Source: an uncultured Phascolarctobacterium sp. (GTDB lineage Bacteria; Bacillota; Negativicutes; Acidaminococcales; Acidaminococcaceae). From it: 64,000 nt of DNA. Positions 1 to 64,000 of this stretch are shown in pieces. Where the stretch lies: positions 62,001 through 126,000 of the forward strand of contig CASFZG010000014.1 of NCBI GenBank assembly GCA_949299135.1, in the 5' to 3' direction. Position 1 is the stretch's first letter, and the number at the start of each line of letters is the position of its first letter. Made by a program: the position numbers and the translations under genes. The notes under the pieces were generated by a model that searched no databases, was not told the DNA's origin, and saw only the letters and a program-made list of their open reading frames with translations.

Positions 1-315
1 ATCACCGTCAGGGGAACTAAGCGCGTGGATTTAAACGAGTTCCGCCAAAAATACGGTACGCGCCGTTTAAGCTTTGCCAGCGACGCTGATTTACTGGCGT
101 ACCTTGGCTTAACGCCCGGTTCTGTCACGCCGCTGGGGCTGCTAAACGATGCGGAATGTAAGGTGCATTTCTTTATCGACGAGGAATTTTTGCAGCCGGA
201 CGCGCTTATCGGCGTACACCCCAACGACAATACGGCAAGCATCTTCCTTAAAGCGGCGGACTTGTTAAACATCATCGCCGCGCACGGCAATAAAATACAA
301 CCGGTACATATTTAA
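1..315 (+). CDS. YbaK/ProX-type aminoacyl-tRNA deacylase, C-terminal part
   Basis: The reading frame is open from base 1, so this is the 3' end of a gene that begins before the window; the GTG at 25 is internal. The visible 104 residues carry the C-terminal signature of the YbaK/ProX editing family (KYGTRRLSFAS, then LGLTPGSVTPLGLLND, then a hydrophobic VHFFID strand). Family members run to about 160 residues and hydrolyse mischarged tRNAs such as Ala-tRNA(Pro) or Cys-tRNA(Pro) in the cytoplasm. The N-terminal half with the catalytic lysine is not visible, so the exact substrate cannot be assigned. A bidirectional terminator follows the stop. Confidence 0.8.
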   Translation: MTVRGTKRVDLNEFRQKYGTRRLSFASDADLLAYLGLTPGSVTPLGLLNDAECKVHFFIDEEFLQPDALIGVHPNDNTASIFLKAADLLNIIAAHGNKIQPVHI

Positions 316-325
316 GCATGCAAAA

Positions 326-358
326 AGCGCTGCCCGTTATGAGCAGCGCTGATTTTTT
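326..358. terminator. Bidirectional terminator
   Basis: An 8-bp perfect stem (AGCGCTGC/GCAGCGCT) has T6 on the plus-strand side and T5 on the minus-strand side. It lies between the convergent deacylase and antiporter genes and can serve both. Confidence 0.85.
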
Positions 359-364
359 GCGGTT

Positions 365-1789
365 TTACATTAAATACAGCCAGGTCAGCAGTAAAAAGAT
401 AGGGATTAAAATGCCCACGCTCCACAGAAGGTAAGCGAAGAAGGCCGGCATTTTCAGCCCGCGGTTCTGCACAATGGCAACAACCATAAAATTCGGCGCA
501 TTGCCGATGTAGCTGTTAGCGCCCATGAACACAGCGCCCATGGAGATTGCCGTCAGCGTTACAGCGCCTTCGGTCATCAGCATGGCAGCGTCGCCGCCCG
601 CCATATTAAAGAAGGCGAGATACGTCGGTGCGTTATCGAGGAATCCCGAAAGCGCGCCCGTCATCCAGAAGTACATGGCATTGTTGGCCGTGCCGTCCGG
701 GTTCGTCACCAGCGCCACTACCGGCGCAAACGCGCCTGCCGCACCTGCTTTTAACATCTCCAGCACCGGCACGATGGTAACAAAAATGCCGAAGAATAAT
801 TTGCCGACTTCCAGCACCGGCTCCCAGCTGAACTGGTTAGCCTTGCGGATTGCGTCAGGGGTCAGCGCCAGCGAAGCGCCTGCCGCCGCAAGGAAAATCA
901 AATCGCGCAGCACGCCCTGACCGGTTAAATGCACGCCCAGCAGCGTAAACTCAACGCCGCTGTCCCACACGCCGGCCATCAGCACGGCGGCGATAATTAC
1001 GCCCAGCAGCAAAAAGTTTACCTTGCCTTCCACGCCGAAGCTTTCCTTCGTGCGCATGCTTTCAGCCAGTAAAAACTCGTCCTTTTCCTTATTGAACAGC
1101 ACCGTGTCGGCAATGTAGTAAATCACAAGCAAAAGCCCGACCGCCGTCAGCATCGGCGCAATTAAATGCTCGGTCGTCCAGAAGAACTCAACCCCGCGCA
1201 AAAAGCCCAAAAACAGCGGCGGGTCGCCCAAAGGCGTTAAGCTGCCCGCAATGTTTGCCACGATGAAAATAAAAAATACAAAGGTGTGCATTACATAACG
1301 GCGGCGTTCGTTAGCCGCAATCAGCGGACGGATTAAAAGCATCGCCGCCCCCGTAGTGCCCATAATGTTTGCCAGAACCGCGCCCAGCGCCAGAAAGCCG
1401 GTGTTGGTCAGCGGCGTGCCGGTAAAGCTGCTGCGGATGTGGATGCCGCCTGCCACCGTGTACAGCGAGCCGACGAAAATAATAAACGGGACGTAATCGC
1501 CAATCAGCGCGTGCGCCACACTGCCCACAGCCACACCGCCGCCGTAAATTACAAAAAGCGGCACTGCGGTTGCCAGCGCCCAGAACACCGCCACCTTGCC
1601 GTAGTTGCTGTGCCAGAAATGCGGCACCGCCAGCGGGCACACGGCAATGCACAGCAAAATGCCCGCAAAAGGCAGCACCCAGCCGATGGAAAGCTCCGCG
1701 CCGTTAAGCCCTGCGGCAAACGCCGGCAGCGGTAAAGCCAACGCCGTCATAAAAGCCAGAATCGCCCCCAATACTTTTTGTTTAATCAT
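365..1789 (-). CDS. Sodium:proton antiporter of the CitMHS/ArsB-NhaD superfamily
   Basis: A 474-residue inner-membrane protein with about a dozen hydrophobic helices and a possible cleavable or first membrane segment at residues 7-25. Conserved ion-transporter-superfamily motifs are visible: the glycine-rich NIMGTTGAAMLLIRP stretch and the GSLTPLGDPPLFLGFL loop near residue 185. Annotated relatives are called sodium:proton antiporters, although the same family includes citrate carriers, so the substrate is inferred. ATG at 1789 follows a good AGGAGG. It is a single-gene unit, divergent from the Mrp gene. Confidence 0.75.
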   Translation of the reverse strand: MIKQKVLGAILAFMTALALPLPAFAAGLNGAELSIGWVLPFAGILLCIAVCPLAVPHFWHSNYGKVAVFWALATAVPLFVIYGGGVAVGSVAHALIGDYVPFIIFVGSLYTVAGGIHIRSSFTGTPLTNTGFLALGAVLANIMGTTGAAMLLIRPLIAANERRRYVMHTFVFFIFIVANIAGSLTPLGDPPLFLGFLRGVEFFWTTEHLIAPMLTAVGLLLVIYYIADTVLFNKEKDEFLLAESMRTKESFGVEGKVNFLLLGVIIAAVLMAGVWDSGVEFTLLGVHLTGQGVLRDLIFLAAAGASLALTPDAIRKANQFSWEPVLEVGKLFFGIFVTIVPVLEMLKAGAAGAFAPVVALVTNPDGTANNAMYFWMTGALSGFLDNAPTYLAFFNMAGGDAAMLMTEGAVTLTAISMGAVFMGANSYIGNAPNFMVVAIVQNRGLKMPAFFAYLLWSVGILIPIFLLLTWLYLM

Positions 1790-2011
1790 GTCAAAATCCT
1801 CCTGCGTTTAAAATGCGCGCCGGAAAATTAAGTTTCTCTATTTAAAAATCAATCTTAAATAAGCCTGCGCACCATTATTGTACTCGAAGGATTATCGCCG
1901 CGTCAATAAGATTCGGGCAAATTTTCAGAAAAATTTTTTATTGTGCAACTTCCTTCCTATATATAATATACAAAATTCTATCTGCCTTTGGCTGGCGGCA
2001 AATAAACATCG

Positions 2012-2023
2012 CCGCCAGGGCGG
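2012..2023. promoter_or_regulatory. GC-rich palindrome upstream of the mrp promoter
   Basis: CCGCC-AG-GGCGG sits 15 bp upstream of the -35 box of the mrp promoter in an otherwise AT-rich 350-bp intergenic region. The 14-bp core CCGCCAGGGCGGAT recurs at 38019-38034 upstream of the serine symporter promoter, which suggests a shared regulator binding site. Confidence 0.45.
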
Positions 2024-2038
2024 ATAATTGCTTATATA

Positions 2039-2067
2039 TTGACATATTACGCCAACGGTGCTATGCT
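2039..2067 (+). promoter_or_regulatory. Promoter of the Mrp gene
   Basis: TTGACA at 2039-2044, a 17-bp spacer, and TATGCT at 2062-2067 form a near-consensus vegetative promoter about 75 bp before the start codon. Confidence 0.8.
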
Positions 2068-2143
2068 GAAATTTATAAGCAGTAAAAAATTACAATAACG
2101 ATAAAATTACGGCAGCAAATTGCCAAAACAGGAGGGCAAAATA

Positions 2144-2974
2144 ATGACACAGAACTGCTCGCATAACTGCGAAAGCTGCAGCGAAAATTGCAGCGAAAGA
2201 ACGAAGGAAAGCCTTTTGGAAAAACCGAATGAAATGAGCCATATCAAAAAAGTTATCGGCGTCGTCAGCGGCAAGGGCGGCGTCGGCAAATCGCTGGTTA
2301 CTTCCCTGCTGGCGGTTCAGGCACAGCGCAAGGGGTATAAAACCGCCATTCTGGACGCCGATATCACCGGCCCGTCCATTCCCAAAGCCTTCGGCCTGCA
2401 AGTCCATGCGGAAGCCAGCGAATGGGGCCTGTTCCCCGTAAAAACCGCCAACGGCATTGAAGTAATGTCGCTGAACCTTTTGATGAAAAACGAAACCGAC
2501 CCGGTTGTATGGCGCGGCCCGCTGATTTCCGGCGCGGTTAAGCAGTTCTGGACGGATGTTGTGTGGGGCGACGTTGATTATATGTTCATCGACATGCCGC
2601 CCGGCACCGGCGACGTGGCGCTGACGGTGTTCCAGTCCATACCGGTGGACGGCGTGGTAATCGTCGCTTCACCGCAGGAGCTTGTTGGCATGATTGTGGA
2701 AAAAGCCGTTAACATGGCTAAATTAATGGACGTGCCCGTGCTGGCACTGGTTGAAAACATGAGCTACATCACCTGCCCGGACTGCGGCAAGGAAATACGC
2801 GTGTTCGGCGAAAGCCATATTGATGAAATTGCCGGGAAACACGGCGTTGACACCGTTGCCAAACTGCCGATCGACCCGGCACTTGCAGCCGCCTGCGATG
2901 CAGGGACGATTGAAAACTTCAGCGGTGCATGGCTGGACGACGTGCTTGCCAAAGTAACTGAAGCAAACAAATAA
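2144..2974 (+). CDS. mrp: Mrp/NBP35-family P-loop ATPase, Fe-S cluster carrier
   Basis: A 276-residue cytoplasmic protein. The N-terminus has four clustered cysteines (Cys5, 9, 12, 16), an NBP35/MRP-like extension that can hold an Fe-S cluster. The deviant Walker A motif GKGGVGKS is at residues 43-50, followed by the switch region DADITGPS. A late CPDCG motif provides the two bridging cysteines used by ApbC/Mrp dimers to carry a [4Fe-4S] cluster. The role is loading Fe-S clusters onto apo-proteins. ATG 2144 is chosen because AGGAGG lies 8 bp upstream; an earlier TTG at 2120 has no ribosome binding site. Confidence 0.9.
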   Translation: MTQNCSHNCESCSENCSERTKESLLEKPNEMSHIKKVIGVVSGKGGVGKSLVTSLLAVQAQRKGYKTAILDADITGPSIPKAFGLQVHAEASEWGLFPVKTANGIEVMSLNLLMKNETDPVVWRGPLISGAVKQFWTDVVWGDVDYMFIDMPPGTGDVALTVFQSIPVDGVVIVASPQELVGMIVEKAVNMAKLMDVPVLALVENMSYITCPDCGKEIRVFGESHIDEIAGKHGVDTVAKLPIDPALAAACDAGTIENFSGAWLDDVLAKVTEANK

Positions 2975-2982
2975 CACAAACT

Positions 2983-3028
2983 AAAAAAGCAATTACTGTC
3001 CCAATTTAAGGATAGTAATTGCTTTTTT
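2983..3028. terminator. Bidirectional terminator
   Basis: A long stem (AAAAAAGCAATTACT against AGTAATTGCTTTTTT) separates the convergent mrp and acetyltransferase genes; T6 follows on the plus strand and the matching T-run on the minus strand. Confidence 0.85.
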
Positions 3029-3040
3029 GCAACTGCGTTT

Positions 3041-3487
3041 TTATTTTTGCGCGCGACGCAGATATAAGAGCGGGTATGGCTGACCCTGTTCGTCAAGCGG
3101 CGTGCGCTTGTAAACTTCAAAGCCCATACGCTCATAAAAGCCGTGCGCTTGCGGATTCTGCTCGTTTACGCAAACTTCGGTTACGTTGAAATTTGCAAAG
3201 GCGCATTCAACAAGCTGCCTGCCAAAGCCTTTGCCACGCTGTTCGGGTGCGATAAACAGCATTTCAATTTTATTTTCTTCAATGCCCATAAAGGCAACAG
3301 GCTTGCCGTCAATCTCGCCAACCATTAAATGGGCAACACCACCCAACGCCTGCGGCACATAGTTTTTTATCTGCGCAATTTCCGCAGCACTTAAAAATAA
3401 ATGCGTTGCTTTAACGGAACGCTCCCACACATCGACAAGCTCGTTTATTAAACTTTCGTTTCTGTCTTTAACTTCGCTGATAATCAT
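3041..3487 (-). CDS. GNAT N-acetyltransferase, YjaB-like
   Basis: A 148-residue single-domain GNAT enzyme. The acetyl-CoA binding motif is QRGKGFGR near residues 83-90, followed by VNEQNPQAHGFYERMGF, the usual motif B. The start (WERSVKATHLFLS) and end (PYPLLYL) closely resemble Escherichia coli YjaB, an acetyltransferase whose physiological substrate is uncertain. The fold assignment is firm; the substrate is unknown. Confidence 0.85.
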   Translation of the reverse strand: MIISEVKDRNESLINELVDVWERSVKATHLFLSAAEIAQIKNYVPQALGGVAHLMVGEIDGKPVAFMGIEENKIEMLFIAPEQRGKGFGRQLVECAFANFNVTEVCVNEQNPQAHGFYERMGFEVYKRTPLDEQGQPYPLLYLRRAQK

Positions 3488-3507
3488 ACAGTTATTTCCT
3501 TAAAAAT

Positions 3508-3867
3508 TTACTTAAACAATCCAAATACCTGCGCGCACATACCAACTATTACCAAAACGCCCGTAATGATTCTGATAATGTTTATCAGGCTTTTACCGGC
3601 GTTTTTATTTATTTCTGCCGCGTAATAAGTAAACAAATGCCAGTTAAACAGCCATAAAATACCGGCAGGCAAAATTAAGCCGTGGTCTTTAAAAATGCCG
3701 TAAGCAATTAACGCCACGCTGATAATGTTCAGACAGTTGCTGAACACAAACAAATAATATTTAAACGTACTTACAAACATTGCGCTGTTATATTTTTTCA
3801 GCTGTTTTACGGAACGGTAAGCCTGATCAAGACAAATTACCGCAGCTAAAACATATCCTAAAGTCAT
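3508..3867 (-). CDS. Small multi-pass membrane protein of unknown function
   Basis: A 119-residue protein with roughly four hydrophobic helices (around residues 2-15, 40-60, 65-85 and 95-117) separated by short Lys/Arg-rich loops. I do not recognise a family. It sits between an acetyltransferase and a short-chain dehydrogenase on the same strand and has a plausible ribosome binding site (GGAGT) upstream. It could be a small sensor or accessory membrane protein; no function is proposed. Confidence 0.6.
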   Translation of the reverse strand: MTLGYVLAAVICLDQAYRSVKQLKKYNSAMFVSTFKYYLFVFSNCLNIISVALIAYGIFKDHGLILPAGILWLFNWHLFTYYAAEINKNAGKSLINIIRIITGVLVIVGMCAQVFGLFK

Positions 3868-3890
3868 CGTTTTACTCCAAAATCAAATTT

Positions 3891-4649
3891 TTATTTTGCC
3901 GTTAAGCCGCCGTCTACGGCGATAATGCTGCCGGTCATAAAGCTGTTGGCTGGCGAAAGCAGCGAACCGATTACATGCGCAATTTCTTCTGGCTTGCCGA
4001 CGCGCCCAATGGGGTACGCTTCCGCCACATCAGCCAGCGTGTAACTGCCGCCAGCCGCAGCAAGCTGTTTTTGCAAAAGCGGCGTATCCACATCCGCCGG
4101 GCAGACGCAGTTAACACGCAGGCGCGGCGCTGTATCCAGCGCCAGGGCGCGGGTAAACGCAACTACCGCACCTTTGCTGGCGCAGTAAGCAGCACAGCCG
4201 TAGTTGCCACTGATACCGGCATCCGAAGCGACGTTTACCACCGCGCCCGCTGCCGCAAAATGCGGCAGCAGCGCCTGCGTTAAAAACACCATGCCTTTTA
4301 CGTTCACGTTAAAAATTTCATCAAATTGCTGCTCGGTCAGCATTTCTACGCTCTGCTCGCTGTAAATGCCTGCGCTGTTTACCAAAAAGTCAACGGCGCC
4401 GTGCTGTTTTATCTGTGCCGCCGCACTTTGGCAATCGCTTACCCTGCTCACGTCGCAGGCAATAAAATGCACTTTATCCGCGTAAGCGTTTTGCAGTTCA
4501 GCCAAAAGCTGCGGCTGTTCGTGCCGAGCCAAAAGCCACACTTCCGCGCCGTCCGCCAGAAGCGTTTTTGCAGCTGCCAGCCCAATGCCGCTGGTGCCGC
4601 CGCTGATTACCGCGCGTTTACCTTCACATCCGTAATTCATCTTCCGCAT
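3891..4649 (-). CDS. Short-chain dehydrogenase/reductase
   Basis: A 252-residue classical SDR with a Rossmann fold: the SGGTSGIG cofactor motif near residues 16-23, NSAGIY for the NNAG motif, a serine in VNVASDAG, and the catalytic YCASK. It ends with the usual IAVDGG. The FabG-like length and motifs fit an NAD(P)H-dependent oxidoreductase; the substrate is not predictable. The start overlaps the last 26 bp of the upstream histidine kinase gene, so it is probably translated as the third gene of that operon. The start may be at 4649 or at the ATG at 4640. Confidence 0.85.
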   Translation of the reverse strand: MRKMNYGCEGKRAVISGGTSGIGLAAAKTLLADGAEVWLLARHEQPQLLAELQNAYADKVHFIACDVSRVSDCQSAAAQIKQHGAVDFLVNSAGIYSEQSVEMLTEQQFDEIFNVNVKGMVFLTQALLPHFAAAGAVVNVASDAGISGNYGCAAYCASKGAVVAFTRALALDTAPRLRVNCVCPADVDTPLLQKQLAAAGGSYTLADVAEAYPIGRVGKPEEIAHVIGSLLSPANSFMTGSIIAVDGGLTAK

Positions 4650-6156
4650 CCTTTCTTTCCGGCGGCAAAACCATAATTACCGTGGTTTCTTCGCCGGGTA
4701 TGCTTTCCATACTTACCTTTATGTCGTGGCGCAGGGCAATTTCCCGGGCAATAGCCAGCCCCAGCCCGCTGCCGTTTTTGTTGGTTTCGCCGCGCGTTTT
4801 GTAAAAGCGCTCAAACACATAGGGCAAATCCTCCTGCTTAACGCCGCTGCCGTGGTCCGCCACAGTCAGGCGGTCGCCGCGCAGGCACAGCTCAACTTTG
4901 CCGCCTTCGTGGCTGAACTTAATGCTGTTGTCCAGAAAAATCATCAGCATCTGGCGCAAGCGTCCGTAGTCGCCCTCAATAAGGTACAGATTTTTGTCCA
5001 GCTGCAAATCAACCTGTACGTTCTTTTGCTGCCCAAGGTGCTTGCTGGCACGGGCAGCGTCCTGCACAACGTCGCACAAATTGATTACTTCCTTCTCAAT
5101 CGGGAAGTCTGCATTCTGCAAGCGCGAAAGGTCCAGCAAATCGTTAATCAGCCGCTGCAAAAACAAGCTTTCACTCAGCATTTGCTTATAATACTGCTCC
5201 ACTTCGGCAGGGTCGGTAACAACTTTGTCATTCAAGGCCTCCAGGCTTCCGCGGATAACCGTTACCGGCGTGCGCAGTTCGTGCGATATGTTGGCGATAA
5301 AGCTGCGGCGCAGTTTTTCCAGCTTGCGCCCAGCTTCGTCGGCGTCCAGCAGGCGGTCGCCCAGTTCGTCCAAAGTATCCGCCAAAGCGCCGATTTCGTC
5401 GTTCTGTTTGATGTTGCAGCGCTCGGTGTAATCATGCTCTGCCATTTTGTGCGCCACTGCCTTCATGCGGTTCAGCGGTTTGGTAAACTTCCAGCTGAAC
5501 AGCACGCTCAGCAGCGATACCAGCAGCAGTGCAATTGCGCAGGAAAGCAGCAAAATTTTTACGCCTTCCCACGTGGCAGACTGCAATCCCTGTACCGGGT
5601 AGTGCAAAAGCACAACGGCGCGGATGCTGCCGCTTTCATCGTACACCGGCGCGGCGGCGCACAGCATAATCTCCTCGCGCACGGGGTTAAAATCTTCGGA
5701 TACCGAAACCGTGCCTTTAAAAGCGGTTTCCACACAGTTTTTTGTTACGTCCGGCAGCTCATTAAACTCAATGCTGCGCACGGGCGGTTCCGGCTTCTGC
5801 GGAGGCAGTTCCATGCCCTGCTCCAGCATGCGGCGGTGGTGCCCCATGCGGTGATGCATACGCTGCGGCAGTTTCAGGTCGCGGCTTTCGTCAACCACCC
5901 ACACATCTTCCATCGTGATGTTATTGATATAGCTGATAAAGCGCGTGTTGGCAATGCCGCCGCGTTCCTCCAGCCAGCGGGCGTTTTCGCTCAGCACCTC
6001 GGCAATCCGCACGGCGCGCTGCTGCAATTCCGTCCGCTTCATGTCAATGGTATGCGCGCGGAAAAAATGCGCAAAACTTCCGCCCACCACCAGCGCGAAC
6101 ACCAGCAACACCGCTGCAAAATATAAAGTCAGCTTTAAAGCTATTTTGTTATGCAT
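4624..6156 (-). CDS. Sensor histidine kinase with a Met/His-rich periplasmic domain
   Basis: A 510-residue membrane kinase: TM1 at about residues 10-30, a periplasmic sensor, TM2 at about 195-220, HAMP, HisKA with the phospho-acceptor in SHELRTPVTV, then an ATPase domain with NSIKFS, DHGSGV and GSGLGLAIA. The sensor contains RMHHRMGHHRRM (about residues 99-110) and more Met residues soon after, which suggests it binds a soft or borderline metal (inference). The ATG at 6156 is preceded by GAGGAG; an upstream TTG at 6171 is less likely. It overlaps the response regulator stop by 8 bp, so the two are translationally coupled. The divergent His-rich periplasmic protein at 7095 is the probable target. 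Confidence 0.92.
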   Translation of the reverse strand: MHNKIALKLTLYFAAVLLVFALVVGGSFAHFFRAHTIDMKRTELQQRAVRIAEVLSENARWLEERGGIANTRFISYINNITMEDVWVVDESRDLKLPQRMHHRMGHHRRMLEQGMELPPQKPEPPVRSIEFNELPDVTKNCVETAFKGTVSVSEDFNPVREEIMLCAAAPVYDESGSIRAVVLLHYPVQGLQSATWEGVKILLLSCAIALLLVSLLSVLFSWKFTKPLNRMKAVAHKMAEHDYTERCNIKQNDEIGALADTLDELGDRLLDADEAGRKLEKLRRSFIANISHELRTPVTVIRGSLEALNDKVVTDPAEVEQYYKQMLSESLFLQRLINDLLDLSRLQNADFPIEKEVINLCDVVQDAARASKHLGQQKNVQVDLQLDKNLYLIEGDYGRLRQMLMIFLDNSIKFSHEGGKVELCLRGDRLTVADHGSGVKQEDLPYVFERFYKTRGETNKNGSGLGLAIAREIALRHDIKVSMESIPGEETTVIMVLPPERKDAEDELRM

Positions 6157-6847
6157 TTGCTTTCTCCTCAAACCGGTAGCCTACGCCCCAGATGGTTTTA
6201 ATCTCCCAGCCGGGGTGCTCAATTTTATCCAGCTTGGCGCGCATACGCTTAATGTGCGAATCCACCGTGCGGCTGTCGCCGTAGTAATCATAGCCCCACA
6301 GGCTGTCCAAAAGGTTATCGCGCGAGAACACCTTGCTGCTGTTTTTGGCAAGCGTCCACAAAAGCTCAACCTCTTTCTTTGTCAGCGCCACTTCCTCGCC
6401 GCCCACGGTTACAGCGTACTTGTCCAAATCAATTACCAAATTATCGTAGCTGTACGTGTTGCGGTTCACTTCCTCACGCGGCTGCATGCGGCGCAAAATC
6501 GCGCGCACACGCGCCATAACTTCGCCCGCGCTGAAGGGCTTGATAATATAATCGTCCGCACCGATATCAAGGCCCATGATTTTTTCAAAATCTTCGCCGC
6601 GCGCGGTGACCATAATTACCGGCACCAGCGATTTGGCACGCAGCTGGCGGCACACTTCAAAGCCGTCCATTTTGGGCATCATCACATCAAGCAGCACCAT
6701 GGCGATATCGGCTTCGTTGTCGCGGAACAGGCGCAAAGCCTCCTCGCCGTCCAGCGCCACAATCGGCTCAAAGCCTTCCTTGCGCGCATAATTGGATAAA
6801 ATTGAAGTAATCTGTTTATTGTCATCAGCAATCAGCATTTTTGCCAC
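6149..6847 (-). CDS. OmpR/PhoB-family response regulator
   Basis: A receiver domain (acidic pocket ADD, phospho-acceptor Asp in LLDVMMPKMDG, then the TA and KPF motifs) followed by a winged-helix DNA-binding domain ending in SHIKRMRAKL and WGVGYRF. It pairs with the kinase encoded directly downstream. I favour the GTG at 6847, which gives the usual MAKMLIADD start with AAAGG 9 bp upstream; ATGs at 6853 and 6856 lie too close to that site. OmpR-type regulators bind tandem repeats about 11 bp apart, and exactly such a pair exists at 7008-7029 in the divergent promoter. Confidence 0.92.
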   Translation of the reverse strand: MAKMLIADDNKQITSILSNYARKEGFEPIVALDGEEALRLFRDNEADIAMVLLDVMMPKMDGFEVCRQLRAKSLVPVIMVTARGEDFEKIMGLDIGADDYIIKPFSAGEVMARVRAILRRMQPREEVNRNTYSYDNLVIDLDKYAVTVGGEEVALTKKEVELLWTLAKNSSKVFSRDNLLDSLWGYDYYGDSRTVDSHIKRMRAKLDKIEHPGWEIKTIWGVGYRFEEKANA

Positions 6848-7007
6848 TGCCATCATCCTTTCACAAAGAGCTACCTATATTATACAACCAAACCCCTTGT
6901 TTTTAAAAGTTTAAGGTGATGCAGATGGCTTGCCGATTATTTTTGCGTTATAATAATAACAGGCAAATGCAGAAAATTTGTGGCAAAACTGCCCGAAAAT
7001 AAATTAT

Positions 7008-7043
7008 TTTTGCCATAATTTTGCCATAACCATCCTGTACAAT
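7008..7043 (+). promoter_or_regulatory. Two tandem 11-bp repeats plus -10 box: candidate response regulator site
   Basis: TTTTGCCATAA is repeated perfectly back to back (7008-7018 and 7019-7029). TACAAT follows at 7038-7043, so the repeats cover the position where a -35 box would be. This is the architecture of PhoB-type activation. The likely ligand is the regulator encoded at 6149-6847. Confidence 0.65.
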
Positions 7044-7094
7044 ACAGATAAGCTAAAAAGTAACCACACAGATAAATTAAAGGAGTGACCAGAT

Positions 7095-7685
7095 ATGTTG
7101 AAAAGTAAATTAATGAAATCTTTGGTCGTTGCCGGTTTAATCTGCGCCACCAGCGTACCGGTTTTTGCGGCTGAACAGCCCGAAGCCCCGCAACCGACTA
7201 TGCGCGAAAGGGTAGAACAGATTTTACATGAAGATGATAACAATGTGCGCCGCCCGATTCCGCGCCCCGCACGACGCGGCCCCCAGCTGACGGAAGAACA
7301 GCGCCAGGCACGCGAAGCAGCACGCATGGCGTGGATGGAAATGACGCCGCAGCAGAAATTTGAACAGCGCCAGCAAATGCGCGAGGACTTTTTGGCACAG
7401 CTTCCGGCCGAAAAACGCGCCGCCATTGAACAGCGTGCCGCCGAAGCCAAAGCTAAATGGGACAGCATGACCGAAGAACAAAAGCAGGACGCTATGCGCG
7501 ATATGTTCCGCAGCTTCCGCCACCGCGACGGCTTTAAACTGCACCATGGTTACGGTCCCGGCCACGGACGCGGCTGGCACTGCGACGGACCGCGTGACCG
7601 CGACCGCCACTACGACCGCTACCACCATGACGGACACTGCGACTGGGGCGACCGCTGCCCGTACTACGAGGATGACAAAAACTAA
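7095..7685 (+). CDS. His-rich periplasmic protein, Spy/CpxP-like helices
   Basis: A 196-residue exported protein: signal peptide (residues 1-26, cleavage after VFAA), a Pro-rich linker, a charged helical region (about 65-140) with TEEQR and TPQQKFEQRQ-type repeats reminiscent of Spy/CpxP and periplasmic metal-binding proteins, then a tail (about 143-190) dense in His, Asp and Arg with Cys163, 182 and 188. The tail should bind metal ions (inference). AGGAGTG precedes the ATG. It is divergent from the two-component system whose sensor is also His/Met-rich, and is probably its regulated effector. Homology to Spy is weak and unproven. Confidence 0.8.
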   Translation: MLKSKLMKSLVVAGLICATSVPVFAAEQPEAPQPTMRERVEQILHEDDNNVRRPIPRPARRGPQLTEEQRQAREAARMAWMEMTPQQKFEQRQQMREDFLAQLPAEKRAAIEQRAAEAKAKWDSMTEEQKQDAMRDMFRSFRHRDGFKLHHGYGPGHGRGWHCDGPRDRDRHYDRYHHDGHCDWGDRCPYYEDDKN

Positions 7686-7790
7686 TCCTCGTTAAAAAAA
7701 GCCTAACCTTTAATATAACTAATCCAAATCCAACTTTCCCCAAAATTTTAAGCTAAAACTAATCCATAACCTTTCCCCTCCAATAAAATA

Positions 7791-7831
7791 AAAATCACGG
7801 TTGATACAACAGTATCGGCCGTGATTTTTTT
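7791..7831. terminator. Bidirectional terminator
   Basis: The stem AAATCACGG/CCGTGATTT with an 18-nt loop and T7 on the plus strand separates the His-rich protein from the convergent antitoxin gene. The roughly 100 bp before it (7686-7790) show no gene. Confidence 0.8.
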
Positions 7832-7842
7832 ATGTAATTTAT

Positions 7843-8142
7843 TTACAACGACGCCACGCGGATTGTTTTGCCCATGGCATGCAAAATTTTAAAAATATTA
7901 TTTAAACTGGGATTTATTTTGCCGTTTTCAATTTTAGCTATTGTTGATTGGGCAATGCCTGTTTTCTGGCTTAAATCTGTTTGCGTTAAATTATTGGCTT
8001 TTCTCGTTTCAACAATTTGCAGTAAAAAATCTGCCCGTTCTTTAATTATAGCCAGTTCTTCAGGCGTATATATTTCATTAAAAAAGTCATCAATATCTGA
8101 ACCAACATATTTATCATTTACTTTAAGATCTTTATCAGCCAT
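7843..8142 (-). CDS. XRE-family antitoxin (HigA-like)
   Basis: A 99-residue protein. A 40-residue N-terminal segment contacts the toxin in similar pairs, and a helix-turn-helix domain (about residues 45-95) shows NLTQTDLSQKTGIAQSTIAKIE, the classic Cro/C1 motif. It would neutralise the toxin encoded immediately upstream and repress the operon. The ATG at 8142 has GGAG 8 bp upstream; the TTG at 8163 is rejected. The start lies 2 bp after the toxin stop, giving the toxin-first order typical of HigBA. Confidence 0.88.
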   Translation of the reverse strand: MADKDLKVNDKYVGSDIDDFFNEIYTPEELAIIKERADFLLQIVETRKANNLTQTDLSQKTGIAQSTIAKIENGKINPSLNNIFKILHAMGKTIRVASL

Positions 8143-8143
8143 T

Positions 8144-8521
8144 TCATTCACTCCTTCCGTCAATCTGCCTGTTAATCAAAATCTTATATCTGTTCAAGGC
8201 TTTGTCAATTTCTTTTTTAGGAGTTTTCTGCGTAGACTTTTTGAAAATATGCAGTAAGTAAATCCGGTTACCTAAAATACAGCAGTATAAAATTCTTCTG
8301 TTTTTAGGGCGCAACTCCCAAATCGCTCCTTGTAAATGTTTTATGTACGGTTCACCCAAGGCATTACCCTTTGCTTTAAGCATGATTAAAAATTCCGAGA
8401 TTGTTTCCAGTGTATCCCGCGTTGTTTTTTCATTGGTTAATGCCATATCTTTTAAATATTCGCGGACAGGCTCACGCCCATTACTTGTTTTAAAAAATTT
8501 TATTTCAAATTTTGTTTCCAC
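8144..8521 (-). CDS. RelE/HigB-type toxin (phage Gp49-like)
   Basis: A 125-residue protein of the Gp49/HigB RNase family. The start reads ETKFEIKFFKTSNGREPVREY; later come the KHLQGAIWELRPKNRRILYC core and HIFKKSTQKTPKKEID, the conserved C-terminal basic motif. Such toxins cleave translated mRNA at the ribosome. The GTG at 8521 is chosen because AGGAGG lies 5 bp upstream; an ATG at 8590 lacks a site. It forms a two-gene operon with the XRE antitoxin. Confidence 0.88.
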   Translation of the reverse strand: METKFEIKFFKTSNGREPVREYLKDMALTNEKTTRDTLETISEFLIMLKAKGNALGEPYIKHLQGAIWELRPKNRRILYCCILGNRIYLLHIFKKSTQKTPKKEIDKALNRYKILINRQIDGRSE

Positions 8522-8580
8522 TGATACCTCCTTCCATCCGCTCTTTATTCTCTCCAAGAATATTTTAACATATGCAGAAT

Positions 8581-8618
8581 AAAAAAACAACCTGCCGTAA
8601 TATTGCGGCAGGTTGTTT
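8581..8618 (-). terminator. Terminator of nifJ
   Basis: A 13-bp perfect stem (AAACAACCTGCCG/CGGCAGGTTGTTT) is followed on the minus strand by T7, 25 bp after the nifJ stop. The same arm sequence recurs in the hairpin at 18995-19032. Confidence 0.85.
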
Positions 8619-8644
8619 ATAATTATTTAGTTTTTACTTTTAAC

Positions 8645-11600
8645 TTAATCCTGTGCTGCCAGGCGTTTGTAAGTAGCAAGGCGTTCTTTGGCGTCGTGCT
8701 CGGTCTTTTCAAACAATGCTTCTGCCTGGTCGGGGAACTGTTTTAACAGTGCGGAGTAACGTACTTCGCCCATCAGGAACTCGCGGAAGTTGCCGGTAGG
8801 CTCTTTGCTGTCGAGGATAAACGGATTTTTGCCCTGTTCTTTAAGTTCCGGGTTGTAACGGTAGTTAGCCCAGTAGCCGCATTCAACAGCGTGTTTTGCT
8901 TCCAGTTGGCTCTTGCCCATGCCTGCCTTCAAACCGTGGTTAATGCACGGCGAATAAGCAATAATCAGGGACGGGCCGTCGTAAGCCTCTGCTTCGGCAA
9001 TGGCTTTAAGGGTTTGGTTCTTATCCGCACCCATGGCGATTTGCGCTACATAAACATAGCCGTAACTCATGGCCATCATGCCGAGGTCTTTTTTGCGGGT
9101 GCGTTTGCCGCTGGCCGCAAATTTGGCAATAGCCGCAGCCGGAGTAGCCTTGGAGGACTGGCCGCCGGTGTTGGAATATACTTCGGTATCAAATACCATT
9201 ACGTTAATGTTTTCGCCGCTGGCAAGAACATGGTCAAGCCCGCCGTAGCCGATATCGTAAGCCCAGCCGTCGCCGCCGAAAATCCAGTGGCTGCGTTTTA
9301 CAAAGTACTGGCCGAGGCCCGCAATTTCTTTTAAGAGCGCGTTATCGCTGCTTTCGGCAGCCAGTGCCGCTTTCAGCGCTTCGGCACGTTCGCGGGTGCC
9401 GTCGCTTACGTTCATGTTGTCAAGCCAGTTCTGCATTGCTGCTTTCAGTTCTTCGCTTACGGGCAGGTTCAGCGCTTCTTTTACGCGGTCAGCCACACGT
9501 TCGCGGGTATGTTTAACGCCCAGGTACATGCCAAGGCCGTATTCGGCGTTGTCTTCAAACAGGCTGTTTGCCCAGCTCGGGCCGTGGCCTGCCGCATTTT
9601 TGCAGTACGGCATGGAAGGTGCGCTTGCGCCCCAGATGGAGGAGCAGCCCGTTGCGTTGGCAATCATCATGCGGTCGCCTACAAGCTGGGTAACAAGTTT
9701 GGCATACGGGGTTTCGCCGCAGCCTGCACACGCACCGCTGAACTCAAACAGCGGCTGTTCAAACTGCACGCCTTTAACGGTGTTTTTATTCATCGGGTTC
9801 GGTTTAGGCGCAACTTTCTTCATTGCGTAATCCCAGTTTTCGGTTTTGGCAAGCTGGGTTTCCAAAGGTTTCATTACCAGGGCTTTTTCCTTAGCCGGGC
9901 AAACCTGAGCGCAGTTGCCGCAGCCGGTGCAGTCCAGCGGAGATACTGCCATATGGAATTTCAAGCCTTTGGCGCCGATAGCGTCCTTGCTGAGCATGCC
10001 TTCCGGAGCGTTCGCAGCTTCTTCTTCTGTCATCAGCACAGGGCGGATAACAGCGTGCGGGCATACAAACGCGCACTGGTTGCACTGAATGCATTTTTCC
10101 ATCTGCCATTCCGGAACGTTGATGGCAATGCCGCGTTTTTCGTACGCAGCGGTGCCGCTCGGGAAAGTGCCGTCCTCGTGGTATTTAAACGCGCTTACAG
10201 GCAGTTTGTCGCCTTCCATGCGGTTCATCGGCACAAGAATGTTGTCGATGAAATCATTGCCGGATTTTGCAGCTGCTTCAGTATCGGCAGCGTCAGCCCA
10301 GGCTGCGGGAACGTCAACTTTTACAACGGCGTTAACGCCCATGTCGATAGCGGCGTTGTTCATATCAACAACGTCTTTGCCCTTCAGGCCGTAGCTGTGC
10401 TCAACCGCTTCCTTCAGGTATCTAACAGCATCCTCCAGCGGAATAATGTCAGCCAGTTTAAAGAACGCCGACTGCATAATCATGTTAATGCGACCGCCGA
10501 GGCCGATTTGCTGTGCAATTTTTACAGCGTCAATAATATAGAAGTTAATATCGTTTTTGGCAATATAACGTTTAATCTGCCCGGGCAGATGTTTTTCCAG
10601 TTCTTCTGCGCTCCAGTTGCAGTTAAGAAGGAATGTGCCGCCTTTTTTCAGCCCTGCGGTAACGTCGTATTTATCAACGTAGGACTGGTTGTGTACGGCT
10701 ACAAAATCCGCAGCGTTGATAAGGTACGGAGCGCGGATGGGCTCTTTGCCGAAACGCAGGTGCGAAACGGTAATGCCGCCGGATTTTTTGGAATCGTAGG
10801 AAAAATAGCCCTGAGCGTACATATCGGTGTAATCGCCGATAATTTTAATTGCGCTCTTGTTGGCGCCAACGGTGCCGTCGCTGCCGAGGCCCCAGAACTT
10901 GCAGCTCTTGGTGCCTTCGCCGGTAACGTCAATTTCGTGGCTGGCTGCCAGGGAAGTATTGGTAACGTCATCAACAATGCTGATGGTAAAGTTGTTTTTC
11001 GGGTTTTCGGCTTCAAGGTTTTCGTAAACGGCAAGAATGTCGGTCGGGGTCAAATCCTTGCTGCCAAGGCCATAGCGGCCGCCGATAATCAGCGGATTGC
11101 GGCCTGCGTCATAGAACGCGCCGCGCACATCCATGTACAGCGGTTCGCCGAATGCGCCCGGTTCTTTGGTGCGGTCAAGCACGGCAATGCGTTTAACGGT
11201 TTCCGGAATTGCCGCCATAAAATGCTTAACGCTGAACGGACGGTACAGGTGAACGGCGAGTAAGCCAACCTTTTTGCCTTCGGCGTTCAGTTTTTCGGCA
11301 ACGGTCTGAATGGTTTCGCAGGCGCTGCCCATGGCAATAATAATGTTTTCGGCATCCGGTGCGCCGTAGTAGTTAAACAGGCCATAATTGCGGCCGGTAA
11401 TTTTGTTGATTTCGTTCATGTAGTTTTCAACAATTTCCGGCAGCGCGGTGTAATAGCTGTTAACTGCTTCGCGGGTCTGGAAGTAAATATCCGGGTTCTG
11501 CGCCGTACCGCGGATAACAGGGTTGTCAGGGTTCAGTGCGCGTTTGCGGAACTCTGCCAAAGCTTCCCAATCCAGAAGCCCTGCCAGTTTATCGTAATCC

Positions 11601-12154
11601 ATCAGTTCAATTTTCTGAATTTCGTGCGAGGTACGGAAACCGTCAAAGAAATTCAAAAACGGCACGCGGCCTTTAATTGCCGATAAATGTGCCACGCCGC
11701 CGAGATCCATAACTTCCTGCACGCTGCCTTCGGCAAGCAGGGCAAAACCGGTCTGGCGTGCTGCCATAACGTCCTGATGGTCGCCGAAAATGGAAAGGCT
11801 GCTGGTTGCCAGCGCACGTGCGGATACATGGAATACTGCCGGCAAAAGCTCACCGGCCATTTTATACATATTAGGAATCATTAAAAGAAGGCCCTGAGAA
11901 GCTGTATAAGTGGTAGTAAGGGCACCGCCCTGCAAAGAACCGTGTACAGCGCCGGAAGCGCCTGCCTCGGACTGCATTTCCTGAACCTTTACAGTCTGCC
12001 CGAACAGGTTTTTCTTGCCCTGGGCCGCCCATTCATCAACAACTTCCGCCATAGGCGAAGACGGTGTAATGGGGTAAATAGCTGCCACGTCGGTAAACGC
12101 ATAGGATATATAAGCCGCAGCGGTATTGCCGTCCATGGTTTTCATTTTTGTCAT
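8645..12154 (-). CDS. nifJ: Pyruvate:ferredoxin (flavodoxin) oxidoreductase
   Basis: A 1169-residue single-chain enzyme that oxidises pyruvate with CoA to acetyl-CoA and CO2, passing electrons to ferredoxin; it is central to anaerobic metabolism. The domain order is normal: the N-terminal pyrimidine-binding domain (AYPITPSSPMAE-like start, here IYPITPSSPMAE), the CoA/transketolase-C region, a 2x[4Fe-4S] ferredoxin domain with CIQCNQCAFVCP near residue 688 and CTGCGNCAQVCP near 741, then the thiamine-diphosphate domain starting with CAGCGETPY and containing GDGWAYDIGYGG near 964. The length matches the family. It is a single-gene unit with its own strong promoter and terminator. Confidence 0.97.
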   Translation of the reverse strand: MTKMKTMDGNTAAAYISYAFTDVAAIYPITPSSPMAEVVDEWAAQGKKNLFGQTVKVQEMQSEAGASGAVHGSLQGGALTTTYTASQGLLLMIPNMYKMAGELLPAVFHVSARALATSSLSIFGDHQDVMAARQTGFALLAEGSVQEVMDLGGVAHLSAIKGRVPFLNFFDGFRTSHEIQKIELMDYDKLAGLLDWEALAEFRKRALNPDNPVIRGTAQNPDIYFQTREAVNSYYTALPEIVENYMNEINKITGRNYGLFNYYGAPDAENIIIAMGSACETIQTVAEKLNAEGKKVGLLAVHLYRPFSVKHFMAAIPETVKRIAVLDRTKEPGAFGEPLYMDVRGAFYDAGRNPLIIGGRYGLGSKDLTPTDILAVYENLEAENPKNNFTISIVDDVTNTSLAASHEIDVTGEGTKSCKFWGLGSDGTVGANKSAIKIIGDYTDMYAQGYFSYDSKKSGGITVSHLRFGKEPIRAPYLINAADFVAVHNQSYVDKYDVTAGLKKGGTFLLNCNWSAEELEKHLPGQIKRYIAKNDINFYIIDAVKIAQQIGLGGRINMIMQSAFFKLADIIPLEDAVRYLKEAVEHSYGLKGKDVVDMNNAAIDMGVNAVVKVDVPAAWADAADTEAAAKSGNDFIDNILVPMNRMEGDKLPVSAFKYHEDGTFPSGTAAYEKRGIAINVPEWQMEKCIQCNQCAFVCPHAVIRPVLMTEEEAANAPEGMLSKDAIGAKGLKFHMAVSPLDCTGCGNCAQVCPAKEKALVMKPLETQLAKTENWDYAMKKVAPKPNPMNKNTVKGVQFEQPLFEFSGACAGCGETPYAKLVTQLVGDRMMIANATGCSSIWGASAPSMPYCKNAAGHGPSWANSLFEDNAEYGLGMYLGVKHTRERVADRVKEALNLPVSEELKAAMQNWLDNMNVSDGTRERAEALKAALAAESSDNALLKEIAGLGQYFVKRSHWIFGGDGWAYDIGYGGLDHVLASGENINVMVFDTEVYSNTGGQSSKATPAAAIAKFAASGKRTRKKDLGMMAMSYGYVYVAQIAMGADKNQTLKAIAEAEAYDGPSLIIAYSPCINHGLKAGMGKSQLEAKHAVECGYWANYRYNPELKEQGKNPFILDSKEPTGNFREFLMGEVRYSALLKQFPDQAEALFEKTEHDAKERLATYKRLAAQD

Positions 12155-12219
12155 GTGGTTCCCCTCTTTCCTTTATTAACTGCTGAAAATTAGTTGTGCG
12201 TAAAACTCCGCATATAATT

Positions 12220-12248
12220 AGTATACACTATTTATGAGGGTTTGTAAA
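12220..12248 (-). promoter_or_regulatory. Promoter of nifJ
   Basis: On the minus strand TTTACA (12248-12243), a 17-bp spacer and TATACT (12225-12220) form a good promoter about 65 bp before the nifJ ATG. A TGTATACA palindrome at 12260-12267 lies just upstream of the -35 box. Confidence 0.75.
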
Positions 12249-12284
12249 TTTTATGAAGATGTATACAACAGCGTTTTTACAAGC

Positions 12285-12312
12285 AAAAAGGTACGGCGCA
12301 AACCGTACCTTT
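12285..12312 (-). terminator. Terminator of the carbonic anhydrase-like gene
   Basis: The stem AAAGGTACGG/CCGTACCTTT with a short loop is followed by T5 on the minus strand, downstream of the 12335 stop. Confidence 0.75.
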
Positions 12313-12334
12313 AATATTGCCGCTCAATTTTAAA

Positions 12335-12886
12335 TTACACAATCTTTTCGCCGTGGTATTCTTCGCCGCCGCCATCGGGAAGCTCATTGTAACGGCGGGT
12401 CCACAAGTTTTCGTATTTAACTGCCTGTGCGTGGGTAGCGTCGGTGTTTTCCGGCAGTTGTTTGATAACTTTGGCAGGTACGCCTGCAACAAGGCTGTAT
12501 GGCGGCACGATGGTGTTTTTGGTTACAACCGCGCCTGCTGCAACGATGGAGCCTTTGCCGATAACGGCGCCGTCCAGAACGGTGGAGTGCATGCCGATGA
12601 GGCAGTGGTCTTCAACGGTGCAGGCATGCAGAAGCGCGCAGTGCCCAACGGTTACATAATCGCCAACAATGCAGGCATGGCTATCGGAAACATGCAGCAC
12701 GCTGTTATCCTGAATATTCGTATATCTGCCGATTTCAATACGGTTTACATCGCCGCGCACGGTTACGTTATACCATACGCTGCTGTATTCTTTCATTTCC
12801 GCCTTGCCGATGACTACTGCCGTTTCGGCGACAAAAGCCTTCGGGTCAATTTTAGGGGTATTGCCTTCAAATTTTTTAATAAGCAT
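12335..12886 (-). CDS. Gamma-class carbonic anhydrase-like hexapeptide protein
   Basis: A 183-residue left-handed beta-helix protein of the YrdA/PaaY/gamma-carbonic anhydrase family. Hexapeptide repeats run through residues 20-130 ([52 protein letters not shown]). Histidines in LHVSDSH and GHCALLHAC match the positions used to bind zinc. Members hydrate CO2 or serve as CoA-linked acyltransferase-like proteins; activity here is unproven. It lies next to nifJ on the same strand but has its own terminator. Confidence 0.85.
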
Positions 12887-12929
12887 TGTAAGATTCCTCC
12901 TTTATGCTGCTCACAATTCTATTGTATTC

Positions 12930-12937
12930 TGTATACA
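12930..12937. promoter_or_regulatory. TGTATACA palindrome upstream of the carbonic anhydrase-like gene
   Basis: A perfect 8-bp palindrome about 45 bp before the start codon. It matches the palindrome at 12260-12267 upstream of nifJ, and GTATAC also overlaps the nifJ -10 box. A shared operator is possible but the motif is short. Confidence 0.3.
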
Positions 12938-13012
12938 AAATTTGTCAAGGAATTGGCGGGGATTTTACCTTAAAAATAAAACCCCTGCCAAAACCGTTAA
13001 CTTATTAACACT

Positions 13013-14242
13013 TTATGCCCTCGCCATGGCGCGCACTTTGGTAAGGTAAGTGTAAACACCGGCGCACACCAGAATAAAACCGGTCAGCACAAGTATCAGG
13101 CGCGTCGGCAAAAAACCGCCTAAAAAACCACCCAACAGAGGGCCAACCACGCCGCCGAACTGCTGCGCACTGGTAACAAGCCCAAACGCTTTGCCGCGGA
13201 CAGAAGGGTCGGTAACTTCAACAAGGCGCGCGTTGATGTTAGGCACAGCGCCCGCAAGGAACAAACCGTAAACAAACGTAACCGCCGCGTACTGCCAGAT
13301 GTTGTTGACAAAGAACTGGCACATATTTATTGCGCCTGCGCAGATGAACACCAGAAACAGCGTTTTGGTGTAACCGCGCTTTTGCCCGCGGTTGCCCCAG
13401 TACGGACCGGCGATAATACCGGCGATGCCCGCCAGCGAGAAGATAACGCCCGCCGTTTTAACAACGTCGTCATTGACAACGCCGCCCAAAAGATACGAAA
13501 CGTACATGGTAATCAGCGGCTGCACTATCATTACGCAAACCTGCACCAGAAAGAACATGCTCATAACAAACAGCAGCCCTTTATTTTGCAGCGAAGCGCG
13601 CAAATCCGCCCAAACATGGATAACCTTGCCTTCGCCCTTTTCGTGCCCCACATCGCGCACCAGCGCAATAACCATAATTGTAGCAATTAAAAGCGCCACC
13701 GCCGCGATATAAAACGACATGCGCATGCCGAACCACGCGCTGACGTAACCGCCGAGCATCGGCCCAAGGATGCTGCCGGAGGCAACGGCCGTCTGCATAA
13801 GCCCCATGCCCCAGCCCATTTTAACGGCAGGCAGGGTTGAAGAAACCAGCGACAGCGATGCCGGCACAAAGCCGCTTACAAGGCCTGCCAAAAGGCGCAC
13901 GCCAAAAAGCTGTTCCGGCGTCTGGCACATGCCCATCAGCCCATAGCTTATTGCCAGCCCGAAGCCCGCGCGGATTGCCATGAGGCGCTGGCCGATTCTG
14001 TCCGCGTGAGCGCCCCAGTACGGCGCCATAACCGCCGCTGTAAAAAACGTTACGCTGTAAATAAGCCCCGTCCATTCGTTAACATCGCTTTGCGCAACGC
14101 CCAAATGCTGTAAAAGATACACGGGCAAAAACGGTATGCACATGGTGTAGCTGGCGCAGCAGAAAAACACGCACACCCATAACACGTACAGGTTCAGCTT
14201 CCAGTGCAGCTTACCTCCGCCCCTGTCCTCAAAAATATTCAT
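13013..14242 (-). CDS. MFS multidrug-type efflux transporter
   Basis: A 409-residue 12-helix major facilitator. Motif A appears as GAHADRIGQR after helix 2 and again as GNRGQKRGYTK after helix 8. MQTAVASGSILGPMLGG matches motif C, the antiporter signature of drug:H+ exporters such as MdtG and NorA. The N-terminus is cytoplasmic and charged. The substrate is unknown. It is monocistronic, divergent from the gene at 14401. Confidence 0.85.
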   Translation of the reverse strand: MNIFEDRGGGKLHWKLNLYVLWVCVFFCCASYTMCIPFLPVYLLQHLGVAQSDVNEWTGLIYSVTFFTAAVMAPYWGAHADRIGQRLMAIRAGFGLAISYGLMGMCQTPEQLFGVRLLAGLVSGFVPASLSLVSSTLPAVKMGWGMGLMQTAVASGSILGPMLGGYVSAWFGMRMSFYIAAVALLIATIMVIALVRDVGHEKGEGKVIHVWADLRASLQNKGLLFVMSMFFLVQVCVMIVQPLITMYVSYLLGGVVNDDVVKTAGVIFSLAGIAGIIAGPYWGNRGQKRGYTKTLFLVFICAGAINMCQFFVNNIWQYAAVTFVYGLFLAGAVPNINARLVEVTDPSVRGKAFGLVTSAQQFGGVVGPLLGGFLGGFLPTRLILVLTGFILVCAGVYTYLTKVRAMARA

Positions 14243-14400
14243 AATATCATCTCCGCACGATAATATCTTATATTAACATTTTATCATACTACAAATATTT
14301 AGTGTGACATTTGTGTAAACTCATTGCACAAAAGGGGTTGTTGCGGCGCGGCGGCGGATATTGTATAATTAATTTATTACATTAATAAGGATGTGTGACC

Positions 14401-15483
14401 GTGAAAGGATTTAAAAAGCAGGAACTTGAACAGCAGGGCTTCATGGGCAAGCTGTTTGGCAGCAAGCCCCAGCAGAACGCCTTTGCCGAGATAAATAACA
14501 TTCTGACGGACGCAGCAACCGCTGCCGAACTGACGAAGGACGCAGCCGCAGATATTTTTAAAAAGTGGGGCTGCAAGTTTAACGACGGCAACATGGACCA
14601 GCGCAGCGCCATTTACCGCAAGGTTGCGGATAACGCCTTTACCTACGCCAAGGGCAAGGACGATGCACTTCTGGCTGACCGCGCCCACATGGCAGAAATT
14701 TTGGAGATACCGGAAAACCTGTGCCGTCTGGCGGATAACGGCGCAAAAAAATCGGCGTATTTTGCGCGCTGCCGTAATATTGTAAACGGCGAAGAAACTT
14801 TGGACATTAAAGCCATCAACGAGCTGTTCGGCTACGATTATGAGGACGGCTTTGACTTCCGCAAGCAAGTATTTAACGATTATTTTAATGGCGAGTTTGA
14901 CCGCATCGCCGAAGCAAAACGCTTTACGCCGGACGATGAGCAGCACTTGCGCGATATGTGCGCCAAGCTGGATATTCCGTACGAATTTAAAGCCAACATC
15001 GACAATGCGCTGACCAAGTACCGCTATCTGTGGAACGCGGAAAACGCGCCGCTGGGCAATGTAAAAGTTGACTTCCCGCTGGACGAAGGCGAAATCTGCC
15101 ACGCGGCAGGGCAGGCTTATTTGTGCGAGGTTAAAACCGTTGCCAAAGAGGACAACTACTACCAGCTGACCCGCAAGCTGCGCATTGATGAAACCATTTC
15201 CTTTAAGGGCGAGCACATTGAGCACCCGCAGATTATGGAAGAAACGGCGGTCATCACCGACGCGGGCTACCTGTTTTTAACCAACAGCCGCATTATTTAT
15301 TTAAGCAAAAAAATGGCGAAGGAAATCCGCCTGGACGATTTAAAAACGGCTGACCTTTCTTCTAATATTATTGAAGCGCACCAGAATGACGGGCAGAGCC
15401 TTTCCTTTAAAATGCAGGATGACGCTGCCGAAGTTATGTTTGCCATTCTGCGCCGCATTTTAAAAGACAGGAACCGGAAATGA
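14401..15483 (+). CDS. Uncharacterised protein with a C-terminal PH-like domain
   Basis: A 360-residue cytoplasmic protein with no signal peptide or membrane segment. Residues 1-200 are mostly charged helices, with two segments suggesting repeated helical bundles. Residues 230-360 look like beta strands, and the stretch YLFLTNSRIIYLSKK resembles bacterial PH/GRAM-like domains. I do not recognise the full-length family. GTG at 14401 has AAGGA 9 bp upstream; a GTG at 14395 is too close to that site. The gene overlaps the following acetyltransferase by ATGA, so the two are co-translated. Confidence 0.7.
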   Translation: MKGFKKQELEQQGFMGKLFGSKPQQNAFAEINNILTDAATAAELTKDAAADIFKKWGCKFNDGNMDQRSAIYRKVADNAFTYAKGKDDALLADRAHMAEILEIPENLCRLADNGAKKSAYFARCRNIVNGEETLDIKAINELFGYDYEDGFDFRKQVFNDYFNGEFDRIAEAKRFTPDDEQHLRDMCAKLDIPYEFKANIDNALTKYRYLWNAENAPLGNVKVDFPLDEGEICHAAGQAYLCEVKTVAKEDNYYQLTRKLRIDETISFKGEHIEHPQIMEETAVITDAGYLFLTNSRIIYLSKKMAKEIRLDDLKTADLSSNIIEAHQNDGQSLSFKMQDDAAEVMFAILRRILKDRNRK

Positions 15484-16064
15484 AAGATTTAATCCGTTTC
15501 GTCCGCCCTCAGGACGCCGCACGCATTTTAGAAATTTACGCGCCGTATATTACGGATACCGTTATCTCGTTTGAATACGACGTACCGGAGCTTGCGGATT
15601 TTACCGCGCGCGTGGAAAAAATCAGCAGCAAGTATCCGTATTTGGTGTATGAGCGTGACGGCGTGGTAGTTGGCTATGCTTATGCATCGCCGTACATTGA
15701 ACGCGCGGCGTATGATTATACCGTTGACCTGTCCGTTTATGTGGACGCAGCTTATTGCGGGCAAAACATCGGCGAATGTTTATACGCAGCGCTGCTGGAT
15801 ATTCTGGCTAAACAGGGCTTTTACAACGCTTACGCCTGCATCACAGCAACTAACCAGAACAGCCTCAACTTTCACAAGCGCATGGGCTTTACCGATGCCG
15901 GCACGCACCCGTTAGCCGGTTTTAAACACGGCCGCTGGTTGGACGTTTGCTGGTATTACAAACGCTTACAAGCGGATACCAATCCGCCGCTGCCGCTGAA
16001 ACAAATAAACAGCTTTAATAACGGCGACTTATTGCAGCCTGACGAAACGTATAAAAAAAAATGA
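15480..16064 (+). CDS. GNAT acetyltransferase, phosphinothricin/methionine sulfoximine type
   Basis: A 194-residue enzyme of the Pat/MnaT group: the start IRFVRPQDAARILEIYAPY, the middle TVISFEYDVP, the acetyl-CoA loop CGQNIG, and the end HKRMGFTDAGTHPLAGFKHGRWLDVCWYYK are all typical. Relatives N-acetylate methionine sulfoximine, phosphinothricin or related amino acids. About 25 C-terminal residues rich in Asn/Pro/Lys are extra. ATGA overlap with the preceding gene indicates an operon. Confidence 0.88.
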   Translation: MKDLIRFVRPQDAARILEIYAPYITDTVISFEYDVPELADFTARVEKISSKYPYLVYERDGVVVGYAYASPYIERAAYDYTVDLSVYVDAAYCGQNIGECLYAALLDILAKQGFYNAYACITATNQNSLNFHKRMGFTDAGTHPLAGFKHGRWLDVCWYYKRLQADTNPPLPLKQINSFNNGDLLQPDETYKKK

Positions 16065-16167
16065 GGGTTCTATAACTTTCCTTGGGGTTATCTAAGTAAA
16101 GTATAGAATTAAACTTAATTATAGTTTTTTATAATTAAAGGGATTAACTACCCTAAAAAGTAACTAT

Positions 16168-16208
16168 ACCCATCAATCTATAGTTTTAAATAGATTGATG
16201 GGTATTTT
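16168..16208 (+). terminator. Terminator-like hairpin
   Basis: A 14-bp perfect stem (ACCCATCAATCTAT/ATAGATTGATGGGT) with an 8-nt loop is followed by ATTTT. It closes the acetyltransferase operon and marks the start of the AT-rich patch. The rest of 16065-16318 holds AT-rich hairpins and, at 16278-16297, a palindromic TTTTAATGATAATTATTAAA reminiscent of a Fur box, but no gene. Confidence 0.65.
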
Positions 16209-16318
16209 ACGTTTATCAGAAGCTTAAAGATATAATAAACTTATAATTTTTGCAAACTTTGATATTTGCTGGTAAAATTTTAATGATAATTATTAAACCA
16301 CGAAGGTTGTGATGTTAT

Positions 16319-17077
16319 ATGTTTTATTTTAATAAAATTTTGAGTTTAATTTTGTTGCCGCCAGGAATTTTTATTATATTTTTACTAATGTTAGTTATAT
16401 ATATGTTTGTAAAACGTTTATATGGTCGCCATTTTGTTGCAATAATCACGTTAATTTTATATTTAATATCATCTCCGTTATTAACAGAAATACTTTTGCG
16501 ACCATTAGAAGATAAATATAATGTTTCTGACAAAAAAGCTGAAGCAATAGTTGTTTTAGGAGGTGGAGCCATTCAAGGAAGAAAATCTGTAAACAGCAAT
16601 GGAACTGTTGGTGATTATTCTGCCTCAAGACTATTGACAGCGGCTCAACTGTCTTTTAAGTATAATGTTCCTATAATTGTTACTGGTGGTCAAAAATTTT
16701 CTGATTCTGGAAATGAAAGTCGAATATCGAATGATATTTTACAAGGATTAGGAATTAGTAAAGATAAAATAATTGTTGAAAATACATCCCGTAATACTAT
16801 CGAGAATGCAATTAATTCATTGGATATATGCCAAAAACTTGGCATACATAGCATATATCTGGTAACATCATCATGGCATATGCCGCGTAGTGTTATAACT
16901 TTTAATAAAGTATATAATAATGTTAATATTAAGATTATACCTTTTCCTTGTGGTTATTTGTTAAATAATAATAAAAAAATTAGCGGTTTTGATTTATTGC
17001 CTCAAATGTGGGCATTAGAAGCAAATTATTTAGCAATACGTGAATATTTAGGACTATTAATTTTAAAAATACAATAA
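16319..17077 (+). CDS. YdcF/DUF218 family membrane-anchored protein
   Basis: A 252-residue protein with two N-terminal hydrophobic helices (about 5-30 and 38-60) and a DUF218 domain: AIVVLGGG near residue 78, PIIVTGG near 118, ENTSRNTIENA near 156 and VTSSWHMPRS near 182. This family includes SanA/ElyC-like envelope proteins with a nucleotide-binding-like fold and poorly defined activity. The gene is very AT-rich compared with its upstream neighbours, suggesting acquisition. Its ribosome binding site is weak. It converges with the orphan gene at 17078 with no gap. Confidence 0.85.
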   Translation: MFYFNKILSLILLPPGIFIIFLLMLVIYMFVKRLYGRHFVAIITLILYLISSPLLTEILLRPLEDKYNVSDKKAEAIVVLGGGAIQGRKSVNSNGTVGDYSASRLLTAAQLSFKYNVPIIVTGGQKFSDSGNESRISNDILQGLGISKDKIIVENTSRNTIENAINSLDICQKLGIHSIYLVTSSWHMPRSVITFNKVYNNVNIKIIPFPCGYLLNNNKKISGFDLLPQMWALEANYLAIREYLGLLILKIQ

Positions 17078-17608
17078 TTAGTTATAATCATTATCATAGC
17101 AATCTATCTTCTTTTTATTGTATTGGGTTCCTGATTTTAATGTTGTTAATGTTGCTAAACGATTTAGCCAAGATCCGCCATTTTTTCCTTCATACAACAT
17201 ATATAAAGAATATGTTTTGCCAGGTACAACTCTGATAAATTTTTCTATATCAATATCACCATTTGATGTTGTATTTCTAACCCAATATTGTCCAGAAATG
17301 GTATTATAAATACTAGCACCTACATAAGAGCCGTAACTTTCTATTGAGGATGCTGCTCTGATGATATAAACATCATTAGGAACAGTTAAAGAAAATGCTT
17401 GAGTCTTTGTAGGAACATTATATACTCGATCAGGAGTGTTAGGGATAGCAAAAAGAGAAACGTAAGAATTTGCGTCCCTATTAATGCTAAAAGTATACGG
17501 GTTACTTACCTGTCCATGTAGCTGTAAATTAAGCTCAAATGGTGTTTGCAAAGAAGTAGTACATTCTTGAATTGGCTTTCTACTGCTGCAAGGAACCTTA
17601 TCGTTCAT
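17078..17608 (-). CDS. Orphan protein, probably beta-rich
   Basis: A 176-residue protein I do not recognise. No signal peptide or membrane segment is evident. It has many Ser/Thr/Asn/Tyr residues and alternating hydrophobic strands, a pattern of beta-sandwich or lectin-like domains, and two N-terminal cysteines (PCSSRKPIQEC). The AT-rich composition matches the flanking YdcF and transposase remnant. The start lies only 17 bp from the end of the broken transposase frame and lacks a clear ribosome binding site, so the true N-terminus may have been lost when the element inserted. Confidence 0.5.
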   Translation of the reverse strand: MNDKVPCSSRKPIQECTTSLQTPFELNLQLHGQVSNPYTFSINRDANSYVSLFAIPNTPDRVYNVPTKTQAFSLTVPNDVYIIRAASSIESYGSYVGASIYNTISGQYWVRNTTSNGDIDIEKFIRVVPGKTYSLYMLYEGKNGGSWLNRLATLTTLKSGTQYNKKKIDCYDNDYN

Positions 17609-17625
17609 TGGTTATTATATATTTT

Positions 17626-18810
17626 TTACGAGCATAAATAAAGGATTCTGTTCCTGAATCTGTTAAAATTCCTGATGCCGAAGCTGATTCGTTTCAGGAC
17701 TTTAATCTTGTTGTTAACACCTTCAGTATAACCATTGGATAGTTTATGTTCGACGATAGATGTTATCTCGTTGCTCCATTTGGTGAAGGTAGTAATACAG
17801 TGTTTAAATTCAGGAAGGTTAAACTGTTCTGCCAGAAAGAACCAGTTCTGTAGTTCATTTTTAGCTTCGAATTAAGTTTTAGCTTTAAATATGCTGTAGA
17901 ACCTTTCTTTTAGAATATGTGCTTGTTCCAGTTCATATGAAGCTGCCAGCATTCTATTTAAAACCAGCTTATCTTCGATATCCAGCTTTGCTTCCAGGGT
18001 AAGCAATATCTTCTTACTCCTTTTAAACCATTTACGGCGCTCCGTATAAAACTCTTTCTGGATACGTTTCCAGACAGCTTCCATGCTCCATGTTACAAGC
18101 CTGATAACGTGAAACTTATCTGCTATTATTTTAGCATTAGGGAACAAAGTATTAATGGCTGACCTGAATGTGGTGCTTAAATCCATTACTACATTCTTAA
18201 CCTTAGAGCGTTCCTGTATGGGATATTGAAGGAAATGCTGGCACAAGCTCTCTGTATCCCTTTTAGGAAGGATATCCAAAACCTTGTGTTTAACTGGGTC
18301 GCTTACATTACACTGAAACTTTTCATTATTAGCATTACCCCTAAACTCATCAATACTAAAACATTCAGGCAGTTGTGGGGCACCATAACTTACCTTGTCG
18401 AACCATCTGATGATACTGGTTACGGACACACCAAGCCTACAGGCAATGGTTTTAAATGATTGCAGGTTCTGAAATTCTTTATATGCTTGAGTGTAAAATC
18501 TGCTGGTAAAATGCTGATATTTATGAACCAGGTGATTAGTTTCAGTGAAAGAATGCTGGCAGTGCTTGCAAATATACCGGCGCTTACGAAGATGGATGAT
18601 TAAGTCTTCGCCAAATATCTGGGCATCCTTAATAACCTGGATCCGGTAATCTTTAACGTATGAAGTAGAATGGCCGCAATGCTGGCAAATATGCTCTTCA
18701 CGGGGCATTTCGATATGGGCCTCGTAAGAGCCACTAGGATTTTTAACAAAATTTTTTACGATAAACCCTTTAAAAAAGGGTATATTTCGGCTATAATTGC
18801 TAGTAAGCAT
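17626..18810 (-). pseudogene. ISL3-family transposase with an internal stop
   Basis: The frame encodes a zinc-finger N-terminus (CQHCGHS near residue 38, then CKHCQHS), a helix-turn-helix region (TIACRLGVSVTSIIRWF), and the DDE core with FSIDEFRG, VVMDLSTTFR and IIADKFHVIR. A TAA at 17872-17874 interrupts it after 312 residues. Translation in the same frame then continues for 81 more residues (EGVNNKIKVLKRISFGIRNF), the normal end of ISL3 transposases. The whole, 394 codons, is of family length, so a single nonsense change probably inactivated it. I could not find convincing terminal inverted repeats. Confidence 0.85.
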
Positions 18811-18994
18811 AAAAGTGCAGAAACTCCTTTCCTTGATCCGGGATTAGTGTAATTTAATTTGTTTGGTCACTTATTATTTTACAGGATTTCTGACTTTTAT
18901 GCTTTAATTTTTTTCATAAAAGAAAAAATCCTGGAATATAGATTTTTATCTAGACCCCAAGATTTGTTAAAGAACCAAAATGAGCTTAATACGC

Positions 18995-19032
18995 AAAACA
19001 ACCTGCCGCAGCAATGCAGCAGGTTGTTTTTT
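18995..19032 (+). terminator. Hairpin with T-run before the first par-like locus
   Basis: AACAACCTGC pairs with GCAGGTTGTT around an imperfect inner stem and is followed by T6. The arms match the nifJ terminator. The upstream 18811-18990 stretch is AT-rich with no recognisable gene. Confidence 0.7.
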
Positions 19033-19044
19033 ATTTATAACGTC

Positions 19045-19073
19045 TTGACTAATTTTTAGTTTTCCAGCATAAT
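19045..19073 (+). promoter_or_regulatory. Promoter of small-peptide mRNA, locus 1
   Basis: TTGACT (19045-19050), 17-bp spacer, CATAAT (19068-19073). The predicted mRNA starts near 19080 and begins with a 6-bp hairpin (CTTTCC 19089-19094 / GGAAGG 19099-19104) that covers part of the Shine-Dalgarno sequence. Confidence 0.7.
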
Positions 19074-19114
19074 ATAAAAGCCGTGACTCTTTCCGGTAGG
19101 AAGGAGGTGTTTGG

Positions 19115-19204
19115 ATGACGACAATAATAATCCCCTTCTTTGTATCTGTCGCAGCAAGTATAGCAGCGTACTATATTTGCAAGTGGCTGGACAGATACTT
19201 ATAA
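19115..19204 (+). CDS. 29-residue membrane peptide, candidate Fst-like type I toxin, locus 1
   Basis: ATG at 19115 with AGGAGG 7 bp upstream encodes 29 residues: a polar start, a hydrophobic helix (about residues 4-21) and the end ICKWLDRYL. The peptide at 27079-27168 has the same length and shares the AYYICKWLD core, which supports real coding. A hydrophobic helix followed by a charged WLD tail resembles Fst/Ldr-type toxic peptides. The 5' hairpin sequesters the ribosome site, a convergent promoter faces it, and a direct repeat of the start region lies in the antisense RNA, as in the enterococcal par locus. Toxicity is inferred. Confidence 0.7.
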   Translation: MTTIIIPFFVSVAASIAAYYICKWLDRYL

Positions 19205-19220
19205 CCACGGCCAGCACATA

Positions 19221-19250
19221 AAAAACCGGGAGTTGCAGCTCCCGGTTTTT
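19221..19250. terminator. Shared bidirectional terminator, locus 1
   Basis: The stem CCGGGAG/CTCCCGG has A6 before and T5 after, so it can end both the peptide mRNA and the convergent antisense RNA. Near-identical hairpins occur at 27189-27221 and 50557-50588. Confidence 0.85.
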
Positions 19251-19291
19251 CTTTTGATGTGTCTGAATGACAACAATCAATCCCTCTTTGT
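19221..19291 (-). ncRNA. Predicted antisense antitoxin RNA, locus 1
   Basis: A minus-strand RNA of about 70 nt is predicted from the promoter at 19298-19326 to the shared terminator. Bases 19267-19291 are a direct repeat (about 20 of 25 matched, with small gaps) of the peptide start region 19115-19143. The RNA is therefore complementary to the mRNA start codon region and to the terminator stem. This is the DRa/DRb logic of par RNA II. Ends are predicted, not measured. Confidence 0.6.
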
Positions 19292-19297
19292 GCTTAC

Positions 19298-19326
19298 ATT
19301 ATAGCACGGTTCATTATAAAAAGCAA
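19298..19326 (-). promoter_or_regulatory. Antisense RNA promoter, locus 1
   Basis: On the minus strand TTGCTT (19326-19321), 17-bp spacer, TATAAT (19303-19298). The promoter at 50642-50670 has identical hexamers and spacing. Confidence 0.75.
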
Positions 19327-19330
19327 AATT

Positions 19331-20635
19331 TTATTTGCGGCAGTTTTTACACTTATCCAGATACTCACCGACGATTTTTACCGCGCAGTAATCTCCGCAC
19401 ATGGAGCATGCTTCTTCGTCTTCTTTATTCTTTTTATCACGGTAGGCCTGCGCTTTAACAGGGTCAATGGCAAGCTCAATCTGCTTTTTCCAGTCCAGTG
19501 CTTTGCGTGCCTTCGCCATTTCCAAATCCCAGGCAACAGCTTTAGGCAACCCTTTGGCGATATCGGCCGCGTGGCCTGCAATACGCGCTGCAATTACGCC
19601 CTCGCGTACATCGTCGATATCGGGCAGCCCCAAATGTTCAGCCGGCGTTACATAGCACAAAAAGTCCGCGCCGCTGACAGCCGCCAGCGTACCGCCAATG
19701 GCAGAAGTAATATGGTCGTAGCCCGGTGCAACATCCGTCACCAAAGGTCCCAGCACATAAAACGGTGCGCCGTGGCACACACGTTTTTGCAGCTGCATGT
19801 TGGCGGCAATCTGGTTGTAAGGCACATGGCCCGGCCCTTCCACCATTACCTGCACACCTTTATACCACGCACGCTGCGTCAGTTCGCCAAGGTTCAAAAG
19901 TTCCTGCAGCTGCGCACGGTCGCTGGCATCGGCAAGACAGCCGGGACGCAAACCGTCGCCCAAACTAATCGTCACATCATATTCGGCGCAGATATCCAAA
20001 ATTTCGTCATAATATTCGTACAGCGGGTTTTCCTTGCCGTTATGCAGCATCCAGCCGGTAATAAAGCTGCCGCCGCGGCTTACCACGTCCATTACGCGCC
20101 CTTCGCCGGTCAGCATGTCCAGCACCTTTTTGTTAATGCCGCAGTGTATCGTCATAAAATCCGCACCATCCGCCGCCTGCTGGCGGATAACGTCAAACAA
20201 ATCTTCTTTCGTCATCTCCACAACCGCGCCGTGTTTTTTAATTGTTTCCACCGTCACCTGGTAAATCGGCACCGTGCCGACCATAACCGTGCTGGCGTTA
20301 ATAATCGCCCTGCGCGATGCGTCGATGTTGTCGCCCGTGGATAAATCCATCACGCTGTCAGCGCCCGCGTCAATAGCCGCCTTCAATTTTTCAAGTTCCG
20401 GCTCCGGATCGGGAAAGCTGCTGGACGTGCCGATGTTGGCATTGACCTTAACGCTCAGCCCCTGCCCTACGCCGCGCGGCGTTACGTTTTTATGGTTTAT
20501 GTTAAGCGGTATGGCAATCGTGCCTTCGGCCACGCCCTTGCGGATAAATTCTTCCGTCACGCCCTCGTAGGCTGCCACCTGCTTCATCGCTTCGGTAATA
20601 ATGCCCTGACGGGCAAGCTGCATTTGTGTTGCCAA
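19331..20635 (-). CDS. thiC: Phosphomethylpyrimidine synthase ThiC
   Basis: A 434-residue radical-SAM enzyme that rearranges 5-aminoimidazole ribotide into the hydroxymethylpyrimidine phosphate of thiamine. Family motifs are present throughout (TQMQLARQG at the start, VNANIGTS, DLSTGD, VEGPGHVPYNQI, GADFLCYVTPAEHLGLP), and the C-terminal cluster-binding CSMCGDYC matches the CxxCxxxxC pattern. The start is probably the TTG at 20635, with GGAAG 9 bp upstream; it gives the normal family N-terminus, whereas the longer upstream reading adds 20 unrelated residues. No THI-box riboswitch is visible upstream, which is unusual for thiC. Confidence 0.95.
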   Translation of the reverse strand: MATQMQLARQGIITEAMKQVAAYEGVTEEFIRKGVAEGTIAIPLNINHKNVTPRGVGQGLSVKVNANIGTSSSFPDPEPELEKLKAAIDAGADSVMDLSTGDNIDASRRAIINASTVMVGTVPIYQVTVETIKKHGAVVEMTKEDLFDVIRQQAADGADFMTIHCGINKKVLDMLTGEGRVMDVVSRGGSFITGWMLHNGKENPLYEYYDEILDICAEYDVTISLGDGLRPGCLADASDRAQLQELLNLGELTQRAWYKGVQVMVEGPGHVPYNQIAANMQLQKRVCHGAPFYVLGPLVTDVAPGYDHITSAIGGTLAAVSGADFLCYVTPAEHLGLPDIDDVREGVIAARIAGHAADIAKGLPKAVAWDLEMAKARKALDWKKQIELAIDPVKAQAYRDKKNKEDEEACSMCGDYCAVKIVGEYLDKCKNCRK

Positions 20636-20828
20636 AAAATCACTTCCTTTGCTGTTGATGTTTTTATTATAACCCAAAACCGTGCAACTCTCCACCGCTT
20701 TTGCGGTTTTTTTAAAATTAGTCTTTACATGTATTTAATAATTATTTTTTATTTTTCACATAAATATCAACATTTACTTACTGATTAGTGCTATAATAAA
20801 GTCAGCAAAGAAATTAGGAGGCGATTAT

Positions 20829-21998
20829 ATGTCACGCTTTACTTTACCACGCGATATTTACTACGGGCCGGGCGCCCTTGATGAATTAAAGGTTCTGGCT
20901 GGCCATAAAAAAGCCATGATTTTAACCGGAGGCAGCTCCATGCGTAAGGGCGGCTTTTTGCAGAAAACCGAAGACGTTTTGAAAGCCGCAGGGCTTGAAA
21001 CCGCTTTGTTTGAAGGCATCGAGCCCGACCCTTCCATTGAAACCGTTATGAAAGGCGCACAGGCCATGCGCGAATTTGAACCGGACGTTATCGTCGCTAT
21101 CGGCGGCGGCTCGCCGATTGACGCAGCCAAAGCCATGTGGGTATTTTACGAACACCCCGACAAAACCTTTGACGATATTAAAAATCCGTTCACTATGCCG
21201 AAGCTGCGCAACAAGGCAATCTTCGTAGCCATTCCGTCCACCAGCGGCACAGCTTCCGAAGTTACCGCCTTTTCGGTTATCACCGATTACAGCACCGGCA
21301 TCAAATATCCGCTTGCCGATTTTGAAATTACGCCGGATATCGCCGTTATCGACACCGATATCCCGCTGACGATGCCGCCGAAGCTGACCGCCCACACCGG
21401 CATGGACGCGCTGACCCACGCCATCGAAGCCTATGTTGCCACTGCGCGCAGCGAATTTTCCGACGCGCTGGCATTAAAAGCCATCGGCGATATTTTTGAC
21501 AACCTGCTTGACAGCTACCACGGCGATAAGGAAGCACGCGGCAAAATGCACATTGCCCAGTGCCTCGCAGGCATGGCGTTCAGCAACGCGCTTTTGGGTA
21601 TTGCACACAGCCTGGCGCACAAAACCGGCGCAGTATTCCACATTCCGCACGGCTGCTGCAACGCAATTCTGCTGCCGGCAGTTATCCAGTACAACAGCCG
21701 CGTTGCTATGCCCCGCTATGCTGCCATTGCCCGTTACCTCGGCCTGCCCGGCGGTACCGATAAACAGCTGACCGATTCGCTGGTTAAAGCCATTATGGAA
21801 ATGAACAAAGCTCTGAACATTGCACAGACTTATAAAGACAACGGCGTCAGCGAAGAACTGTTCAAGGAACACGCCGACGCTATTGCCCACAACGCAGTGC
21901 TCGACCCCTGCACTTTCAGCAACCCGCGCCCGATTGACGACGCCGCCATGAAAGAAGTGCTGGCCTGCGCTTACTACGGCAAACCGGTAACTTTCTGA
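20829..21998 (+). CDS. Iron-type (group III) alcohol dehydrogenase
   Basis: A 389-residue enzyme with the N-terminal nucleotide fold (AIGGGSPIDAAKAMW near residue 90, PSTSGTASEVT near 140) and the C-terminal metal site: the Asp in HTGMDALTHAIEAY and the histidines in GIAHSLAHKTGAVFHIPHG. The sequence is close to the alcohol dehydrogenase half of AdhE and to other NAD-dependent butanol/ethanol dehydrogenases. It probably reduces acetaldehyde or a longer aldehyde to recycle NADH during fermentation; the substrate is not certain. It has AGGAGG before the ATG and a strong terminator after the stop. Confidence 0.92.
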   Translation: MSRFTLPRDIYYGPGALDELKVLAGHKKAMILTGGSSMRKGGFLQKTEDVLKAAGLETALFEGIEPDPSIETVMKGAQAMREFEPDVIVAIGGGSPIDAAKAMWVFYEHPDKTFDDIKNPFTMPKLRNKAIFVAIPSTSGTASEVTAFSVITDYSTGIKYPLADFEITPDIAVIDTDIPLTMPPKLTAHTGMDALTHAIEAYVATARSEFSDALALKAIGDIFDNLLDSYHGDKEARGKMHIAQCLAGMAFSNALLGIAHSLAHKTGAVFHIPHGCCNAILLPAVIQYNSRVAMPRYAAIARYLGLPGGTDKQLTDSLVKAIMEMNKALNIAQTYKDNGVSEELFKEHADAIAHNAVLDPCTFSNPRPIDDAAMKEVLACAYYGKPVTF

Positions 21999-22035
21999 TT
22001 GCCATTTCAATAAAATCAAAACACTGTAATTTTAG

Positions 22036-22065
22036 TGCCGCTGCCCAAAAAGCAGCGGCATTTTT
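22036..22065 (+). terminator. Terminator of the alcohol dehydrogenase gene
   Basis: A 9-bp perfect stem TGCCGCTGC/GCAGCGGCA followed by T5. Confidence 0.88.
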
Positions 22066-22286
22066 ATTATTATTTATACACGTTTTTATAAAATCTATTC
22101 AGCGCAAACTAAAATTCCGTCCTAATCATCATGGCATTAATTTTAACGCATTTAACCATAAAATATGTTAAATTAACAATAATTCACACTTTTTTACGGC
22201 ATTTAAGGTTGTTTTTTGTTGTATTTTGTGCGAAAATATAATAGTAATTGTGTAACTTGTGTTTGGTTAGTTGGGAGTAATTTTAC

Positions 22287-23219
22287 ATGGAACCGGTAAA
22301 AAAGCAAAAACGTAAAATAAACGATAAATACACTTTAATGCTGATACCGCACAACGGCAAGGAATCAAAAAGCTATAATTTCCGCAGCAGTGTAATTGCC
22401 AAAATCGGCATTGTTTTCTACATTTTATTATTTTTCGGCATTATCGGCGCGTTAAGAACTTCGATAGTAGTTTACGACGCCTACGCCAGCCAGCATGAAC
22501 TTGCTGCCTACCGCAGCGAAAAAGCCGCACAAGAACAGAAACTGGCTGATTTGCAGAAAGAAAACGAAAAGATGCAGCAGGAAATGGCTGAAATTTCCGC
22601 ACTGGAAACCGAAGTACGAAAGGAATTGGGCAACAACAAGCAGCCTTCCCGCGGTGGCATTGACCGCAGCCAGTACATGGGCCAGGGCGGCCCGCTACAG
22701 GCTGATATAAAAATGATTGACGTTTATGCTGCTCAAACCAAAAACCTGCAGGCAGAAATGCAGCAGAAAAAAGAAAATCTCAGCAATCTGCTGGCACAGC
22801 TTAAAGAACGCAACGCACGCCTTAACGCCACCCCGGACATCTGGCCGACGGCCGGCGGCAGCATTACCTCTTACTTCGGCGGCAGGGCAAACCCGTTCAG
22901 CGGTTACGGTTATGATTACCACCCCGGCATTGATATCGGCAACGATTACGGCGCACCCATTTACGCCGGTGCAGACGGATATGTTGAATTTGCAGGCTGG
23001 TTCGGCGGCTACGGCCGTTATGTAAAAATCAGCCACGGCTACGGTTACGAAACCGCTTACGGCCACATGTCCTCTATCGCCGTTTCCAGCGGTGATTATG
23101 TTAAAAAGGGCGAAGTCATCGGTTATGTTGGCAGCAGCGGTTACAGCACCGGCCCGCATCTGCATTACGAAGTTATTATCAACGGGCAGGATTCCGACCC
23201 GCTTGAGTTAATACACTAA
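22287..23219 (+). CDS. Membrane-anchored M23 (LytM) peptidoglycan endopeptidase
   Basis: A 310-residue protein: a basic cytoplasmic start, one membrane helix (about residues 37-58), a coiled coil (about 70-110 and 155-175), then a lysostaphin-type M23 domain. Zinc ligands are visible in HPGIDIG (His and Asp), and GPHLHYEV contains the HxH pair; YGHMSS contributes the catalytic histidine. The domain should cut peptide cross-links in the envelope, or act as an EnvC-like amidase activator if inactive, though all key residues are here. It is monocistronic, with a long AT-rich upstream region of about 220 bp that holds no gene. Confidence 0.9.
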   Translation: MEPVKKQKRKINDKYTLMLIPHNGKESKSYNFRSSVIAKIGIVFYILLFFGIIGALRTSIVVYDAYASQHELAAYRSEKAAQEQKLADLQKENEKMQQEMAEISALETEVRKELGNNKQPSRGGIDRSQYMGQGGPLQADIKMIDVYAAQTKNLQAEMQQKKENLSNLLAQLKERNARLNATPDIWPTAGGSITSYFGGRANPFSGYGYDYHPGIDIGNDYGAPIYAGADGYVEFAGWFGGYGRYVKISHGYGYETAYGHMSSIAVSSGDYVKKGEVIGYVGSSGYSTGPHLHYEVIINGQDSDPLELIH

Positions 23220-23240
23220 TTTGAAGTTCAATTCATTAAA

Positions 23241-23266
23241 CCACGCCTTTAACGGCGTGGTTTTTT
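23241..23266 (+). terminator. Terminator of the M23 peptidase gene
   Basis: Stem CCACGCC/GGCGTGG with a 6-nt loop followed by T6. Confidence 0.88.
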
Positions 23267-23340
23267 ATTTGCCAAACTGTAAATTCCGTTACAAAACTGC
23301 TGTTGCCAAAAGCTATTTTTCAAAAAATCGTCTCGTTTTG

Positions 23341-23368
23341 TTGACAAGCAGCGCAAAACTGCTATAAT
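23341..23368 (+). promoter_or_regulatory. Perfect-consensus promoter of the serine operon
   Basis: TTGACA (23341-23346), 16-bp spacer, TATAAT (23363-23368). It feeds the T-box leader. Confidence 0.85.
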
Positions 23369-23389
23369 TACCCTATAAATCAATACAGC

Positions 23390-23688
23390 CAACACGATGA
23401 TGGAGAAGCTCTGCGTTGAGCTTGCAGAAAGCCGCCGGTTGATGCGAGGCGGCAGTAAGGCGTAAGTAAGTTCCGCTCCGGAGATGCGAATGATGAATTC
23501 GACGGGTACCGCCCGATATAGCGTACTAAAGATGGCCGATTGGCAATTTGGGTGGCAACGCGGGTAACTCTCGTCCCATGTGGGATTGAGGGTTTTATTT
23601 TTTATCTGCGTAAGCACAAAGCCGCGGCTGAATTTGGGTGGCACCACGAGATAGAGAAGCTCGTCCCAAGGACGGCTTCTCTATTTTT
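23390..23688 (+). promoter_or_regulatory. T-box leader with two antiterminator/terminator modules
   Basis: A single Stem I-like region (about 23394-23510) is followed by a small hairpin (CGGG/CCCG, near 23502-23515) and a first T-box core GGGTGGCAACGCGG (23550-23563) with a terminator ending in a T-rich run (23594-23603). A second T-box core GGGTGGCACCACG (23636-23648) follows with a very strong terminator, AGAGAAGC (23653-23660) against GCTTCTCT (23675-23682) plus T5. Both cores have TGGC in the bulge, which fits tRNAs with discriminator G such as tRNA-Ser. A TCC at 23477-23479 is a possible serine specifier. Only one Stem I serves both modules. Confidence 0.85.
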
Positions 23689-23706
23689 ATTGCAGGAGGT
23701 AACAAC

Positions 23707-24780
23707 ATGGAAAGAGTTTATAATTTTAACGCAGGCCCTTCCGCCATGCCGCTGGAGGTTTTGCAGAAGGCGCAGGCCGAATTTTTAAACTACAAGGGCA
23801 CGGGCATGAGCATTATTGAAATGAGCCACCGCAGCCCGGAATACGACGCCATGCACGCGGAAACCAAGGCGCTTTTGCGCGAACTGATGGGTGTGCCTGA
23901 CGATTACGAAATTTTGTTTATTCAGGGCGGCGGCAGCCTGCAGTTTTTGATGACGGCGGCTAACTTCCACACCAACAAACGCGCCGCATGCGCCAACACC
24001 GGCGTGTGGGCCAAAAAGGCAATGGCAGAAGCCAAACGCTTCGGCGAAGTTTACGAAGCAGCGACGAGCGCCGATAAAAACCACAGCCACATCCCTGCCG
24101 CGCTTGATATTAAGCCGGACACATCTTACCTGCACATTACCGCCAACAACACCATTTACGGCACGGAATGGCAGAACTTCCCCGATGTAGACGTGCCAGT
24201 CATCTGCGATATGTCGAGCGATATCCTTTCCCGCCCGGTAGATGTTGCAAAGTTCAGCCTTATCTACGCCGGCGCGCAGAAAAATTTGGGGCCCGCAGGC
24301 GTGGTTATTGTTATTGTTAAAAAGGACTTTTTAGCCACCGCGCGCAAGGATTTGCCGCCGATGCTGAGCTACCAAAACTACGCTGATAACGATTCGCTGT
24401 ACAACACGCCGCCGGTATTTGCCATTTACATGGTCAACAAAACGCTGCACTGGATTAAGGCGCAGGGCGGCATTACCGCTATTGAAGCGCGCAATAAGGA
24501 AAAGGCGCAGCTTATTTACGATGTTATCGACAACAGCAACGGTTTTTACCGCGGCCACGCGGATAAAGCAAGCCGCAGCCGCATGAACATTACGTTTAAT
24601 CTGCCGACGGCGGAAATGGAAAAAGATTTTATTGCCGAAGGCAAAAAGCGCGGCTTTGTGGGAATCGGCGGGCACCGTTTAGTTGGCGGCTGCCGCGTAT
24701 CAACCTACAACGCCGTAACGGTAGAAGCCTGCAAAGCACTTGCTGATTTTATGAAAGAATACCAAAACCAACACGCATAA
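23707..24780 (+). CDS. serC: Phosphoserine aminotransferase
   Basis: A 357-residue PLP enzyme that converts 3-phosphohydroxypyruvate and glutamate to O-phosphoserine. It starts with [14 protein letters not shown], has [11 protein letters not shown] and [10 protein letters not shown], and carries the PLP lysine in [14 protein letters not shown]. It ends with [11 protein letters not shown]. The ATG at 23707 has AGGAGG 6 bp upstream, just after the T-box terminator; the longer frame from 23638 lies within the leader. It is the first gene of an operon with serA and a histidine phosphatase. Confidence 0.96.
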
Positions 24781-24795
24781 ACGGAGGAATGAAAA

Positions 24796-26296
24796 ATGAC
24801 GATGAGAATTCTTGTAAGCGACGATGTTAGCGAAAAAGGCGTGGCGCTGCTGCGCGAACATTTTGACGTGGACGTTAAAACCAACCTGCCGACGGAAGAA
24901 CTTTTGAAAATTATAGGCGAATACGACGGGCTTGTAACCCGCAGCCAGACGCAGGTGACGAAGGACGTTATCGACGCTGCCAAAAACTTGAAAGTTATCG
25001 GCCGCGCGGGCGTAGGTGTTGACAACATCGACATCCCCGCTGCAACGGCACGCGGCATTGTTGTACTGAACGCGCCGGAGGGCAACACCATTGCCGCTAC
25101 CGAACACACCATTGCCATGATGATGGCGATGACGCGCCACATCCCGCAGGCGCACGCTTCCATTCAGGCAGGCAAATGGGACAGAAAAAGTTTTGACGGC
25201 ATTCAGGTGCAGGGCAAAACACTGGGCATTATCGGCGTGGGCCGCATTGGCAGCCGTGTAGCCCTGCGCATGCAGGCGATGGAAATGACCACCATCGGCT
25301 ACGACCCCTACATTACCGAAGAACGCGCGCATCAGGTCGGCGTGGACTGCCATTGCCAAAATGAAGGACGGCGTGCGCATTGTCAACTGTGCCCGCGGCG
25401 GCTGCGTGGATACCCAGGCGCTTGCCGATGCCTTAAAGAGCGGCAAGGTTGCAGGCGCTGCCATCGACGTATACCCAGAAGAACCGCTGACGCCGGACAA
25501 CAACCCCTTCATCGGCATGCCGCAGGTTGTGCAGACCCCGCACCTTGGCGCCAGCACCATTGAAGCGCAAATCGGCGTCGCCGTGGACGTTGCGTACGGC
25601 GTTATCGACGCGCTGGAGGGCAAACCCGTTATGACCGCCGTCAACATGGCGCCCATCCCCAAAAGCGTCGCCAGCGTTATCGCGCCGTACTTTAAACTGG
25701 CGGAACGCATGGGCACCATCGGCATTTATCTGGCCGAAGGGCCGATTAAGGCTGTGGAAATTGAATACACCGGCGAGCTGGCGCAGACGGAAACGCAGGC
25801 GCTGACCACCGCCTTTTTGAAGGGACTTTTGAACCCGATTCTGCAAGACAGCGTCAACTTTGTCAACGCACCGGGCATTGCCAAAAAACGCCATTTGCAG
25901 GTGCGCGATATAAAATCTCACCGCACGGGCTATTTTTCTACCGCAATTAATGTTAAAATAGAGACAGATAAGGGTGAGCACACGCTGACCGGTACATTGT
26001 TTGACGGCAAGGAAGCCAAAATCGTGCAGATTGACCGCTTCCGCCTCGACTTCAAGCCTGAAGGCTATCTGCTGCTTGCCCCGCACATTGATAAGCCCAA
26101 CATGATCGGGCAGATTGCCACCGTGCTCGGCAGCGCAGGCATTAACATCAACGGCATGCAGGTGGGCAGCACCGCCATCGAAGGCACCAACTTAATGGCC
26201 ATCGCCACCGGCGGCGACATTCCCAACGACATCATGCTCAAGCTGCGCGGCATCGAAGGCATTATCGATGTAAAACTGATTAACTGTGAGGGATAA
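24796..26296 (+). pseudogene. serA: D-3-phosphoglycerate dehydrogenase with internal deletion and frameshift
   Basis: The first frame (24796 to about 25353) gives a normal SerA start with the catalytic-domain N-terminus and the NAD motif GVGRIGSRVA, ending at RAHQVGVD. The protein then resumes in another frame from about 25351 with [26 protein letters not shown] and TPHLGAST (catalytic Arg, Glu and His) and continues through the ASB and ACT domains to 26296. About 35-40 residues normally lie between these points (the segment with HTPLT in relatives), so DNA is missing and the frame is broken. The first frame reads on to a stop at 25561-25563. This is either a true lesion or an assembly or sequencing error. 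Confidence 0.88.
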
Positions 26297-26298
26297 AT

Positions 26299-26937
26299 AT
26301 GGTACGCATTATTTTAATCCGCCACGGCGAAACTAACTGGAACATACAAGGGCGCTATCAGGGTCAGGAGGACACCCGCCTGAGCGAACGCGGCTTTGCG
26401 CAGGCAGGCATGCTGGCGCAGGGGCTGAAGGATGTACACATCGACGCTGCTTTTTCCAGCCCGCTTAAACGCTCGCTGTTAACGTGCAGGGCTTGCGCCG
26501 ATTTACACAAACTGCCGGTGCGCACCGATGAGCGCCTGACCGAAATTAACCACGGCGCGTGGGAAGGCGAGCTGGCCTGCGACATTGAAGCGCGCTACCC
26601 CGAAGAATTTAAGCAGTGGCACACGCAGCCTCAGCTGGTGCAAATGCCCGGCGGCGAAAACTTGGAGGACGTGCGCAGACGCGCCCGCGCCGCATTTGAC
26701 GAATTTGCGCAAAAATACGACGGCAAAACGCTGCTTGTCTCCGCGCACGACGCTGTTAACAAAGCCATCATCTGCGACGTGCTGGGGCTGGATATGAGCC
26801 ACTTCTGGAACATCAAACAGGACAACGCCTGCATTAACGTGCTGGAATGCAACAAAGGCACATGGCGTGCCGTGCTTTTAAACAGCACCACCCACCTCGG
26901 CTATCTGTTCAGCGGCATCGAACAGGCAGGGCTGTAA
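26299..26937 (+). CDS. Histidine phosphatase family protein, possible phosphoserine phosphatase
   Basis: A 212-residue phosphoglycerate-mutase-like enzyme. RHGETNWN near residue 8 holds the phospho-histidine; the second catalytic histidine is in VSAHDAVNKAI near residue 150; GAWEGE is also conserved. Family members include cobalamin phosphatase CobC and the metal-independent phosphoserine phosphatases. It starts 2 bp after serA and has no classical SerB nearby, so it probably completes the serine pathway by dephosphorylating phosphoserine (inference from context). Confidence 0.85.
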   Translation: MVRIILIRHGETNWNIQGRYQGQEDTRLSERGFAQAGMLAQGLKDVHIDAAFSSPLKRSLLTCRACADLHKLPVRTDERLTEINHGAWEGELACDIEARYPEEFKQWHTQPQLVQMPGGENLEDVRRRARAAFDEFAQKYDGKTLLVSAHDAVNKAIICDVLGLDMSHFWNIKQDNACINVLECNKGTWRAVLLNSTTHLGYLFSGIEQAGL

Positions 26938-26955
26938 AACATCATAAAACGCAAA

Positions 26956-26983
26956 AAATCCACGGAAAATTCCGTGGATTTTT
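26956..26983 (+). terminator. Terminator of the serine operon
   Basis: AAATCCACGG/CCGTGGATTT with a 6-nt loop and a T-rich tail. Confidence 0.88.
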
Positions 26984-27007
26984 ATTTTGCAGGGCGTTAA
27001 AATTATC

Positions 27008-27036
27008 TTTTCATGAACATATAAATCTGCTATAAT
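27008..27036 (+). promoter_or_regulatory. Promoter of small-peptide mRNA, locus 2
   Basis: TTTTCA, 17-bp spacer, TATAAT at 27031-27036. The transcript would open with the hairpin CTTTCC (27053-27058) / GGAAGG (27063-27068) over the Shine-Dalgarno region, as in locus 1. Confidence 0.65.
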
Positions 27037-27078
27037 AATAAACGCTGTGACTCTTTCCAGTAGGAAGGAGGTGAACGC

Positions 27079-27168
27079 ATGGAGAAACCATTAACTGCTT
27101 TTTTGGTAGCCGTCGCGGCAGCTGTAACAGCGTATTACATCTGCAAATGGTTGGATGGCTTACTATAA
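27079..27168 (+). CDS. 29-residue membrane peptide, candidate Fst-like type I toxin, locus 2
   Basis: ATG at 27079 after AAGGAGGTG encodes 29 residues with a hydrophobic helix (about residues 5-21) and the end YYICKWLDGLL. About half of the residues match the locus 1 peptide, concentrated in AYYICKWLD; the surrounding architecture (5' hairpin, bidirectional terminator, facing promoter) is also conserved while most synonymous positions differ, which indicates selection on the peptide. The role as a membrane toxin is inferred from resemblance to Fst/par systems. Confidence 0.7.
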   Translation: MEKPLTAFLVAVAAAVTAYYICKWLDGLL

Positions 27169-27188
27169 GCTCACAGCCAGCCTAAATT

Positions 27189-27221
27189 AAAAAACCGGGA
27201 GTAGCCGCTCCCGGTTTTTTT
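27189..27221. terminator. Shared bidirectional terminator, locus 2
   Basis: AAAACCGGGAG pairs with CTCCCGGTTTT around GTAGCCG-type loop bases, with T-runs on both strands. Confidence 0.85.
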
Positions 27222-27259
27222 GTTGCGTGCCCACATGGAACACCATCAACTGCTTTTGT
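27190..27259 (-). ncRNA. Predicted antisense antitoxin RNA, locus 2
   Basis: A minus-strand RNA of about 70 nt from the promoter at 27266-27294 to the shared terminator. Bases 27235-27257 repeat the peptide start region 27079-27102 (ATGGA, ACCAT and AACTGCTTTT blocks conserved), so the RNA can pair with the mRNA start. The repeat is different in sequence from locus 1, implying locus-specific pairing. Confidence 0.6.
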
Positions 27260-27265
27260 AAGTAA

Positions 27266-27294
27266 AGCATAACACCATTTTACTAAACCGTCAA
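27266..27294 (-). promoter_or_regulatory. Antisense RNA promoter, locus 2
   Basis: On the minus strand TTGACG (27294-27289), 17-bp spacer, TATGCT (27271-27266). Confidence 0.7.
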
Positions 27295-27440
27295 GTAAAA
27301 GAAAATTAAAATAATATAACGTGCCAGCAATACACATTAAACCCTAACCTGTCACTCACGCTGAATTTATGGTATAATATAATTTAAGTTAAATCTCCGC
27401 TTTTGCGGATTGCACGATATTGATAAAGCGAGGTAAGAAA

Positions 27441-28496
27441 ATGCAGAAAATTATTTTAACGGGCGACCGCCCGACCGGCAGGCTGCACGTTGGCCATTAC
27501 GCCGGTTCCTTAAAAGAGCGCGTAGAGCTGCAAAACAGCGGCGAATACGACAAGGTTTTTATTATGATTGCCGATGCGCAGGCGCTGACCGATAACGCCG
27601 AGCACCCGGAAAAAGTACGCCAGAACGTGCTGGAAGTTGCGCTGGATTATCTGGCCTGCGGCATTGACCCGGAAAAATCCACCATCTTCATCCAGTCCGC
27701 CGTGCCGCAGCTGACCGAGCTGACCAGCTACTACATGAATCTTGTTACGGTATCGCGCGTACAGCGCAACCCGACCGTTAAAACCGAAATTAAAATGCGC
27801 AATTTTGAAGCCAGCATCCCCGTGGGCTTTTTCACCTACCCCATCAGCCAGGCGGCCGATATCACCGCCTTCCGCGCGACGGCAGTGCCCGTTGGCGAAG
27901 ACCAGCTGCCGATGCTGGAACAGTGCAAGGAAATTGTTGCTAAGTTCAACGCCGTTTACGGCGAAACGCTGACCGAGCCGGAAATCATCCTGCCGGGCAA
28001 CAAAGCCTGCCTGCGCCTGCCGGGTCTTGACGGCAAAGCCAAGATGAGCAAATCGCTGGGCAACTGCATTTACCTTGCCGATGAAGAAGACGTTGTTAAG
28101 CAAAAAATCATGTCGATGTACACCGACCCGGACCACATCCGCGTGCAGGACCCGGGCAAAGTTGAAGGCAACCCCGTGTTCATCTATCTCGACGCATTCA
28201 GCCGCCCCGACCATTTTGCCGAATTCCTGCCGGAATACGCAAACCTTGACGAGCTGAAAGCGCATTACCAGCGCGGCGGCTTGGGCGACGTAAAAGTTAA
28301 AAAATTCCTCAACAGCGTAATGCAGTCCGAGCTTGCCCCCATCCGCGAACGCCGCAAAATGTGGGAAGCGCGCCTTGACGATGTGAAGATGATTTTAAAA
28401 CGCGGCAGCGAAACCGCCCGCGAAGCAGCGGCAGCCACCCTGCATGATGTGCGCGCCGCCATGCAGATTAACTATTTTGAAAACTGGAACATTTAA
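27441..28496 (+). CDS. trpS: Tryptophanyl-tRNA synthetase
   Basis: A 351-residue class I synthetase charging tRNA-Trp. The HIGH-type motif is [12 protein letters not shown] near residue 12 and the KMSKS motif is AKMSKSLGN near 197. GDRPTG at the start and the GEDQ motif (VGEDQLPML) are characteristic of TrpRS. ATG at 27441 follows GAGG; the TTG at 27420 is rejected. No T-box was found in the leader, only a short CCGC/GCGG hairpin near 27395-27412. Confidence 0.96.
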
Positions 28497-28504
28497 TTTA
28501 AGCA

Positions 28505-28536
28505 TAAAAAGATCCCGCATTAAGCGGGATTTTTTA
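28505..28536. terminator. Bidirectional terminator
   Basis: ATCCCGC/GCGGGAT with a short loop and T6 on the plus strand and A5 before the stem; it lies between convergent trpS and the dehydrogenase gene. Confidence 0.85.
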
Positions 28537-28548
28537 TTTTGTATGTAA

Positions 28549-29637
28549 TTACAGGGTTTTGCCGTAAGCATCGGCATCCAAAATTGCCTGTTTGAATTTC
28601 TCGCGGGTCATTTCGTACGGAACTTTCTTCCATTCGAGGATTGCCGGTGCGCGGTCAAGGATTTTTTCAAGACCGGCTTCGTCAACTTCGATTTCCGCTA
28701 AAGTTACAGGCAGGCCAAGTTCTTTGTTGAATTTAGCCATTTTGTCGCGCAGCTCAAACTGTTTATCGCAGGTCAGCAGCACAATAACGCCGAAAGAAAC
28801 CACTTCGCCGTGCATATGGCGTTCTGCGCAGGCAAGGCCGGTGTAAGCATTGTAGAAGCAGTGGCCGAGCGAAGAATTGTAGTAATAATCGTTTTCGGTC
28901 GTGGTAAGGTTGGAAACAATGCCGGTGCTCATGATGATGTCCAGCGCAACTTCCTGGATTGCTTCGGAAACCACGTTGTTGCGGCAGTCTTCCAAAGCCT
29001 GTTTGCCGTATTCAAACAGCGGGCTGGTGCAGGCGCCGCTGATAGCACGGCCGAGCAGCGGGGTGTTCAGCAGTTTTTTGCCTTCGGTGGCAATCAAAAC
29101 TTCGCACTCTTTGCTCAAAGCATCGCCGATGCCTGCCCACAAAAGTTTTTCCGGTGCTTCGGCGATAATTTTGGTGTTAATAAAGGTATGTTCAGCGCAA
29201 TGCTGCGGATAGTAATAACCTGCCAGGCTGCCGTCCAGTTTGTACATTACGCAGATAGCGGTGCAGGCAGCGCAGTTGGAAGCAATGGTCGGAAAAGTGA
29301 AAACAGGCTTGCCCATTTTGTCAGCCATCGTTTTGCAGCAGTCAACGGCACGTCCGCCGCCAACGGCAAACACCATGTCCGCGTCCTGAACCTCTTTGGT
29401 ATTCATCAGTTTGTCAACATTTTCGTAAGTTGCGTTGCCGCCGTACCAAAGCACGCCGGTAACATCAAGGTGCCCCTTAACAGCTTCCAAAATAGCGTCC
29501 TGCGCCTTGCTCAGCGCGGTTTTGCCGCCGATGAGGACAACCTTTTTGCCATATCTTGCCGTCACAGCCGGAATTTCGTTGTAGCAATCCGGGCCGACGC
29601 TGTAATTAGGTAAATAAACACTGTACGTAGTACTCAT
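28549..29637 (-). CDS. Glycerol dehydrogenase-like iron-type dehydrogenase
   Basis: A 362-residue member of the GldA branch of metal-dependent dehydrogenases. VGGGRAVDCCKTMAD near residue 92 is the nucleotide motif; the metal site includes the Asp in WAGIGDALSKECE and two histidines in LGHCFYNAYTG and RHMHGEVVSFG. GldA enzymes interconvert glycerol and dihydroxyacetone with NAD, but annotated relatives also reduce other 1,2-diols, so the substrate is not fixed. AAAGG precedes the ATG. The gene is downstream of DUF554 on the same strand with a 108-bp gap. Confidence 0.85.
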   Translation of the reverse strand: MSTTYSVYLPNYSVGPDCYNEIPAVTARYGKKVVLIGGKTALSKAQDAILEAVKGHLDVTGVLWYGGNATYENVDKLMNTKEVQDADMVFAVGGGRAVDCCKTMADKMGKPVFTFPTIASNCAACTAICVMYKLDGSLAGYYYPQHCAEHTFINTKIIAEAPEKLLWAGIGDALSKECEVLIATEGKKLLNTPLLGRAISGACTSPLFEYGKQALEDCRNNVVSEAIQEVALDIIMSTGIVSNLTTTENDYYYNSSLGHCFYNAYTGLACAERHMHGEVVSFGVIVLLTCDKQFELRDKMAKFNKELGLPVTLAEIEVDEAGLEKILDRAPAILEWKKVPYEMTREKFKQAILDADAYGKTL

Positions 29638-29745
29638 TTTAACAACACCTTTCGTCTATTTTACTCTGTCATGATACTAATTATAAACATTTTGCGCCGT
29701 TTCGTCAATATAGTGTAACATTATAATGCACTTAAAAAAGTAAAG

Positions 29746-30429
29746 TTACCGTAAAAAACTTACAAGCGTATACCAAACCGGCGGAACCAGAAGCGAAGGC
29801 AGCATATTCAGTGTCTTGCAGTCGCGCAGCTGCAAAATACCAATGCCGCTGCTTATTAAAAAAATCCCGCCCAACAGCGAAATCTCCGTCATCATACCCG
29901 CCGTCAGGTACGGCTGGATGACACCGGCAAACAGATAAATACTGCCCTGCCAGCAAAACAGCACCAGTGCCGCCAGCGCAATGCCAATGCCGTAGGCAGA
30001 TGAAAGTATCGTCGACGCCACCAAATCCATCGTCGCGTTGGTAAACAGGTAGGTATTGTTGCCGTTCAGGCGGCTTTCAATCGGGCCCAGTATCGACAGC
30101 GTGCCGATACAAAATAAAAGCACTGCCGTAGATAAACCTTCCGCCAGCTTGCTGCCGCCCTTCGCTTTGGCAAGCAAACCGTTAAAATGCCCGTAAATAT
30201 CCAGCCGCGTGCCGATAATCGTGCCGATGGCAAGGCTGGCAATAAACAGTACCGGGTATTCGCTTTTGGGCATGTTCTGCACAACGGCGTTGGCACCAAG
30301 CCCGACCGTCGCCAAACCAAGCGCGTCAAACAGCGCCGTTTTATATTTTTCGCTGATGCCGCGCCCCAAAAAACTGCCGACGCAGCTGCCCGTCAAAATC
30401 GTACAGGTATTAACAATCGTCCCTAACAT
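29746..30429 (-). CDS. DUF554 family membrane protein
   Basis: A 227-residue inner-membrane protein with about six to seven helices and the family hallmark start LGTIVNTCTILTGSCVGSFLGRGI. The middle (GTIIGTRLDI, KGGSKLAEGLSTAVLLFCIGTLSILG) is also typical of DUF554/YdfK. The family is described as a possible small-molecule or ion transporter without firm evidence. It starts 17 bp after the helicase gene, so a read-through transcript is possible. Confidence 0.88.
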   Translation of the reverse strand: MLGTIVNTCTILTGSCVGSFLGRGISEKYKTALFDALGLATVGLGANAVVQNMPKSEYPVLFIASLAIGTIIGTRLDIYGHFNGLLAKAKGGSKLAEGLSTAVLLFCIGTLSILGPIESRLNGNNTYLFTNATMDLVASTILSSAYGIGIALAALVLFCWQGSIYLFAGVIQPYLTAGMMTEISLLGGIFLISSGIGILQLRDCKTLNMLPSLLVPPVWYTLVSFLR

Positions 30430-30446
30430 AAAATCTGCTCCCTCAA

Positions 30447-33041
30447 CTAATTTAAGTTTCTTAACTTACTGCACAGTTTTTCTTTTTCTCCACTACCATT
30501 AGTAGATAATCTTAATATTGGTATATTATATTTTGTTAAAATTTCATCTTTTAATTTATCTCTTTTAAGCTGTTGTGGATTGTTTTCATGGAAAGCAAAA
30601 CCGTCAACCTCTACAATCATCATTGGCTTCTTATCCTGTTTATGAAAAATAACAAAATCTACCGATGAGCCGTTGTAAACATATCTTCTTTCTTCATCAG
30701 TTAATAATGTTTTATCATTTAATAAATTTAATAATAGTACTTGTTGCTCGTAATCATAACGATTAAATTCTTCCTGAGTTAAAACATCTTCCAAAACTAC
30801 TCGTAAAATTTCTTCAGATTTATATTTAGCATTTGGATTCAATCTATTTTGAATATTTGCGAGTTCTTCTGCATATTCACTATATAATAAATCAAATACT
30901 GATACAACAGGATTATTTATAATATTTTTATCAAGCGTATTGTACTCAATATAGCGAATTAAATCATTAATCTCTGTACTGTTTTTACAAAAAGCCCTTT
31001 CATCAGTAACTAATATAAAACGTTCAATGGCACGAGAAACAGCCACATTTATCATATGCGGATCATCAACAAACTTTTTATAAAAATCATCGGCATTTTG
31101 CGACAGCACTGTACTCAAAATTATCTCTTTTCTTTCCCTGCCTTGATATTTGTGTACTGTATCACTTTCAATATTTTTATATAATACTGACGCTTTATTT
31201 GCCTGTTTGCGAAACGGAGTAATGACACCAATATCATTATCTTCATATCCAACATCAGGACTTTTTATTATCCTGTCAATAATATCTAATTCTCTCTGAC
31301 TATAAAAGCCTTTCTCCTTTCCACTTGTAACCTTACGCATATGATTACCTGCCGCAGTTCTGCAAAGAACCAAAGGATTATCTGATAAATTTTCAGAAGT
31401 ATAAGCAATCAATTGTCCATCATAATATTTCTTATTGCAAAATTCAATAATTTTAGGATGGCAACGATAATGTTCCCGTAAAATCTGCCTTGGTAAATTA
31501 TTGCCATACAATTTTACAACAGAAGATAAAATGCTCTCGTTAAAATAATCATATTCTGATTTTTCTAGTTGAGTTTTTATAACTTTCTTTATGCTTATAT
31601 CCGTTATTTGTGGCAGCTGCTTCGTATCACCAACTATAATTACATTTTTACAACATGAAAACGCTAAAACTCCGGTTATTAAATCAACCTGCGAAGATTC
31701 ATCAATGATAACATAATCAAACAAATAATCCTGCTGATAATATTCCGGTATACACCTTCTTATTGCATGTGTAGTACTGACAATTACCGGATATTCTTTT
31801 ATAAAATTCTTAAACTCTTTCTTATAATTACTTATCAAAAATCGTTTATGCTTATCATTGGACTCTTTATATTTGTTGTTTAAATACTTTTCAAAAATTC
31901 TTTCGGATAACACCCTATGTTCTTCTAATAATTTATTGAATTTGGATTTTTCAAGTTTCCTTTCTAACGAGGAAATTTCTTTTTGCAGATATTCAATCTG
32001 TCTTTGATAAAATAACTTTTGCAAATTCAGAATTATATCATATCTGTGTTTCTTTAAAAATTTGTGATTTAAAATACCATATTTAAATATTAACTTTAAT
32101 CTATATAAAACCTTATTGAATGTAGTATAATCTTTTGCCATTCGCAAATCTACTAAAAATGCTAATATCTTTTTATGATTAGCATTTTTTAACGGCAAAT
32201 TATCAACTATTTCTATTTTTTGATTATCGAAGTAAACATTAAAATGTTTTTGCTCTGTTTCCCATTGTAGCAGTTCATGCTTTAATTGCTCTTTTTCACG
32301 TTCCGCTTTCAACAATTCTTCTATTTTGCCATTCTTTTCCGCAAGTTCTTTATATAAAAAATCAATTGATTCTTCATAATTCCATTCATCAACTTTAGCT
32401 TCAGGTAAATCTTCAAAAAATTTTTCCTGATTACTTTTTCTGCCTAAAAATGCCGTTATAAAATCATAATTCTTCTTTGCTAATTTTTCAATAACATTTT
32501 TAACTGCCTCATTATTATTAGAAACTACGGCAACAGTTTTATCATTCAATACAATATTTGCAATAATATTTAAAATAGTCTGCGTCTTGCCTGTTCCAGG
32601 CGGACCTTCAATAACAGATATTGAATTTGTAAAAGCATTCTCCAGTGCTGCTTTTTGGCTTAAGTTAAAACTAAACGGAAAAATTAATTTTGTTTTATCT
32701 ATTTCACGTTGTTTAATATCACCTGCATTAAGATATGTATTTAGCACACAATCATCTGCAATTATTTTAGGCAAATTTTCTAATTCTTTTTCTAAAAAAG
32801 TATTTTCTGTTTTATCAATTGATAAATTTCCCGCAATTTCTTTTAAATATATAATAAATTTATTTTTAGAAAGATTCTGCCTTATGTCTATTTTATTAGA
32901 AGTCAAACTATACGAATATTCTTTATCAGAATTGCGAAAAACAACCAAAATACGTCCCTGCTCTTCATCTATAGTTATAGCCTTTATGTCTTTAGTTCTG
33001 TCTATATTATCAATGAAAACTATTTTATCTAAAATATCCAT
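30447..33041 (-). CDS. Superfamily I helicase with C-terminal nuclease-like domain
   Basis: An 864-residue protein. An N-terminal region without clear homology (1-120) leads into an AAA_11/AAA_12 (Upf1-like) helicase: Walker A GPPGTGKT at 146-153, a coiled-coil insertion (about 230-400), Walker B DYVIIDES, motif III GDTKQLP, EHYRCHP, VHKYQGRER and VAVSRAIER. The C-terminal segment (VDFVIFH, then MIVEVDGFAFHE) looks like a Vsr/DUF559-type PD-(D/E)xK nuclease. The gene is much more AT-rich than its neighbours and lies beside tRNA-Leu. The domain pairing suggests a phage-defence role, not proven. Confidence 0.85.
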   Translation of the reverse strand: MDILDKIVFIDNIDRTKDIKAITIDEEQGRILVVFRNSDKEYSYSLTSNKIDIRQNLSKNKFIIYLKEIAGNLSIDKTENTFLEKELENLPKIIADDCVLNTYLNAGDIKQREIDKTKLIFPFSFNLSQKAALENAFTNSISVIEGPPGTGKTQTILNIIANIVLNDKTVAVVSNNNEAVKNVIEKLAKKNYDFITAFLGRKSNQEKFFEDLPEAKVDEWNYEESIDFLYKELAEKNGKIEELLKAEREKEQLKHELLQWETEQKHFNVYFDNQKIEIVDNLPLKNANHKKILAFLVDLRMAKDYTTFNKVLYRLKLIFKYGILNHKFLKKHRYDIILNLQKLFYQRQIEYLQKEISSLERKLEKSKFNKLLEEHRVLSERIFEKYLNNKYKESNDKHKRFLISNYKKEFKNFIKEYPVIVSTTHAIRRCIPEYYQQDYLFDYVIIDESSQVDLITGVLAFSCCKNVIIVGDTKQLPQITDISIKKVIKTQLEKSEYDYFNESILSSVVKLYGNNLPRQILREHYRCHPKIIEFCNKKYYDGQLIAYTSENLSDNPLVLCRTAAGNHMRKVTSGKEKGFYSQRELDIIDRIIKSPDVGYEDNDIGVITPFRKQANKASVLYKNIESDTVHKYQGRERKEIILSTVLSQNADDFYKKFVDDPHMINVAVSRAIERFILVTDERAFCKNSTEINDLIRYIEYNTLDKNIINNPVVSVFDLLYSEYAEELANIQNRLNPNAKYKSEEILRVVLEDVLTQEEFNRYDYEQQVLLLNLLNDKTLLTDEERRYVYNGSSVDFVIFHKQDKKPMMIVEVDGFAFHENNPQQLKRDKLKDEILTKYNIPILRLSTNGSGEKEKLCSKLRNLN

Positions 33042-33116
33042 TACGCTGACTCCCTAAAAATAAATTGCTCATATGTTTATTATAACAAAATCTCTAAAAT
33101 TTTTTCAGCATAAATA

Positions 33117-33144
33117 TAAAAAACACCCCGCAAAATTGCAGGGT
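33117..33144 (-). terminator. Terminator of tRNA-Leu
   Basis: On the minus strand, CACCCTGC/GCGGGGTG (one G-T pair) followed by T6, 11 bp after the tRNA. Confidence 0.85.
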
Positions 33145-33154
33145 GCTGCACGCT

Positions 33155-33239
33155 TTGGTGCGGATGACAGGAGTCGAACCTGCACGCCGAAGGCGCCAGA
33201 TCCTAAGTCTGGTGCGTCTGCCAATTCCGCCACATCCGC
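33155..33239 (-). tRNA. tRNA-Leu (anticodon TAG)
   Basis: An 85-nt class II tRNA with encoded CCA. The acceptor stem GCGGATG pairs with CATCCGC; the anticodon loop is CTTAGGA on a CCAGA/TCTGG stem; a long variable arm (CGCCTTCGGCG-like) and GGTTCGACTCC T-loop follow. It lies between the AT-rich helicase gene and hicAB, so it is a plausible integration hot spot. Confidence 0.95.
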
Positions 33240-33342
33240 ATATTAAATTGACTTAATTATTATATCTCACCAATCAGATTGCGTCAACACATACTAAATA
33301 TCTGCTTGTTAATTAAAGGCTGCGTTATTTTTCTTCCTGCAA

Positions 33343-33371
33343 TTGCTTTACGTATTATTACGTGTTATACT
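33343..33371 (+). promoter_or_regulatory. hicAB promoter with an inverted repeat in the spacer
   Basis: TTGCTT (33343-33348), 17-bp spacer, TATACT (33366-33371). The spacer holds ACGTA-TTAT-TACGT (33350-33363), a perfect inverted repeat well placed for autorepression by HicB. Confidence 0.65.
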
Positions 33372-33390
33372 ATAAGCACAGGAGGTATAA

Positions 33391-33573
33391 ATGAAAACAT
33401 CCGAACTTTTAAAAATCCTTAAGCAATATGGCGTTTATAAAATCCGCGAAGGCGGAAACCACGCACAATATAAAAGCCCCCTTACAGACAAAACCTTTTC
33501 GTTAAGCCGCCACGCCAAAGAAATACCTACCGGCACGGCAAATAAAATTTTAAAAGATGCCGGAATTAAATAA
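33391..33573 (+). CDS. hicA: HicA-type mRNA interferase toxin
   Basis: A 60-residue dsRNA-binding-fold toxin. The start MKTSELLKILKQYG and the catalytic EGGNHAQY (Gly-X-His) are diagnostic, and HAKEIPTGTANKILKDAGI is the conserved C-terminus. HicA cleaves mRNA and tmRNA independently of the ribosome. AGGAGG precedes the ATG. hicB follows after 26 bp. Confidence 0.93.
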   Translation: MKTSELLKILKQYGVYKIREGGNHAQYKSPLTDKTFSLSRHAKEIPTGTANKILKDAGIK

Positions 33574-33599
33574 TTATTGACAGAAAGGAGCAAGAAACT

Positions 33600-34028
33600 A
33601 TGAAATATGTTTATCCTGCCGTTTTTACCTTTGATAAAACCGATGAAAACTTTCCCAATGGCGTTTATTTAGTGGAGTTTCCAGATTTAGACGGCTGTTA
33701 TACTTTTGGCGAAACACTTGAAAAAGCCTATGAAATGGCAGAAGACGTTTTAAACTTAACTCTGTGGGATTTGGAAGAAGAAAAAGCAGAAATTCCTGTT
33801 CCGACAAATTTAAAAGATATAAAATGTGATGAAAATTCTTTTGCTTCCCTTGTCAGCGCCGATACATTGACTTACCGCAAACTTCACGACACCAAAGCCG
33901 TAAAGAAAACTTTAAGTATTCCCCGCTGGCTTGATACTATCGCGCAGGAGCGCGGAGTAAACTTTTCTAATATACTTCAACAGGCATTGATGAAAGAATT
34001 AAACGTAACCGCCCCCAAACACGCATAA
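33600..34028 (+). CDS. hicB: HicB-type antitoxin
   Basis: A 142-residue antitoxin with a partial RNase H-like N-terminus (YPAVFTFDKTDENFPNGVYLVEFPDLDGCYTFGETLEKAYEMA region, residues 5-47) and a C-terminal ribbon-helix-helix DNA-binding segment (KTLSIPRWLDTIAQERGVNF). It should bind HicA and repress the operon, probably at the inverted repeat at 33350-33363. Confidence 0.92.
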   Translation: MKYVYPAVFTFDKTDENFPNGVYLVEFPDLDGCYTFGETLEKAYEMAEDVLNLTLWDLEEEKAEIPVPTNLKDIKCDENSFASLVSADTLTYRKLHDTKAVKKTLSIPRWLDTIAQERGVNFSNILQQALMKELNVTAPKHA

Positions 34029-34036
34029 TAAGCTTT

Positions 34037-34065
34037 AAGCCGCTGCATAAACAGCGGCTTTTTTT
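34037..34065 (+). terminator. Terminator of hicAB
   Basis: AAGCCGCTG/CAGCGGCTT followed by T5 or more. Confidence 0.88.
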
Positions 34066-34078
34066 ATACCTAAAACAA

Positions 34079-34108
34079 AAAAGCACCGTAACTTTAAGTT
34101 ACAGTGCA
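34079..34108 (-). terminator. Terminator of the tRNA operon
   Basis: On the minus strand GCACTGTAACTT/AGTTACGGTGC (one mismatch) is followed by T6. Confidence 0.85.
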
Positions 34109-34127
34109 AAGTGCCGTAAAATAAAAA

Positions 34128-34204
34128 TGGTGATCCACCCGAGACTCGAACTCGGGACACCCTGATTAAAAGTCAGGTGCTCTACCGACTGAGCTAGTGG
34201 ATCA
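34128..34204 (-). tRNA. tRNA-Lys (anticodon TTT)
   Basis: A 77-nt tRNA with encoded CCA: acceptor TGATCCA/TGGATCA, anticodon loop CTTTTAA, T-loop GTTCGAGTC. It is last in a His-Gln-Lys cluster transcribed on the minus strand. Confidence 0.96.
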
Positions 34205-34210
34205 CATCTT

Positions 34211-34286
34211 TGGCTGGGGCGGCTGGACTCGAACCAACGCATGCGGGAGTCAAAGTCCCGTGCCTTACCGACTTGGCTACGCCCCA
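34211..34286 (-). tRNA. tRNA-Gln (anticodon TTG)
   Basis: A 76-nt tRNA with encoded CCA: acceptor TGGGGCG/CGCCCCA, anticodon loop CTTTGAC, discriminator G. It lies 6 bp from tRNA-Lys and 6 bp from tRNA-His. Confidence 0.96.
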
Positions 34287-34292
34287 AAAATA

Positions 34293-34369
34293 TGGGGTGA
34301 CTGGTGGGGATCGAACCCACGCGTAACGGAGCCACAATCCGCCGTGTTAACCGCTTCACCACAGCCACC
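34293..34369 (-). tRNA. tRNA-His (anticodon GTG)
   Basis: A 77-nt tRNA including the encoded extra G-1 opposite C73 and the CCA end: acceptor GTGGCTG/CAGTCAC, anticodon GTG in TTGTGGC, T-loop GTTCGATC. Confidence 0.96.
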
Positions 34370-34402
34370 ATATTGCTAAGCAAACGCTTGGCGACGAATG
34401 TT

Positions 34403-34431
34403 ATTCTATCATAGCATGCTGTTTATGTCAA
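34403..34431 (-). promoter_or_regulatory. Promoter of the tRNA His-Gln-Lys operon
   Basis: On the minus strand TTGACA (34431-34426), 17-bp spacer, TAGAAT (34408-34403), ending 34 bp before tRNA-His. Confidence 0.8.
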
Positions 34432-34492
34432 TATCTTTTAGCAAAAAACTTAATATAAAAGCGCCAATAATTTTACAAAAACCGTTTTGGCG

Positions 34493-35380
34493 TTACTGGC
34501 GTTCAAAATACGCCTGTGCCCACGCTAACGCGGATGGCGTTTGTGCAAGCCCGCCGCCTGCCGTTTCGCGCAGTGCGCAGGGCATGCTGTCGCCGACCCA
34601 CTTCATCGCGTCGATGGCTTCGTCCGCAGGGATAAAGCTGCCCACGCCCGCCAGTGCCAGCTGCGCCGCCAGAAGCGCCTGTACCGCCGCGCCGCCGTTG
34701 CGTTTAATGCAGGGCACTTCAACCAGCCCCGCAACCGGGTCGCACACAAGGCCCAGCATGTTTTTGAACACGATGCTGACGGCGTCGCCCACCTGTTTCG
34801 GCGTGCCGCCCAGCGCATCAACCGCCGCGCCTGCCGCCATGGCCGCCGCACTGCCGCATTCAGCCTGGCAGCCGCCCACAGCGCCCGCCAGCGAAGCGCG
34901 CCCCGCAATGACAAGCCCGATATTGCCTGCCACTACCAGCGCCTTTGCTAAAGCCTCATCGCTTAAATTGCAGTGCTTTTTAAGCGCCAGCAGTACGCCC
35001 GGTAGTACCCCAGCCGCGCCTGCCGTCGGTGCTGCCACAATACGCCCCATAGCGGCGTTGCATTCGCTTACCGCCAGCGCGTAGGTTACGGCGTCGGTCG
35101 CCAAATCGCCCAGCAATTTGTTAAACGCAGGCTGCGCCGCTGCTTCTGCCAAAGTTTTGGCGCTGCCGCCCGTCAGCCCGCTGTGGGAGCGCACCCCCGT
35201 CAGCCCATACTCCGCCGATTCTTCCATTACCTTCAGCATATCTGCCATCTGCGCAAGCAGCTCTGCTTCCGTAATTTCCAAATCTGCCGCGCTGATGGGC
35301 ACTAAAAGCGTGCTTAAACTTATATTTTTGCTTTCCGCTTCGCTCAGCAAAGCGTTTAAAGAAATTTTATCGTTAGCCAT
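34493..35380 (-). CDS. sdaAA: L-serine dehydratase, iron-sulfur type, alpha subunit
   Basis: A 295-residue catalytic subunit that deaminates L-serine to pyruvate and ammonia using an oxygen-labile [4Fe-4S] cluster. Family motifs: GLTGVRSHSGLTGGSAK, CNAAMGRIVAAPTAGAAGVLP (residues about 106-127), and the cysteine region LVCDPVAGLVEVPC near residue 216. ATG at 35380 follows GAGG; an upstream GTG at 35386 is possible. It is the last gene of the symporter-HutP-sdaAB-sdaAA operon. Confidence 0.94.
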   Translation of the reverse strand: MANDKISLNALLSEAESKNISLSTLLVPISAADLEITEAELLAQMADMLKVMEESAEYGLTGVRSHSGLTGGSAKTLAEAAAQPAFNKLLGDLATDAVTYALAVSECNAAMGRIVAAPTAGAAGVLPGVLLALKKHCNLSDEALAKALVVAGNIGLVIAGRASLAGAVGGCQAECGSAAAMAAGAAVDALGGTPKQVGDAVSIVFKNMLGLVCDPVAGLVEVPCIKRNGGAAVQALLAAQLALAGVGSFIPADEAIDAMKWVGDSMPCALRETAGGGLAQTPSALAWAQAYFERQ

Positions 35381-35387
35381 AGTCACC

Positions 35388-36053
35388 TCAAAGTACGCTG
35401 TCTACAAAGCGCACGCTGTCAACCGGCGGCAGCGATGCTAAAAGCTGCACAATCGCAGGCTGCACCTTCTGGTCGCACTCCAGCACCATTGTTGCCAGCC
35501 CGCCCTTACGCGCACGGAACACGCGCATGGTGGCGATATTTACCATGGCACTGGCCAGCGCGCTGCTGACAAGCGCAATTACGCCCGGTTTATCCGTATG
35601 CGTTACTAAAAGCGCCGGCAGTTTGCCGTTAAGCTCCACCTCGTAACCGTCAATAGCGGAAACCTCAACCTGCCCACCGCCGATGGATGAGCCGATAACC
35701 TCGCAGCGGCTGCCGTTTTCTGCTTCCAGCGTAAAGCGCACCGTATTTGGATGCGTCAAATCGCCCAAATTAACCTTATCAAATTTGTAAGCAAGCCCCG
35801 CTTCATCCGCGTATTTACGCGCCTGCGGGATGCGTGCATCGTCCGGCAGCCAGCCCATCAGCCCGGCAAGCAAAGCAACATCCGTGCCGTGCCCACGGTA
35901 GGTCTGCGCAAAGCTGCCGTGCAAATCAATCTGCGCCTTTACGGGCGGCGCGCCCAAAATGCTGGCCGCAAGTAACCCTAGCCTTACAGCACCGGCCGTA
36001 TGTGAACTGGACGGGCCAATCATCACCGGCCCGATAATATCAATAATATTCAT
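35388..36053 (-). CDS. sdaAB: L-serine dehydratase, iron-sulfur type, beta subunit
   Basis: A 221-residue partner subunit. The start IIGPVMIGPSSSHTAGAVRLG holds the conserved GPSSSHTAG substrate-site loop; GHGTDVALLAGLMGW follows. The last 75 residues form an ACT domain (LLVTHTDKPGVIALVSSALA), commonly an allosteric serine sensor. It is directly upstream of sdaAA and shares the operon. Confidence 0.94.
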   Translation of the reverse strand: MNIIDIIGPVMIGPSSSHTAGAVRLGLLAASILGAPPVKAQIDLHGSFAQTYRGHGTDVALLAGLMGWLPDDARIPQARKYADEAGLAYKFDKVNLGDLTHPNTVRFTLEAENGSRCEVIGSSIGGGQVEVSAIDGYEVELNGKLPALLVTHTDKPGVIALVSSALASAMVNIATMRVFRARKGGLATMVLECDQKVQPAIVQLLASLPPVDSVRFVDSVL

Positions 36054-36062
36054 AATGCTCCT

Positions 36063-36494
36063 TTATTCCTCACTTGCCAGCGAGCGATGACCCAAAGCCA
36101 CGCACAGCTCGTCAAGGTTCAGCACGCCCACCGCCATGTAAATGGCAACGCACAAATGCTCGCCGCTGCGGGCAATGCCAATTTTGCCGCCCACGTTAAA
36201 ACCCGCAGCCTTGGCAACAAGCTGTTCCAGCGCCGCATGGGCAGCACCGGCAACCGCGCCCGCGCCGACATGCGTTTCCGTAACAATGCCCTGACGCTGC
36301 GCCGCCACCACGGCACGCTCCACAATTTTAACAATGCTCGCCATAAACTCGCCGCCAAAATCCACCGCCGTACTGCGGATGCCGCTTGCTGCCAGCAGCT
36401 CTTTTACACGCTGCTCCTCGGTGCGGTTTTCCGTAGCGGCAATACGCAGCGCCGCGCGACCAATAACAATGCTCGTCATTTTCTGCTCAGCCAT
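36063..36494 (-). CDS. HutP-family RNA-binding regulator
   Basis: A 143-residue protein that matches the HutP family: GRAALRIA near the start, then TETHVGAGAVAGAAHAALEQL, GGKIGIARSGEHLCVAIYMAVG and LGHRSLA at the end. Bacillus HutP is a hexameric antiterminator that binds histidine, Mg2+ and spaced NAG triplets in RNA. Here it lies between a Na+ symporter and the serine dehydratase genes, with no hut genes in view. A serine-responsive (or other amino-acid-responsive) antiterminator is therefore a reasonable inference. GGAGG precedes the ATG. Confidence 0.82.
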   Translation of the reverse strand: MAEQKMTSIVIGRAALRIAATENRTEEQRVKELLAASGIRSTAVDFGGEFMASIVKIVERAVVAAQRQGIVTETHVGAGAVAGAAHAALEQLVAKAAGFNVGGKIGIARSGEHLCVAIYMAVGVLNLDELCVALGHRSLASEE

Positions 36495-36496
36495 GG

Positions 36497-37906
36497 TCAG
36501 TCCTCCTCAACCATTTCCGGCTGCTTGATAGGCGTTTTGTCAAAAACTGCCACCAACAGGAACACTGCAATGCACAGCAGCCATTCAAAATAAATTACGT
36601 GCTGCAAAACGTGCAGCGCCGGTACAAACTCCCATACTACAAGTCCCAAAAGGCCAACCAGCGTAGTCCAAAACGCGCTGCTGCGGCGGCACAAGCCCGG
36701 CGCAAACACCGTAAACAAAAATACGCAGGTCAGCGCCGTCGTCATCGAAAGCCCTGCCACCATGGTTTTTAAAATACCGGCTGCGTTAAATGCAAACCAC
36801 AGCGTAATAATACCCACCGCCAAAATCGTCAGACGGTTAATTTTAACAAAATGGTCGTCCGAAACAGACGGATTAATAAAGCGTTTGTAAATATCCTGGC
36901 TGAACAGCGTGCCCGCGCCCAACAAAATCGTGCAGGCAGTCGATACATCCGCCGCCCACAGCGCCGCCAGCGTAGTGCCGCTGGCAATCGGGTCAAGCGC
37001 CATAACAACCTTAGGCAGCGCCAGCGTTGCGCTGATATCCGGAAACTGCACCTTGCCGATAATGCCTAAAAGCGCGCACAAAAAGCCTACCGGGAAAATT
37101 AAGAGGCCGCCAAGGATAAAACCGTTGCGCGCAGTTTTCGCGTCACGCGCGCCGCAGGCAATCTGCACAGGGCCCTGCGCCGTAATGGCCTGCGTAATCA
37201 TAACAATAAACCAGCCTATAATAACCGCCAGCGGGATACCGGCAAACGGGTCAAACCAGTCTAAGCCCACAGGCAGCTGCGCCTTAATCGCTTCAATGCC
37301 GCCGGTGTGGTTAACCGCCGCCACACAGCTGTACAAAATGCCAACATAAATCAAAACCACGCTGACGATATTGCTGAGCCCGCTCGACCACAAGCCGCCA
37401 ATCAGCGTAATGCCGATAAATACCACGGCACTGACAATCATTCCGCCGTGAAAATCAAAATACTCCGGCAAAAGCGAAGCTAAAATCGCGCCGCCGGCGA
37501 GATACTGCAAAGCCGTAATAACGGACATGATGATTACAAGCCCCACCGCGCTGATAACACGGCCTTTGGTATCGTAGTATTTCTCAAAAAATTCCGGAAT
37601 AGTGGAAACCTTCATCGCACGCAGCTTGCCCGCAGCGACAAGACCCATAATAATCGCACCCGCGCTCCACGCAGCGTTGTACCAGCCGGCCGCCATGCCA
37701 ACCTTGTAAGCGTTTTCCGCAACGCCGACGGTGGAAGCTGCGCCGACCGCAAGCCCCGTAATGTTAACGGCAATCAGCACCGGGCCCAGCTTGCGCCCCG
37801 CAAACAAATACTCGGCAGAGCCTTTATCCGCCCTGCTTTTAACATAAAAACTTATTGCGAACAGCATCGCAATATACAAAACAACAATAATCAACTGGAT
37901 ATTCAT
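36497..37906 (-). CDS. Sodium:solute symporter (SSS family)
   Basis: A 469-residue protein with about 13 hydrophobic helices in the LeuT-like SSS fold. The start YVKSRADKGSAEYLFAGRKLG is typical, followed by NITGLAVGAASTVGVAE; the sodium-site region around ALWAADVSTACTILLGAGTLFSQDIYKRFI also matches. Its place as first gene before HutP-like and serine dehydratase genes suggests it imports serine or a related compound, by inference. The UAG-rich leader lies just upstream. Confidence 0.88.
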   Translation of the reverse strand: MNIQLIIVVLYIAMLFAISFYVKSRADKGSAEYLFAGRKLGPVLIAVNITGLAVGAASTVGVAENAYKVGMAAGWYNAAWSAGAIIMGLVAAGKLRAMKVSTIPEFFEKYYDTKGRVISAVGLVIIMSVITALQYLAGGAILASLLPEYFDFHGGMIVSAVVFIGITLIGGLWSSGLSNIVSVVLIYVGILYSCVAAVNHTGGIEAIKAQLPVGLDWFDPFAGIPLAVIIGWFIVMITQAITAQGPVQIACGARDAKTARNGFILGGLLIFPVGFLCALLGIIGKVQFPDISATLALPKVVMALDPIASGTTLAALWAADVSTACTILLGAGTLFSQDIYKRFINPSVSDDHFVKINRLTILAVGIITLWFAFNAAGILKTMVAGLSMTTALTCVFLFTVFAPGLCRRSSAFWTTLVGLLGLVVWEFVPALHVLQHVIYFEWLLCIAVFLLVAVFDKTPIKQPEMVEED

Positions 37907-38034
37907 CCTGCTGCACTACCTTTCTACACAAAATCTTCCGGCCTTTCCTGCCAAACTACCCTCCTGCTCTAAAATTATTTATATTATACCAACAAATTAT
38001 ATTAAAGAAAAGTAAAACATCCGCCCTGGCGGAT
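37907..38034 (-). promoter_or_regulatory. Serine operon promoter, palindrome and UAG-rich leader
   Basis: On the minus strand: palindrome ATCCGCC-AG-GGCGGAT (38034-38019), then TTTTCT (38011-38006), 17-bp spacer, TATAAT (37988-37983), then a leader of about 70 nt in which UAG, GAG, CAG and AAG triplets recur (four UAG). HutP binds NAG-repeat RNA. No clear terminator hairpin is visible in the leader, so the target might instead be the ribosome site or a site between genes. Confidence 0.5.
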
Positions 38035-38148
38035 TAAAATTTTGTAAAAAATTTAACTAAACGCGCCTTTTAAAAGGATTTTATGTTTTTGCGGCGAATA
38101 AAATATAAGTTACAAAGTGTTTAAGCAAACAGAAGGGAGGGACTGCCA

Positions 38149-39099
38149 ATGTACAAAATTATGAAAAGCACAAACAACGGCATCGACGAACTGGAACTGG
38201 ACGGCCTTGAAAAAGGCTGCTGGATTGATATCGTCAGTCCCTCGCCCGAAGAACTGCACGAAATAGCCGATGCCACCGGTATCCAGATGGACTTTTTAAG
38301 CGCCGCGCTGGACGATGAAGAAAAATCCCGTATCGAAACCGAGGACGACCAGATACTAACCCTTATCGACATCCCTGTGCTGCGCAGCAACAAGGATTAC
38401 GACACGCTGCCTCTGGGCATTATTTTATCGGCGGATTATATCGTTACCGTCTGTCTGGAACCCAACGCCGTCATTGCTGATTTTTCGTCCTATAATTATA
38501 AACTGTTCAGCACTTTTAAAAAGACGCGTTTTCTGTTCCAGATACTTTATAAATCCGCAACGCTATACCTGAAATACATCCGTATCATCATCAAACGTAC
38601 GGACGAACTGGAGCAGCACCTGCGCAAATCCATGGAAAACAGCGAGCTGTTCAACATGTTGGATTTGCAGAAATCTTTAACATACTTTACCACGTCTCTG
38701 CGCAGCAACTACATTGTGACGGAAAAACTGCTGCGACTGCGCAGCACCACGCAAAGCGCGCACCTCATCAAGCTGTACGAAGAAGACGAGGACCTGCTGG
38801 AAGACGTTATCATCGAATACAAACAGGCTATTGAAATGGTTGAAATGTACAGCCATATTTTAAACAGCATGATGGAAGTGTTCGCTTCCATCATCAGCAA
38901 CAACCTGAACTTAGTAATGAAGTTTCTGGCGTCCGTAACGATTATACTGGCTATACCGACCACCATCGGCGGCTTGTGGGGCATGAACGTGCCCGTGCCG
39001 CTTACCGACAGCCCCTACGGCTTTTTGATTATCGGCGGCGGCTCGCTGGTACTGGCAGGCTTTATAGGCTACCTGTTCTGGAAGCGCCGTATGTTTTAA
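38149..39099 (+). CDS. corA: CorA-family divalent metal transporter
   Basis: A 316-residue protein: an acidic N-terminal cytoplasmic domain, a long helical stalk (about 130-250) and two C-terminal membrane helices (about 255-280 and 288-310). The universally conserved pore signature GMN occurs in LWGMNVPVP. It mediates Mg2+ (or Co2+/Ni2+) influx as a pentamer. GGGAGG precedes the ATG. The gene downstream is 9 bp away. Confidence 0.94.
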   Translation: MYKIMKSTNNGIDELELDGLEKGCWIDIVSPSPEELHEIADATGIQMDFLSAALDDEEKSRIETEDDQILTLIDIPVLRSNKDYDTLPLGIILSADYIVTVCLEPNAVIADFSSYNYKLFSTFKKTRFLFQILYKSATLYLKYIRIIIKRTDELEQHLRKSMENSELFNMLDLQKSLTYFTTSLRSNYIVTEKLLRLRSTTQSAHLIKLYEEDEDLLEDVIIEYKQAIEMVEMYSHILNSMMEVFASIISNNLNLVMKFLASVTIILAIPTTIGGLWGMNVPVPLTDSPYGFLIIGGGSLVLAGFIGYLFWKRRMF

Positions 39100-39108
39100 G
39101 GAGCAGTA

Positions 39109-39342
39109 ATGAGCAAAATTTTAGCAGAAGAACTTTTAGCAGGCATCATCCTTGCCGACAACGATAACGAAGAATACATCTACCTGCCCGGCGGCGAAGT
39201 TGGCAGCGACAACCCGCACTGCGTGTTTGAACGCCACGGCGAACGCTGCGGCGACCTGCCGCTGGAAGAAGCAGTAGAACTTGCCAAACGCCTACACCTT
39301 GCCCCCGGCAAACACCCGGTAATGGGCGACAGGTCGTATTGA
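39109..39342 (+). CDS. Small acidic protein of unknown function
   Basis: A 77-residue soluble protein, acidic, with two cysteines (NPHCVFERHGERCGD). It follows corA by 9 bp with a good ribosome site (AAGGAGCA), so it is very likely co-transcribed. I do not recognise a family; a regulator or metal-binding partner of CorA is conceivable but unsupported. Confidence 0.65.
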   Translation: MSKILAEELLAGIILADNDNEEYIYLPGGEVGSDNPHCVFERHGERCGDLPLEEAVELAKRLHLAPGKHPVMGDRSY

Positions 39343-39363
39343 GGAAAGTATAAGCATAAACAA

Positions 39364-39400
39364 AATCAGCACCTATGCATAAGCACAAGTGCTGATTTTT
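39364..39400. terminator. Bidirectional terminator
   Basis: AATCAGCAC/GTGCTGATT with a 16-nt loop and a T-run on the plus strand, between convergent operons. Confidence 0.75.
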
Positions 39401-39409
39401 TATTTTTCC

Positions 39410-39847
39410 TTATTTAATTACAATTACAGGCACGGAGGCATTTTCGATAACGGCCTGGCTGACGCTGTTTTTAAACAGGCCTTCAATTGCGCCGAAGCCG
39501 CGTGTACCGAGAACAATGGTATCGCAGCGTTCTTTAAGGCAGCATTTAATAATTTCCGGCGCAGGGCGGCTGCCGATAACCAGCGTGTAGGAGCAGGGTA
39601 TCTGCTGCTGGTCGATTAAATGCTTGGCCGCACCCAAAACGTCGTTGCCTACCTGCATGGCAGGTTCGTTTACGTTGCCTGCCAGTTCGCTTTCCAGCGG
39701 AAGCTGCGGCGTATGCGTAAGCCCTTCCTTCGCTACGGTAAGCACCACCATTTCGGCGTCGTTCATTTTGGCAAGCGCCATGGCATATTCCAGCGCGCGC
39801 CACGAATATTCCGTACCGTCGATAGCAACCAATAATTTTTTCAGCAT
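39410..39847 (-). CDS. Universal stress protein UspA family
   Basis: A 145-residue UspA-fold protein starting LLVAIDGTEYSWRALEYA. The nucleotide-binding C-terminal loop reads VLGTRGFGAIEGLFKNSVS; the G-2x-G part is present but the later small residue is replaced, so ATP binding is uncertain. It lies 9 bp after another Usp gene and probably forms a heteromeric or redundant pair. Confidence 0.9.
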   Translation of the reverse strand: MLKKLLVAIDGTEYSWRALEYAMALAKMNDAEMVVLTVAKEGLTHTPQLPLESELAGNVNEPAMQVGNDVLGAAKHLIDQQQIPCSYTLVIGSRPAPEIIKCCLKERCDTIVLGTRGFGAIEGLFKNSVSQAVIENASVPVIVIK

Positions 39848-39856
39848 AGTATCACG

Positions 39857-40294
39857 TTATTTTACAATCAGTACCGGCACCGTTGCATACTGGGAAACCT
39901 TGCTGCTGACGCTGCCGAGGAAAAATTCAGCAATGCCGGACAAACCGCGCGAGCCGATAACGATAGCATCGGCCTGCACTTTTTTAGCCAGCGCGATAAT
40001 GCGTTCCGAAGGATGGCCAACTTCCATATCATAGCTTACTTCGTGCGGGTAGTCGCCAACAATGTCTTTAGCGTAAGCCAGCACCTTGTCGCCGATGCGT
40101 TCCAGTTCGCTGTTGCCGCGGCTGATAGTGCTGTGGTCCAGCGGCACTGCCAGAAGGGCTGCGTTGTTATACGGCTGGATTACGTTAACTACAACAACTT
40201 CACTTTCAAACTTTCTGCCAATTTCCAAAGCGTTATTAAGTGCGCGCCACGAGGTTTCAGAACCGTCGACCGGCACCAGAATTTTTTTAAACAT
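39857..40294 (-). CDS. Universal stress protein UspA family, ATP-binding type
   Basis: A 145-residue UspA protein (KKILVPVDGSETSWRALNNA) with a complete ATP motif, GSRGLSGIAEFFLGSVSSKV (G-2x-G-9x-GS). The ATG at 40294 has GGGAGG 8 bp upstream; the GTG at 40303 is unlikely. First gene of the two-gene usp operon. Confidence 0.92.
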   Translation of the reverse strand: MFKKILVPVDGSETSWRALNNALEIGRKFESEVVVVNVIQPYNNAALLAVPLDHSTISRGNSELERIGDKVLAYAKDIVGDYPHEVSYDMEVGHPSERIIALAKKVQADAIVIGSRGLSGIAEFFLGSVSSKVSQYATVPVLIVK

Positions 40295-40356
40295 ACTAAA
40301 CACCTCCCGATATGGCTTTCCATATCTTCTATGTTCTAAAAAGTTCTACTTTTTTT

Positions 40357-40380
40357 ATAAAAATCCTGCCTTGGCAGATA
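40357..40380 (-). terminator. Probable terminator of the nucleoside importer operon
   Basis: On the minus strand a short TCTGCC/GGCAGG stem is followed by ATTTTTAT, 9 bp after the permease stop. Confidence 0.55.
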
Positions 40381-40388
40381 TTTTTACG

Positions 40389-42326
40389 TCAGCGTTCCTC
40401 GCGGTCATAAGGCAGGCCCAAAGCCTGAGGCGCTGCACTGCGTCCGCCGCGGCGTTTTAACACCAGCACCAGGACCAGCACCGTAAAGATGTAGGGCAGC
40501 ATGTTGAGGATGAAGCCCGACACAGGCAGCCCCAGCACCTGCAAGTTAAAGCCCAGCGCGTCGATGCCGCCGAACAGGTACGAACCTGCCATGGCACGCC
40601 ACGGGTCCCACAGGGCGAAGATAACAAGCGCAACGGCAATCCAGCCGCGCCCTGCCGTCATGTTCTCCAGCCAGCTGGGGGCATACGCCAGCGAAAGGTA
40701 CGCACCGGCAACGCCTGCCAGCGCGCCGCCAACGATGATGTACAGATAGCGCAGGCGGAACACGTTAATGCCCGCCGCGTCAACGGCAGCAGGGTTCTCG
40801 CCCATTGCACGCAGGAACAGCCCGCTGCGGGTTTTGTAAAAATACCACGCCGCCAGCGGCACCAAAAAGTAACTTATGTAAACCAAAGCGTCCTGTTTAA
40901 ACAGGATGCTGCCGATAACGGGAATATCGCTTAAAACCGGCAGGGCAATTTTGCCGAACACCGCGCCGGCAGGCTGACCGACGTAATCCTGACCGAGATA
41001 GCCGCTAAGCCCCGTGCCGAACAATGTTACCGCAAGGCCGCTGACAACCTGATTGGCACGCAGCGTTACCGTTAAAAAGGCGTGAATCAGCGCAAGCAAA
41101 GCACCTGCCAAAACTGCTGCCGCAACGCCTGCCCACGGGCTGCCGAAGCTGTTGCCGGCAATAAAGCCCACGCACGCGCCGATAAGCATCATGCCTTCAA
41201 CGCCAAGATTGATAATACCGCTGCGCTCGCAGATAACTTCGCCCAGCGCGGCGTATAACAGCGGCGTACCCATGGTGATGGCGGCCGCGAGCAGGGAAAC
41301 GATAAAATCTTCACTCATTGTCCGCAAGAACAGCACCGCACCCTGCAGCATGGTTGCCGCCGCTGCGGAGATGCCCATGGTTTGCAGCATGAAGCCGCCG
41401 ACATGGATAACCGCAAACAAAAACGATACCAAAATAATCGCGGGCGGGTTTAAGCGCGCCAGCCACGCGATGATGATTGCCGTGTAGCCGTAGCCCGGGC
41501 TGATGCCGTGCTGCAGTTTGCCGACAATGCCACTGACTTCAACCATGCCTGCCAGACCGCAGACCGCGCCGCTGATGAACATTGCAAGCAAAACATTGCG
41601 CGGAATATTCATGCCCGCATAGCGCGCCGCCACCGGGTTAGAGCCGATGACTTTGGTTTCGTAGCCCCATTTGGAGCTTTTGAACAGCACCGTAAACACG
41701 GCCGCTGCGATAAGCACTACAAAAATACCGGCGTGCACGCGCAAATCGCCGAAACTCGGCAGCATTGCCGCATCGGGGAACGCCGCCGTCAGCGGGAAGT
41801 TCAGCCCGTTCGGGTCGCGCCAGTCGCCGTATACCAAATAATCCACCCACAGGATGGCGATATAGTTCATCATCAAAGTGCTGATAAGTTCGTTTACCAG
41901 CCAGCGCGTTTTAAACCAGCCGGCAAGTAATCCCCACAGGCCGCCTGCCAGCGCGCCCAGAATAAACATCACGGGCAGCATGATAATTGCCGGTAAATCC
42001 GGGAAGTTAAGCGGTACCCATGTTGCGGCGCACGCGCCCATGTAAAACTGCCCTTCCGCGCCGATGTTCCAAATCTGCATACGGAAGGCAACGGCAATAC
42101 CCAAAGCGCACAGCGCCAGCGGAATCATTTTGACGATGGTTTCGGACAAACCGTAATCGTTGCCCAGCGCACCGCTGAACATGCTGTCGTAAACCATCAG
42201 CGGGTCCTTACCGGTAAGGGCAAAAAACACGCCGCAGAACACCAGCGCCATCAGCGCCGACGCCACAGGCAGGCCAATCTGCGCTTTAACGCTTTCGCCA
42301 AGACGTTTTTCAAGCACTACCTTCAT
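40389..42326 (-). CDS. Fused ABC permease (two BPD/NupPQ-type subunits in one chain)
   Basis: A 645-residue membrane protein that combines two branched-chain-type permeases normally encoded separately. Residues about 1-340 match NupP/YufP-like subunits (NIGAEGQFYMGA, KVIGSNPVAARYAGMN) and about 345-640 match NupQ/YufQ-like subunits (ERSGIINLGVEGMMLIGA, LRAMGENPAAVDAAGIN). Both halves carry their own EAA-like loop. With the adjacent ATPase it forms a nucleoside or BMP-type importer; no BMP lipoprotein is nearby. The start overlaps the ATPase stop by 4 bp. Confidence 0.9.
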   Translation of the reverse strand: MKVVLEKRLGESVKAQIGLPVASALMALVFCGVFFALTGKDPLMVYDSMFSGALGNDYGLSETIVKMIPLALCALGIAVAFRMQIWNIGAEGQFYMGACAATWVPLNFPDLPAIIMLPVMFILGALAGGLWGLLAGWFKTRWLVNELISTLMMNYIAILWVDYLVYGDWRDPNGLNFPLTAAFPDAAMLPSFGDLRVHAGIFVVLIAAAVFTVLFKSSKWGYETKVIGSNPVAARYAGMNIPRNVLLAMFISGAVCGLAGMVEVSGIVGKLQHGISPGYGYTAIIIAWLARLNPPAIILVSFLFAVIHVGGFMLQTMGISAAAATMLQGAVLFLRTMSEDFIVSLLAAAITMGTPLLYAALGEVICERSGIINLGVEGMMLIGACVGFIAGNSFGSPWAGVAAAVLAGALLALIHAFLTVTLRANQVVSGLAVTLFGTGLSGYLGQDYVGQPAGAVFGKIALPVLSDIPVIGSILFKQDALVYISYFLVPLAAWYFYKTRSGLFLRAMGENPAAVDAAGINVFRLRYLYIIVGGALAGVAGAYLSLAYAPSWLENMTAGRGWIAVALVIFALWDPWRAMAGSYLFGGIDALGFNLQVLGLPVSGFILNMLPYIFTVLVLVLVLKRRGGRSAAPQALGLPYDREER

Positions 42327-43846
42327 TTGCCCTCACCTCCGTCTTCCGTCACGCCGGCCATCAGCGCGCCGATTTTTTCAATGTCCATATCCTGCACGGC
42401 AAATTCGCCCATCAGCTTACCGGCAAACATTACGCCCACGCGGTCCGCCAAAGCGGCAATTTCTTCCAGTTCTTCGGATACCAGAAGTATCGCCGTGTTC
42501 TGTTCCTTCAATTTTAAAAGCAGCTTATGCACGGCTTCAATCGCACCGATATCCAGCCCGCGCACTGGGTAAAGCACAACCATCAGCTTAGGCTTAGCGG
42601 CAATTTCGCGCCCCAGCAGCAGCTTCTGGATGTTGCCGCCACTCATCATTTTAACGGGCTGGTAAATGCTGCCCTGCTTGATGTCAAACTCCTCAACGGT
42701 ATGCTTGGCGGCGCTGACTGCTGCCTGCCACTTAATGCGCCAGCCTTCGGCAAAGCGCCCATTGTATTCCTTTAAAATTATATTGTCCACGCTGCTTAAA
42801 TTGGGGGCAAGGCCGGTGCCAAGGCGGTCCTCCGGCACATAGCTGATGCCCGCTTCAATTTTTTCGCGCGGCGTTTTGTTGGTAAAATCATCGCCGCAAA
42901 AATACATTTTGCCGCCCATCGCCAGACGCATACCGGCAATAACTTCTGCCAGCTCGCGCTGACCGTTGCCGCTGACGCCCGCAATGCCGTAAATTTCGCC
43001 CGCGCGGATTTCAAAGCTGACGTTATCCAAAGCCAGCGTGTGCATATCGCCCAAGGCAGATATTTTTTCCAGCTTCAAAACAACGTCGCCCGAATGAGAC
43101 TCTTTGCGGTCATAATTGGTGTTCAGCTCGCGCCCCACCATCATTTTAATCAGCGACGCGCGGTTGATTTCTTCTTTAGTCATATGCCCGCTGACCACGC
43201 CGCTGCGCAGTACGGTAATGCGGTCCGCCAGTTCTTCAACCTCGTTCAGCTTGTGCGAAATAAACACTACCGCGCAGCCGTTGTCCGCCATTTTGCGCAG
43301 GTTGATAAACAGCTCGCGCGTTTCCTGCGGCGTTAAAACTGCAGTCGGCTCGTCCAGAATCAGCACCTTACTTTTGTGGTACAGCATACGCAGGATTTCC
43401 ACGCGCTGCTTTTCACCCACGCCAAGCTGCCACACATGGGCGTGCGGGTCAATTTTAAGCCCGTAGTAGCTGCTTAACTCCGCAATGTCCGCCTCAAGCT
43501 GCGCCGTGTCCAGCTTAAAGCTGCCGTGCGTATCGCTTAAAGCAATGTTTTCCGCCACGGTAAAGCTTTCAATCAGCTTAAAATGCTGGTGCACCATGCC
43601 GATGCCATTTTTAATCGCGTCTGCCGGTGAAGAAAACTGCGTTTCCTTACCTTCGACAAGGATTTTGCCTTCGGTCGGCTGGTACAGGCCGGTTAAAATG
43701 CTCATCAGCGTACTTTTGCCGCTGCCGTTTTCGCCCAAAAGGGCGTGAATTTCACCGGGGTACAGTTCCAAATTTATTTTGTTGTTGGCTATTACGCCCG
43801 GGAAGCGTTTTGTAATCCCGAGCATGCTTATTAACGGTGTTACCAT
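42323..43846 (-). CDS. Two-domain ABC ATPase of a nucleoside/sugar-type importer
   Basis: A 507-residue protein with two ATPase halves. The first has GENGSGKST, LGVGEKQRVEIL and LILDEPTAVL. The second is degenerate: GVSGNGQREL for Walker A and MSGGNIQKLLLGREI for the signature, followed by LMVVLYPVRGLDIG. This pattern is standard for MglA/RbsA/NupO-type ATPases. It is co-transcribed with the FAD-dehydrogenase and DUF190 genes upstream and the fused permease downstream. Confidence 0.93.
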   Translation of the reverse strand: MVTPLISMLGITKRFPGVIANNKINLELYPGEIHALLGENGSGKSTLMSILTGLYQPTEGKILVEGKETQFSSPADAIKNGIGMVHQHFKLIESFTVAENIALSDTHGSFKLDTAQLEADIAELSSYYGLKIDPHAHVWQLGVGEKQRVEILRMLYHKSKVLILDEPTAVLTPQETRELFINLRKMADNGCAVVFISHKLNEVEELADRITVLRSGVVSGHMTKEEINRASLIKMMVGRELNTNYDRKESHSGDVVLKLEKISALGDMHTLALDNVSFEIRAGEIYGIAGVSGNGQRELAEVIAGMRLAMGGKMYFCGDDFTNKTPREKIEAGISYVPEDRLGTGLAPNLSSVDNIILKEYNGRFAEGWRIKWQAAVSAAKHTVEEFDIKQGSIYQPVKMMSGGNIQKLLLGREIAAKPKLMVVLYPVRGLDIGAIEAVHKLLLKLKEQNTAILLVSEELEEIAALADRVGVMFAGKLMGEFAVQDMDIEKIGALMAGVTEDGGEGK

Positions 43847-43867
43847 TGTTCCTTCCCACCCGTTTTG

Positions 43868-45259
43868 TTATTTGCCAAGTTTAGCGCGCTCGCCAATCTG
43901 CCTTGCCACATGCACGCCGCTGGCGCTGGCCTGCGAAAGCCCGCGCGTAATGCCCGCACCGTCGCCGCAGGCAAACAGGTTCGGAATCTTCGTTTCCAGT
44001 TTGCCGTCAAGCTCAAGGCGCGCACTGTAAAACTTAACTTCCACGCCGTACAAAAGCGTATCGGCATTGGCCATGCCCGGCGCAATTTTATCCAGCGCGT
44101 AAATCATTTCAATAATATCGTCAAGCTGGCGCTTGGGCAGAACAAGGCTTAAATCGCCCGGCGTTGCGTTCAGCGTCGGCTTGGTAAAGCTCTTTTTCAG
44201 GCGGCGCTCGTTAGTGCGGCGTCCGTTAATCAAATCGCCGAAGCGCTGCAAAAGCACGCCCCCGCCCAGCATGTTGCTGAACGAAGCAATGCGCTTGCCG
44301 TACTGGTGCGGCTCGGTAAACGGTTCGGTAAAGGTGTTGCTTACAAGCAGTGCAAAGTTGGTGTTATTGCTGTGCAGCTTCGGGTCGCGGTAGCTGTGGC
44401 CGTTAACCGTTACAATGCCGTCGGTGTTTTCGGCAACAACGTAACCGTTCGGGTTCATGCAGAAGGTGCGCACCAAATCGTTGTAACGCTGCGTGCGGTA
44501 AACCAGCTTCGCCTCGTAAACCTCGTCGGTAATGTGCTTAAACACCTGCGCGGGCACTTCCACGCGCACGCCGATATCCACCTGGTTGTTGATGAAATTC
44601 AGCCCCAGCGTTTTGCACTGCTCGGTAAACCATTCCGCACCGGCGCGCCCGGGGGCAGCAATTAAATACTTGCACTCCACTTCGCCATTGCCGCGTACCG
44701 GCAAAACAAAGCCGCCGTCTTCGCGGATAATGCTTTCCACATGGCTGTTGCATTCAATGGTAATGCCATGCTCCAGCAGATATTTGTAGATGTTTTCCAT
44801 TATAATCAGGTTGTTTTCGGTGCCCAGATGGCGCACTTTGGCGTTTAACAGGTGCAGGTCATAGCCCAGCGCCTTAGCGCCGATAGTGCAGTTTTTGGTG
44901 CTGAAATATTCGCCCGGCGCACCGTGGCGGCAGTTCAGTTCATCAACGTAGTCGATGAGGTCGATAACCTCGTTGTGCGGCAGATATTCATTCAGCCAGC
45001 CGCCAAACTCCGTCGTAAAATTGTACTTGCCGTCCGAGAACGCACCCGCACCGCCGAAGCCGCGCATAATATCGCAGGGCACGCAGCGCAGGCAGTGGTC
45101 AACTTTTTTCATCGCCAGCGGGCATTTGCGCTGGTCAATCGGGTGGCCTTCCTCCAAAATAACCACCTTCAGCTCGGGGTATTTCAGCGAAAACTCATAA
45201 GCAGCAAAAACGGCGGCAGGTCCGCCGCCGATAATGGCAACATCAAATTTTTCTCTCAT
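43868..45259 (-). CDS. FAD-dependent dehydrogenase (COG2509 type)
   Basis: A 463-residue flavoprotein with the Rossmann start VAIIGGGPAAVFAAYE. A Cys-rich stretch (KCPLAMKKVDHCLRCVPCD, residues about 43-61) and GFGGAGAFSDGKYNF are characteristic of the uncharacterised FAD-dependent dehydrogenases. A GDGAGITRGLSQA motif near the end closes the FAD site. The substrate is unknown. Its place before a nucleoside-type importer may be incidental or may point to a shared substrate. It has a good GGAGAT ribosome site. Confidence 0.85.
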   Translation of the reverse strand: MREKFDVAIIGGGPAAVFAAYEFSLKYPELKVVILEEGHPIDQRKCPLAMKKVDHCLRCVPCDIMRGFGGAGAFSDGKYNFTTEFGGWLNEYLPHNEVIDLIDYVDELNCRHGAPGEYFSTKNCTIGAKALGYDLHLLNAKVRHLGTENNLIIMENIYKYLLEHGITIECNSHVESIIREDGGFVLPVRGNGEVECKYLIAAPGRAGAEWFTEQCKTLGLNFINNQVDIGVRVEVPAQVFKHITDEVYEAKLVYRTQRYNDLVRTFCMNPNGYVVAENTDGIVTVNGHSYRDPKLHSNNTNFALLVSNTFTEPFTEPHQYGKRIASFSNMLGGGVLLQRFGDLINGRRTNERRLKKSFTKPTLNATPGDLSLVLPKRQLDDIIEMIYALDKIAPGMANADTLLYGVEVKFYSARLELDGKLETKIPNLFACGDGAGITRGLSQASASGVHVARQIGERAKLGK

Positions 45260-45282
45260 AAAGTATCTCCTTGGGGATATTT

Positions 45283-45660
45283 TTATTTTTTAGCCTCTTT
45301 GGCTTTTTTAGCTTCTTCTTCGCGCATATAATCCGTTACCAGGCAGTTGCTTTCTTCAACCAGCACCAGTGCTTTGGTAGCGTGTTTTTCCAGCCACGGC
45401 AGGATTTTTTCAATATTCTCGCGCTTATCGACTATTTCCACAACAACGGGCATATTGGGCATTCCGGTAAAAATCGAACCGATTTTGTGGTCGATGCCGC
45501 GTTTGGTGCTGGCATAACCGCCAATGCCGCGCGACACGGTGCCGCCCGCCAGCTTCAGGCGCATGGCTTCTTCAATAACCGCTTTATAAAAGGGCTTATC
45601 GTCTAAAATCAAATCTTCTCCGGTATAAACTTTTAAAAAGGTAACTTTTTTGAATTCCAT
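45283..45660 (-). CDS. DUF190 (PII-like) protein
   Basis: A 125-residue protein with the PII-like DUF190 pattern: LKVYTGEDLILDDKPFYKA near residue 8, then LAGGTVSRGIGGYAS, MPVVVEIVDKRENIEKILPWLE and a Lys/Glu-rich tail. DUF190 proteins form PII-like trimers and may bind nucleotides. ATG at 45660 is preferred over the GTG at 45678, which would add six residues. First gene of the operon with the FAD enzyme and the importer. Confidence 0.85.
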   Translation of the reverse strand: MEFKKVTFLKVYTGEDLILDDKPFYKAVIEEAMRLKLAGGTVSRGIGGYASTKRGIDHKIGSIFTGMPNMPVVVEIVDKRENIEKILPWLEKHATKALVLVEESNCLVTDYMREEEAKKAKEAKK

Positions 45661-45733
45661 AAGATCACTGCCTTTCACAAAACTTCGGCTAGTGCAAAAC
45701 TACCCTACGTTAATTATACAACAAAATCCTGCA

Positions 45734-45765
45734 CAAAAAAATAAACCCTGCCGTAAAAGCAGGGT
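45734..45765 (-). terminator. Terminator of the second ABC importer operon
   Basis: On the minus strand ACCCTGC/GCAGGGT followed by TTTATTTTTT. Confidence 0.82.
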
Positions 45766-45771
45766 AATTTT

Positions 45772-46575
45772 TTAAAAATATTTTGCTATGTCGGCTGCAT
45801 GCGGCAGGATAATATCGGGGTGGATGTTTTCCTTTTCGATATCTTCCAGCGTCGCTTCGCCGGTCAGCACCAGCACGGACAGGATGCCGTTATTCAGCCC
45901 GAAGGCGATATCTGTGCTCAAGCGGTCGCCAACCATGGCAATTTCATCTTTTTTGTAGCCGGTGCGTTCCATAACAACGTCAACCATATAGTGATAGGGC
46001 TTGCCGGTAATTGCCAGCGGCTTTTTGCCGGTCGCCGTTTCAATCAGCTTCAGCATTGCGCCGCAGTCCGGTATAAACTCGCCGCCTTCAATCGGGCAGC
46101 GCACGTCGGGGTGCGTCGCCACATAGGGCACGCCGCGGTCAATCAAACGGCAGGCAATGGCAAGCTTATCATAATCAAGCGACATGTCAAAACCGACAAC
46201 TACATAATCCGTTTTTTCTTCCAGCAGCGTCGTCAGCTTAAAGCCGCCCTTGATAATCGTTTCCTTCAACAAATCAGTGCCCAGCACGTAAAGGCTGGCA
46301 CCCGGCTTAAGGTGCTGCATGTAATATACAAAAGCGTCGCTGCTTATCAGCACGTTTTTGCGGTCCACAATAATGCCCAGGCGGCGCATTTTTTCCACAT
46401 AGTGGCTGTGCCCCTTGGATGAATTGTTCGTCACCAGGTAAAAATCCCTGCCGTAGGAACGCAGCTTTTTAAAAAAATCGTCCATGCCGGGGATGAGCGT
46501 GTTGCCCAAATTAATGGTGCCATCCATATCAAACAGAAAGCATTTTATATGTTTCAGGCGTTCTAAATCAGCCAT
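45772..46575 (-). CDS. HAD-superfamily class IIA phosphatase (NagD-like)
   Basis: A 267-residue hydrolase: motif I FLFDMDGTINLG near residue 14 with both aspartates, motif II LVTNNSSKG near 48, the class IIA cap, and motif IV MVGDRLSTDIAFG near 217. NagD-like enzymes dephosphorylate nucleotides, sugar phosphates or p-nitrophenyl phosphate. It starts 10 bp after the ABC ATPase gene and so belongs to the same operon; a role with the imported substrate is possible. Confidence 0.9.
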   Translation of the reverse strand: MADLERLKHIKCFLFDMDGTINLGNTLIPGMDDFFKKLRSYGRDFYLVTNNSSKGHSHYVEKMRRLGIIVDRKNVLISSDAFVYYMQHLKPGASLYVLGTDLLKETIIKGGFKLTTLLEEKTDYVVVGFDMSLDYDKLAIACRLIDRGVPYVATHPDVRCPIEGGEFIPDCGAMLKLIETATGKKPLAITGKPYHYMVDVVMERTGYKKDEIAMVGDRLSTDIAFGLNNGILSVLVLTGEATLEDIEKENIHPDIILPHAADIAKYF

Positions 46576-46585
46576 GCGTTTCTCC

Positions 46586-47380
46586 TCAGCTTAAAAGCAG
46601 GCGATCGCTATCCAGCGTGTTGCCGGCCGCTTTTTCAAACATTTGCAGCAGGTCCTGCGTGGTAAGGTTTTTCTTTTCGTCGCCCGCAACGTCAACCAGA
46701 ATACGTCCGTTGTACATCATAATCAGCCTGTTGCCGTAGCGCAAAGCGTCGCGCATGTTGTGCGTAATCATCAGCGTCGTCAGCCGGTCGCGGTCAACAA
46801 TGCGTTCCGTCAGTGCCAGCACTTTGGCTGCGGTTTTCGGGTCGAGCGCCGCCGTATGTTCATCCAAAAGCAAAAGCTTCGGTTTTTTAATGGTAGCCAT
46901 TAAAAGCGTCAAAGCCTGCCTCTGCCCGCCGCTAAGTAAGCCAACGCGCGCGGTCATGCGGTTTTCCAAACCCAAATCCAGCTCTTTCAGCATTTCCACA
47001 AACCAGTCGTGGTCTTTTTCGTTCAGGCTCCATTTTAAGCCCGGCGTTTTGCCGCGCCTTGCGGCAATAGCCAGGTTTTCTTCAATCATCATGCCGGCAG
47101 CGGTACCCATCATCGGGTCCTGAAATACCCTGCCGATGTATTTGGCGCGTTTGTGTTCCGGCGTTTTGGTAATATCCGCACCGTCGATGACAATTTTGCC
47201 GCTGTCCACCGGGTAAACGCCCGCAATGGAGTTGAGCATGGTGGATTTGCCCGCGCCGTTGCCGCCGATAACGGTAACAAAATCGCCGGGGGCAAGGTGC
47301 AGAGAAAGGTCCTGCAAAGCAACTTTTTCGTTTATAGTACCTGCAAAAAAGGTTTTATGGATATGTTCAACGTGCAGCAT
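46586..47380 (-). CDS. ABC importer ATPase of the TrpXYZ-like type
   Basis: A 264-residue ATPase with GGNGAGKST near residue 38, Q-loop region VFQDPMMG, signature LLSGGQRQALTLL, and Walker B LLLLDEHTAALDP (Glu then His instead of Pro after DE, as in this subfamily). It belongs with the permease (1-bp overlap at 47380) and the two lipoproteins upstream. Characterised relatives import tryptophan or tyrosine; the substrate here is unproven. Confidence 0.9.
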   Translation of the reverse strand: MLHVEHIHKTFFAGTINEKVALQDLSLHLAPGDFVTVIGGNGAGKSTMLNSIAGVYPVDSGKIVIDGADITKTPEHKRAKYIGRVFQDPMMGTAAGMMIEENLAIAARRGKTPGLKWSLNEKDHDWFVEMLKELDLGLENRMTARVGLLSGGQRQALTLLMATIKKPKLLLLDEHTAALDPKTAAKVLALTERIVDRDRLTTLMITHNMRDALRYGNRLIMMYNGRILVDVAGDEKKNLTTQDLLQMFEKAAGNTLDSDRLLLS

Positions 47381-48264
47381 TATTTCACCGCCTTTCTTGC
47401 GCCGACTTTATCTTTAACAAGCGGCAGCGAGAGTGCAAACGCTACGAGAAGCGCCGTAAACAGTTTCAAATCATTAGGCGGCATGCCCATTTGCAGTACC
47501 GCAGCAATTACAATACGGTAAACAACACTGCCAAGTATTACGCTGACAATGCAGTTTTTAAAGCTGCGCGTACCAAACAGCACCTCGCCGATAATTACAG
47601 AGGCAAGGCCGATAACGATAGTACCCGTGCCCATGCCGACATCGGCAAAACCGTTGTTCTGTGCTATCAGCGCGCCGCTTAAAGCAACCAGCGCGTTGCT
47701 GATGAGTAAGCCCAAAATAATCGTCACGCGGGTATCAACGCCCTGCGCGCGGATCATCTGCTGGTTAAAACCGGTCGCGCGGATAGCAGCGCCGATTTCC
47801 GTACCGAAGAACCAGTAAATAAACAGGCCGCTTAAAAGGGCCGCAATAGCGCCGACGGAAAGCACGTTGTAAACATTATCCAGATTAAACCATGCCTGCA
47901 TTTCGGTAAAAATTGTATCAATGCGCAGCAGCGACAGGTTGGCCTTGCCCATAACGCGCAGGTTTACGGAATACAGCGCAATCATGGTTAAAATGCCTGC
48001 CAGCAGTGCCGGTATTTTCAGTTTAGTGTGCAAAAGCCCGGTAGCGACGCCCGCCAGCATACCGGCAATGGCAGCGCAGATAAAAGCAACGGCTACGGAA
48101 TACCCTTCCGAAAGCATCGACGCCGCCACGGCAGCGCCTAACGGAAAGCTGCCTTCAACAGTCAAATCAGCAATATCAAGCACGCGGAACGTAATGTAAA
48201 CGCCCAGCGCCATAATCGCCCACAACAGCCCCTGCGCTATTGTCGGCATTAAAATGTCTATCAT
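47380..48264 (-). CDS. ABC importer permease of the TrpXYZ-like type
   Basis: A 294-residue protein with about eight to nine membrane helices, related to branched-chain-type permeases (LDIADLTVEGSFPLGAAVAA start; IGLASVIIGEVLFGTRSF near the end). It overlaps the ATPase start by one base. It is separated from the upstream lipoprotein gene by the hairpin at 48289-48317. Confidence 0.9.
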   Translation of the reverse strand: MIDILMPTIAQGLLWAIMALGVYITFRVLDIADLTVEGSFPLGAAVAASMLSEGYSVAVAFICAAIAGMLAGVATGLLHTKLKIPALLAGILTMIALYSVNLRVMGKANLSLLRIDTIFTEMQAWFNLDNVYNVLSVGAIAALLSGLFIYWFFGTEIGAAIRATGFNQQMIRAQGVDTRVTIILGLLISNALVALSGALIAQNNGFADVGMGTGTIVIGLASVIIGEVLFGTRSFKNCIVSVILGSVVYRIVIAAVLQMGMPPNDLKLFTALLVAFALSLPLVKDKVGARKAVK

Positions 48265-48288
48265 CTAATCTCCTCCAAAAGTAGCAGT

Positions 48289-48317
48289 AAAAGCGGGCTC
48301 CCGCGCAGGAAGCCCGC
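48289..48317 (-). terminator. Attenuating hairpin between lipoprotein and permease genes
   Basis: GCGGGCT/AGCCCGC with an 11-nt loop followed by only T4 on the minus strand. It may partially terminate or stabilise the upstream mRNA so that the binding proteins are made in excess over the membrane subunits. Confidence 0.55.
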
Positions 48318-48327
48318 AATGAACCTT

Positions 48328-49323
48328 TTATTTTGCTTCCGCTTCTTTTAAAACTTCTTCCGGAATGGTGTAGCCGAGGCGGTCAGCAACAGCTTTGTTG
48401 ATAGTAACTTTAAACTGTTTCTGGGTTTCAACCGCCATGTCAGCCGGTTTGGCTTCGCCCTTCAGAATTTTGGCTGCCATTTCGCCGGTCTGCTTGCCAA
48501 GTTCGTAATAATCAATGCCGATAACAGCCACGCTGCCTTCGGTATCCGGCCAGCCGCAGGTCATAACCAGTTTGGCAGGCTCGGTAACGCTGATTAAAGT
48601 CGGCACTGCCGATGCCATTACGTTATCGGTCGGCAGGTACAGGCAGTCGATGTCGCCGATAATGCTCTGCGCCGCCTGCTGGATATCGTTTACGCTGGAA
48701 ACGGTTGCTTCCTTAATTTCCACGCCGCGTTCAGCAGCATATTTTTTCAGCAAATCCACCTGCATCTGGCTGTTAACCTCGCTGGAGGAATAAATCGTGC
48801 CGATCACTTTAGCATCGGGCACAAGCTTCAGCAGTAAATCAAGCTGTTCTTTAATCGGGTTCATATCGCTGGTGCCGGTAACATTGCCGCCCGGTTTATC
48901 ATTTTTTGCCACCAGTTTGGCAGCTTCGTAATCGGTAACGGCCGTTGCCACAATGGGGATATCCTTTGTGGCGTTGGCACAGGTCTGCGCTGCCGGTGTG
49001 GCAATAGCGCAAATCAAATCAACTTTATTGCTTACAAAACGGTGAGCAATGTTCTGCAAATTGCTCTGGTCCGCCTGCGCGTTGTGCTTATCAAAGGTAA
49101 TGTTCTCACCTTCTTTAAAGCCGTTCGCAGCTAAACCGTCCACAAAGCCTTTGTTGGCAGCATCCAGCGACGCATGCTCAACCAGTTGCACAATACCTAC
49201 ATTTGCAGTTTTCTTTGCTGCCGTTTCTTCTTTTTTATCGCCGCCGCAGCCGCCAAGTACGCCCGCAGCCATAGTCAAAGCCAATGCCGCAGCCATGGCA
49301 CGCATTTTTTTGGATAACATCAT
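48328..49323 (-). CDS. Substrate-binding lipoprotein, ABC_sub_bind family, copy B
   Basis: A 331-residue exported protein: signal peptide with lipobox VLGGC near residue 26, then the periplasmic binding fold (VGIVQLVEHASLDAANKGF, IVATAVTDYEAAKLV, GTIYSSSEVNSQMQVDLLKKYA, LPTDNVMASAVPTL). It is closely similar over its whole length to the protein at 49370-50368, so the two arose by tandem duplication. Relatives (TrpX-like) bind aromatic amino acids. In a diderm the lipoprotein would sit in the inner or outer membrane. Confidence 0.92.
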   Translation of the reverse strand: MMLSKKMRAMAAALALTMAAGVLGGCGGDKKEETAAKKTANVGIVQLVEHASLDAANKGFVDGLAANGFKEGENITFDKHNAQADQSNLQNIAHRFVSNKVDLICAIATPAAQTCANATKDIPIVATAVTDYEAAKLVAKNDKPGGNVTGTSDMNPIKEQLDLLLKLVPDAKVIGTIYSSSEVNSQMQVDLLKKYAAERGVEIKEATVSSVNDIQQAAQSIIGDIDCLYLPTDNVMASAVPTLISVTEPAKLVMTCGWPDTEGSVAVIGIDYYELGKQTGEMAAKILKGEAKPADMAVETQKQFKVTINKAVADRLGYTIPEEVLKEAEAK

Positions 49324-49369
49324 TATCAGTTCAGTCCTTCCCTATGGTAAACTTTTGCATTTAATGCGG

Positions 49370-50368
49370 TTATTTTACAACTTCCGCATTTTGCAGCACG
49401 TCCTGCGGGATGGTTATGCCAAGGCGTTTTGCGCCTGCTTCGTTAACGACGGTTTTAAACTGCTTCTGAGTCTGAATTGCCATCTCTGCCGGTTTGGCTT
49501 CGCCTTTTAAAATTTGGGCTGCCATCTCGCCGGTTTCCTTACCCAGCTGGTAGTAATCAATACCCAGCGTTGCAAGACCGCCCGCCTTTACCTGACCTTC
49601 TTCGCCGCAGATAACAGCAAGCCCTGCGTTATCCGTAACGGAAACCAAAGTCGGAATAGAAGATGCAAGAACATTGTCAGTAGGCACGTAAACCACGTCA
49701 ACCTTCCCTACAAGGCTCTGCGCTGCCTGCTGAATATCGTTTACCGTAGAAACCGTTGCTTCCACAACATTGACGCCCCGTTCAGCAGCCGCTTTTTTCA
49801 TAATTTCAACCTGCATTTGAGAATTTACTTCGCTGGAGCAATAAATAGTACCGATGGTTTTAGCGTCAGGCACAATCTTAAGCAGCAAATCAACCTGTTC
49901 CTTAATCGGGTTCATATCGCTGGTGCCGGTAACGTTAGCGCCCGGTTTCTCATTGCTTACAACAAGTTTAGCCGCTTCATAATCGGTAACAGCAGTTGCC
50001 ACAATGGGGATATCCTTCGTGGCGTTGGCCATAACCTGCGCCGCCGGTGTAGCAATAGCGCAAATCAGGTCCACCTTGTTGTTGACAAAACGGTGAGCAA
50101 TGTTCTGTAAATTGCTCTGGTCTGCCTGCGCGTTCTGTCTGTCGAAAGCAATATTCTCGTTTTCTTTGAAGCCTTTATCCGCCAGGCCGTCTACAAAGCC
50201 TTTATTGGCGGCGTCAAGCGCACTGTGTTCTACCAGTTGTACAATGCCTACGTTTAACTGCGCTTTACTTCCTGCTTCCTGTTTTTCGCCGCCACAACCC
50301 GCCAGAAGCCCCAATGCCAAAAGCAAGGCTGCGCCTGCAGCAAATTTTTTCAAACTTCTTTTTTTCAT
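49370..50368 (-). CDS. Substrate-binding lipoprotein, ABC_sub_bind family, copy A
   Basis: A 332-residue lipoprotein (lipobox LLAGC). The mature sequence parallels copy B nearly residue for residue (NVGIVQLVEHSALDAANKG, GTIYCSSEVNSQMQVEIMKKAA) but differs at the start and near the putative ligand pocket (AVICGEEGQVKAGGLATLG versus LVMTCGWPDTEGSVAVIG). The ATG at 50368 has GGAAGG 9 bp upstream; a more upstream ATG at 50377 has no spacing. First gene of the operon. Confidence 0.92.
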   Translation of the reverse strand: MKKRSLKKFAAGAALLLALGLLAGCGGEKQEAGSKAQLNVGIVQLVEHSALDAANKGFVDGLADKGFKENENIAFDRQNAQADQSNLQNIAHRFVNNKVDLICAIATPAAQVMANATKDIPIVATAVTDYEAAKLVVSNEKPGANVTGTSDMNPIKEQVDLLLKIVPDAKTIGTIYCSSEVNSQMQVEIMKKAAAERGVNVVEATVSTVNDIQQAAQSLVGKVDVVYVPTDNVLASSIPTLVSVTDNAGLAVICGEEGQVKAGGLATLGIDYYQLGKETGEMAAQILKGEAKPAEMAIQTQKQFKTVVNEAGAKRLGITIPQDVLQNAEVVK

Positions 50369-50556
50369 AATATCCATCCTTCCATTCTGCAAAATACCCC
50401 TCAACAAAAAACAATACTACTATTTTATCATCTATTTTACCATTTATCCGCGTAAAAAACAAACTCCATTAAACAAAATTTTAAAATTTTCTGCCAATTA
50501 GTGGGCGATTGTATACGTTTTGAGGACAAAACGAGGTTGAGATGAAGTTAAAACAT

Positions 50557-50588
50557 AAAAACCCGGGAGCGGCCACTCCCGGGTTTTT
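50557..50588. terminator. Bidirectional terminator, par-like locus 3
   Basis: AAAAACCCGGGAG/CTCCCGGGTTTTT with a 6-nt loop. It is the third member of the hairpin family at 19221 and 27189. Confidence 0.85.
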
Positions 50589-50636
50589 CTTTGATTGTGT
50601 TCAAATGAACGATATATTTTCTATTCCTTCTTCGTG
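50557..50636 (-). ncRNA. Predicted antisense RNA of par-like locus 3, apparently without its peptide gene
   Basis: A minus-strand RNA of about 80 nt is predicted from the promoter at 50642-50670 to the shared terminator. The locus 1 arrangement (spacing, CGTGC before TATAAT) is preserved, but no ICKWLD-type small frame with a ribosome site is found upstream of the hairpin (50410-50556), and no repeat of 50603-50636 is seen there. It may be an orphan antitoxin. Confidence 0.45.
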
Positions 50637-50641
50637 CTTTT

Positions 50642-50670
50642 ATTATAGCACGGGTTATTTAGAAAAGCAA
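50642..50670 (-). promoter_or_regulatory. Antisense RNA promoter, par-like locus 3
   Basis: On the minus strand TTGCTT (50670-50665), 17-bp spacer ending CCCGTGC, TATAAT (50647-50642); hexamers identical to locus 1. Confidence 0.7.
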
Positions 50671-50690
50671 ATATTAAAAACTTTATGTTT

Positions 50691-51602
50691 TCATCCCTGC
50701 AATACTTTGCGGGCTATGTCTTCGGTTACGATGAGGTGCGTTACAAGGCCGGTGCGCAGTGCGCCCAGCACGGCCTTACTGCCAGCTGTCAGCCCGATGG
50801 CTATTACTTTAGGCGCCTGCCCCAGCGTTTTCAGCGGTATGCGCACGGCAAAATCACCCGCGCCGCTGATAAATTCGCCGCGTACATTAAAATAGTACGA
50901 AAGTAAACTGCCAACTGCCTGCTGGCGTTCCAGCGCGTCCTCAAAGCGCAGCGCCGTTGCTTCGTCCGGCACGCTGGGGTAAGCGCGTATTTCTGCCAGC
51001 GCCGCCGTTGCTGTCTGCCACAGCTGCGCCGCCTGCTTAAAGTTTTCCGTGCTTTCAACGGCATCGCGTGCCTCACTGCTGTCCGGGAAGGCTTCCGCGT
51101 CCAGCCAGAAAGCTTCTCGCCCGCTGCCCGCCAGAAGCTGCGACAGTTCGTTAACGCGATAACCGCGGTTAGGTATCGCCGTTTTGCCGATGAGTGGAAA
51201 AATTTTGCCGGTGCCTTTCATGCCGCCGTCCAGCGCCATTTTGGCAGCCACTTCGCCAAGCGTGTAGCCCCAGCCAAGCCCGACGGCTTTTTCGCCGCGC
51301 AGCACTTCTTCCAGATACACGGCGCTGTGGCGCAAAAGTTCATCACGCGGGGCGTTGGGCAGAACAATGCCGCCCTTAATGCCAAAACGCTGCCCCAAAA
51401 GTTTTAACAGTTCTGCATCGCCTGCAGCCGGTGGACGGATTTCGATATGGACAATGCCTGCTTCGCGCGCGTGCGCCAGCATTTTGCTGACCTGCGGGCG
51501 CGATACGCCGATTTTTGCCGCCACTTGTGCCTGCGTCAGCCCGTCTTCGTAATAAAGGCGCGCCACCTGCACCAGTGCGGCAAGTTCTTTATCGGTCAGC
51601 AA
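50691..51602 (-). CDS. SorC/DeoR-family transcriptional regulator
   Basis: A 303-residue regulator with an N-terminal helix-turn-helix (LTQAQVAAKIGVSRPQVSKML, residues about 23-43) and a sugar-binding SorC domain (AVGLGWGYTLGEVA, PLIGKTAIPN, GLTAGSKAVLGALRTGLVTHLIV). It begins with TTG directly after the VOC gene stop. SorC regulators respond to phosphorylated sugars, so its inducer is probably a product of the DhaK/DhaL or LsrF-like steps encoded in the same operon. Confidence 0.9.
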   Translation of the reverse strand: MLTDKELAALVQVARLYYEDGLTQAQVAAKIGVSRPQVSKMLAHAREAGIVHIEIRPPAAGDAELLKLLGQRFGIKGGIVLPNAPRDELLRHSAVYLEEVLRGEKAVGLGWGYTLGEVAAKMALDGGMKGTGKIFPLIGKTAIPNRGYRVNELSQLLAGSGREAFWLDAEAFPDSSEARDAVESTENFKQAAQLWQTATAALAEIRAYPSVPDEATALRFEDALERQQAVGSLLSYYFNVRGEFISGAGDFAVRIPLKTLGQAPKVIAIGLTAGSKAVLGALRTGLVTHLIVTEDIARKVLQG

Positions 51603-51920
51603 TTATTTTACTTCTTCCATTAATTCCATCAAAATGCCGTCCTTCATGATAAAGGCGATGCGGGTATGTTCGTCTGCCATCCACGGTTCTACAACCACGC
51701 GGTTGGCTTTCAGCTGCTCGTCCATGTCGTCTACCTTAAAGGCAACGTGCACCATGGTTTGCAGTTCCTGCGGCAGCGGGGTATCTTTTTCAAAACGCAG
51801 GTATTCAATACCGAACTCATTGGTTTCAGGCGGTACGATATGCGTTTTAATGCCTTCGGCGTAAATGCTGCCTTCCATTACTTTATCGGTCGGTACACCA
51901 ACGTGTACATATTTTTTCAT
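51603..51920 (-). CDS. Small VOC/glyoxalase-like protein
   Basis: A 105-residue protein with the betaalphabetabetabeta pattern of a single vicinal-oxygen-chelate module: YVHVGVPTDK at the start, VHVAFKVDDMDEQL in the middle and ILMELMEEV at the end. A His and a Glu at canonical metal positions are visible (HVGV, MELME). It lies between the aldolase-like and regulator genes, so it may isomerise or epimerise a phosphorylated ketose. Function is inferred from context only. Confidence 0.7.
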   Translation of the reverse strand: MKKYVHVGVPTDKVMEGSIYAEGIKTHIVPPETNEFGIEYLRFEKDTPLPQELQTMVHVAFKVDDMDEQLKANRVVVEPWMADEHTRIAFIMKDGILMELMEEVK

Positions 51921-51923
51921 CCG

Positions 51924-52799
51924 TCAGTCCTCCTTCATCAGCTGGTAAGCTTTATAGGCTTCTTCAGGTTTGGCGCCTTCGTGGATAACCATGCGGATAG
52001 CCTTCAGCATGGCAACCGGGCTTTCGGCCTGCAGTACGTTGCGGCCCATGTCTACGCCGGCAGCGCCCTCGCTGATGGCACGGTAAGCCATTTGTAGCGC
52101 ATCAAGCTCCGGCACTTTTTTGCCGCCCGCGATAACGATAGGTACCGGGCAGGCTGCGGTAATCTGCTCGAAATTTTCACAGTAGTAGGTTTTAATAATA
52201 TGCGCACCGAGCTCTGAAAGCAGGCGGGTTGCCAGTGCAAAGTAGCGCGTGGTGCGTTCCATTTCCTTGCCGACGGCAACAACGCCCAGCACGGGGATGC
52301 CGTAACGCTCGCCCGCATCGACGGTGCGCACTAAATTGTTCAGCGAACCAAGCTCGCCGTCCGCACCGACAAAGCACTGCACTGCCATGCAGGAGGCGTT
52401 CATGCGGATAGCGTCTTCAATGCCGACACCGATAACGCCGTGGCTCATGTCGTCTTTCAGCACGGAATTATCCGCCGTGCAGCGCAGGGCAATCGCCTTG
52501 CGGCAGTCGGGCGGTACACAGGCACGCAATGCGCCGCGCGTCGCCATCAGGCAATCTGCATATTCCATCAGCTGCGGAATCACCAGGTCAAGGCGTTCCA
52601 AACCGGCGGTGCTGCCCATAATATAGCCATGGTCAAACGCCAGCATAATGGTACGGCCGTCAGCGGCAAAAATCTGCGACAGCCTTGTTTTCATACCCCA
52701 CTCGGCGTGGCCCATGCCCTTAACGTGAAAGGTCTGCGCAGGCGGCTTAATCCCGATGCCGTAGTCCTTTGCAATAATGTTTCCTTCTTTATCTGCCAT
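51924..52799 (-). CDS. Class I aldolase/thiolase of the LsrF/DhnA family
   Basis: A 291-residue TIM-barrel enzyme. MLAFDHGYIMGSTAGLE near residue 52, the Schiff-base lysine in HIIKTYYCENF near 198, and VIAGGKK near 218 match LsrF. E. coli LsrF acts in breakdown of phosphorylated autoinducer-2, as a thiolase; other members are fructose-bisphosphate or transaldolase-like. It sits in an operon with dihydroxyacetone kinase-like subunits, indicating a phosphorylated ketose substrate. Confidence 0.88.
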   Translation of the reverse strand: MADKEGNIIAKDYGIGIKPPAQTFHVKGMGHAEWGMKTRLSQIFAADGRTIMLAFDHGYIMGSTAGLERLDLVIPQLMEYADCLMATRGALRACVPPDCRKAIALRCTADNSVLKDDMSHGVIGVGIEDAIRMNASCMAVQCFVGADGELGSLNNLVRTVDAGERYGIPVLGVVAVGKEMERTTRYFALATRLLSELGAHIIKTYYCENFEQITAACPVPIVIAGGKKVPELDALQMAYRAISEGAAGVDMGRNVLQAESPVAMLKAIRMVIHEGAKPEEAYKAYQLMKED

Positions 52800-52810
52800 A
52801 GCGCTTCACC

Positions 52811-53803
52811 TTAGTTTCTGTAATACGGGGTGCGGCACGGAGCGTTCCACAGTTCGGTCAGTTCGTCATCCATGCGCGCAATAAACATCTGGAAGCCTGC
52901 GGTTTCCTGAACGGTCAGCAGTTCGCCAACGTGGCTTGCAACAACCTCAATGCCTTTTTCCGCAAGGTATTTGTGGCATTTGCGGTAAACAATCAGCTGT
53001 TCCATCAAAGTGGTTGCGCCGCTGCCGTTAATGATAACCATCAGTTTTTCGCCGCTCTTAACGTCAAGGTCTTTCAGCAGTGCGTCCATCATAATAACGG
53101 CGGTTTCGTCCGCAGATTTCATCGGCATGCTACCACCGCCACCTTCGCCGTGCTGGCCCATGCCAACTTCCATCATGCCGTCTTCAATGTGGGCAATTTC
53201 CATGCCGGTTGCCGGATGGGTTGCGCCTACGCACGCAACGGCGATGGTTGCCATGTTATCGGCAAAACGCTGTGCGATTGCGGCAACTTCTTCAAGGGAT
53301 TTGCCCTGTGCTGCAGCAGCACCGGCAATTTTATACAGAGGAATGCAGCCAACCAAGCCGCGACGGTCATCCGCATTGGAGCGCGGTGCGTTGGCAACGT
53401 CTTCCTGGGTAACAACTTTGGCAACTTTAATGCCGAGTTTTTTTACCTGTTTCATGGTCAGGTTGCCGGTAAGCATATCGCCGGCATGGTTTAATACGAC
53501 AAACAGTACGCCGTGGCCTTTATCTGCCATTTTAATGGCTTCAACGCAGGACTGCGGGCCGGGGGCTGCAAAAATATTGCCTGCTACGGAAATATCAATC
53601 ATGCCTTCGCCTACAAAACCGCTGATGGCAGGTTCATGACCGGTGCCGCCAAGGGTAACGATGGTTACGCGGTCTGCGTCTTTTAATTTTTTATTAACTA
53701 CAAGGTTGCCGTCTTCCAGAGATACAATGTCGGGATTGCTCAGGGCAAGGCCTTCCAAAAGCTCCGATGTTAAATTTTCAGGGTCATTGATAAATTTTTT
53801 CAT
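52811..53803 (-). CDS. dhaK: Dihydroxyacetone kinase-like subunit DhaK
   Basis: A 330-residue substrate-binding subunit. It starts with the typical FINDPENLTSELLEGLALSNP, has LGGTGHEPAISGFVGEGM near residue 51, and places the covalent substrate histidine in VGMGQHGEGGGG near residue 218, where DhaK usually has GMGIHxEPG. The changed residues after the histidine hint at a different ketose. It starts 59 bp after dhaL. Confidence 0.92.
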   Translation of the reverse strand: MKKFINDPENLTSELLEGLALSNPDIVSLEDGNLVVNKKLKDADRVTIVTLGGTGHEPAISGFVGEGMIDISVAGNIFAAPGPQSCVEAIKMADKGHGVLFVVLNHAGDMLTGNLTMKQVKKLGIKVAKVVTQEDVANAPRSNADDRRGLVGCIPLYKIAGAAAAQGKSLEEVAAIAQRFADNMATIAVACVGATHPATGMEIAHIEDGMMEVGMGQHGEGGGGSMPMKSADETAVIMMDALLKDLDVKSGEKLMVIINGSGATTLMEQLIVYRKCHKYLAEKGIEVVASHVGELLTVQETAGFQMFIARMDDELTELWNAPCRTPYYRN

Positions 53804-53862
53804 TGTTTACAACCTCCATTAGTGCGTAATTTATTTTTAAAAAGCCGCCGCTTTTTAAAGAA

Positions 53863-54489
53863 CTATGCTCTTGCGCCTTTAGCAAGCCCGGCAAAGAAAA
53901 TTGCCATGGATACGGCGCCCGGGTCTTTATGGCCGAGGCTGCGTTCGCCTACATTTTTAGCGCGTCCGAATTTTGCTACCATATCTGCGGTAGCGTCGGC
54001 GCCTTTTTGGGCAGCTTCTGCCGCAGCGTCCAGAAGCGCTTCAATGCTGCCTTCGGTTTCGGCAATGGCGCTTACAGCCGGATAAAAAGCATCAACCAGA
54101 GTTTTGTCGCCCACTTTGGCTTTGCTTACATCCATAAAATCTTCTTTAGCCTGCGCAAACATACGCTTAAACTCAATTTCCGTCAGCTCTTGCTGGTCGT
54201 CAATGCCGTCTGCCATGCCGGCGAAAATTGTGCCCCAAAGCGGACCGCTGCTGCCTGCGTTAACGCCCATAAACGCGTCGCCAATGCCTTCCAGGAGAAG
54301 GTTCATGGTGGCAATGGTAGTATCTTCGCTGTGCGATTTTAAAATATCGGCAATATGCCCGATGGCAATGCCGTGGTCGCCGTCACCGGCAACGCTGTCC
54401 AGCTCACACAAATACTGAACGTTGTCTTTCAGGTCAACCGCTGCGGTGTGCAGCATTTTACGTAATACGGGTAAAGTTAAAACGTACAT
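53863..54489 (-). CDS. dhaL: Dihydroxyacetone kinase-like subunit DhaL
   Basis: A 208-residue nucleotide-binding subunit, all-helical barrel: LDSVAGDGDHGIAIG near residue 29 holds the aspartates that bind two Mg2+, NAGSSGPLWGTIFAG near 79, and GHKDPGAVS near 188. DhaL carries ADP/ATP and phosphorylates the ketose held by DhaK. No DhaM phospho-donor is in the window, so the phosphate source is open. First gene of the operon. Confidence 0.92.
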   Translation of the reverse strand: MYVLTLPVLRKMLHTAAVDLKDNVQYLCELDSVAGDGDHGIAIGHIADILKSHSEDTTIATMNLLLEGIGDAFMGVNAGSSGPLWGTIFAGMADGIDDQQELTEIEFKRMFAQAKEDFMDVSKAKVGDKTLVDAFYPAVSAIAETEGSIEALLDAAAEAAQKGADATADMVAKFGRAKNVGERSLGHKDPGAVSMAIFFAGLAKGARA

Positions 54490-54523
54490 TCTTTCACCTC
54501 ATTATATTAATATTGATAGTTCC

Positions 54524-54552
54524 ATTTTAACACCTGCCGGAACATTTGTAAA
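54524..54552 (-). promoter_or_regulatory. Promoter of the dhaL-dhaK operon
   Basis: On the minus strand TTTACA (54552-54547), 17-bp spacer, TAAAAT (54529-54524). Confidence 0.7.
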
Positions 54553-54574
54553 TTAATTTTCAGATAATTTAATG

Positions 54575-54623
54575 TAAAAAAGAACTGCACCGCTATAGCT
54601 TTTAAACCTCAGCGTGCAGTTCT
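54575..54623 (-). terminator. Terminator of the TonB-receptor operon
   Basis: AGAACTGCAC/GTGCAGTTCT with an extended loop is followed by T5-T6 on the minus strand, about 70 bp after the receptor stop. Confidence 0.8.
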
Positions 54624-54694
54624 AAAAAAGGAGAAAGGATGAATTTAAATTTTGCTGTTTTTAGTTGCTAACCCCTTCGCCAATGCGATTATTA

Positions 54695-56704
54695 TCAGAA
54701 TGTCATTTCCGCACCGACACGCCACATACGGCCGTCGATAGAATAAGTATGGTCATCATCAACTGTAAATTCTTTATCAAAAATATTATCCACACCTGCA
54801 TAAACACGTAAGTTATCAGTAATCTGCTTATTAACTACAAAATTAGTAGTACTAAATGTATAATTATGATCATCATACAGATAATCAACATAATACTGAT
54901 TCCATAAAGTAGCAGTAAGCGGTAATTCTGCATTATCCGTATAATTTAATTGAATCGTTCCGTTATGTCTTGCTCTATTGGAAAGTCTGCTATTATCAGA
55001 TTTATCTATAGCATCTAAATAAGTATAAGAAATTTTAGCACTCCAGTTATCATCAAAATTATATCCTAAAACTGCTTCCGTACCCTGAATTTCTGCTTCA
55101 TCAACATTAAAATATTTTGATTCAACACGCGGGCCACCGGGGCCGTAATTCATACCTAATGATTCTCCAACAATTAAATTATCAACTTTGTTATGGAAAT
55201 AACTAAATTTACTGTTTAATTTGCCCTTTTCAGCTTCAAACGATACATCAAAATTAGTGCTTTCCTCAGGTTCCAACTCATCATTACCATATACAACGAC
55301 AGTCATTCCACCCATGCGCTTCTCCATCTGTGCATACAATTCATAAACTGTAGGAGCACGATAACCTTTCCCGTAATTCATTTTTACACGGGCATTGTCA
55401 CTTAATTCATACGTAGCACCAATTTTAGGTGACGTATGACTGCCAAAACTATCATGATGATCAAAACGTACTGATGGAAGAAGGAACAGTTTATCTGTCA
55501 ACTGCCACTCATCTTGTATGTATCCGGCATAAGTATTAACTTCTTTTTCAGAACCATCCTTTGTAATATCATATTTTGTTTCACTATATTTATTATCGCC
55601 ACCACCGCCGAAACGAGTACCTTTCATACTGGTCTGAGTATATTCGCCACCAATAGTCAGAATATTTTTATCATCTATTTTGATACTGTCTTTACCTTCA
55701 ACAACAAATGTATCATACGCACTATAATCCCAGTCTGTAATAGTATTATTTTCTCTGGTATCATTATCCTTTTTTAAGGTATTGTAATAAACTCGTAAAT
55801 TATAATCATGCTTATTATCTTTACCATAATAATTCAAACTGTAATCACTTCGGTTATTATCATAATTATAATGACCAGTTGTGTCAGGATCACTGCTGTT
55901 AGATTGGAATTGTTCCCTCATAAAGTTCATATCAAATTCCAATCCTCTTTTTTCATCAAATGCATAATCAGCACCAAAATTTAAATACCGTCTAGGTCCG
56001 TACATATTTGTATTATGTACTCGCCCTTTGCTTCCAGCACTATAATATGAAGAATTAAGTTGTCGGATATCTTCAATACCTCCGCCAAATTTAAGACTTA
56101 ATTTCCCAATTTGCCCTGTTGAATATGAAAAACTCGTCCCCTTATGATTTGTACCAGTATGCGCCTCAAAGCTGCCTCCTGCTTCCGTTGGCTTTTTGGT
56201 AATAATATTAATTACGCCACCCATAGCATCTGAACCATATAAAGCGCTACCATTGCCACGTATTACCTCTATTCTTTCTACATCATTAAGGTTAATACGC
56301 TGCAATTCATACGCATTAATTGTAGAACCACTATTTTCAGCAGCCATACGTCTACCATTAATTAGAATTAAAGTATGCGTCGTATCCATACCTCGTATCA
56401 TAACCTGATTGCCAGTCATACCGGATTCCTGTACATCTACACCTACTGCTCTGCGCAAAGCATCCCTTACATCATAAGCACCTGTACGCTTAATTTCTTC
56501 CTGTGTTACAACTTCTGCTGCCATTGGCACTTTCTTTTCTTCTAATTTGGTTTTAGTCGCCGTAACAACATATTCCTGTCCCTGATAAATATCAAGTTCA
56601 TCTTGTGCTTCAGCAGCACTTGCTGTTCCGAAAATGCATCCATTGCTTATAACACATAAAGTTACAGCTAAAACCAATTTTTCTCTATTCATTTTTCTCA
56701 CCAC
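54695..56704 (-). CDS. TonB-dependent outer-membrane receptor
   Basis: A receptor of about 669 residues: signal peptide ending in TASAA, a TonB box-like EYVVTATK, a plug domain (VPMAAEVVTQEEIKRTGA, MIRGMDTTHTLILINGRR, VERIEVIRGNGSALYGSDAMGGVINIITKK), then a beta-barrel of alternating strands ending in the outer-membrane signal phenylalanine (GAEMTF). The GYRAPTVYELY motif is typical of siderophore, cobalamin and heme receptors. The start is uncertain: the GTG at 56704 fits the AAGGAG spacing, the ATG at 56692 is 18 bp away. AT-rich, with a binding lipoprotein gene directly upstream. Confidence 0.92.
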   Translation of the reverse strand: MVRKMNREKLVLAVTLCVISNGCIFGTASAAEAQDELDIYQGQEYVVTATKTKLEEKKVPMAAEVVTQEEIKRTGAYDVRDALRRAVGVDVQESGMTGNQVMIRGMDTTHTLILINGRRMAAENSGSTINAYELQRINLNDVERIEVIRGNGSALYGSDAMGGVINIITKKPTEAGGSFEAHTGTNHKGTSFSYSTGQIGKLSLKFGGGIEDIRQLNSSYYSAGSKGRVHNTNMYGPRRYLNFGADYAFDEKRGLEFDMNFMREQFQSNSSDPDTTGHYNYDNNRSDYSLNYYGKDNKHDYNLRVYYNTLKKDNDTRENNTITDWDYSAYDTFVVEGKDSIKIDDKNILTIGGEYTQTSMKGTRFGGGGDNKYSETKYDITKDGSEKEVNTYAGYIQDEWQLTDKLFLLPSVRFDHHDSFGSHTSPKIGATYELSDNARVKMNYGKGYRAPTVYELYAQMEKRMGGMTVVVYGNDELEPEESTNFDVSFEAEKGKLNSKFSYFHNKVDNLIVGESLGMNYGPGGPRVESKYFNVDEAEIQGTEAVLGYNFDDNWSAKISYTYLDAIDKSDNSRLSNRARHNGTIQLNYTDNAELPLTATLWNQYYVDYLYDDHNYTFSTTNFVVNKQITDNLRVYAGVDNIFDKEFTVDDDHTYSIDGRMWRVGAEMTF

Positions 56705-56727
56705 AAACATCTCCTTCAATTCAAATA

Positions 56728-57702
56728 TTATAAATTTTGTTTATTCAGCATATCAATAAGTTTATTAATATTATCAATAATGTTTATTCCTCCACTAACC
56801 ATATATTCATTCGATAAAAATATAACATGATTGTCATGTACAGCTTTAATACCATTCCAATATGCGCTATTCTTTGAAAATTCGTTTTGCATTACATTTT
56901 TATACTCATCAATATCTTCCATTGTGCTAACGCAAATTAAAACATCAGGGTCATAACTCAAAGCTTGCTCTTTATTCAACATTACCATATTGTTTATTTC
57001 ATTATGATATACATTTTCATAGCCAAGCATATCAAGCATTGTACCAACCGTTGCATTTTTGGTTTGAATAAAATTTTGTTGCGGAAAAGATTGCAAAATC
57101 ATTACTTTTTTACCTGCATTTTTCTGTTTTTCAGCAACAATACGTTGTTCCAAATCTTCAAAACGTTGTTTTATGCCGCTAGCTCCTTGATTATTTTGAC
57201 CAAAAGCTTCAATGAAAATATATGTTAAATCTTTAATAGATTTATACGATACCGTTGGTCCTGCATCAACATAATAAACTGGAATTTTTTGACTTTCTAA
57301 AATTTTTCCGTAAGTATCTTTAGCGTAATATCCTAATATTACTAAATCAGGTTGTGCACCTACGACTGTTTCCATATCAATATTTTTATTAATAGCCACA
57401 TTAATTTGTTTACTTTTTTCAAGTAATTTATCAGGATATTTTACAACTTTACTCTGTGGTATTATTACCTGATTAATACCCATTTCATATAATGCCAAAA
57501 CCGGCGTATTAACCAATGAAACAACTCTTTGCGGAATTTGTTTCAATACAACAGGTTCTTTAAAGCCATATTGTTGCAATGTTTCAGTATACCTGAGTAC
57601 AACTTTTTCTTCAACAACCTTTGTATTCTCAGCATTTTTGCTACTACATCCAGTTACAATCATTAATAAAAAGCAACAAAAAATAATTAGTACTTTTTTC
57701 AT
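56728..57702 (-). CDS. Periplasmic metal-chelate binding lipoprotein (FecB/BtuF type), AT-rich paralogue
   Basis: A 324-residue lipoprotein (lipobox IVTGC near residue 19) with a class III binding fold: LVNTPVLALYEMG, QPDLVILGYYAKDTYGKIL, IPVYYVDAG and GYENVYHNE. It is roughly half identical to the lipoprotein at 62190-63167 along the entire length, but its codons are far more AT-rich. AAGGAGG precedes the ATG. It is the first gene of the receptor operon and would hand ligand to the permease of the neighbouring operon. Confidence 0.92.
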   Translation of the reverse strand: MKKVLIIFCCFLLMIVTGCSSKNAENTKVVEEKVVLRYTETLQQYGFKEPVVLKQIPQRVVSLVNTPVLALYEMGINQVIIPQSKVVKYPDKLLEKSKQINVAINKNIDMETVVGAQPDLVILGYYAKDTYGKILESQKIPVYYVDAGPTVSYKSIKDLTYIFIEAFGQNNQGASGIKQRFEDLEQRIVAEKQKNAGKKVMILQSFPQQNFIQTKNATVGTMLDMLGYENVYHNEINNMVMLNKEQALSYDPDVLICVSTMEDIDEYKNVMQNEFSKNSAYWNGIKAVHDNHVIFLSNEYMVSGGINIIDNINKLIDMLNKQNL

Positions 57703-57783
57703 TTTTCCTCCTTATTTTAATATTGAAAAATTAAATTAAAAATTTATCGCCCCCTTTATCTATAACAAGGTTGTTAAAATTCT

Positions 57784-57806
57784 TTAGTTAGCAATCGCTA
57801 ACCTAA
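57784..57806 (-). promoter_or_regulatory. DtxR-like inverted repeat upstream of the receptor operon
   Basis: On the minus strand TTAGGTTAGC-GATT-GCTAACTAA. The left half matches the DtxR/IdeR iron-box consensus and the arms are a clean dyad (GTTAGC/GCTAAC). It lies 82 bp before the lipoprotein start. Metal-dependent repression is inferred. Confidence 0.5.
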
Positions 57807-57819
57807 TGGTATTTATTTT

Positions 57820-57844
57820 CCCCTTTACCTCAAGGGCAAAGGGG
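57820..57844. other. Hairpin between the nitrogenase-like and receptor operons
   Basis: CCCCTTT/AAAGGGG with an inner CCT/AGG stem. No T-run follows on either strand, so it is not a standard terminator; it may stabilise the 3' end of the upstream mRNA. Confidence 0.5.
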
Positions 57845-57870
57845 TGTAATAACTTTGTTGTTCTGTTGTA

Positions 57871-59103
57871 TCAGAAAAGCTGCTGGTAATAAAGCTCTAT
57901 CGTTTCCATTAAATAATCGGCACCTTTAATGCCCATAAACGGCAAATGCGTTGCCACCTGGCTGCCGTTTATAACAGGCGCGCTGATGCGCAGACATGTA
58001 TTTGTGTTATCACACTGCATTATGGATACATCATCTGCCAGCACTAATGTGTTTTGCAGACTACGGAAAATATCCAGCCGTTCTTTTTCATCGGCGTAAA
58101 ATTTTACGTCCGGCACAGGGTTCATAACAGATTTTAACGCATGGCTGCAAATTTTATGCGTTACGTCAAAACCAGCTTCTTTTAAAAATTCGGCAATGCA
58201 GCAAACTGTGTCGTAATCAGCTTTTACAACTGCCTGCGGGCGTTTTTTTAAGCCGCCCATCATGGCATACATACCCAACATACCAAAGTTCCGCGTTTTT
58301 TTGCCAAGCTCTGCCATCAATGCTGGCGCTATGGGCTTGCCTGCCGCAGCGCTTACCTGCTGCAAAAAAGCCATTGTTTTTTTATAGCCGTAAGGCGGGC
58401 AGTAAACGTAGGGCGTGCCGAATTTTTCTTTTAAATATTCCGCCGCTTCCAGTGCTTCGTTGCAAAGCACAAGGTTCAGTGATGCTGCTGCCATGTTTTT
58501 AATCTGCTCAACGGTTGTATCGCAGCACAGGCAGGCAACGGGCTGCATGCCAAAGGCGTCACGCATAAGGTTCTGCACTTCCCACACATCCGATTCCATG
58601 CGGTAACGCCCCATGGACGCACCCAGAATATTATAACTGCCGTCAATTTTATCCGCTTTTTGCGGAAGGTTTTTGACAAGAAGTTTGTAAACTTCGTTCA
58701 GGCCGATGCCGTAATCGCCGCGGAAACCGCCCTGCTCAAAGCTGACTAGTTTAGCCTTCACTTCGTTTTGCATGTAGTTGCAAACGCCTTTGATATCCGT
58801 ACCGATAACGGCAGAAACCGACGATGCTACAACAAAAATCACTTCCGGCTCATAGCTTGCGTCAAGCTCTTTAATGGCGTTTTCAAGCCTGGTAACGTCG
58901 CCCATTACCACATCGTCTTCGCTCATGTGCGTTGTAAACAGGCGGTTTTCAAAATCAATGCCAAGCGTACCATACAACCCCATGCTGAAATGCGTTGTCC
59001 CTGCCGGGCCGTATTCCAGCACAAGGCTGTTTTTTACGCTCAGCAGACTCCAGATTATCGCCATTCTGTCAGATGGGACGGGTAAATATCTGCATAAACT
59101 CAT
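57871..59103 (-). CDS. Nitrogenase-like component 1, NifK/BchB-type subunit
   Basis: A 410-residue Oxidored_nitro protein. Compared with NifK-type proteins it keeps only the first cluster cysteine (Cys4, in SLCRYLP). The second position reads EYGPAGTTHF (Thr in place of Cys) and the third VASSVSAVIGTD (Ser in place of Cys). FGTPYVYCPPYGYKKT and the ADDVSIMQCD region follow the usual Rossmann-like domains. This loss resembles dark-operative protochlorophyllide reductase, where one subunit gives three cysteines and the other a single ligand. It overlaps the NifD-like stop by ATGA. Confidence 0.88.
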   Translation of the reverse strand: MSLCRYLPVPSDRMAIIWSLLSVKNSLVLEYGPAGTTHFSMGLYGTLGIDFENRLFTTHMSEDDVVMGDVTRLENAIKELDASYEPEVIFVVASSVSAVIGTDIKGVCNYMQNEVKAKLVSFEQGGFRGDYGIGLNEVYKLLVKNLPQKADKIDGSYNILGASMGRYRMESDVWEVQNLMRDAFGMQPVACLCCDTTVEQIKNMAAASLNLVLCNEALEAAEYLKEKFGTPYVYCPPYGYKKTMAFLQQVSAAAGKPIAPALMAELGKKTRNFGMLGMYAMMGGLKKRPQAVVKADYDTVCCIAEFLKEAGFDVTHKICSHALKSVMNPVPDVKFYADEKERLDIFRSLQNTLVLADDVSIMQCDNTNTCLRISAPVINGSQVATHLPFMGIKGADYLMETIELYYQQLF

Positions 59104-60401
59104 AATCCGGCTTCCTTTCTGTAAATTTTAGCTTCTTCTGCCGCCACAGTTATCTGCTTAAGCAGATAATTTGTTACTTCAAAGCCAAGCATGCTGCCCG
59201 CGGCGTCGCTGTGCACAATGGCGATACCTTTTTTGCGCAGGCGTGCGCCAAATTCATGCCCCATATAAAGCCATGGGTGCAGTTCATCATATACATACTG
59301 CATGGGCGCAATGTTAGCAGCCTTGCATACCAGTGGGTCTGTGTGTTTTAAAATTTCCTGCACATAGTAATCATTTTCCTCGCTGAAGCGGTTGGTTTGT
59401 ATTACCTGCGGCACCATCCCAAGCGATGCCAGAAAGGCATTCATCTCAAAACAATAGTATGGTGTATTGCCATAAATATAGCTTACGCCGCCGAGGGCTT
59501 TGCCTGCCGCTGTTACAGCTTCTTTTGCTTCATTATAATAGGCGGCAATTTCTTCCGGCAACGGCACGCCGAGATATTCAAAAAGTTCTTTATAGCTTGC
59601 ATAAATCTTATCAGGATAAACAAATTTATTAAAATACACATAGGGAATGCCGAAGCGGGCTTTCATCTTTTTAGCCAGCGGCAGTGCGATATCATTTACC
59701 ACAATGTTTACGCGCGCGGCGGCAGCGTTTTTAATTTCATCCACGGTTGTGCCGGCAGGAAGCTGCATACCGATTTTAACACCTGATTTAACCAACATTT
59801 TGTAAAGTTCCGTTGTTTTAAATTCGCCCATGCGTTGACCCAGCACGTTTGCGGTATCGTTCTGCGGCACTTTTTCCATCATGTCAAAGCAGGCAGTAAT
59901 TGTACGTTCCAGTCCGGGCAGGTGGTCCTCGCATTTAAAATGTTCGGTATGCACTGCCATAACGGGTATGCCGTAAGCATCGCTCAGCTCAGCAGCAATG
60001 GCATCGTAGTCATCGCCGATAACCTCTACCACACAGGTAGTTACCAAAAATACACATTCAGGTTTGTATTCGGCAACAATTTCTTTAAACGCTTTATGCA
60101 TTTTGGGCGTGCTGCCGAAGGTTACGTCGTGCCCGTCCAACACTACCGATACGCAGCGCCCGCCCGGACCGCCAAAACGCTCCGAATGCAGCGTCATGCT
60201 TTTGGTGTAATAGGTGCATTCATCTGTGCCTACAACTACAAGCAGCGCGCCTTTAATGCCGCCAACTGCCATAGCCGCACCCATCAGCGGGCAGTGCGTG
60301 CCGGGAAACATGGCCTGCGTAAGCTGCGGTATGTCCTTAATGCTTTCAACACTGCTCAGCGGCTTTAATTTAGCCACCAAGTCTTTTCCGTTTATAGTCA
60401 T
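59100..60401 (-). CDS. Nitrogenase-like component 1, NifD/BchN-type subunit
   Basis: A 433-residue Oxidored_nitro protein retaining three cluster cysteines: Cys37 (HCPLMGA), Cys62 (DECTYY) and Cys123 (TTCVVEVIGDD). RFGGPGGR lies between the second and third. Partner of the NifK-like subunit; together they offer 3+1 cysteines, enough for a [4Fe-4S] cluster rather than a P-cluster. No cofactor-assembly genes (nifB, nifE, nifN) lie in the window, so FeMo-cofactor and N2 fixation are unlikely. The substrate is unknown. AAAGGAG precedes the ATG. Confidence 0.9.
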   Translation of the reverse strand: MTINGKDLVAKLKPLSSVESIKDIPQLTQAMFPGTHCPLMGAAMAVGGIKGALLVVVGTDECTYYTKSMTLHSERFGGPGGRCVSVVLDGHDVTFGSTPKMHKAFKEIVAEYKPECVFLVTTCVVEVIGDDYDAIAAELSDAYGIPVMAVHTEHFKCEDHLPGLERTITACFDMMEKVPQNDTANVLGQRMGEFKTTELYKMLVKSGVKIGMQLPAGTTVDEIKNAAAARVNIVVNDIALPLAKKMKARFGIPYVYFNKFVYPDKIYASYKELFEYLGVPLPEEIAAYYNEAKEAVTAAGKALGGVSYIYGNTPYYCFEMNAFLASLGMVPQVIQTNRFSEENDYYVQEILKHTDPLVCKAANIAPMQYVYDELHPWLYMGHEFGARLRKKGIAIVHSDAAGSMLGFEVTNYLLKQITVAAEEAKIYRKEAGL

Positions 60402-60417
60402 AAACTGCTCCTTTCGG

Positions 60418-61197
60418 TTAAACTATCTCTTTAAATGCCAGCAGCGGCTTGCTGCGTCCGGGTATTTGCAGCACATCACATTCCACGTTGTAAACCTCGC
60501 GCAGCATTTGCGGCGTTATTACTTCCAACGGACCGCCTTCACTGTATTTGCGTCCGTTTTTTATAACGATAATGCGGTCGCTTACTTCAAGCGCCTGGCT
60601 TAAATCGTGCAGCACCATTACCACGCCGATTCCGTTTTCGCTGTTCAGTTTTTTTACAAGCCGCATTGTTTCCTGCTGATGCGCTATATCAAGGTAGGTT
60701 GTAGGCTCGTCCAAAAACAGGATATCCGGCTGCTGCGCCAGTACGGTTGCAATCCACACGCGCTGTGCTTCACCACCACTGCATTCGTTGATAAACTTGT
60801 CACGCAGCGCCCATGTGCCTGTTACCTTCAGTGCCCAATCCACTACTTCTTCATCCTGCCTGCTGTTGCGTTGATACCACTTCTGGTATGGCACGCGCCC
60901 GTAACCGACAAGGTCACGCACTTTAAAATCCGGCGGTGCGTTATGCCGCTGCGGCAGCACGCCCATGCAGCGTGCCAGCACGGCAGCATTTACATTTTTC
61001 AGGTCCTCACCGTCCAGACAAACCGTGCCTTTAGTATATTTTAAGAGCCTTGTTACAGCCTTCATAACAGTTGATTTGCCGCTGCCATTAGGGCCGATAA
61101 TTGTGGTAATTTCTCCGCGGCGCAGCGTAATGTCAAATTCCGGCACAACAATGCGCCCGCCGTAACCTATCTCAAGTTTTACGCCTTTAACTTCCAC
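60418..61197 (-). CDS. ABC ATPase for metal-chelate import (FecE/BtuD type)
   Basis: A 259-residue ATPase: GPNGSGKST near residue 36, Q-loop LPQRHNAPP, signature ECSGGEAQRVW, Walker B ILFLDEPTTYLDIAHQ. This matches the siderophore/heme/cobalamin importer subfamily. GTG at 61197 overlaps the permease stop by 11 bp, with AAGGG 8 bp upstream. It lies between permease and NifD-like genes in one operon. Confidence 0.93.
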   Translation of the reverse strand: MEVKGVKLEIGYGGRIVVPEFDITLRRGEITTIIGPNGSGKSTVMKAVTRLLKYTKGTVCLDGEDLKNVNAAVLARCMGVLPQRHNAPPDFKVRDLVGYGRVPYQKWYQRNSRQDEEVVDWALKVTGTWALRDKFINECSGGEAQRVWIATVLAQQPDILFLDEPTTYLDIAHQQETMRLVKKLNSENGIGVVMVLHDLSQALEVSDRIIVIKNGRKYSEGGPLEVITPQMLREVYNVECDVLQIPGRSKPLLAFKEIV

Positions 61198-62188
61198 TTA
61201 CTCTGCCCTTCTTTCTCAGCATATATAAAAAGAACGGCCCGCCTGTTGCTGCCATTATAATGCCGACAGGTATTTCCATCCCGGTAACCAGCGTGCGTCC
61301 CAGCGTATCTGCCGCCAGCAAAAGAAACGCCCCCAAAAGCGTACTTACCGGCAAAAGCGCGCGGTAATCGCTGCCAACCATCATGCGGGCAATATGCGGT
61401 ACAACAAGTCCTATAAAGCCAATCATCCCGGCGACGGAAACTGTTGCCGCCGCTAAAAACGCACCCACCGCTGACAACAGGATGCGTACACGGCTCACGT
61501 TAACACCGAGGCCTGATGCCATTTCGTCACCAAGTTGCAAAATGTTGGCGCTTTTAATGCAGGCAAACCCGCAGATAAGGCCGATAAGCGAATATGCGCT
61601 GATAACATAAATCTGTTCCCAGTTGCAGCCGGAAAGACTGCCGTTCATAAAAGCCAGCACATTGGAAAGGTTGTCCGAATTAAGCATTTGCAAAAAGGCG
61701 TTGTATGCCCCCAGCACTGTGTTAATGGCCACGCCGGAAAGGATGATGCGTACCGGGTCAACGCCGTCGTGCCACGCTAAAATATAAATTAAAACGCATG
61801 CCAGCGATGCACCACCGAAAGCAAACAGCGGCACCGCCGAAAGCATGGCCGGATACAGCAGAAGTATGGTTGTAGCAGCCGTTGCCGCACCAGCCGATAC
61901 GCCGATAATGCCCGGGTCGGCCAGCGGGTTGCGCATTACGGACTGTAAAAGCGCACCGGCAACAGCTAGGCATGCACCAACTTCCAAAGCCATAATAATC
62001 CTCGGCAGGCGCAGGTTATAAACTACAATCTGCACCGGGCCTTCTGCGCCGTAAATAACGGCGTCGGCAATCTGTTTCAGCGAATAATCCGCACTGCCGA
62101 TTGTTAATGCGCCAAGGCTCATCAGCACAATCAGCGCTGCCAGCACCACGCAAACGGCGCTTACCTTAAATAAACTTATTGTTTTCAT
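61187..62188 (-). CDS. ABC permease for metal-chelate import (FecCD/BtuC type)
   Basis: A 333-residue protein with about nine to ten helices, FecCD family: LRLPRIIMALEVGACLAVAGALLQ near residue 60, NPLADPGIIGVSAGA near 90, GASLGVNVSRVR-like loop (here GLGVNVSRVRILL), and GFIGLVVPHIARMMVG near 260 with GRTLVTGMEIPVGI near the end. The ATG at 62188 is preferred; it begins one base after the lipoprotein stop, and a reading from 62218 adds residues of the upstream gene. Confidence 0.93.
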   Translation of the reverse strand: MKTISLFKVSAVCVVLAALIVLMSLGALTIGSADYSLKQIADAVIYGAEGPVQIVVYNLRLPRIIMALEVGACLAVAGALLQSVMRNPLADPGIIGVSAGAATAATTILLLYPAMLSAVPLFAFGGASLACVLIYILAWHDGVDPVRIILSGVAINTVLGAYNAFLQMLNSDNLSNVLAFMNGSLSGCNWEQIYVISAYSLIGLICGFACIKSANILQLGDEMASGLGVNVSRVRILLSAVGAFLAAATVSVAGMIGFIGLVVPHIARMMVGSDYRALLPVSTLLGAFLLLAADTLGRTLVTGMEIPVGIIMAATGGPFFLYMLRKKGRVSGS

Positions 62189-62189
62189 T

Positions 62190-63167
62190 TTATTTTTCCG
62201 CCGTTTCCAGCATATCAATAAGGCTGTTTATACGGTCAACAATCTCAATTCCGCCGGAAGCAATATAGCCTACCGGCAGATATATAACATGCCCTTCGCG
62301 GATGGCCTTAATGCTGTTCCAGTAATCAGGATTTTTAGCAAAATCTTCTTCCATCAGCTGTTGGTGTTCTTCCGCAGTTGCCGAACCGCCAACGCACAAA
62401 AGCAAATCAGGCTCATAGCCCAGCGCCTGTTCGCGGTCTAAAAGGGCAAGGCTGCTTTCGGTATTTTTATAAACATTGTCATAGCCCAACATATCTGCCA
62501 TGCTGCCAAGCGTGCCTTCTTTATTTTGTATAAAATGGCGCGGCGGCGCTGATTGCAACACCATTACCTTTTTACCGGCGTTTTCTTTGCGCATTTCTTC
62601 CATGCGTGCTTCAAGATTATCAAAACATTCTTTAATTTTATCCGCTCCTGCGTTGTCTTTGCCGAAAGCTTCAATCAGCACGTCAGTCAGTTCTTTTACC
62701 GATTTGTAGGTAACAACGTGGCCTGCATCGACATAATAAACGGGGATTTTTTCGTTCTCTAAAATTTTGCCGTAGCTGTCTTTGGCATGGTAGCCCAAAA
62801 TTACCAAATCCGGCTGCAAGGCGACAATACTTTCAATATCAAAATTATCGTTCATTGCGGTATTTAACTCTTGCGCGTTTTTAGCAAGCTCATCAGGCCA
62901 GCTGAACATTTTGTTTTGCGGTACTGCAACCTGATTAACACCCATCTCGTACAAAGCCAACACAGGGGTATGCGCCAGCGAAACCACGCGCTGCGGTATT
63001 TTATCAAGCACCAGCGGTTCTTTAAAACCGTACTGCTGTAAGGCTTCCGGATATCGCAGCACAATTTTACCGACACCATGTTCACCGGCTGCTTTATCCG
63101 TACCGCATCCACCAACCGCCAGCACGGCAGCAAGCATTACGGCAATTAACAGTAAAAGCTTCTTCAT
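62190..63167 (-). CDS. Periplasmic metal-chelate binding lipoprotein (FecB/BtuF type)
   Basis: A 325-residue lipoprotein with lipobox AVGGC near residue 21 and a class III binding fold ([55 protein letters not shown]). A GC-rich paralogue of the lipoprotein at 56728-57702. It follows the NifH-like gene by 9 bp and precedes the permease by one base, so uptake and reductase genes are interleaved in one transcription unit. Confidence 0.93.
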   Translation of the reverse strand: MKKLLLLIAVMLAAVLAVGGCGTDKAAGEHGVGKIVLRYPEALQQYGFKEPLVLDKIPQRVVSLAHTPVLALYEMGVNQVAVPQNKMFSWPDELAKNAQELNTAMNDNFDIESIVALQPDLVILGYHAKDSYGKILENEKIPVYYVDAGHVVTYKSVKELTDVLIEAFGKDNAGADKIKECFDNLEARMEEMRKENAGKKVMVLQSAPPRHFIQNKEGTLGSMADMLGYDNVYKNTESSLALLDREQALGYEPDLLLCVGGSATAEEHQQLMEEDFAKNPDYWNSIKAIREGHVIYLPVGYIASGGIEIVDRINSLIDMLETAEK

Positions 63168-63176
63168 AACGCACCC

Positions 63177-63935
63177 CTATTCATCAACGCTCAGTTTAAG
63201 CACGCGGTCCGCAAGTTTATTGTAAACCTCCACCATCGGTGAATCCTTAACAAACTCGCTTACCGTTCCACCCATGTTTTCAGCCGTCTGGATATCGCCG
63301 CTGCGCGGCACATACAAAACAATTTCCGTTTCAATTTCTTTGGCAGCTTTTTCTACCAGTTCGATTTCGTTTTCAATATTTTTGGCATTTAAAATAATGC
63401 CTTTTAAACGTGCGTACCCGCGCCTGCCGAAGTTTTTAATAGCCTGCGCGATATTATTTGCAGCATACAGCGCCATCATCTCGCCGGACGAAACAATAAA
63501 CACCTCGCGCGCATAGCCGCCGCGTATCGGCATGGCAAAACCGCCGCACACAACATCGCCCAGCACGTCGTAAATTACTACATCTGGCTTGTACACTTCA
63601 AAGGCTTCCAGTTCTGCCAGCTTTTCAAATGCCGAGATTATGCCGCGCCCTGCACAGCCGATGCCCGGAGTAGGCCCGCCCGCTTCCACGCACAGCACTC
63701 CGCCGAAGCCTTCAAACACAATGTCTTCCAGTTTCAGGCTGTCGCCTTTATTTTTAAGCTGTTCCAACACTGTTGGGATGCGTTTGCCGCCCATTAAATT
63801 TTTGGTGGAATCGGATTTGGGGTCGCAGCCAACCTGCATAACTTTGTAACCCTTAAGCGCCAGTGCGGCTGAAAGGTTGGACGTTGTTGTTGACTTGCCA
63901 ATACCGCCCTTACCGTAAATTGCAATTTTTCTCAT
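63177..63935 (-). CDS. NifH-like ATP-dependent reductase (component 2)
   Basis: A 252-residue Fe-protein homologue. P-loop GKGGIGKST (residues 8-16), switch motif GCDPKSDST (36-44), first cluster cysteine Cys94 in GIGCAGRGI and second Cys130 in DVLGDVVCGGFAMPIR; Arg97 corresponds to the ADP-ribosylatable Arg of NifH. A homodimer would bridge one [4Fe-4S] cluster and pass electrons to the NifD/NifK-like pair at the expense of ATP. AAAGGAG precedes the ATG. First visible gene of the six-gene operon; more genes may lie beyond the window end. Confidence 0.93.
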   Translation of the reverse strand: MRKIAIYGKGGIGKSTTTSNLSAALALKGYKVMQVGCDPKSDSTKNLMGGKRIPTVLEQLKNKGDSLKLEDIVFEGFGGVLCVEAGGPTPGIGCAGRGIISAFEKLAELEAFEVYKPDVVIYDVLGDVVCGGFAMPIRGGYAREVFIVSSGEMMALYAANNIAQAIKNFGRRGYARLKGIILNAKNIENEIELVEKAAKEIETEIVLYVPRSGDIQTAENMGGTVSEFVKDSPMVEVYNKLADRVLKLSVDE

Positions 63936-63974
63936 CTGATTTCTCCTTTATTTTAATGTTTTAAATCAAATCTG

Positions 63975-63990
63975 ATTGGTATTTCCCAAT
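63975..63990. promoter_or_regulatory. Inverted repeat upstream of the NifH-like gene
   Basis: ATTGG-N6-CCAAT lies 40 bp before the start codon. The arms differ from the dyad at 57787-57802, although both have 5-6-5 geometry. The full promoter is cut off by the window edge. Confidence 0.35.
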
Positions 63991-64000
63991 AGCAGCGTAC

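What the first reader, a model, noticed from the sequence alone, without database searches (positions are those of the whole stretch)
19045..19326. Par-like type I toxin-antitoxin locus 1 with a 29-residue membrane peptide
Convergent promoters face each other across a shared bidirectional terminator. The peptide mRNA begins with a hairpin over its Shine-Dalgarno. The antisense region 19267-19291 repeats the start of the peptide frame (19115-19143). All these are hallmarks of the enterococcal par (Fst/RNA II) system, but the peptide sequence, with its ICKWLD motif, is not one I can match to a described toxin, and the host is a diderm.
Basis: partly seen in the sequence, partly recalled or inferred. 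Interest (0 to 1): 0.8.

Follow-up and report, generated by a model that had tools for sequence, protein, structure and literature searches.

The report
Par-like toxin–antisense locus, undescribed toxin family
This stretch of a gut Phascolarctobacterium genome has the full layout of a small "toxin gene plus antisense RNA" switch, one of several mutually distinct copies in the genome; its toxin peptide belongs to a family, absent from the reference libraries searched, that is common in gut Clostridia and Negativicutes and also carried by some phages.

Summary
At 19045-19326 two promoter-like sequences converge on one bidirectional terminator. The peptide mRNA buries its Shine-Dalgarno in an 8-bp hairpin, and its 5' end pairs with its 3' side. 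The region beyond the terminator repeats the start of the reading frame (score 36; best of 1000 shuffles 28). A sister locus lies at 27008-27294.

The anatomy is that of enterococcal par. Its helices covary across 25 Phascolarctobacterium loci. In seven genomes all 22 toxin mRNAs pair best with their own antisense RNA (mean -45.5 vs -26.9 kcal/mol), and orthologues changed both repeats together. This is strong comparative evidence for an antisense-regulated type I module.

The peptide (…SVxASIxxYYICKWLDR…) falls below the NCBI cut-offs for Fst and C. difficile type I toxins, so it is a par-like system with its own toxin family, not an Fst. At least 516 relatives turned up in Bacillota genomes; phages carry it too. 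The same genome also holds an Fst-like par locus.

New here: the toxin reading frame itself encodes two covarying RNA helices (115 distinct sequences), so part of the peptide motif is shared with RNA structure.

Toxicity and both transcripts are inferred, not shown.

The parts
19045..19073 (+). toxin-mRNA promoter-like site TTGACT-17-CATAAT
   Evidence: same type of promoter in front of most relatives, mean best score 9.4 vs 7.2 shuffled
19080..19085 (+). 5' arm of the 5'-3' closing helix (GCCGUG), at the predicted mRNA start
   Evidence: fold; two pairs with changes on both sides in 25 relatives
19087..19106 (+). leader hairpin CUCUUUCC-GGUA-GGAAGGAG sequestering the Shine-Dalgarno
   Evidence: SD mostly paired in the MFE fold of 94% of 112 loci
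19107..19143 (+). direct repeat, toxin copy, spanning SD end, start codon and first codons
19115..19204 (+). 29-residue hydrophobic peptide MTTIIIPFFVSVAASIAAYYICKWLDRYL (putative toxin)
   Evidence: synonymous changes at K and L codons with residue kept
19142..19150 (+). 5' arm of intra-ORF helix H1 (pairs with 19190-19198)
19154..19180 (+). intra-ORF hairpin H2 (19154-19163 with 19171-19180)
19190..19198 (+). 3' arm of intra-ORF helix H1
19206..19211 (+). 3' arm of the closing helix (CACGGC)
19221..19250 (.). bidirectional intrinsic terminator shared by both RNAs
   Evidence: 12 of 12 pairs kept in all 25 relatives, 8 with changes on both sides
19220..19291 (-). predicted antisense RNA (antitoxin), about 75 nt, 5' end near 19291
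   Evidence: inferred from promoter position and terminator; fold
19259..19291 (-). direct repeat, antisense copy, complementary to the mRNA start region
19298..19326 (-). antisense promoter-like site: -10 TATAAT (19303-19298), weak -35 near 19326-19321
27008..27036 (+). sister locus 2: toxin promoter-like site TTTTCA-17-TATAAT
27044..27224 (+). sister locus 2: toxin mRNA with SD hairpin, closing helix and terminator
27079..27168 (+). sister locus 2: peptide MEKPLTAFLVAVAAAVTAYYICKWLDGLL
27226..27258 (-). sister locus 2: antisense repeat
   Evidence: score 38, best of 1000 shuffles 26
27266..27294 (-). sister locus 2: antisense promoter-like site TTGACG-17-TATGCT

Best explanation
A chromosomal par-like type I toxin-antitoxin module. 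The + strand makes a compact ~175-nt mRNA (RNA I-like). Its 5' end is closed by a helix with the 3' side, its Shine-Dalgarno is locked in a hairpin, and most of the toxin ORF is folded into two nested helices, so it is expected to be stable and poorly translated. The - strand makes a ~75-nt antisense RNA (RNA II-like) that ends at the same terminator. It probably meets the mRNA first at the complementary terminator loops, then pairs at the repeat over the SD and start codon and blocks translation. If antisense synthesis stops or falls, free mRNA is slowly translated into a one-helix membrane peptide that arrests growth. Shown by comparison: the layout, the covarying helices, the cognate-specific complementarity and selection on the peptide. 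Inferred: transcription, kissing at the loops, RNA half-lives, toxicity, and the biological trigger.
For: Anatomy at both window loci. In 120 distinct loci the mRNA start matches its own downstream repeat (median 35) far better than others' (median 16, 99th percentile 28). Within seven genomes 22 of 22 mRNAs pair best with their own antisense region, mean -45.5 vs -26.9 kcal/mol, Mann-Whitney p = 4e-11. Orthologues beside thiC (L001 and L007) changed both repeats together, even with an ATG-to-TTG start change. Given structure: 97.2% of cells paired, 12 pairs with changes on both sides, 0/500 shuffles as high, slid controls 50-62%. Promoter scores above shuffles on both sides. L at codon W+1 kept in 114 of 115 with six codons used; K kept in 113 of 115 with AAA/AAG. 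Locus 2 core is 95-100% identical between species where its flanks are 85-98%. The same genome holds an Fst-like par locus with the same kind of terminator loop and repeat. Published par model: PMC7472228.
Against: No expression or toxicity data. The antisense -35 at locus 1 is weak. The U-turn motif YUNR that matters in par_pAD1 is in only 14% of mRNA terminator loops. The C-terminus of this genus' peptides is short and weakly charged (DRYL). RNA pairing inside the ORF means part of the peptide conservation need not reflect peptide function. A few relatives lack a detectable repeat.
Confidence: 0.86

Rival explanations
1. The peptide is not a killer but a small regulatory membrane protein (for example one that tunes a transporter or envelope process), kept off by the same antisense RNA; the locus is a riboregulated gene, not an addiction or arrest module.
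For: Chromosomal, at the same site in several species, with no mobile element needed to explain retention; weakly charged tail; toxicity unmeasured. Functions of chromosomal par homologues are largely obscure (PMC7472228).
Against: Several mutually distinct copies per genome, presence in phages and inoviruses, and the multi-layer translational silencing are typical of toxins.
Confidence: 0.12
2. The locus is a decayed remnant of a mobile-element addiction module with no present function.
For: An insertion sequence (transposase ORF 17872-18810) lies just upstream; relatives occur in phages.
Against: Compensatory changes keep both RNA helices and the repeat match; locus 2 core is more conserved than its flanks; locus 1 sits beside thiC in four genomes, and the match to relatives resumes just after the IS, which does not interrupt the locus.
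Confidence: 0.03
3. The toxin belongs to the described C. difficile type I toxin family (CD2517.1/CD0956.2 kind) rather than to a par-like group.
For: 10 of 27 members give weak matches to NF047374 CD_typeI_toxin, best E 6e-5.
Against: Individual bit scores seen, 13-17, are far below the cut-off of 60. Those modules pair over a long overlapping complementary region (PMC6563280), not through a repeat beyond a shared terminator.
Confidence: 0.08

Closest known systems
par locus of Enterococcus faecalis pAD1 (Fst / RNA I / RNA II) and its chromosomal homologues
   Same: Convergent promoters, shared bidirectional terminator, repeats over the translation start, SD-sequestering 5' stem-loop, upstream helix closing the 5' end, one-helix membrane peptide with a conserved tryptophan before a charged end (PMC7472228).
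   Different: Peptide below the Fst model cut-off; core motif YYICKWLD; U-turn mostly absent; several mutually distinct copies per Phascolarctobacterium genome; two covarying helices inside the ORF.
Lpt system of Lacticaseibacillus rhamnosus plasmids
   Same: 29-residue toxin, RNA I/RNA II with a 24-nt complementary repeat, UH and SL (PMC5608710).
   Different: Plasmid-borne beside repB, different peptide; reported structures are single-sequence predictions.
C. difficile type I modules (CD2517.1-RCd8, CD0956.2-RCd10 and others)
   Same: Short hydrophobic peptides, convergent antisense RNA, phage association, weak similarity to NF047374.
   Different: Long overlapping complementarity; lysine-rich tails; scores far below cut-off.
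Fst-like par locus in the same genome (G000:C12:84064, locus L149)
   Same: Same leader hairpin idea, same terminator loop type GAGCGGCAACUC, repeat over the start.
   Different: Peptide of the Fst kind (PLLAPLIAD...WWLNKR), no ICKWLD motif; 21.3 bits against a cut-off of 26.

Membership tests
par-like type I TA locus (RNA architecture) | convergent promoters sharing one bidirectional intrinsic terminator | tested here: met
   (sequence only; transcripts not measured)
par-like type I TA locus (RNA architecture) | direct repeats placing antisense complementarity over the translation start | tested here: met
par-like type I TA locus (RNA architecture) | 5' stem-loop sequestering the Shine-Dalgarno | tested here: met
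par-like type I TA locus (RNA architecture) | upstream helix sequestering the extreme 5' end | tested here: met
   (96.7% of cells paired; two pairs with both sides changed)
par-like type I TA locus (RNA architecture) | U-turn (YUNR) in the mRNA terminator loop (seen in pAD1; not in all homologues) | tested here: not met
   14% of 120 loci; PMC7472228 says it is not universal, so not disqualifying
par-like type I TA locus (RNA architecture) | toxin inhibits growth; antisense RNA protects | not testable with these tools
   needs expression experiments
Fst toxin family (NF033608 / PF13955) | score above the curated cut-off | tested here: not met
   window peptide: no match; best relative L147 24.3 bits against 26
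Fst/Ldr superfamily | conserved tryptophan between membrane helix and charged C-terminus | tested here: met
   W in 115 of 115, but W was part of the search pattern; tails charged in Clostridia, short in Phascolarctobacterium
Fst/Ldr superfamily | P/D/S/TxxxG motif in the membrane helix | tested here: inconclusive
   G at the motif position in 35 of 115 loci; S, N or another residue in the rest, including the window peptide
C. difficile type I toxins (NF047374) | score above the curated cut-off | tested here: not met
   13-17 bits against 60
Rfam antitoxin RNA families | match at gathering score | tested here: not met

The most novel reading that the evidence does not exclude
The toxin ORF is double-coded. 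Two nested RNA helices inside the reading frame are conserved across Clostridia, Negativicutes and their phages with full Watson-Crick exchange, and they partly dictate which residues the peptide carries (SV with DR, AV with DG, SI with DR, ST with SR, SV with NR). The conserved functional unit would then be the whole folded mRNA, diversified into sets of mutually insulated modules within one genome, a design not described for par systems in the papers read here.
Probability: 0.45. Interest if true: 0.72.

Novelty: new variant of a known kind. Interest (0 to 1): 0.6.

Why it matters
It adds a widespread family of probable type I toxins, absent above cut-off from Pfam, NCBIfam and Rfam, in dominant gut anaerobes and some of their phages. 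Because each Phascolarctobacterium genome carries several copies with distinct repeats, it is a natural experiment for how antisense-toxin specificity evolves. The covarying ORF helices make it testable whether a toxin sequence is shaped by its mRNA fold.

Tried and rejected
Single-peptide family searches found nothing useful. Solved structures: no match. Rfam: none at gathering score, only chance-level matches. L005 (44% identity, inside a 430-aa frame) was treated as a chance match. Filing it as an Fst was rejected because the curated cut-off is not met; filing it with the C. difficile toxins likewise. A U-turn-led kissing mechanism as in pAD1 was considered but the motif is not conserved. 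Chance origin of the repeat was rejected by shuffles and by non-cognate controls. No paper in the held library contains the string YYICKWL; most subscription papers, including earlier homologue surveys, are not held, so prior description cannot be excluded.

Full report
OBSERVATION. The toxin-side promoter-like site is TTGACT-17-CATAAT (19045-19073). The peptide frame is 19115-19204. The terminator hairpin 19221-19250 has an A tract on one side and a T tract on the other, so it can work in both directions. The antisense -10 is TATAAT (19303-19298) with a weak -35. The repeat is longer than reported: the stretch 19107-19143 (end of the SD, start codon, first codons) recurs at 19259-19291. Its local-alignment score is 36; 1000 dinucleotide-preserving shuffles gave a mean of 15.1 and a maximum of 28. 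The mRNA folds at -67.1 kcal/mol, z = -5.5. The fold contains an 8-bp hairpin over the SD and a 6-bp helix joining the 5' end to the stretch just after the stop codon. A sister locus at 27008-27294 has the same parts.

HOST AND COPIES. The window comes from a 1.87-Mb genome in 40 contigs. A public contig with an identical peptide is labelled uncultured Phascolarctobacterium; this genus is in Negativicutes, whose members have an outer membrane (general knowledge). The genome has four complete copies and a fifth cut by a contig end. Five other genomes of the genus have three to six. Locus 1 lies beside thiC in four genomes; locus 2 keeps its neighbours in four other genomes, so both are old chromosomal residents. 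The locus 2 core is 95-100% identical where its flanks are 85-98%.

FAMILY. 58 of 200 sampled Negativicutes genomes (20 of 82 genera) match the family profile, some with up to eight copies. Viral collections hold it too: 29 loci in viral contigs, fecal phage records, and weak matches in inovirus genomes (bajarodino viruses). Fecal phage loci L033, L035 and L036 and inovirus loci L037 and L038 have the cognate repeat. PHROG family 738, of unknown function, matches 22 of 27 members.

ANTISENSE PAIRING IS COGNATE AND COEVOLVES. Over 120 distinct loci the mRNA start region aligns with its own downstream repeat with median score 35, and with those of other loci with median 16 and 99th percentile 28. 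In seven genomes with three or four compared copies, all 22 mRNAs pair most strongly with their own antisense region, mean -45.5 against -26.9 kcal/mol, p = 4e-11. The least insulated case in the window's genome is the mRNA of locus 2 with the antisense region of L003 (-40.5 against -52.6 cognate). Orthologues at the thiC site differ in both repeats together, including an ATG-to-TTG start.

RNA STRUCTURE. On 25 Phascolarctobacterium loci the three features (closing helix, SD hairpin, terminator) have 97.2% of cells paired and 12 pairs with changes on both sides; no shuffle out of 500 reached this, and sliding the partners by one to three columns drops pairing to 50-62%. In the wider set the SD is mostly paired in the predicted fold of 94% of 112 loci, and the partner is the upstream leader in 80%. 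RNAalifold proposed further helices inside the ORF.

A SECOND CODE IN THE READING FRAME. An unbiased mutual-information scan of the W-anchored codon alignment (115 distinct loci, effective number about 64) put its strongest pairs on two antidiagonals, i.e. two helices. H1 joins codons -14 to -12 with +2 to +4; H2 joins codons -10 to -7 with -5 to -2 (W = 0). The top pair, the third base of codon -14 with the first base of codon +4, is paired in 95% of loci against 40% expected, with AT, TA, CG and GC all common; one side is largely a wobble position and the other lies in the variable tail or a stop codon, so no protein-level reason is apparent. Swapping segments among loci with the same amino acids lowers pairing from 5.72 to 5.26 of 6 (sd 0.06; 0 of 500 reach it). 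Locus 2 shows the compensation in protein too: serine and arginine codons (UCUGUC/GACAGA) became alanine and glycine codons (GCCGUC/GAUGGC). The peptide is nevertheless under selection of its own: the unpaired leucine codon uses six synonyms in 114 of 115, lysine two in 113. Caution: Y, I, C, K and W were part of the search pattern for the genome scan, and ICKWLD for the viral one, so conservation at those residues is partly by selection of hits.

MECHANISM. Following the par_pAD1 model (PMC7472228) the folded mRNA should be stable and translationally closed, and the short antisense RNA should pair at terminator loops and then at the repeat, blocking the start. Loss of antisense synthesis would free the mRNA. 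The peptide has one hydrophobic stretch and would act in the membrane. The kissing step, stabilities, toxicity and trigger are inference.

WHAT IT IS NOT. It is not an Fst by the curated model (window peptide no match, best relative 24.3 bits against 26), nor a C. difficile type I toxin (13-17 against 60). The near-miss of relative L147 and the presence of an Fst-like par locus in the same genome suggest distant kinship with the Fst/Ldr superfamily, which the short lengths prevent me from proving. The pAD1 U-turn is mostly absent.

VERDICT. Real; best read as a par-like type I toxin-antitoxin locus with a toxin family of its own. New variant of a known kind. The most surprising part is the covarying RNA structure within the toxin ORF.

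Noticed in passing
G000:C12 around 84064-84120 (minus strand), L149 1300-1800: An Fst-like par locus in the same genome: peptide MEAFVNKLWEPLLAPLIADCLIAYFKWWLNKR with leader hairpin, terminator loop GAGCGGCAACUC and antisense repeat; a partial second terminator and repeat copy follows downstream.
   Followed up: partly
window 27008-27294: Second complete locus of the family, with S-to-A and R-to-G changes that preserve the intra-ORF RNA helix.
   Followed up: yes
window 17872-18810: Transposase-like ORF of an insertion sequence just upstream of locus 1; relatives in the genus match again only from about 18977 onward, so the element inserted beside, not into, the locus.
   Followed up: partly
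L033, L035-L038 (fecal phages and bajarodino inoviruses): Family members in phage genomes; in bajarodino virus 15 (L037) the locus lies between annotated genes, i.e. it was missed by annotation.
   Followed up: partly
G000:C10:79550-79612 (L155 end): A fifth copy runs into the end of its contig, so the assembly may be breaking at these repeats.
   Followed up: no
G001:C2:267077-267154 (L022): A copy with a stop codon directly after the KWLDR motif, shorter by two residues than the others in its genus.
   Followed up: no
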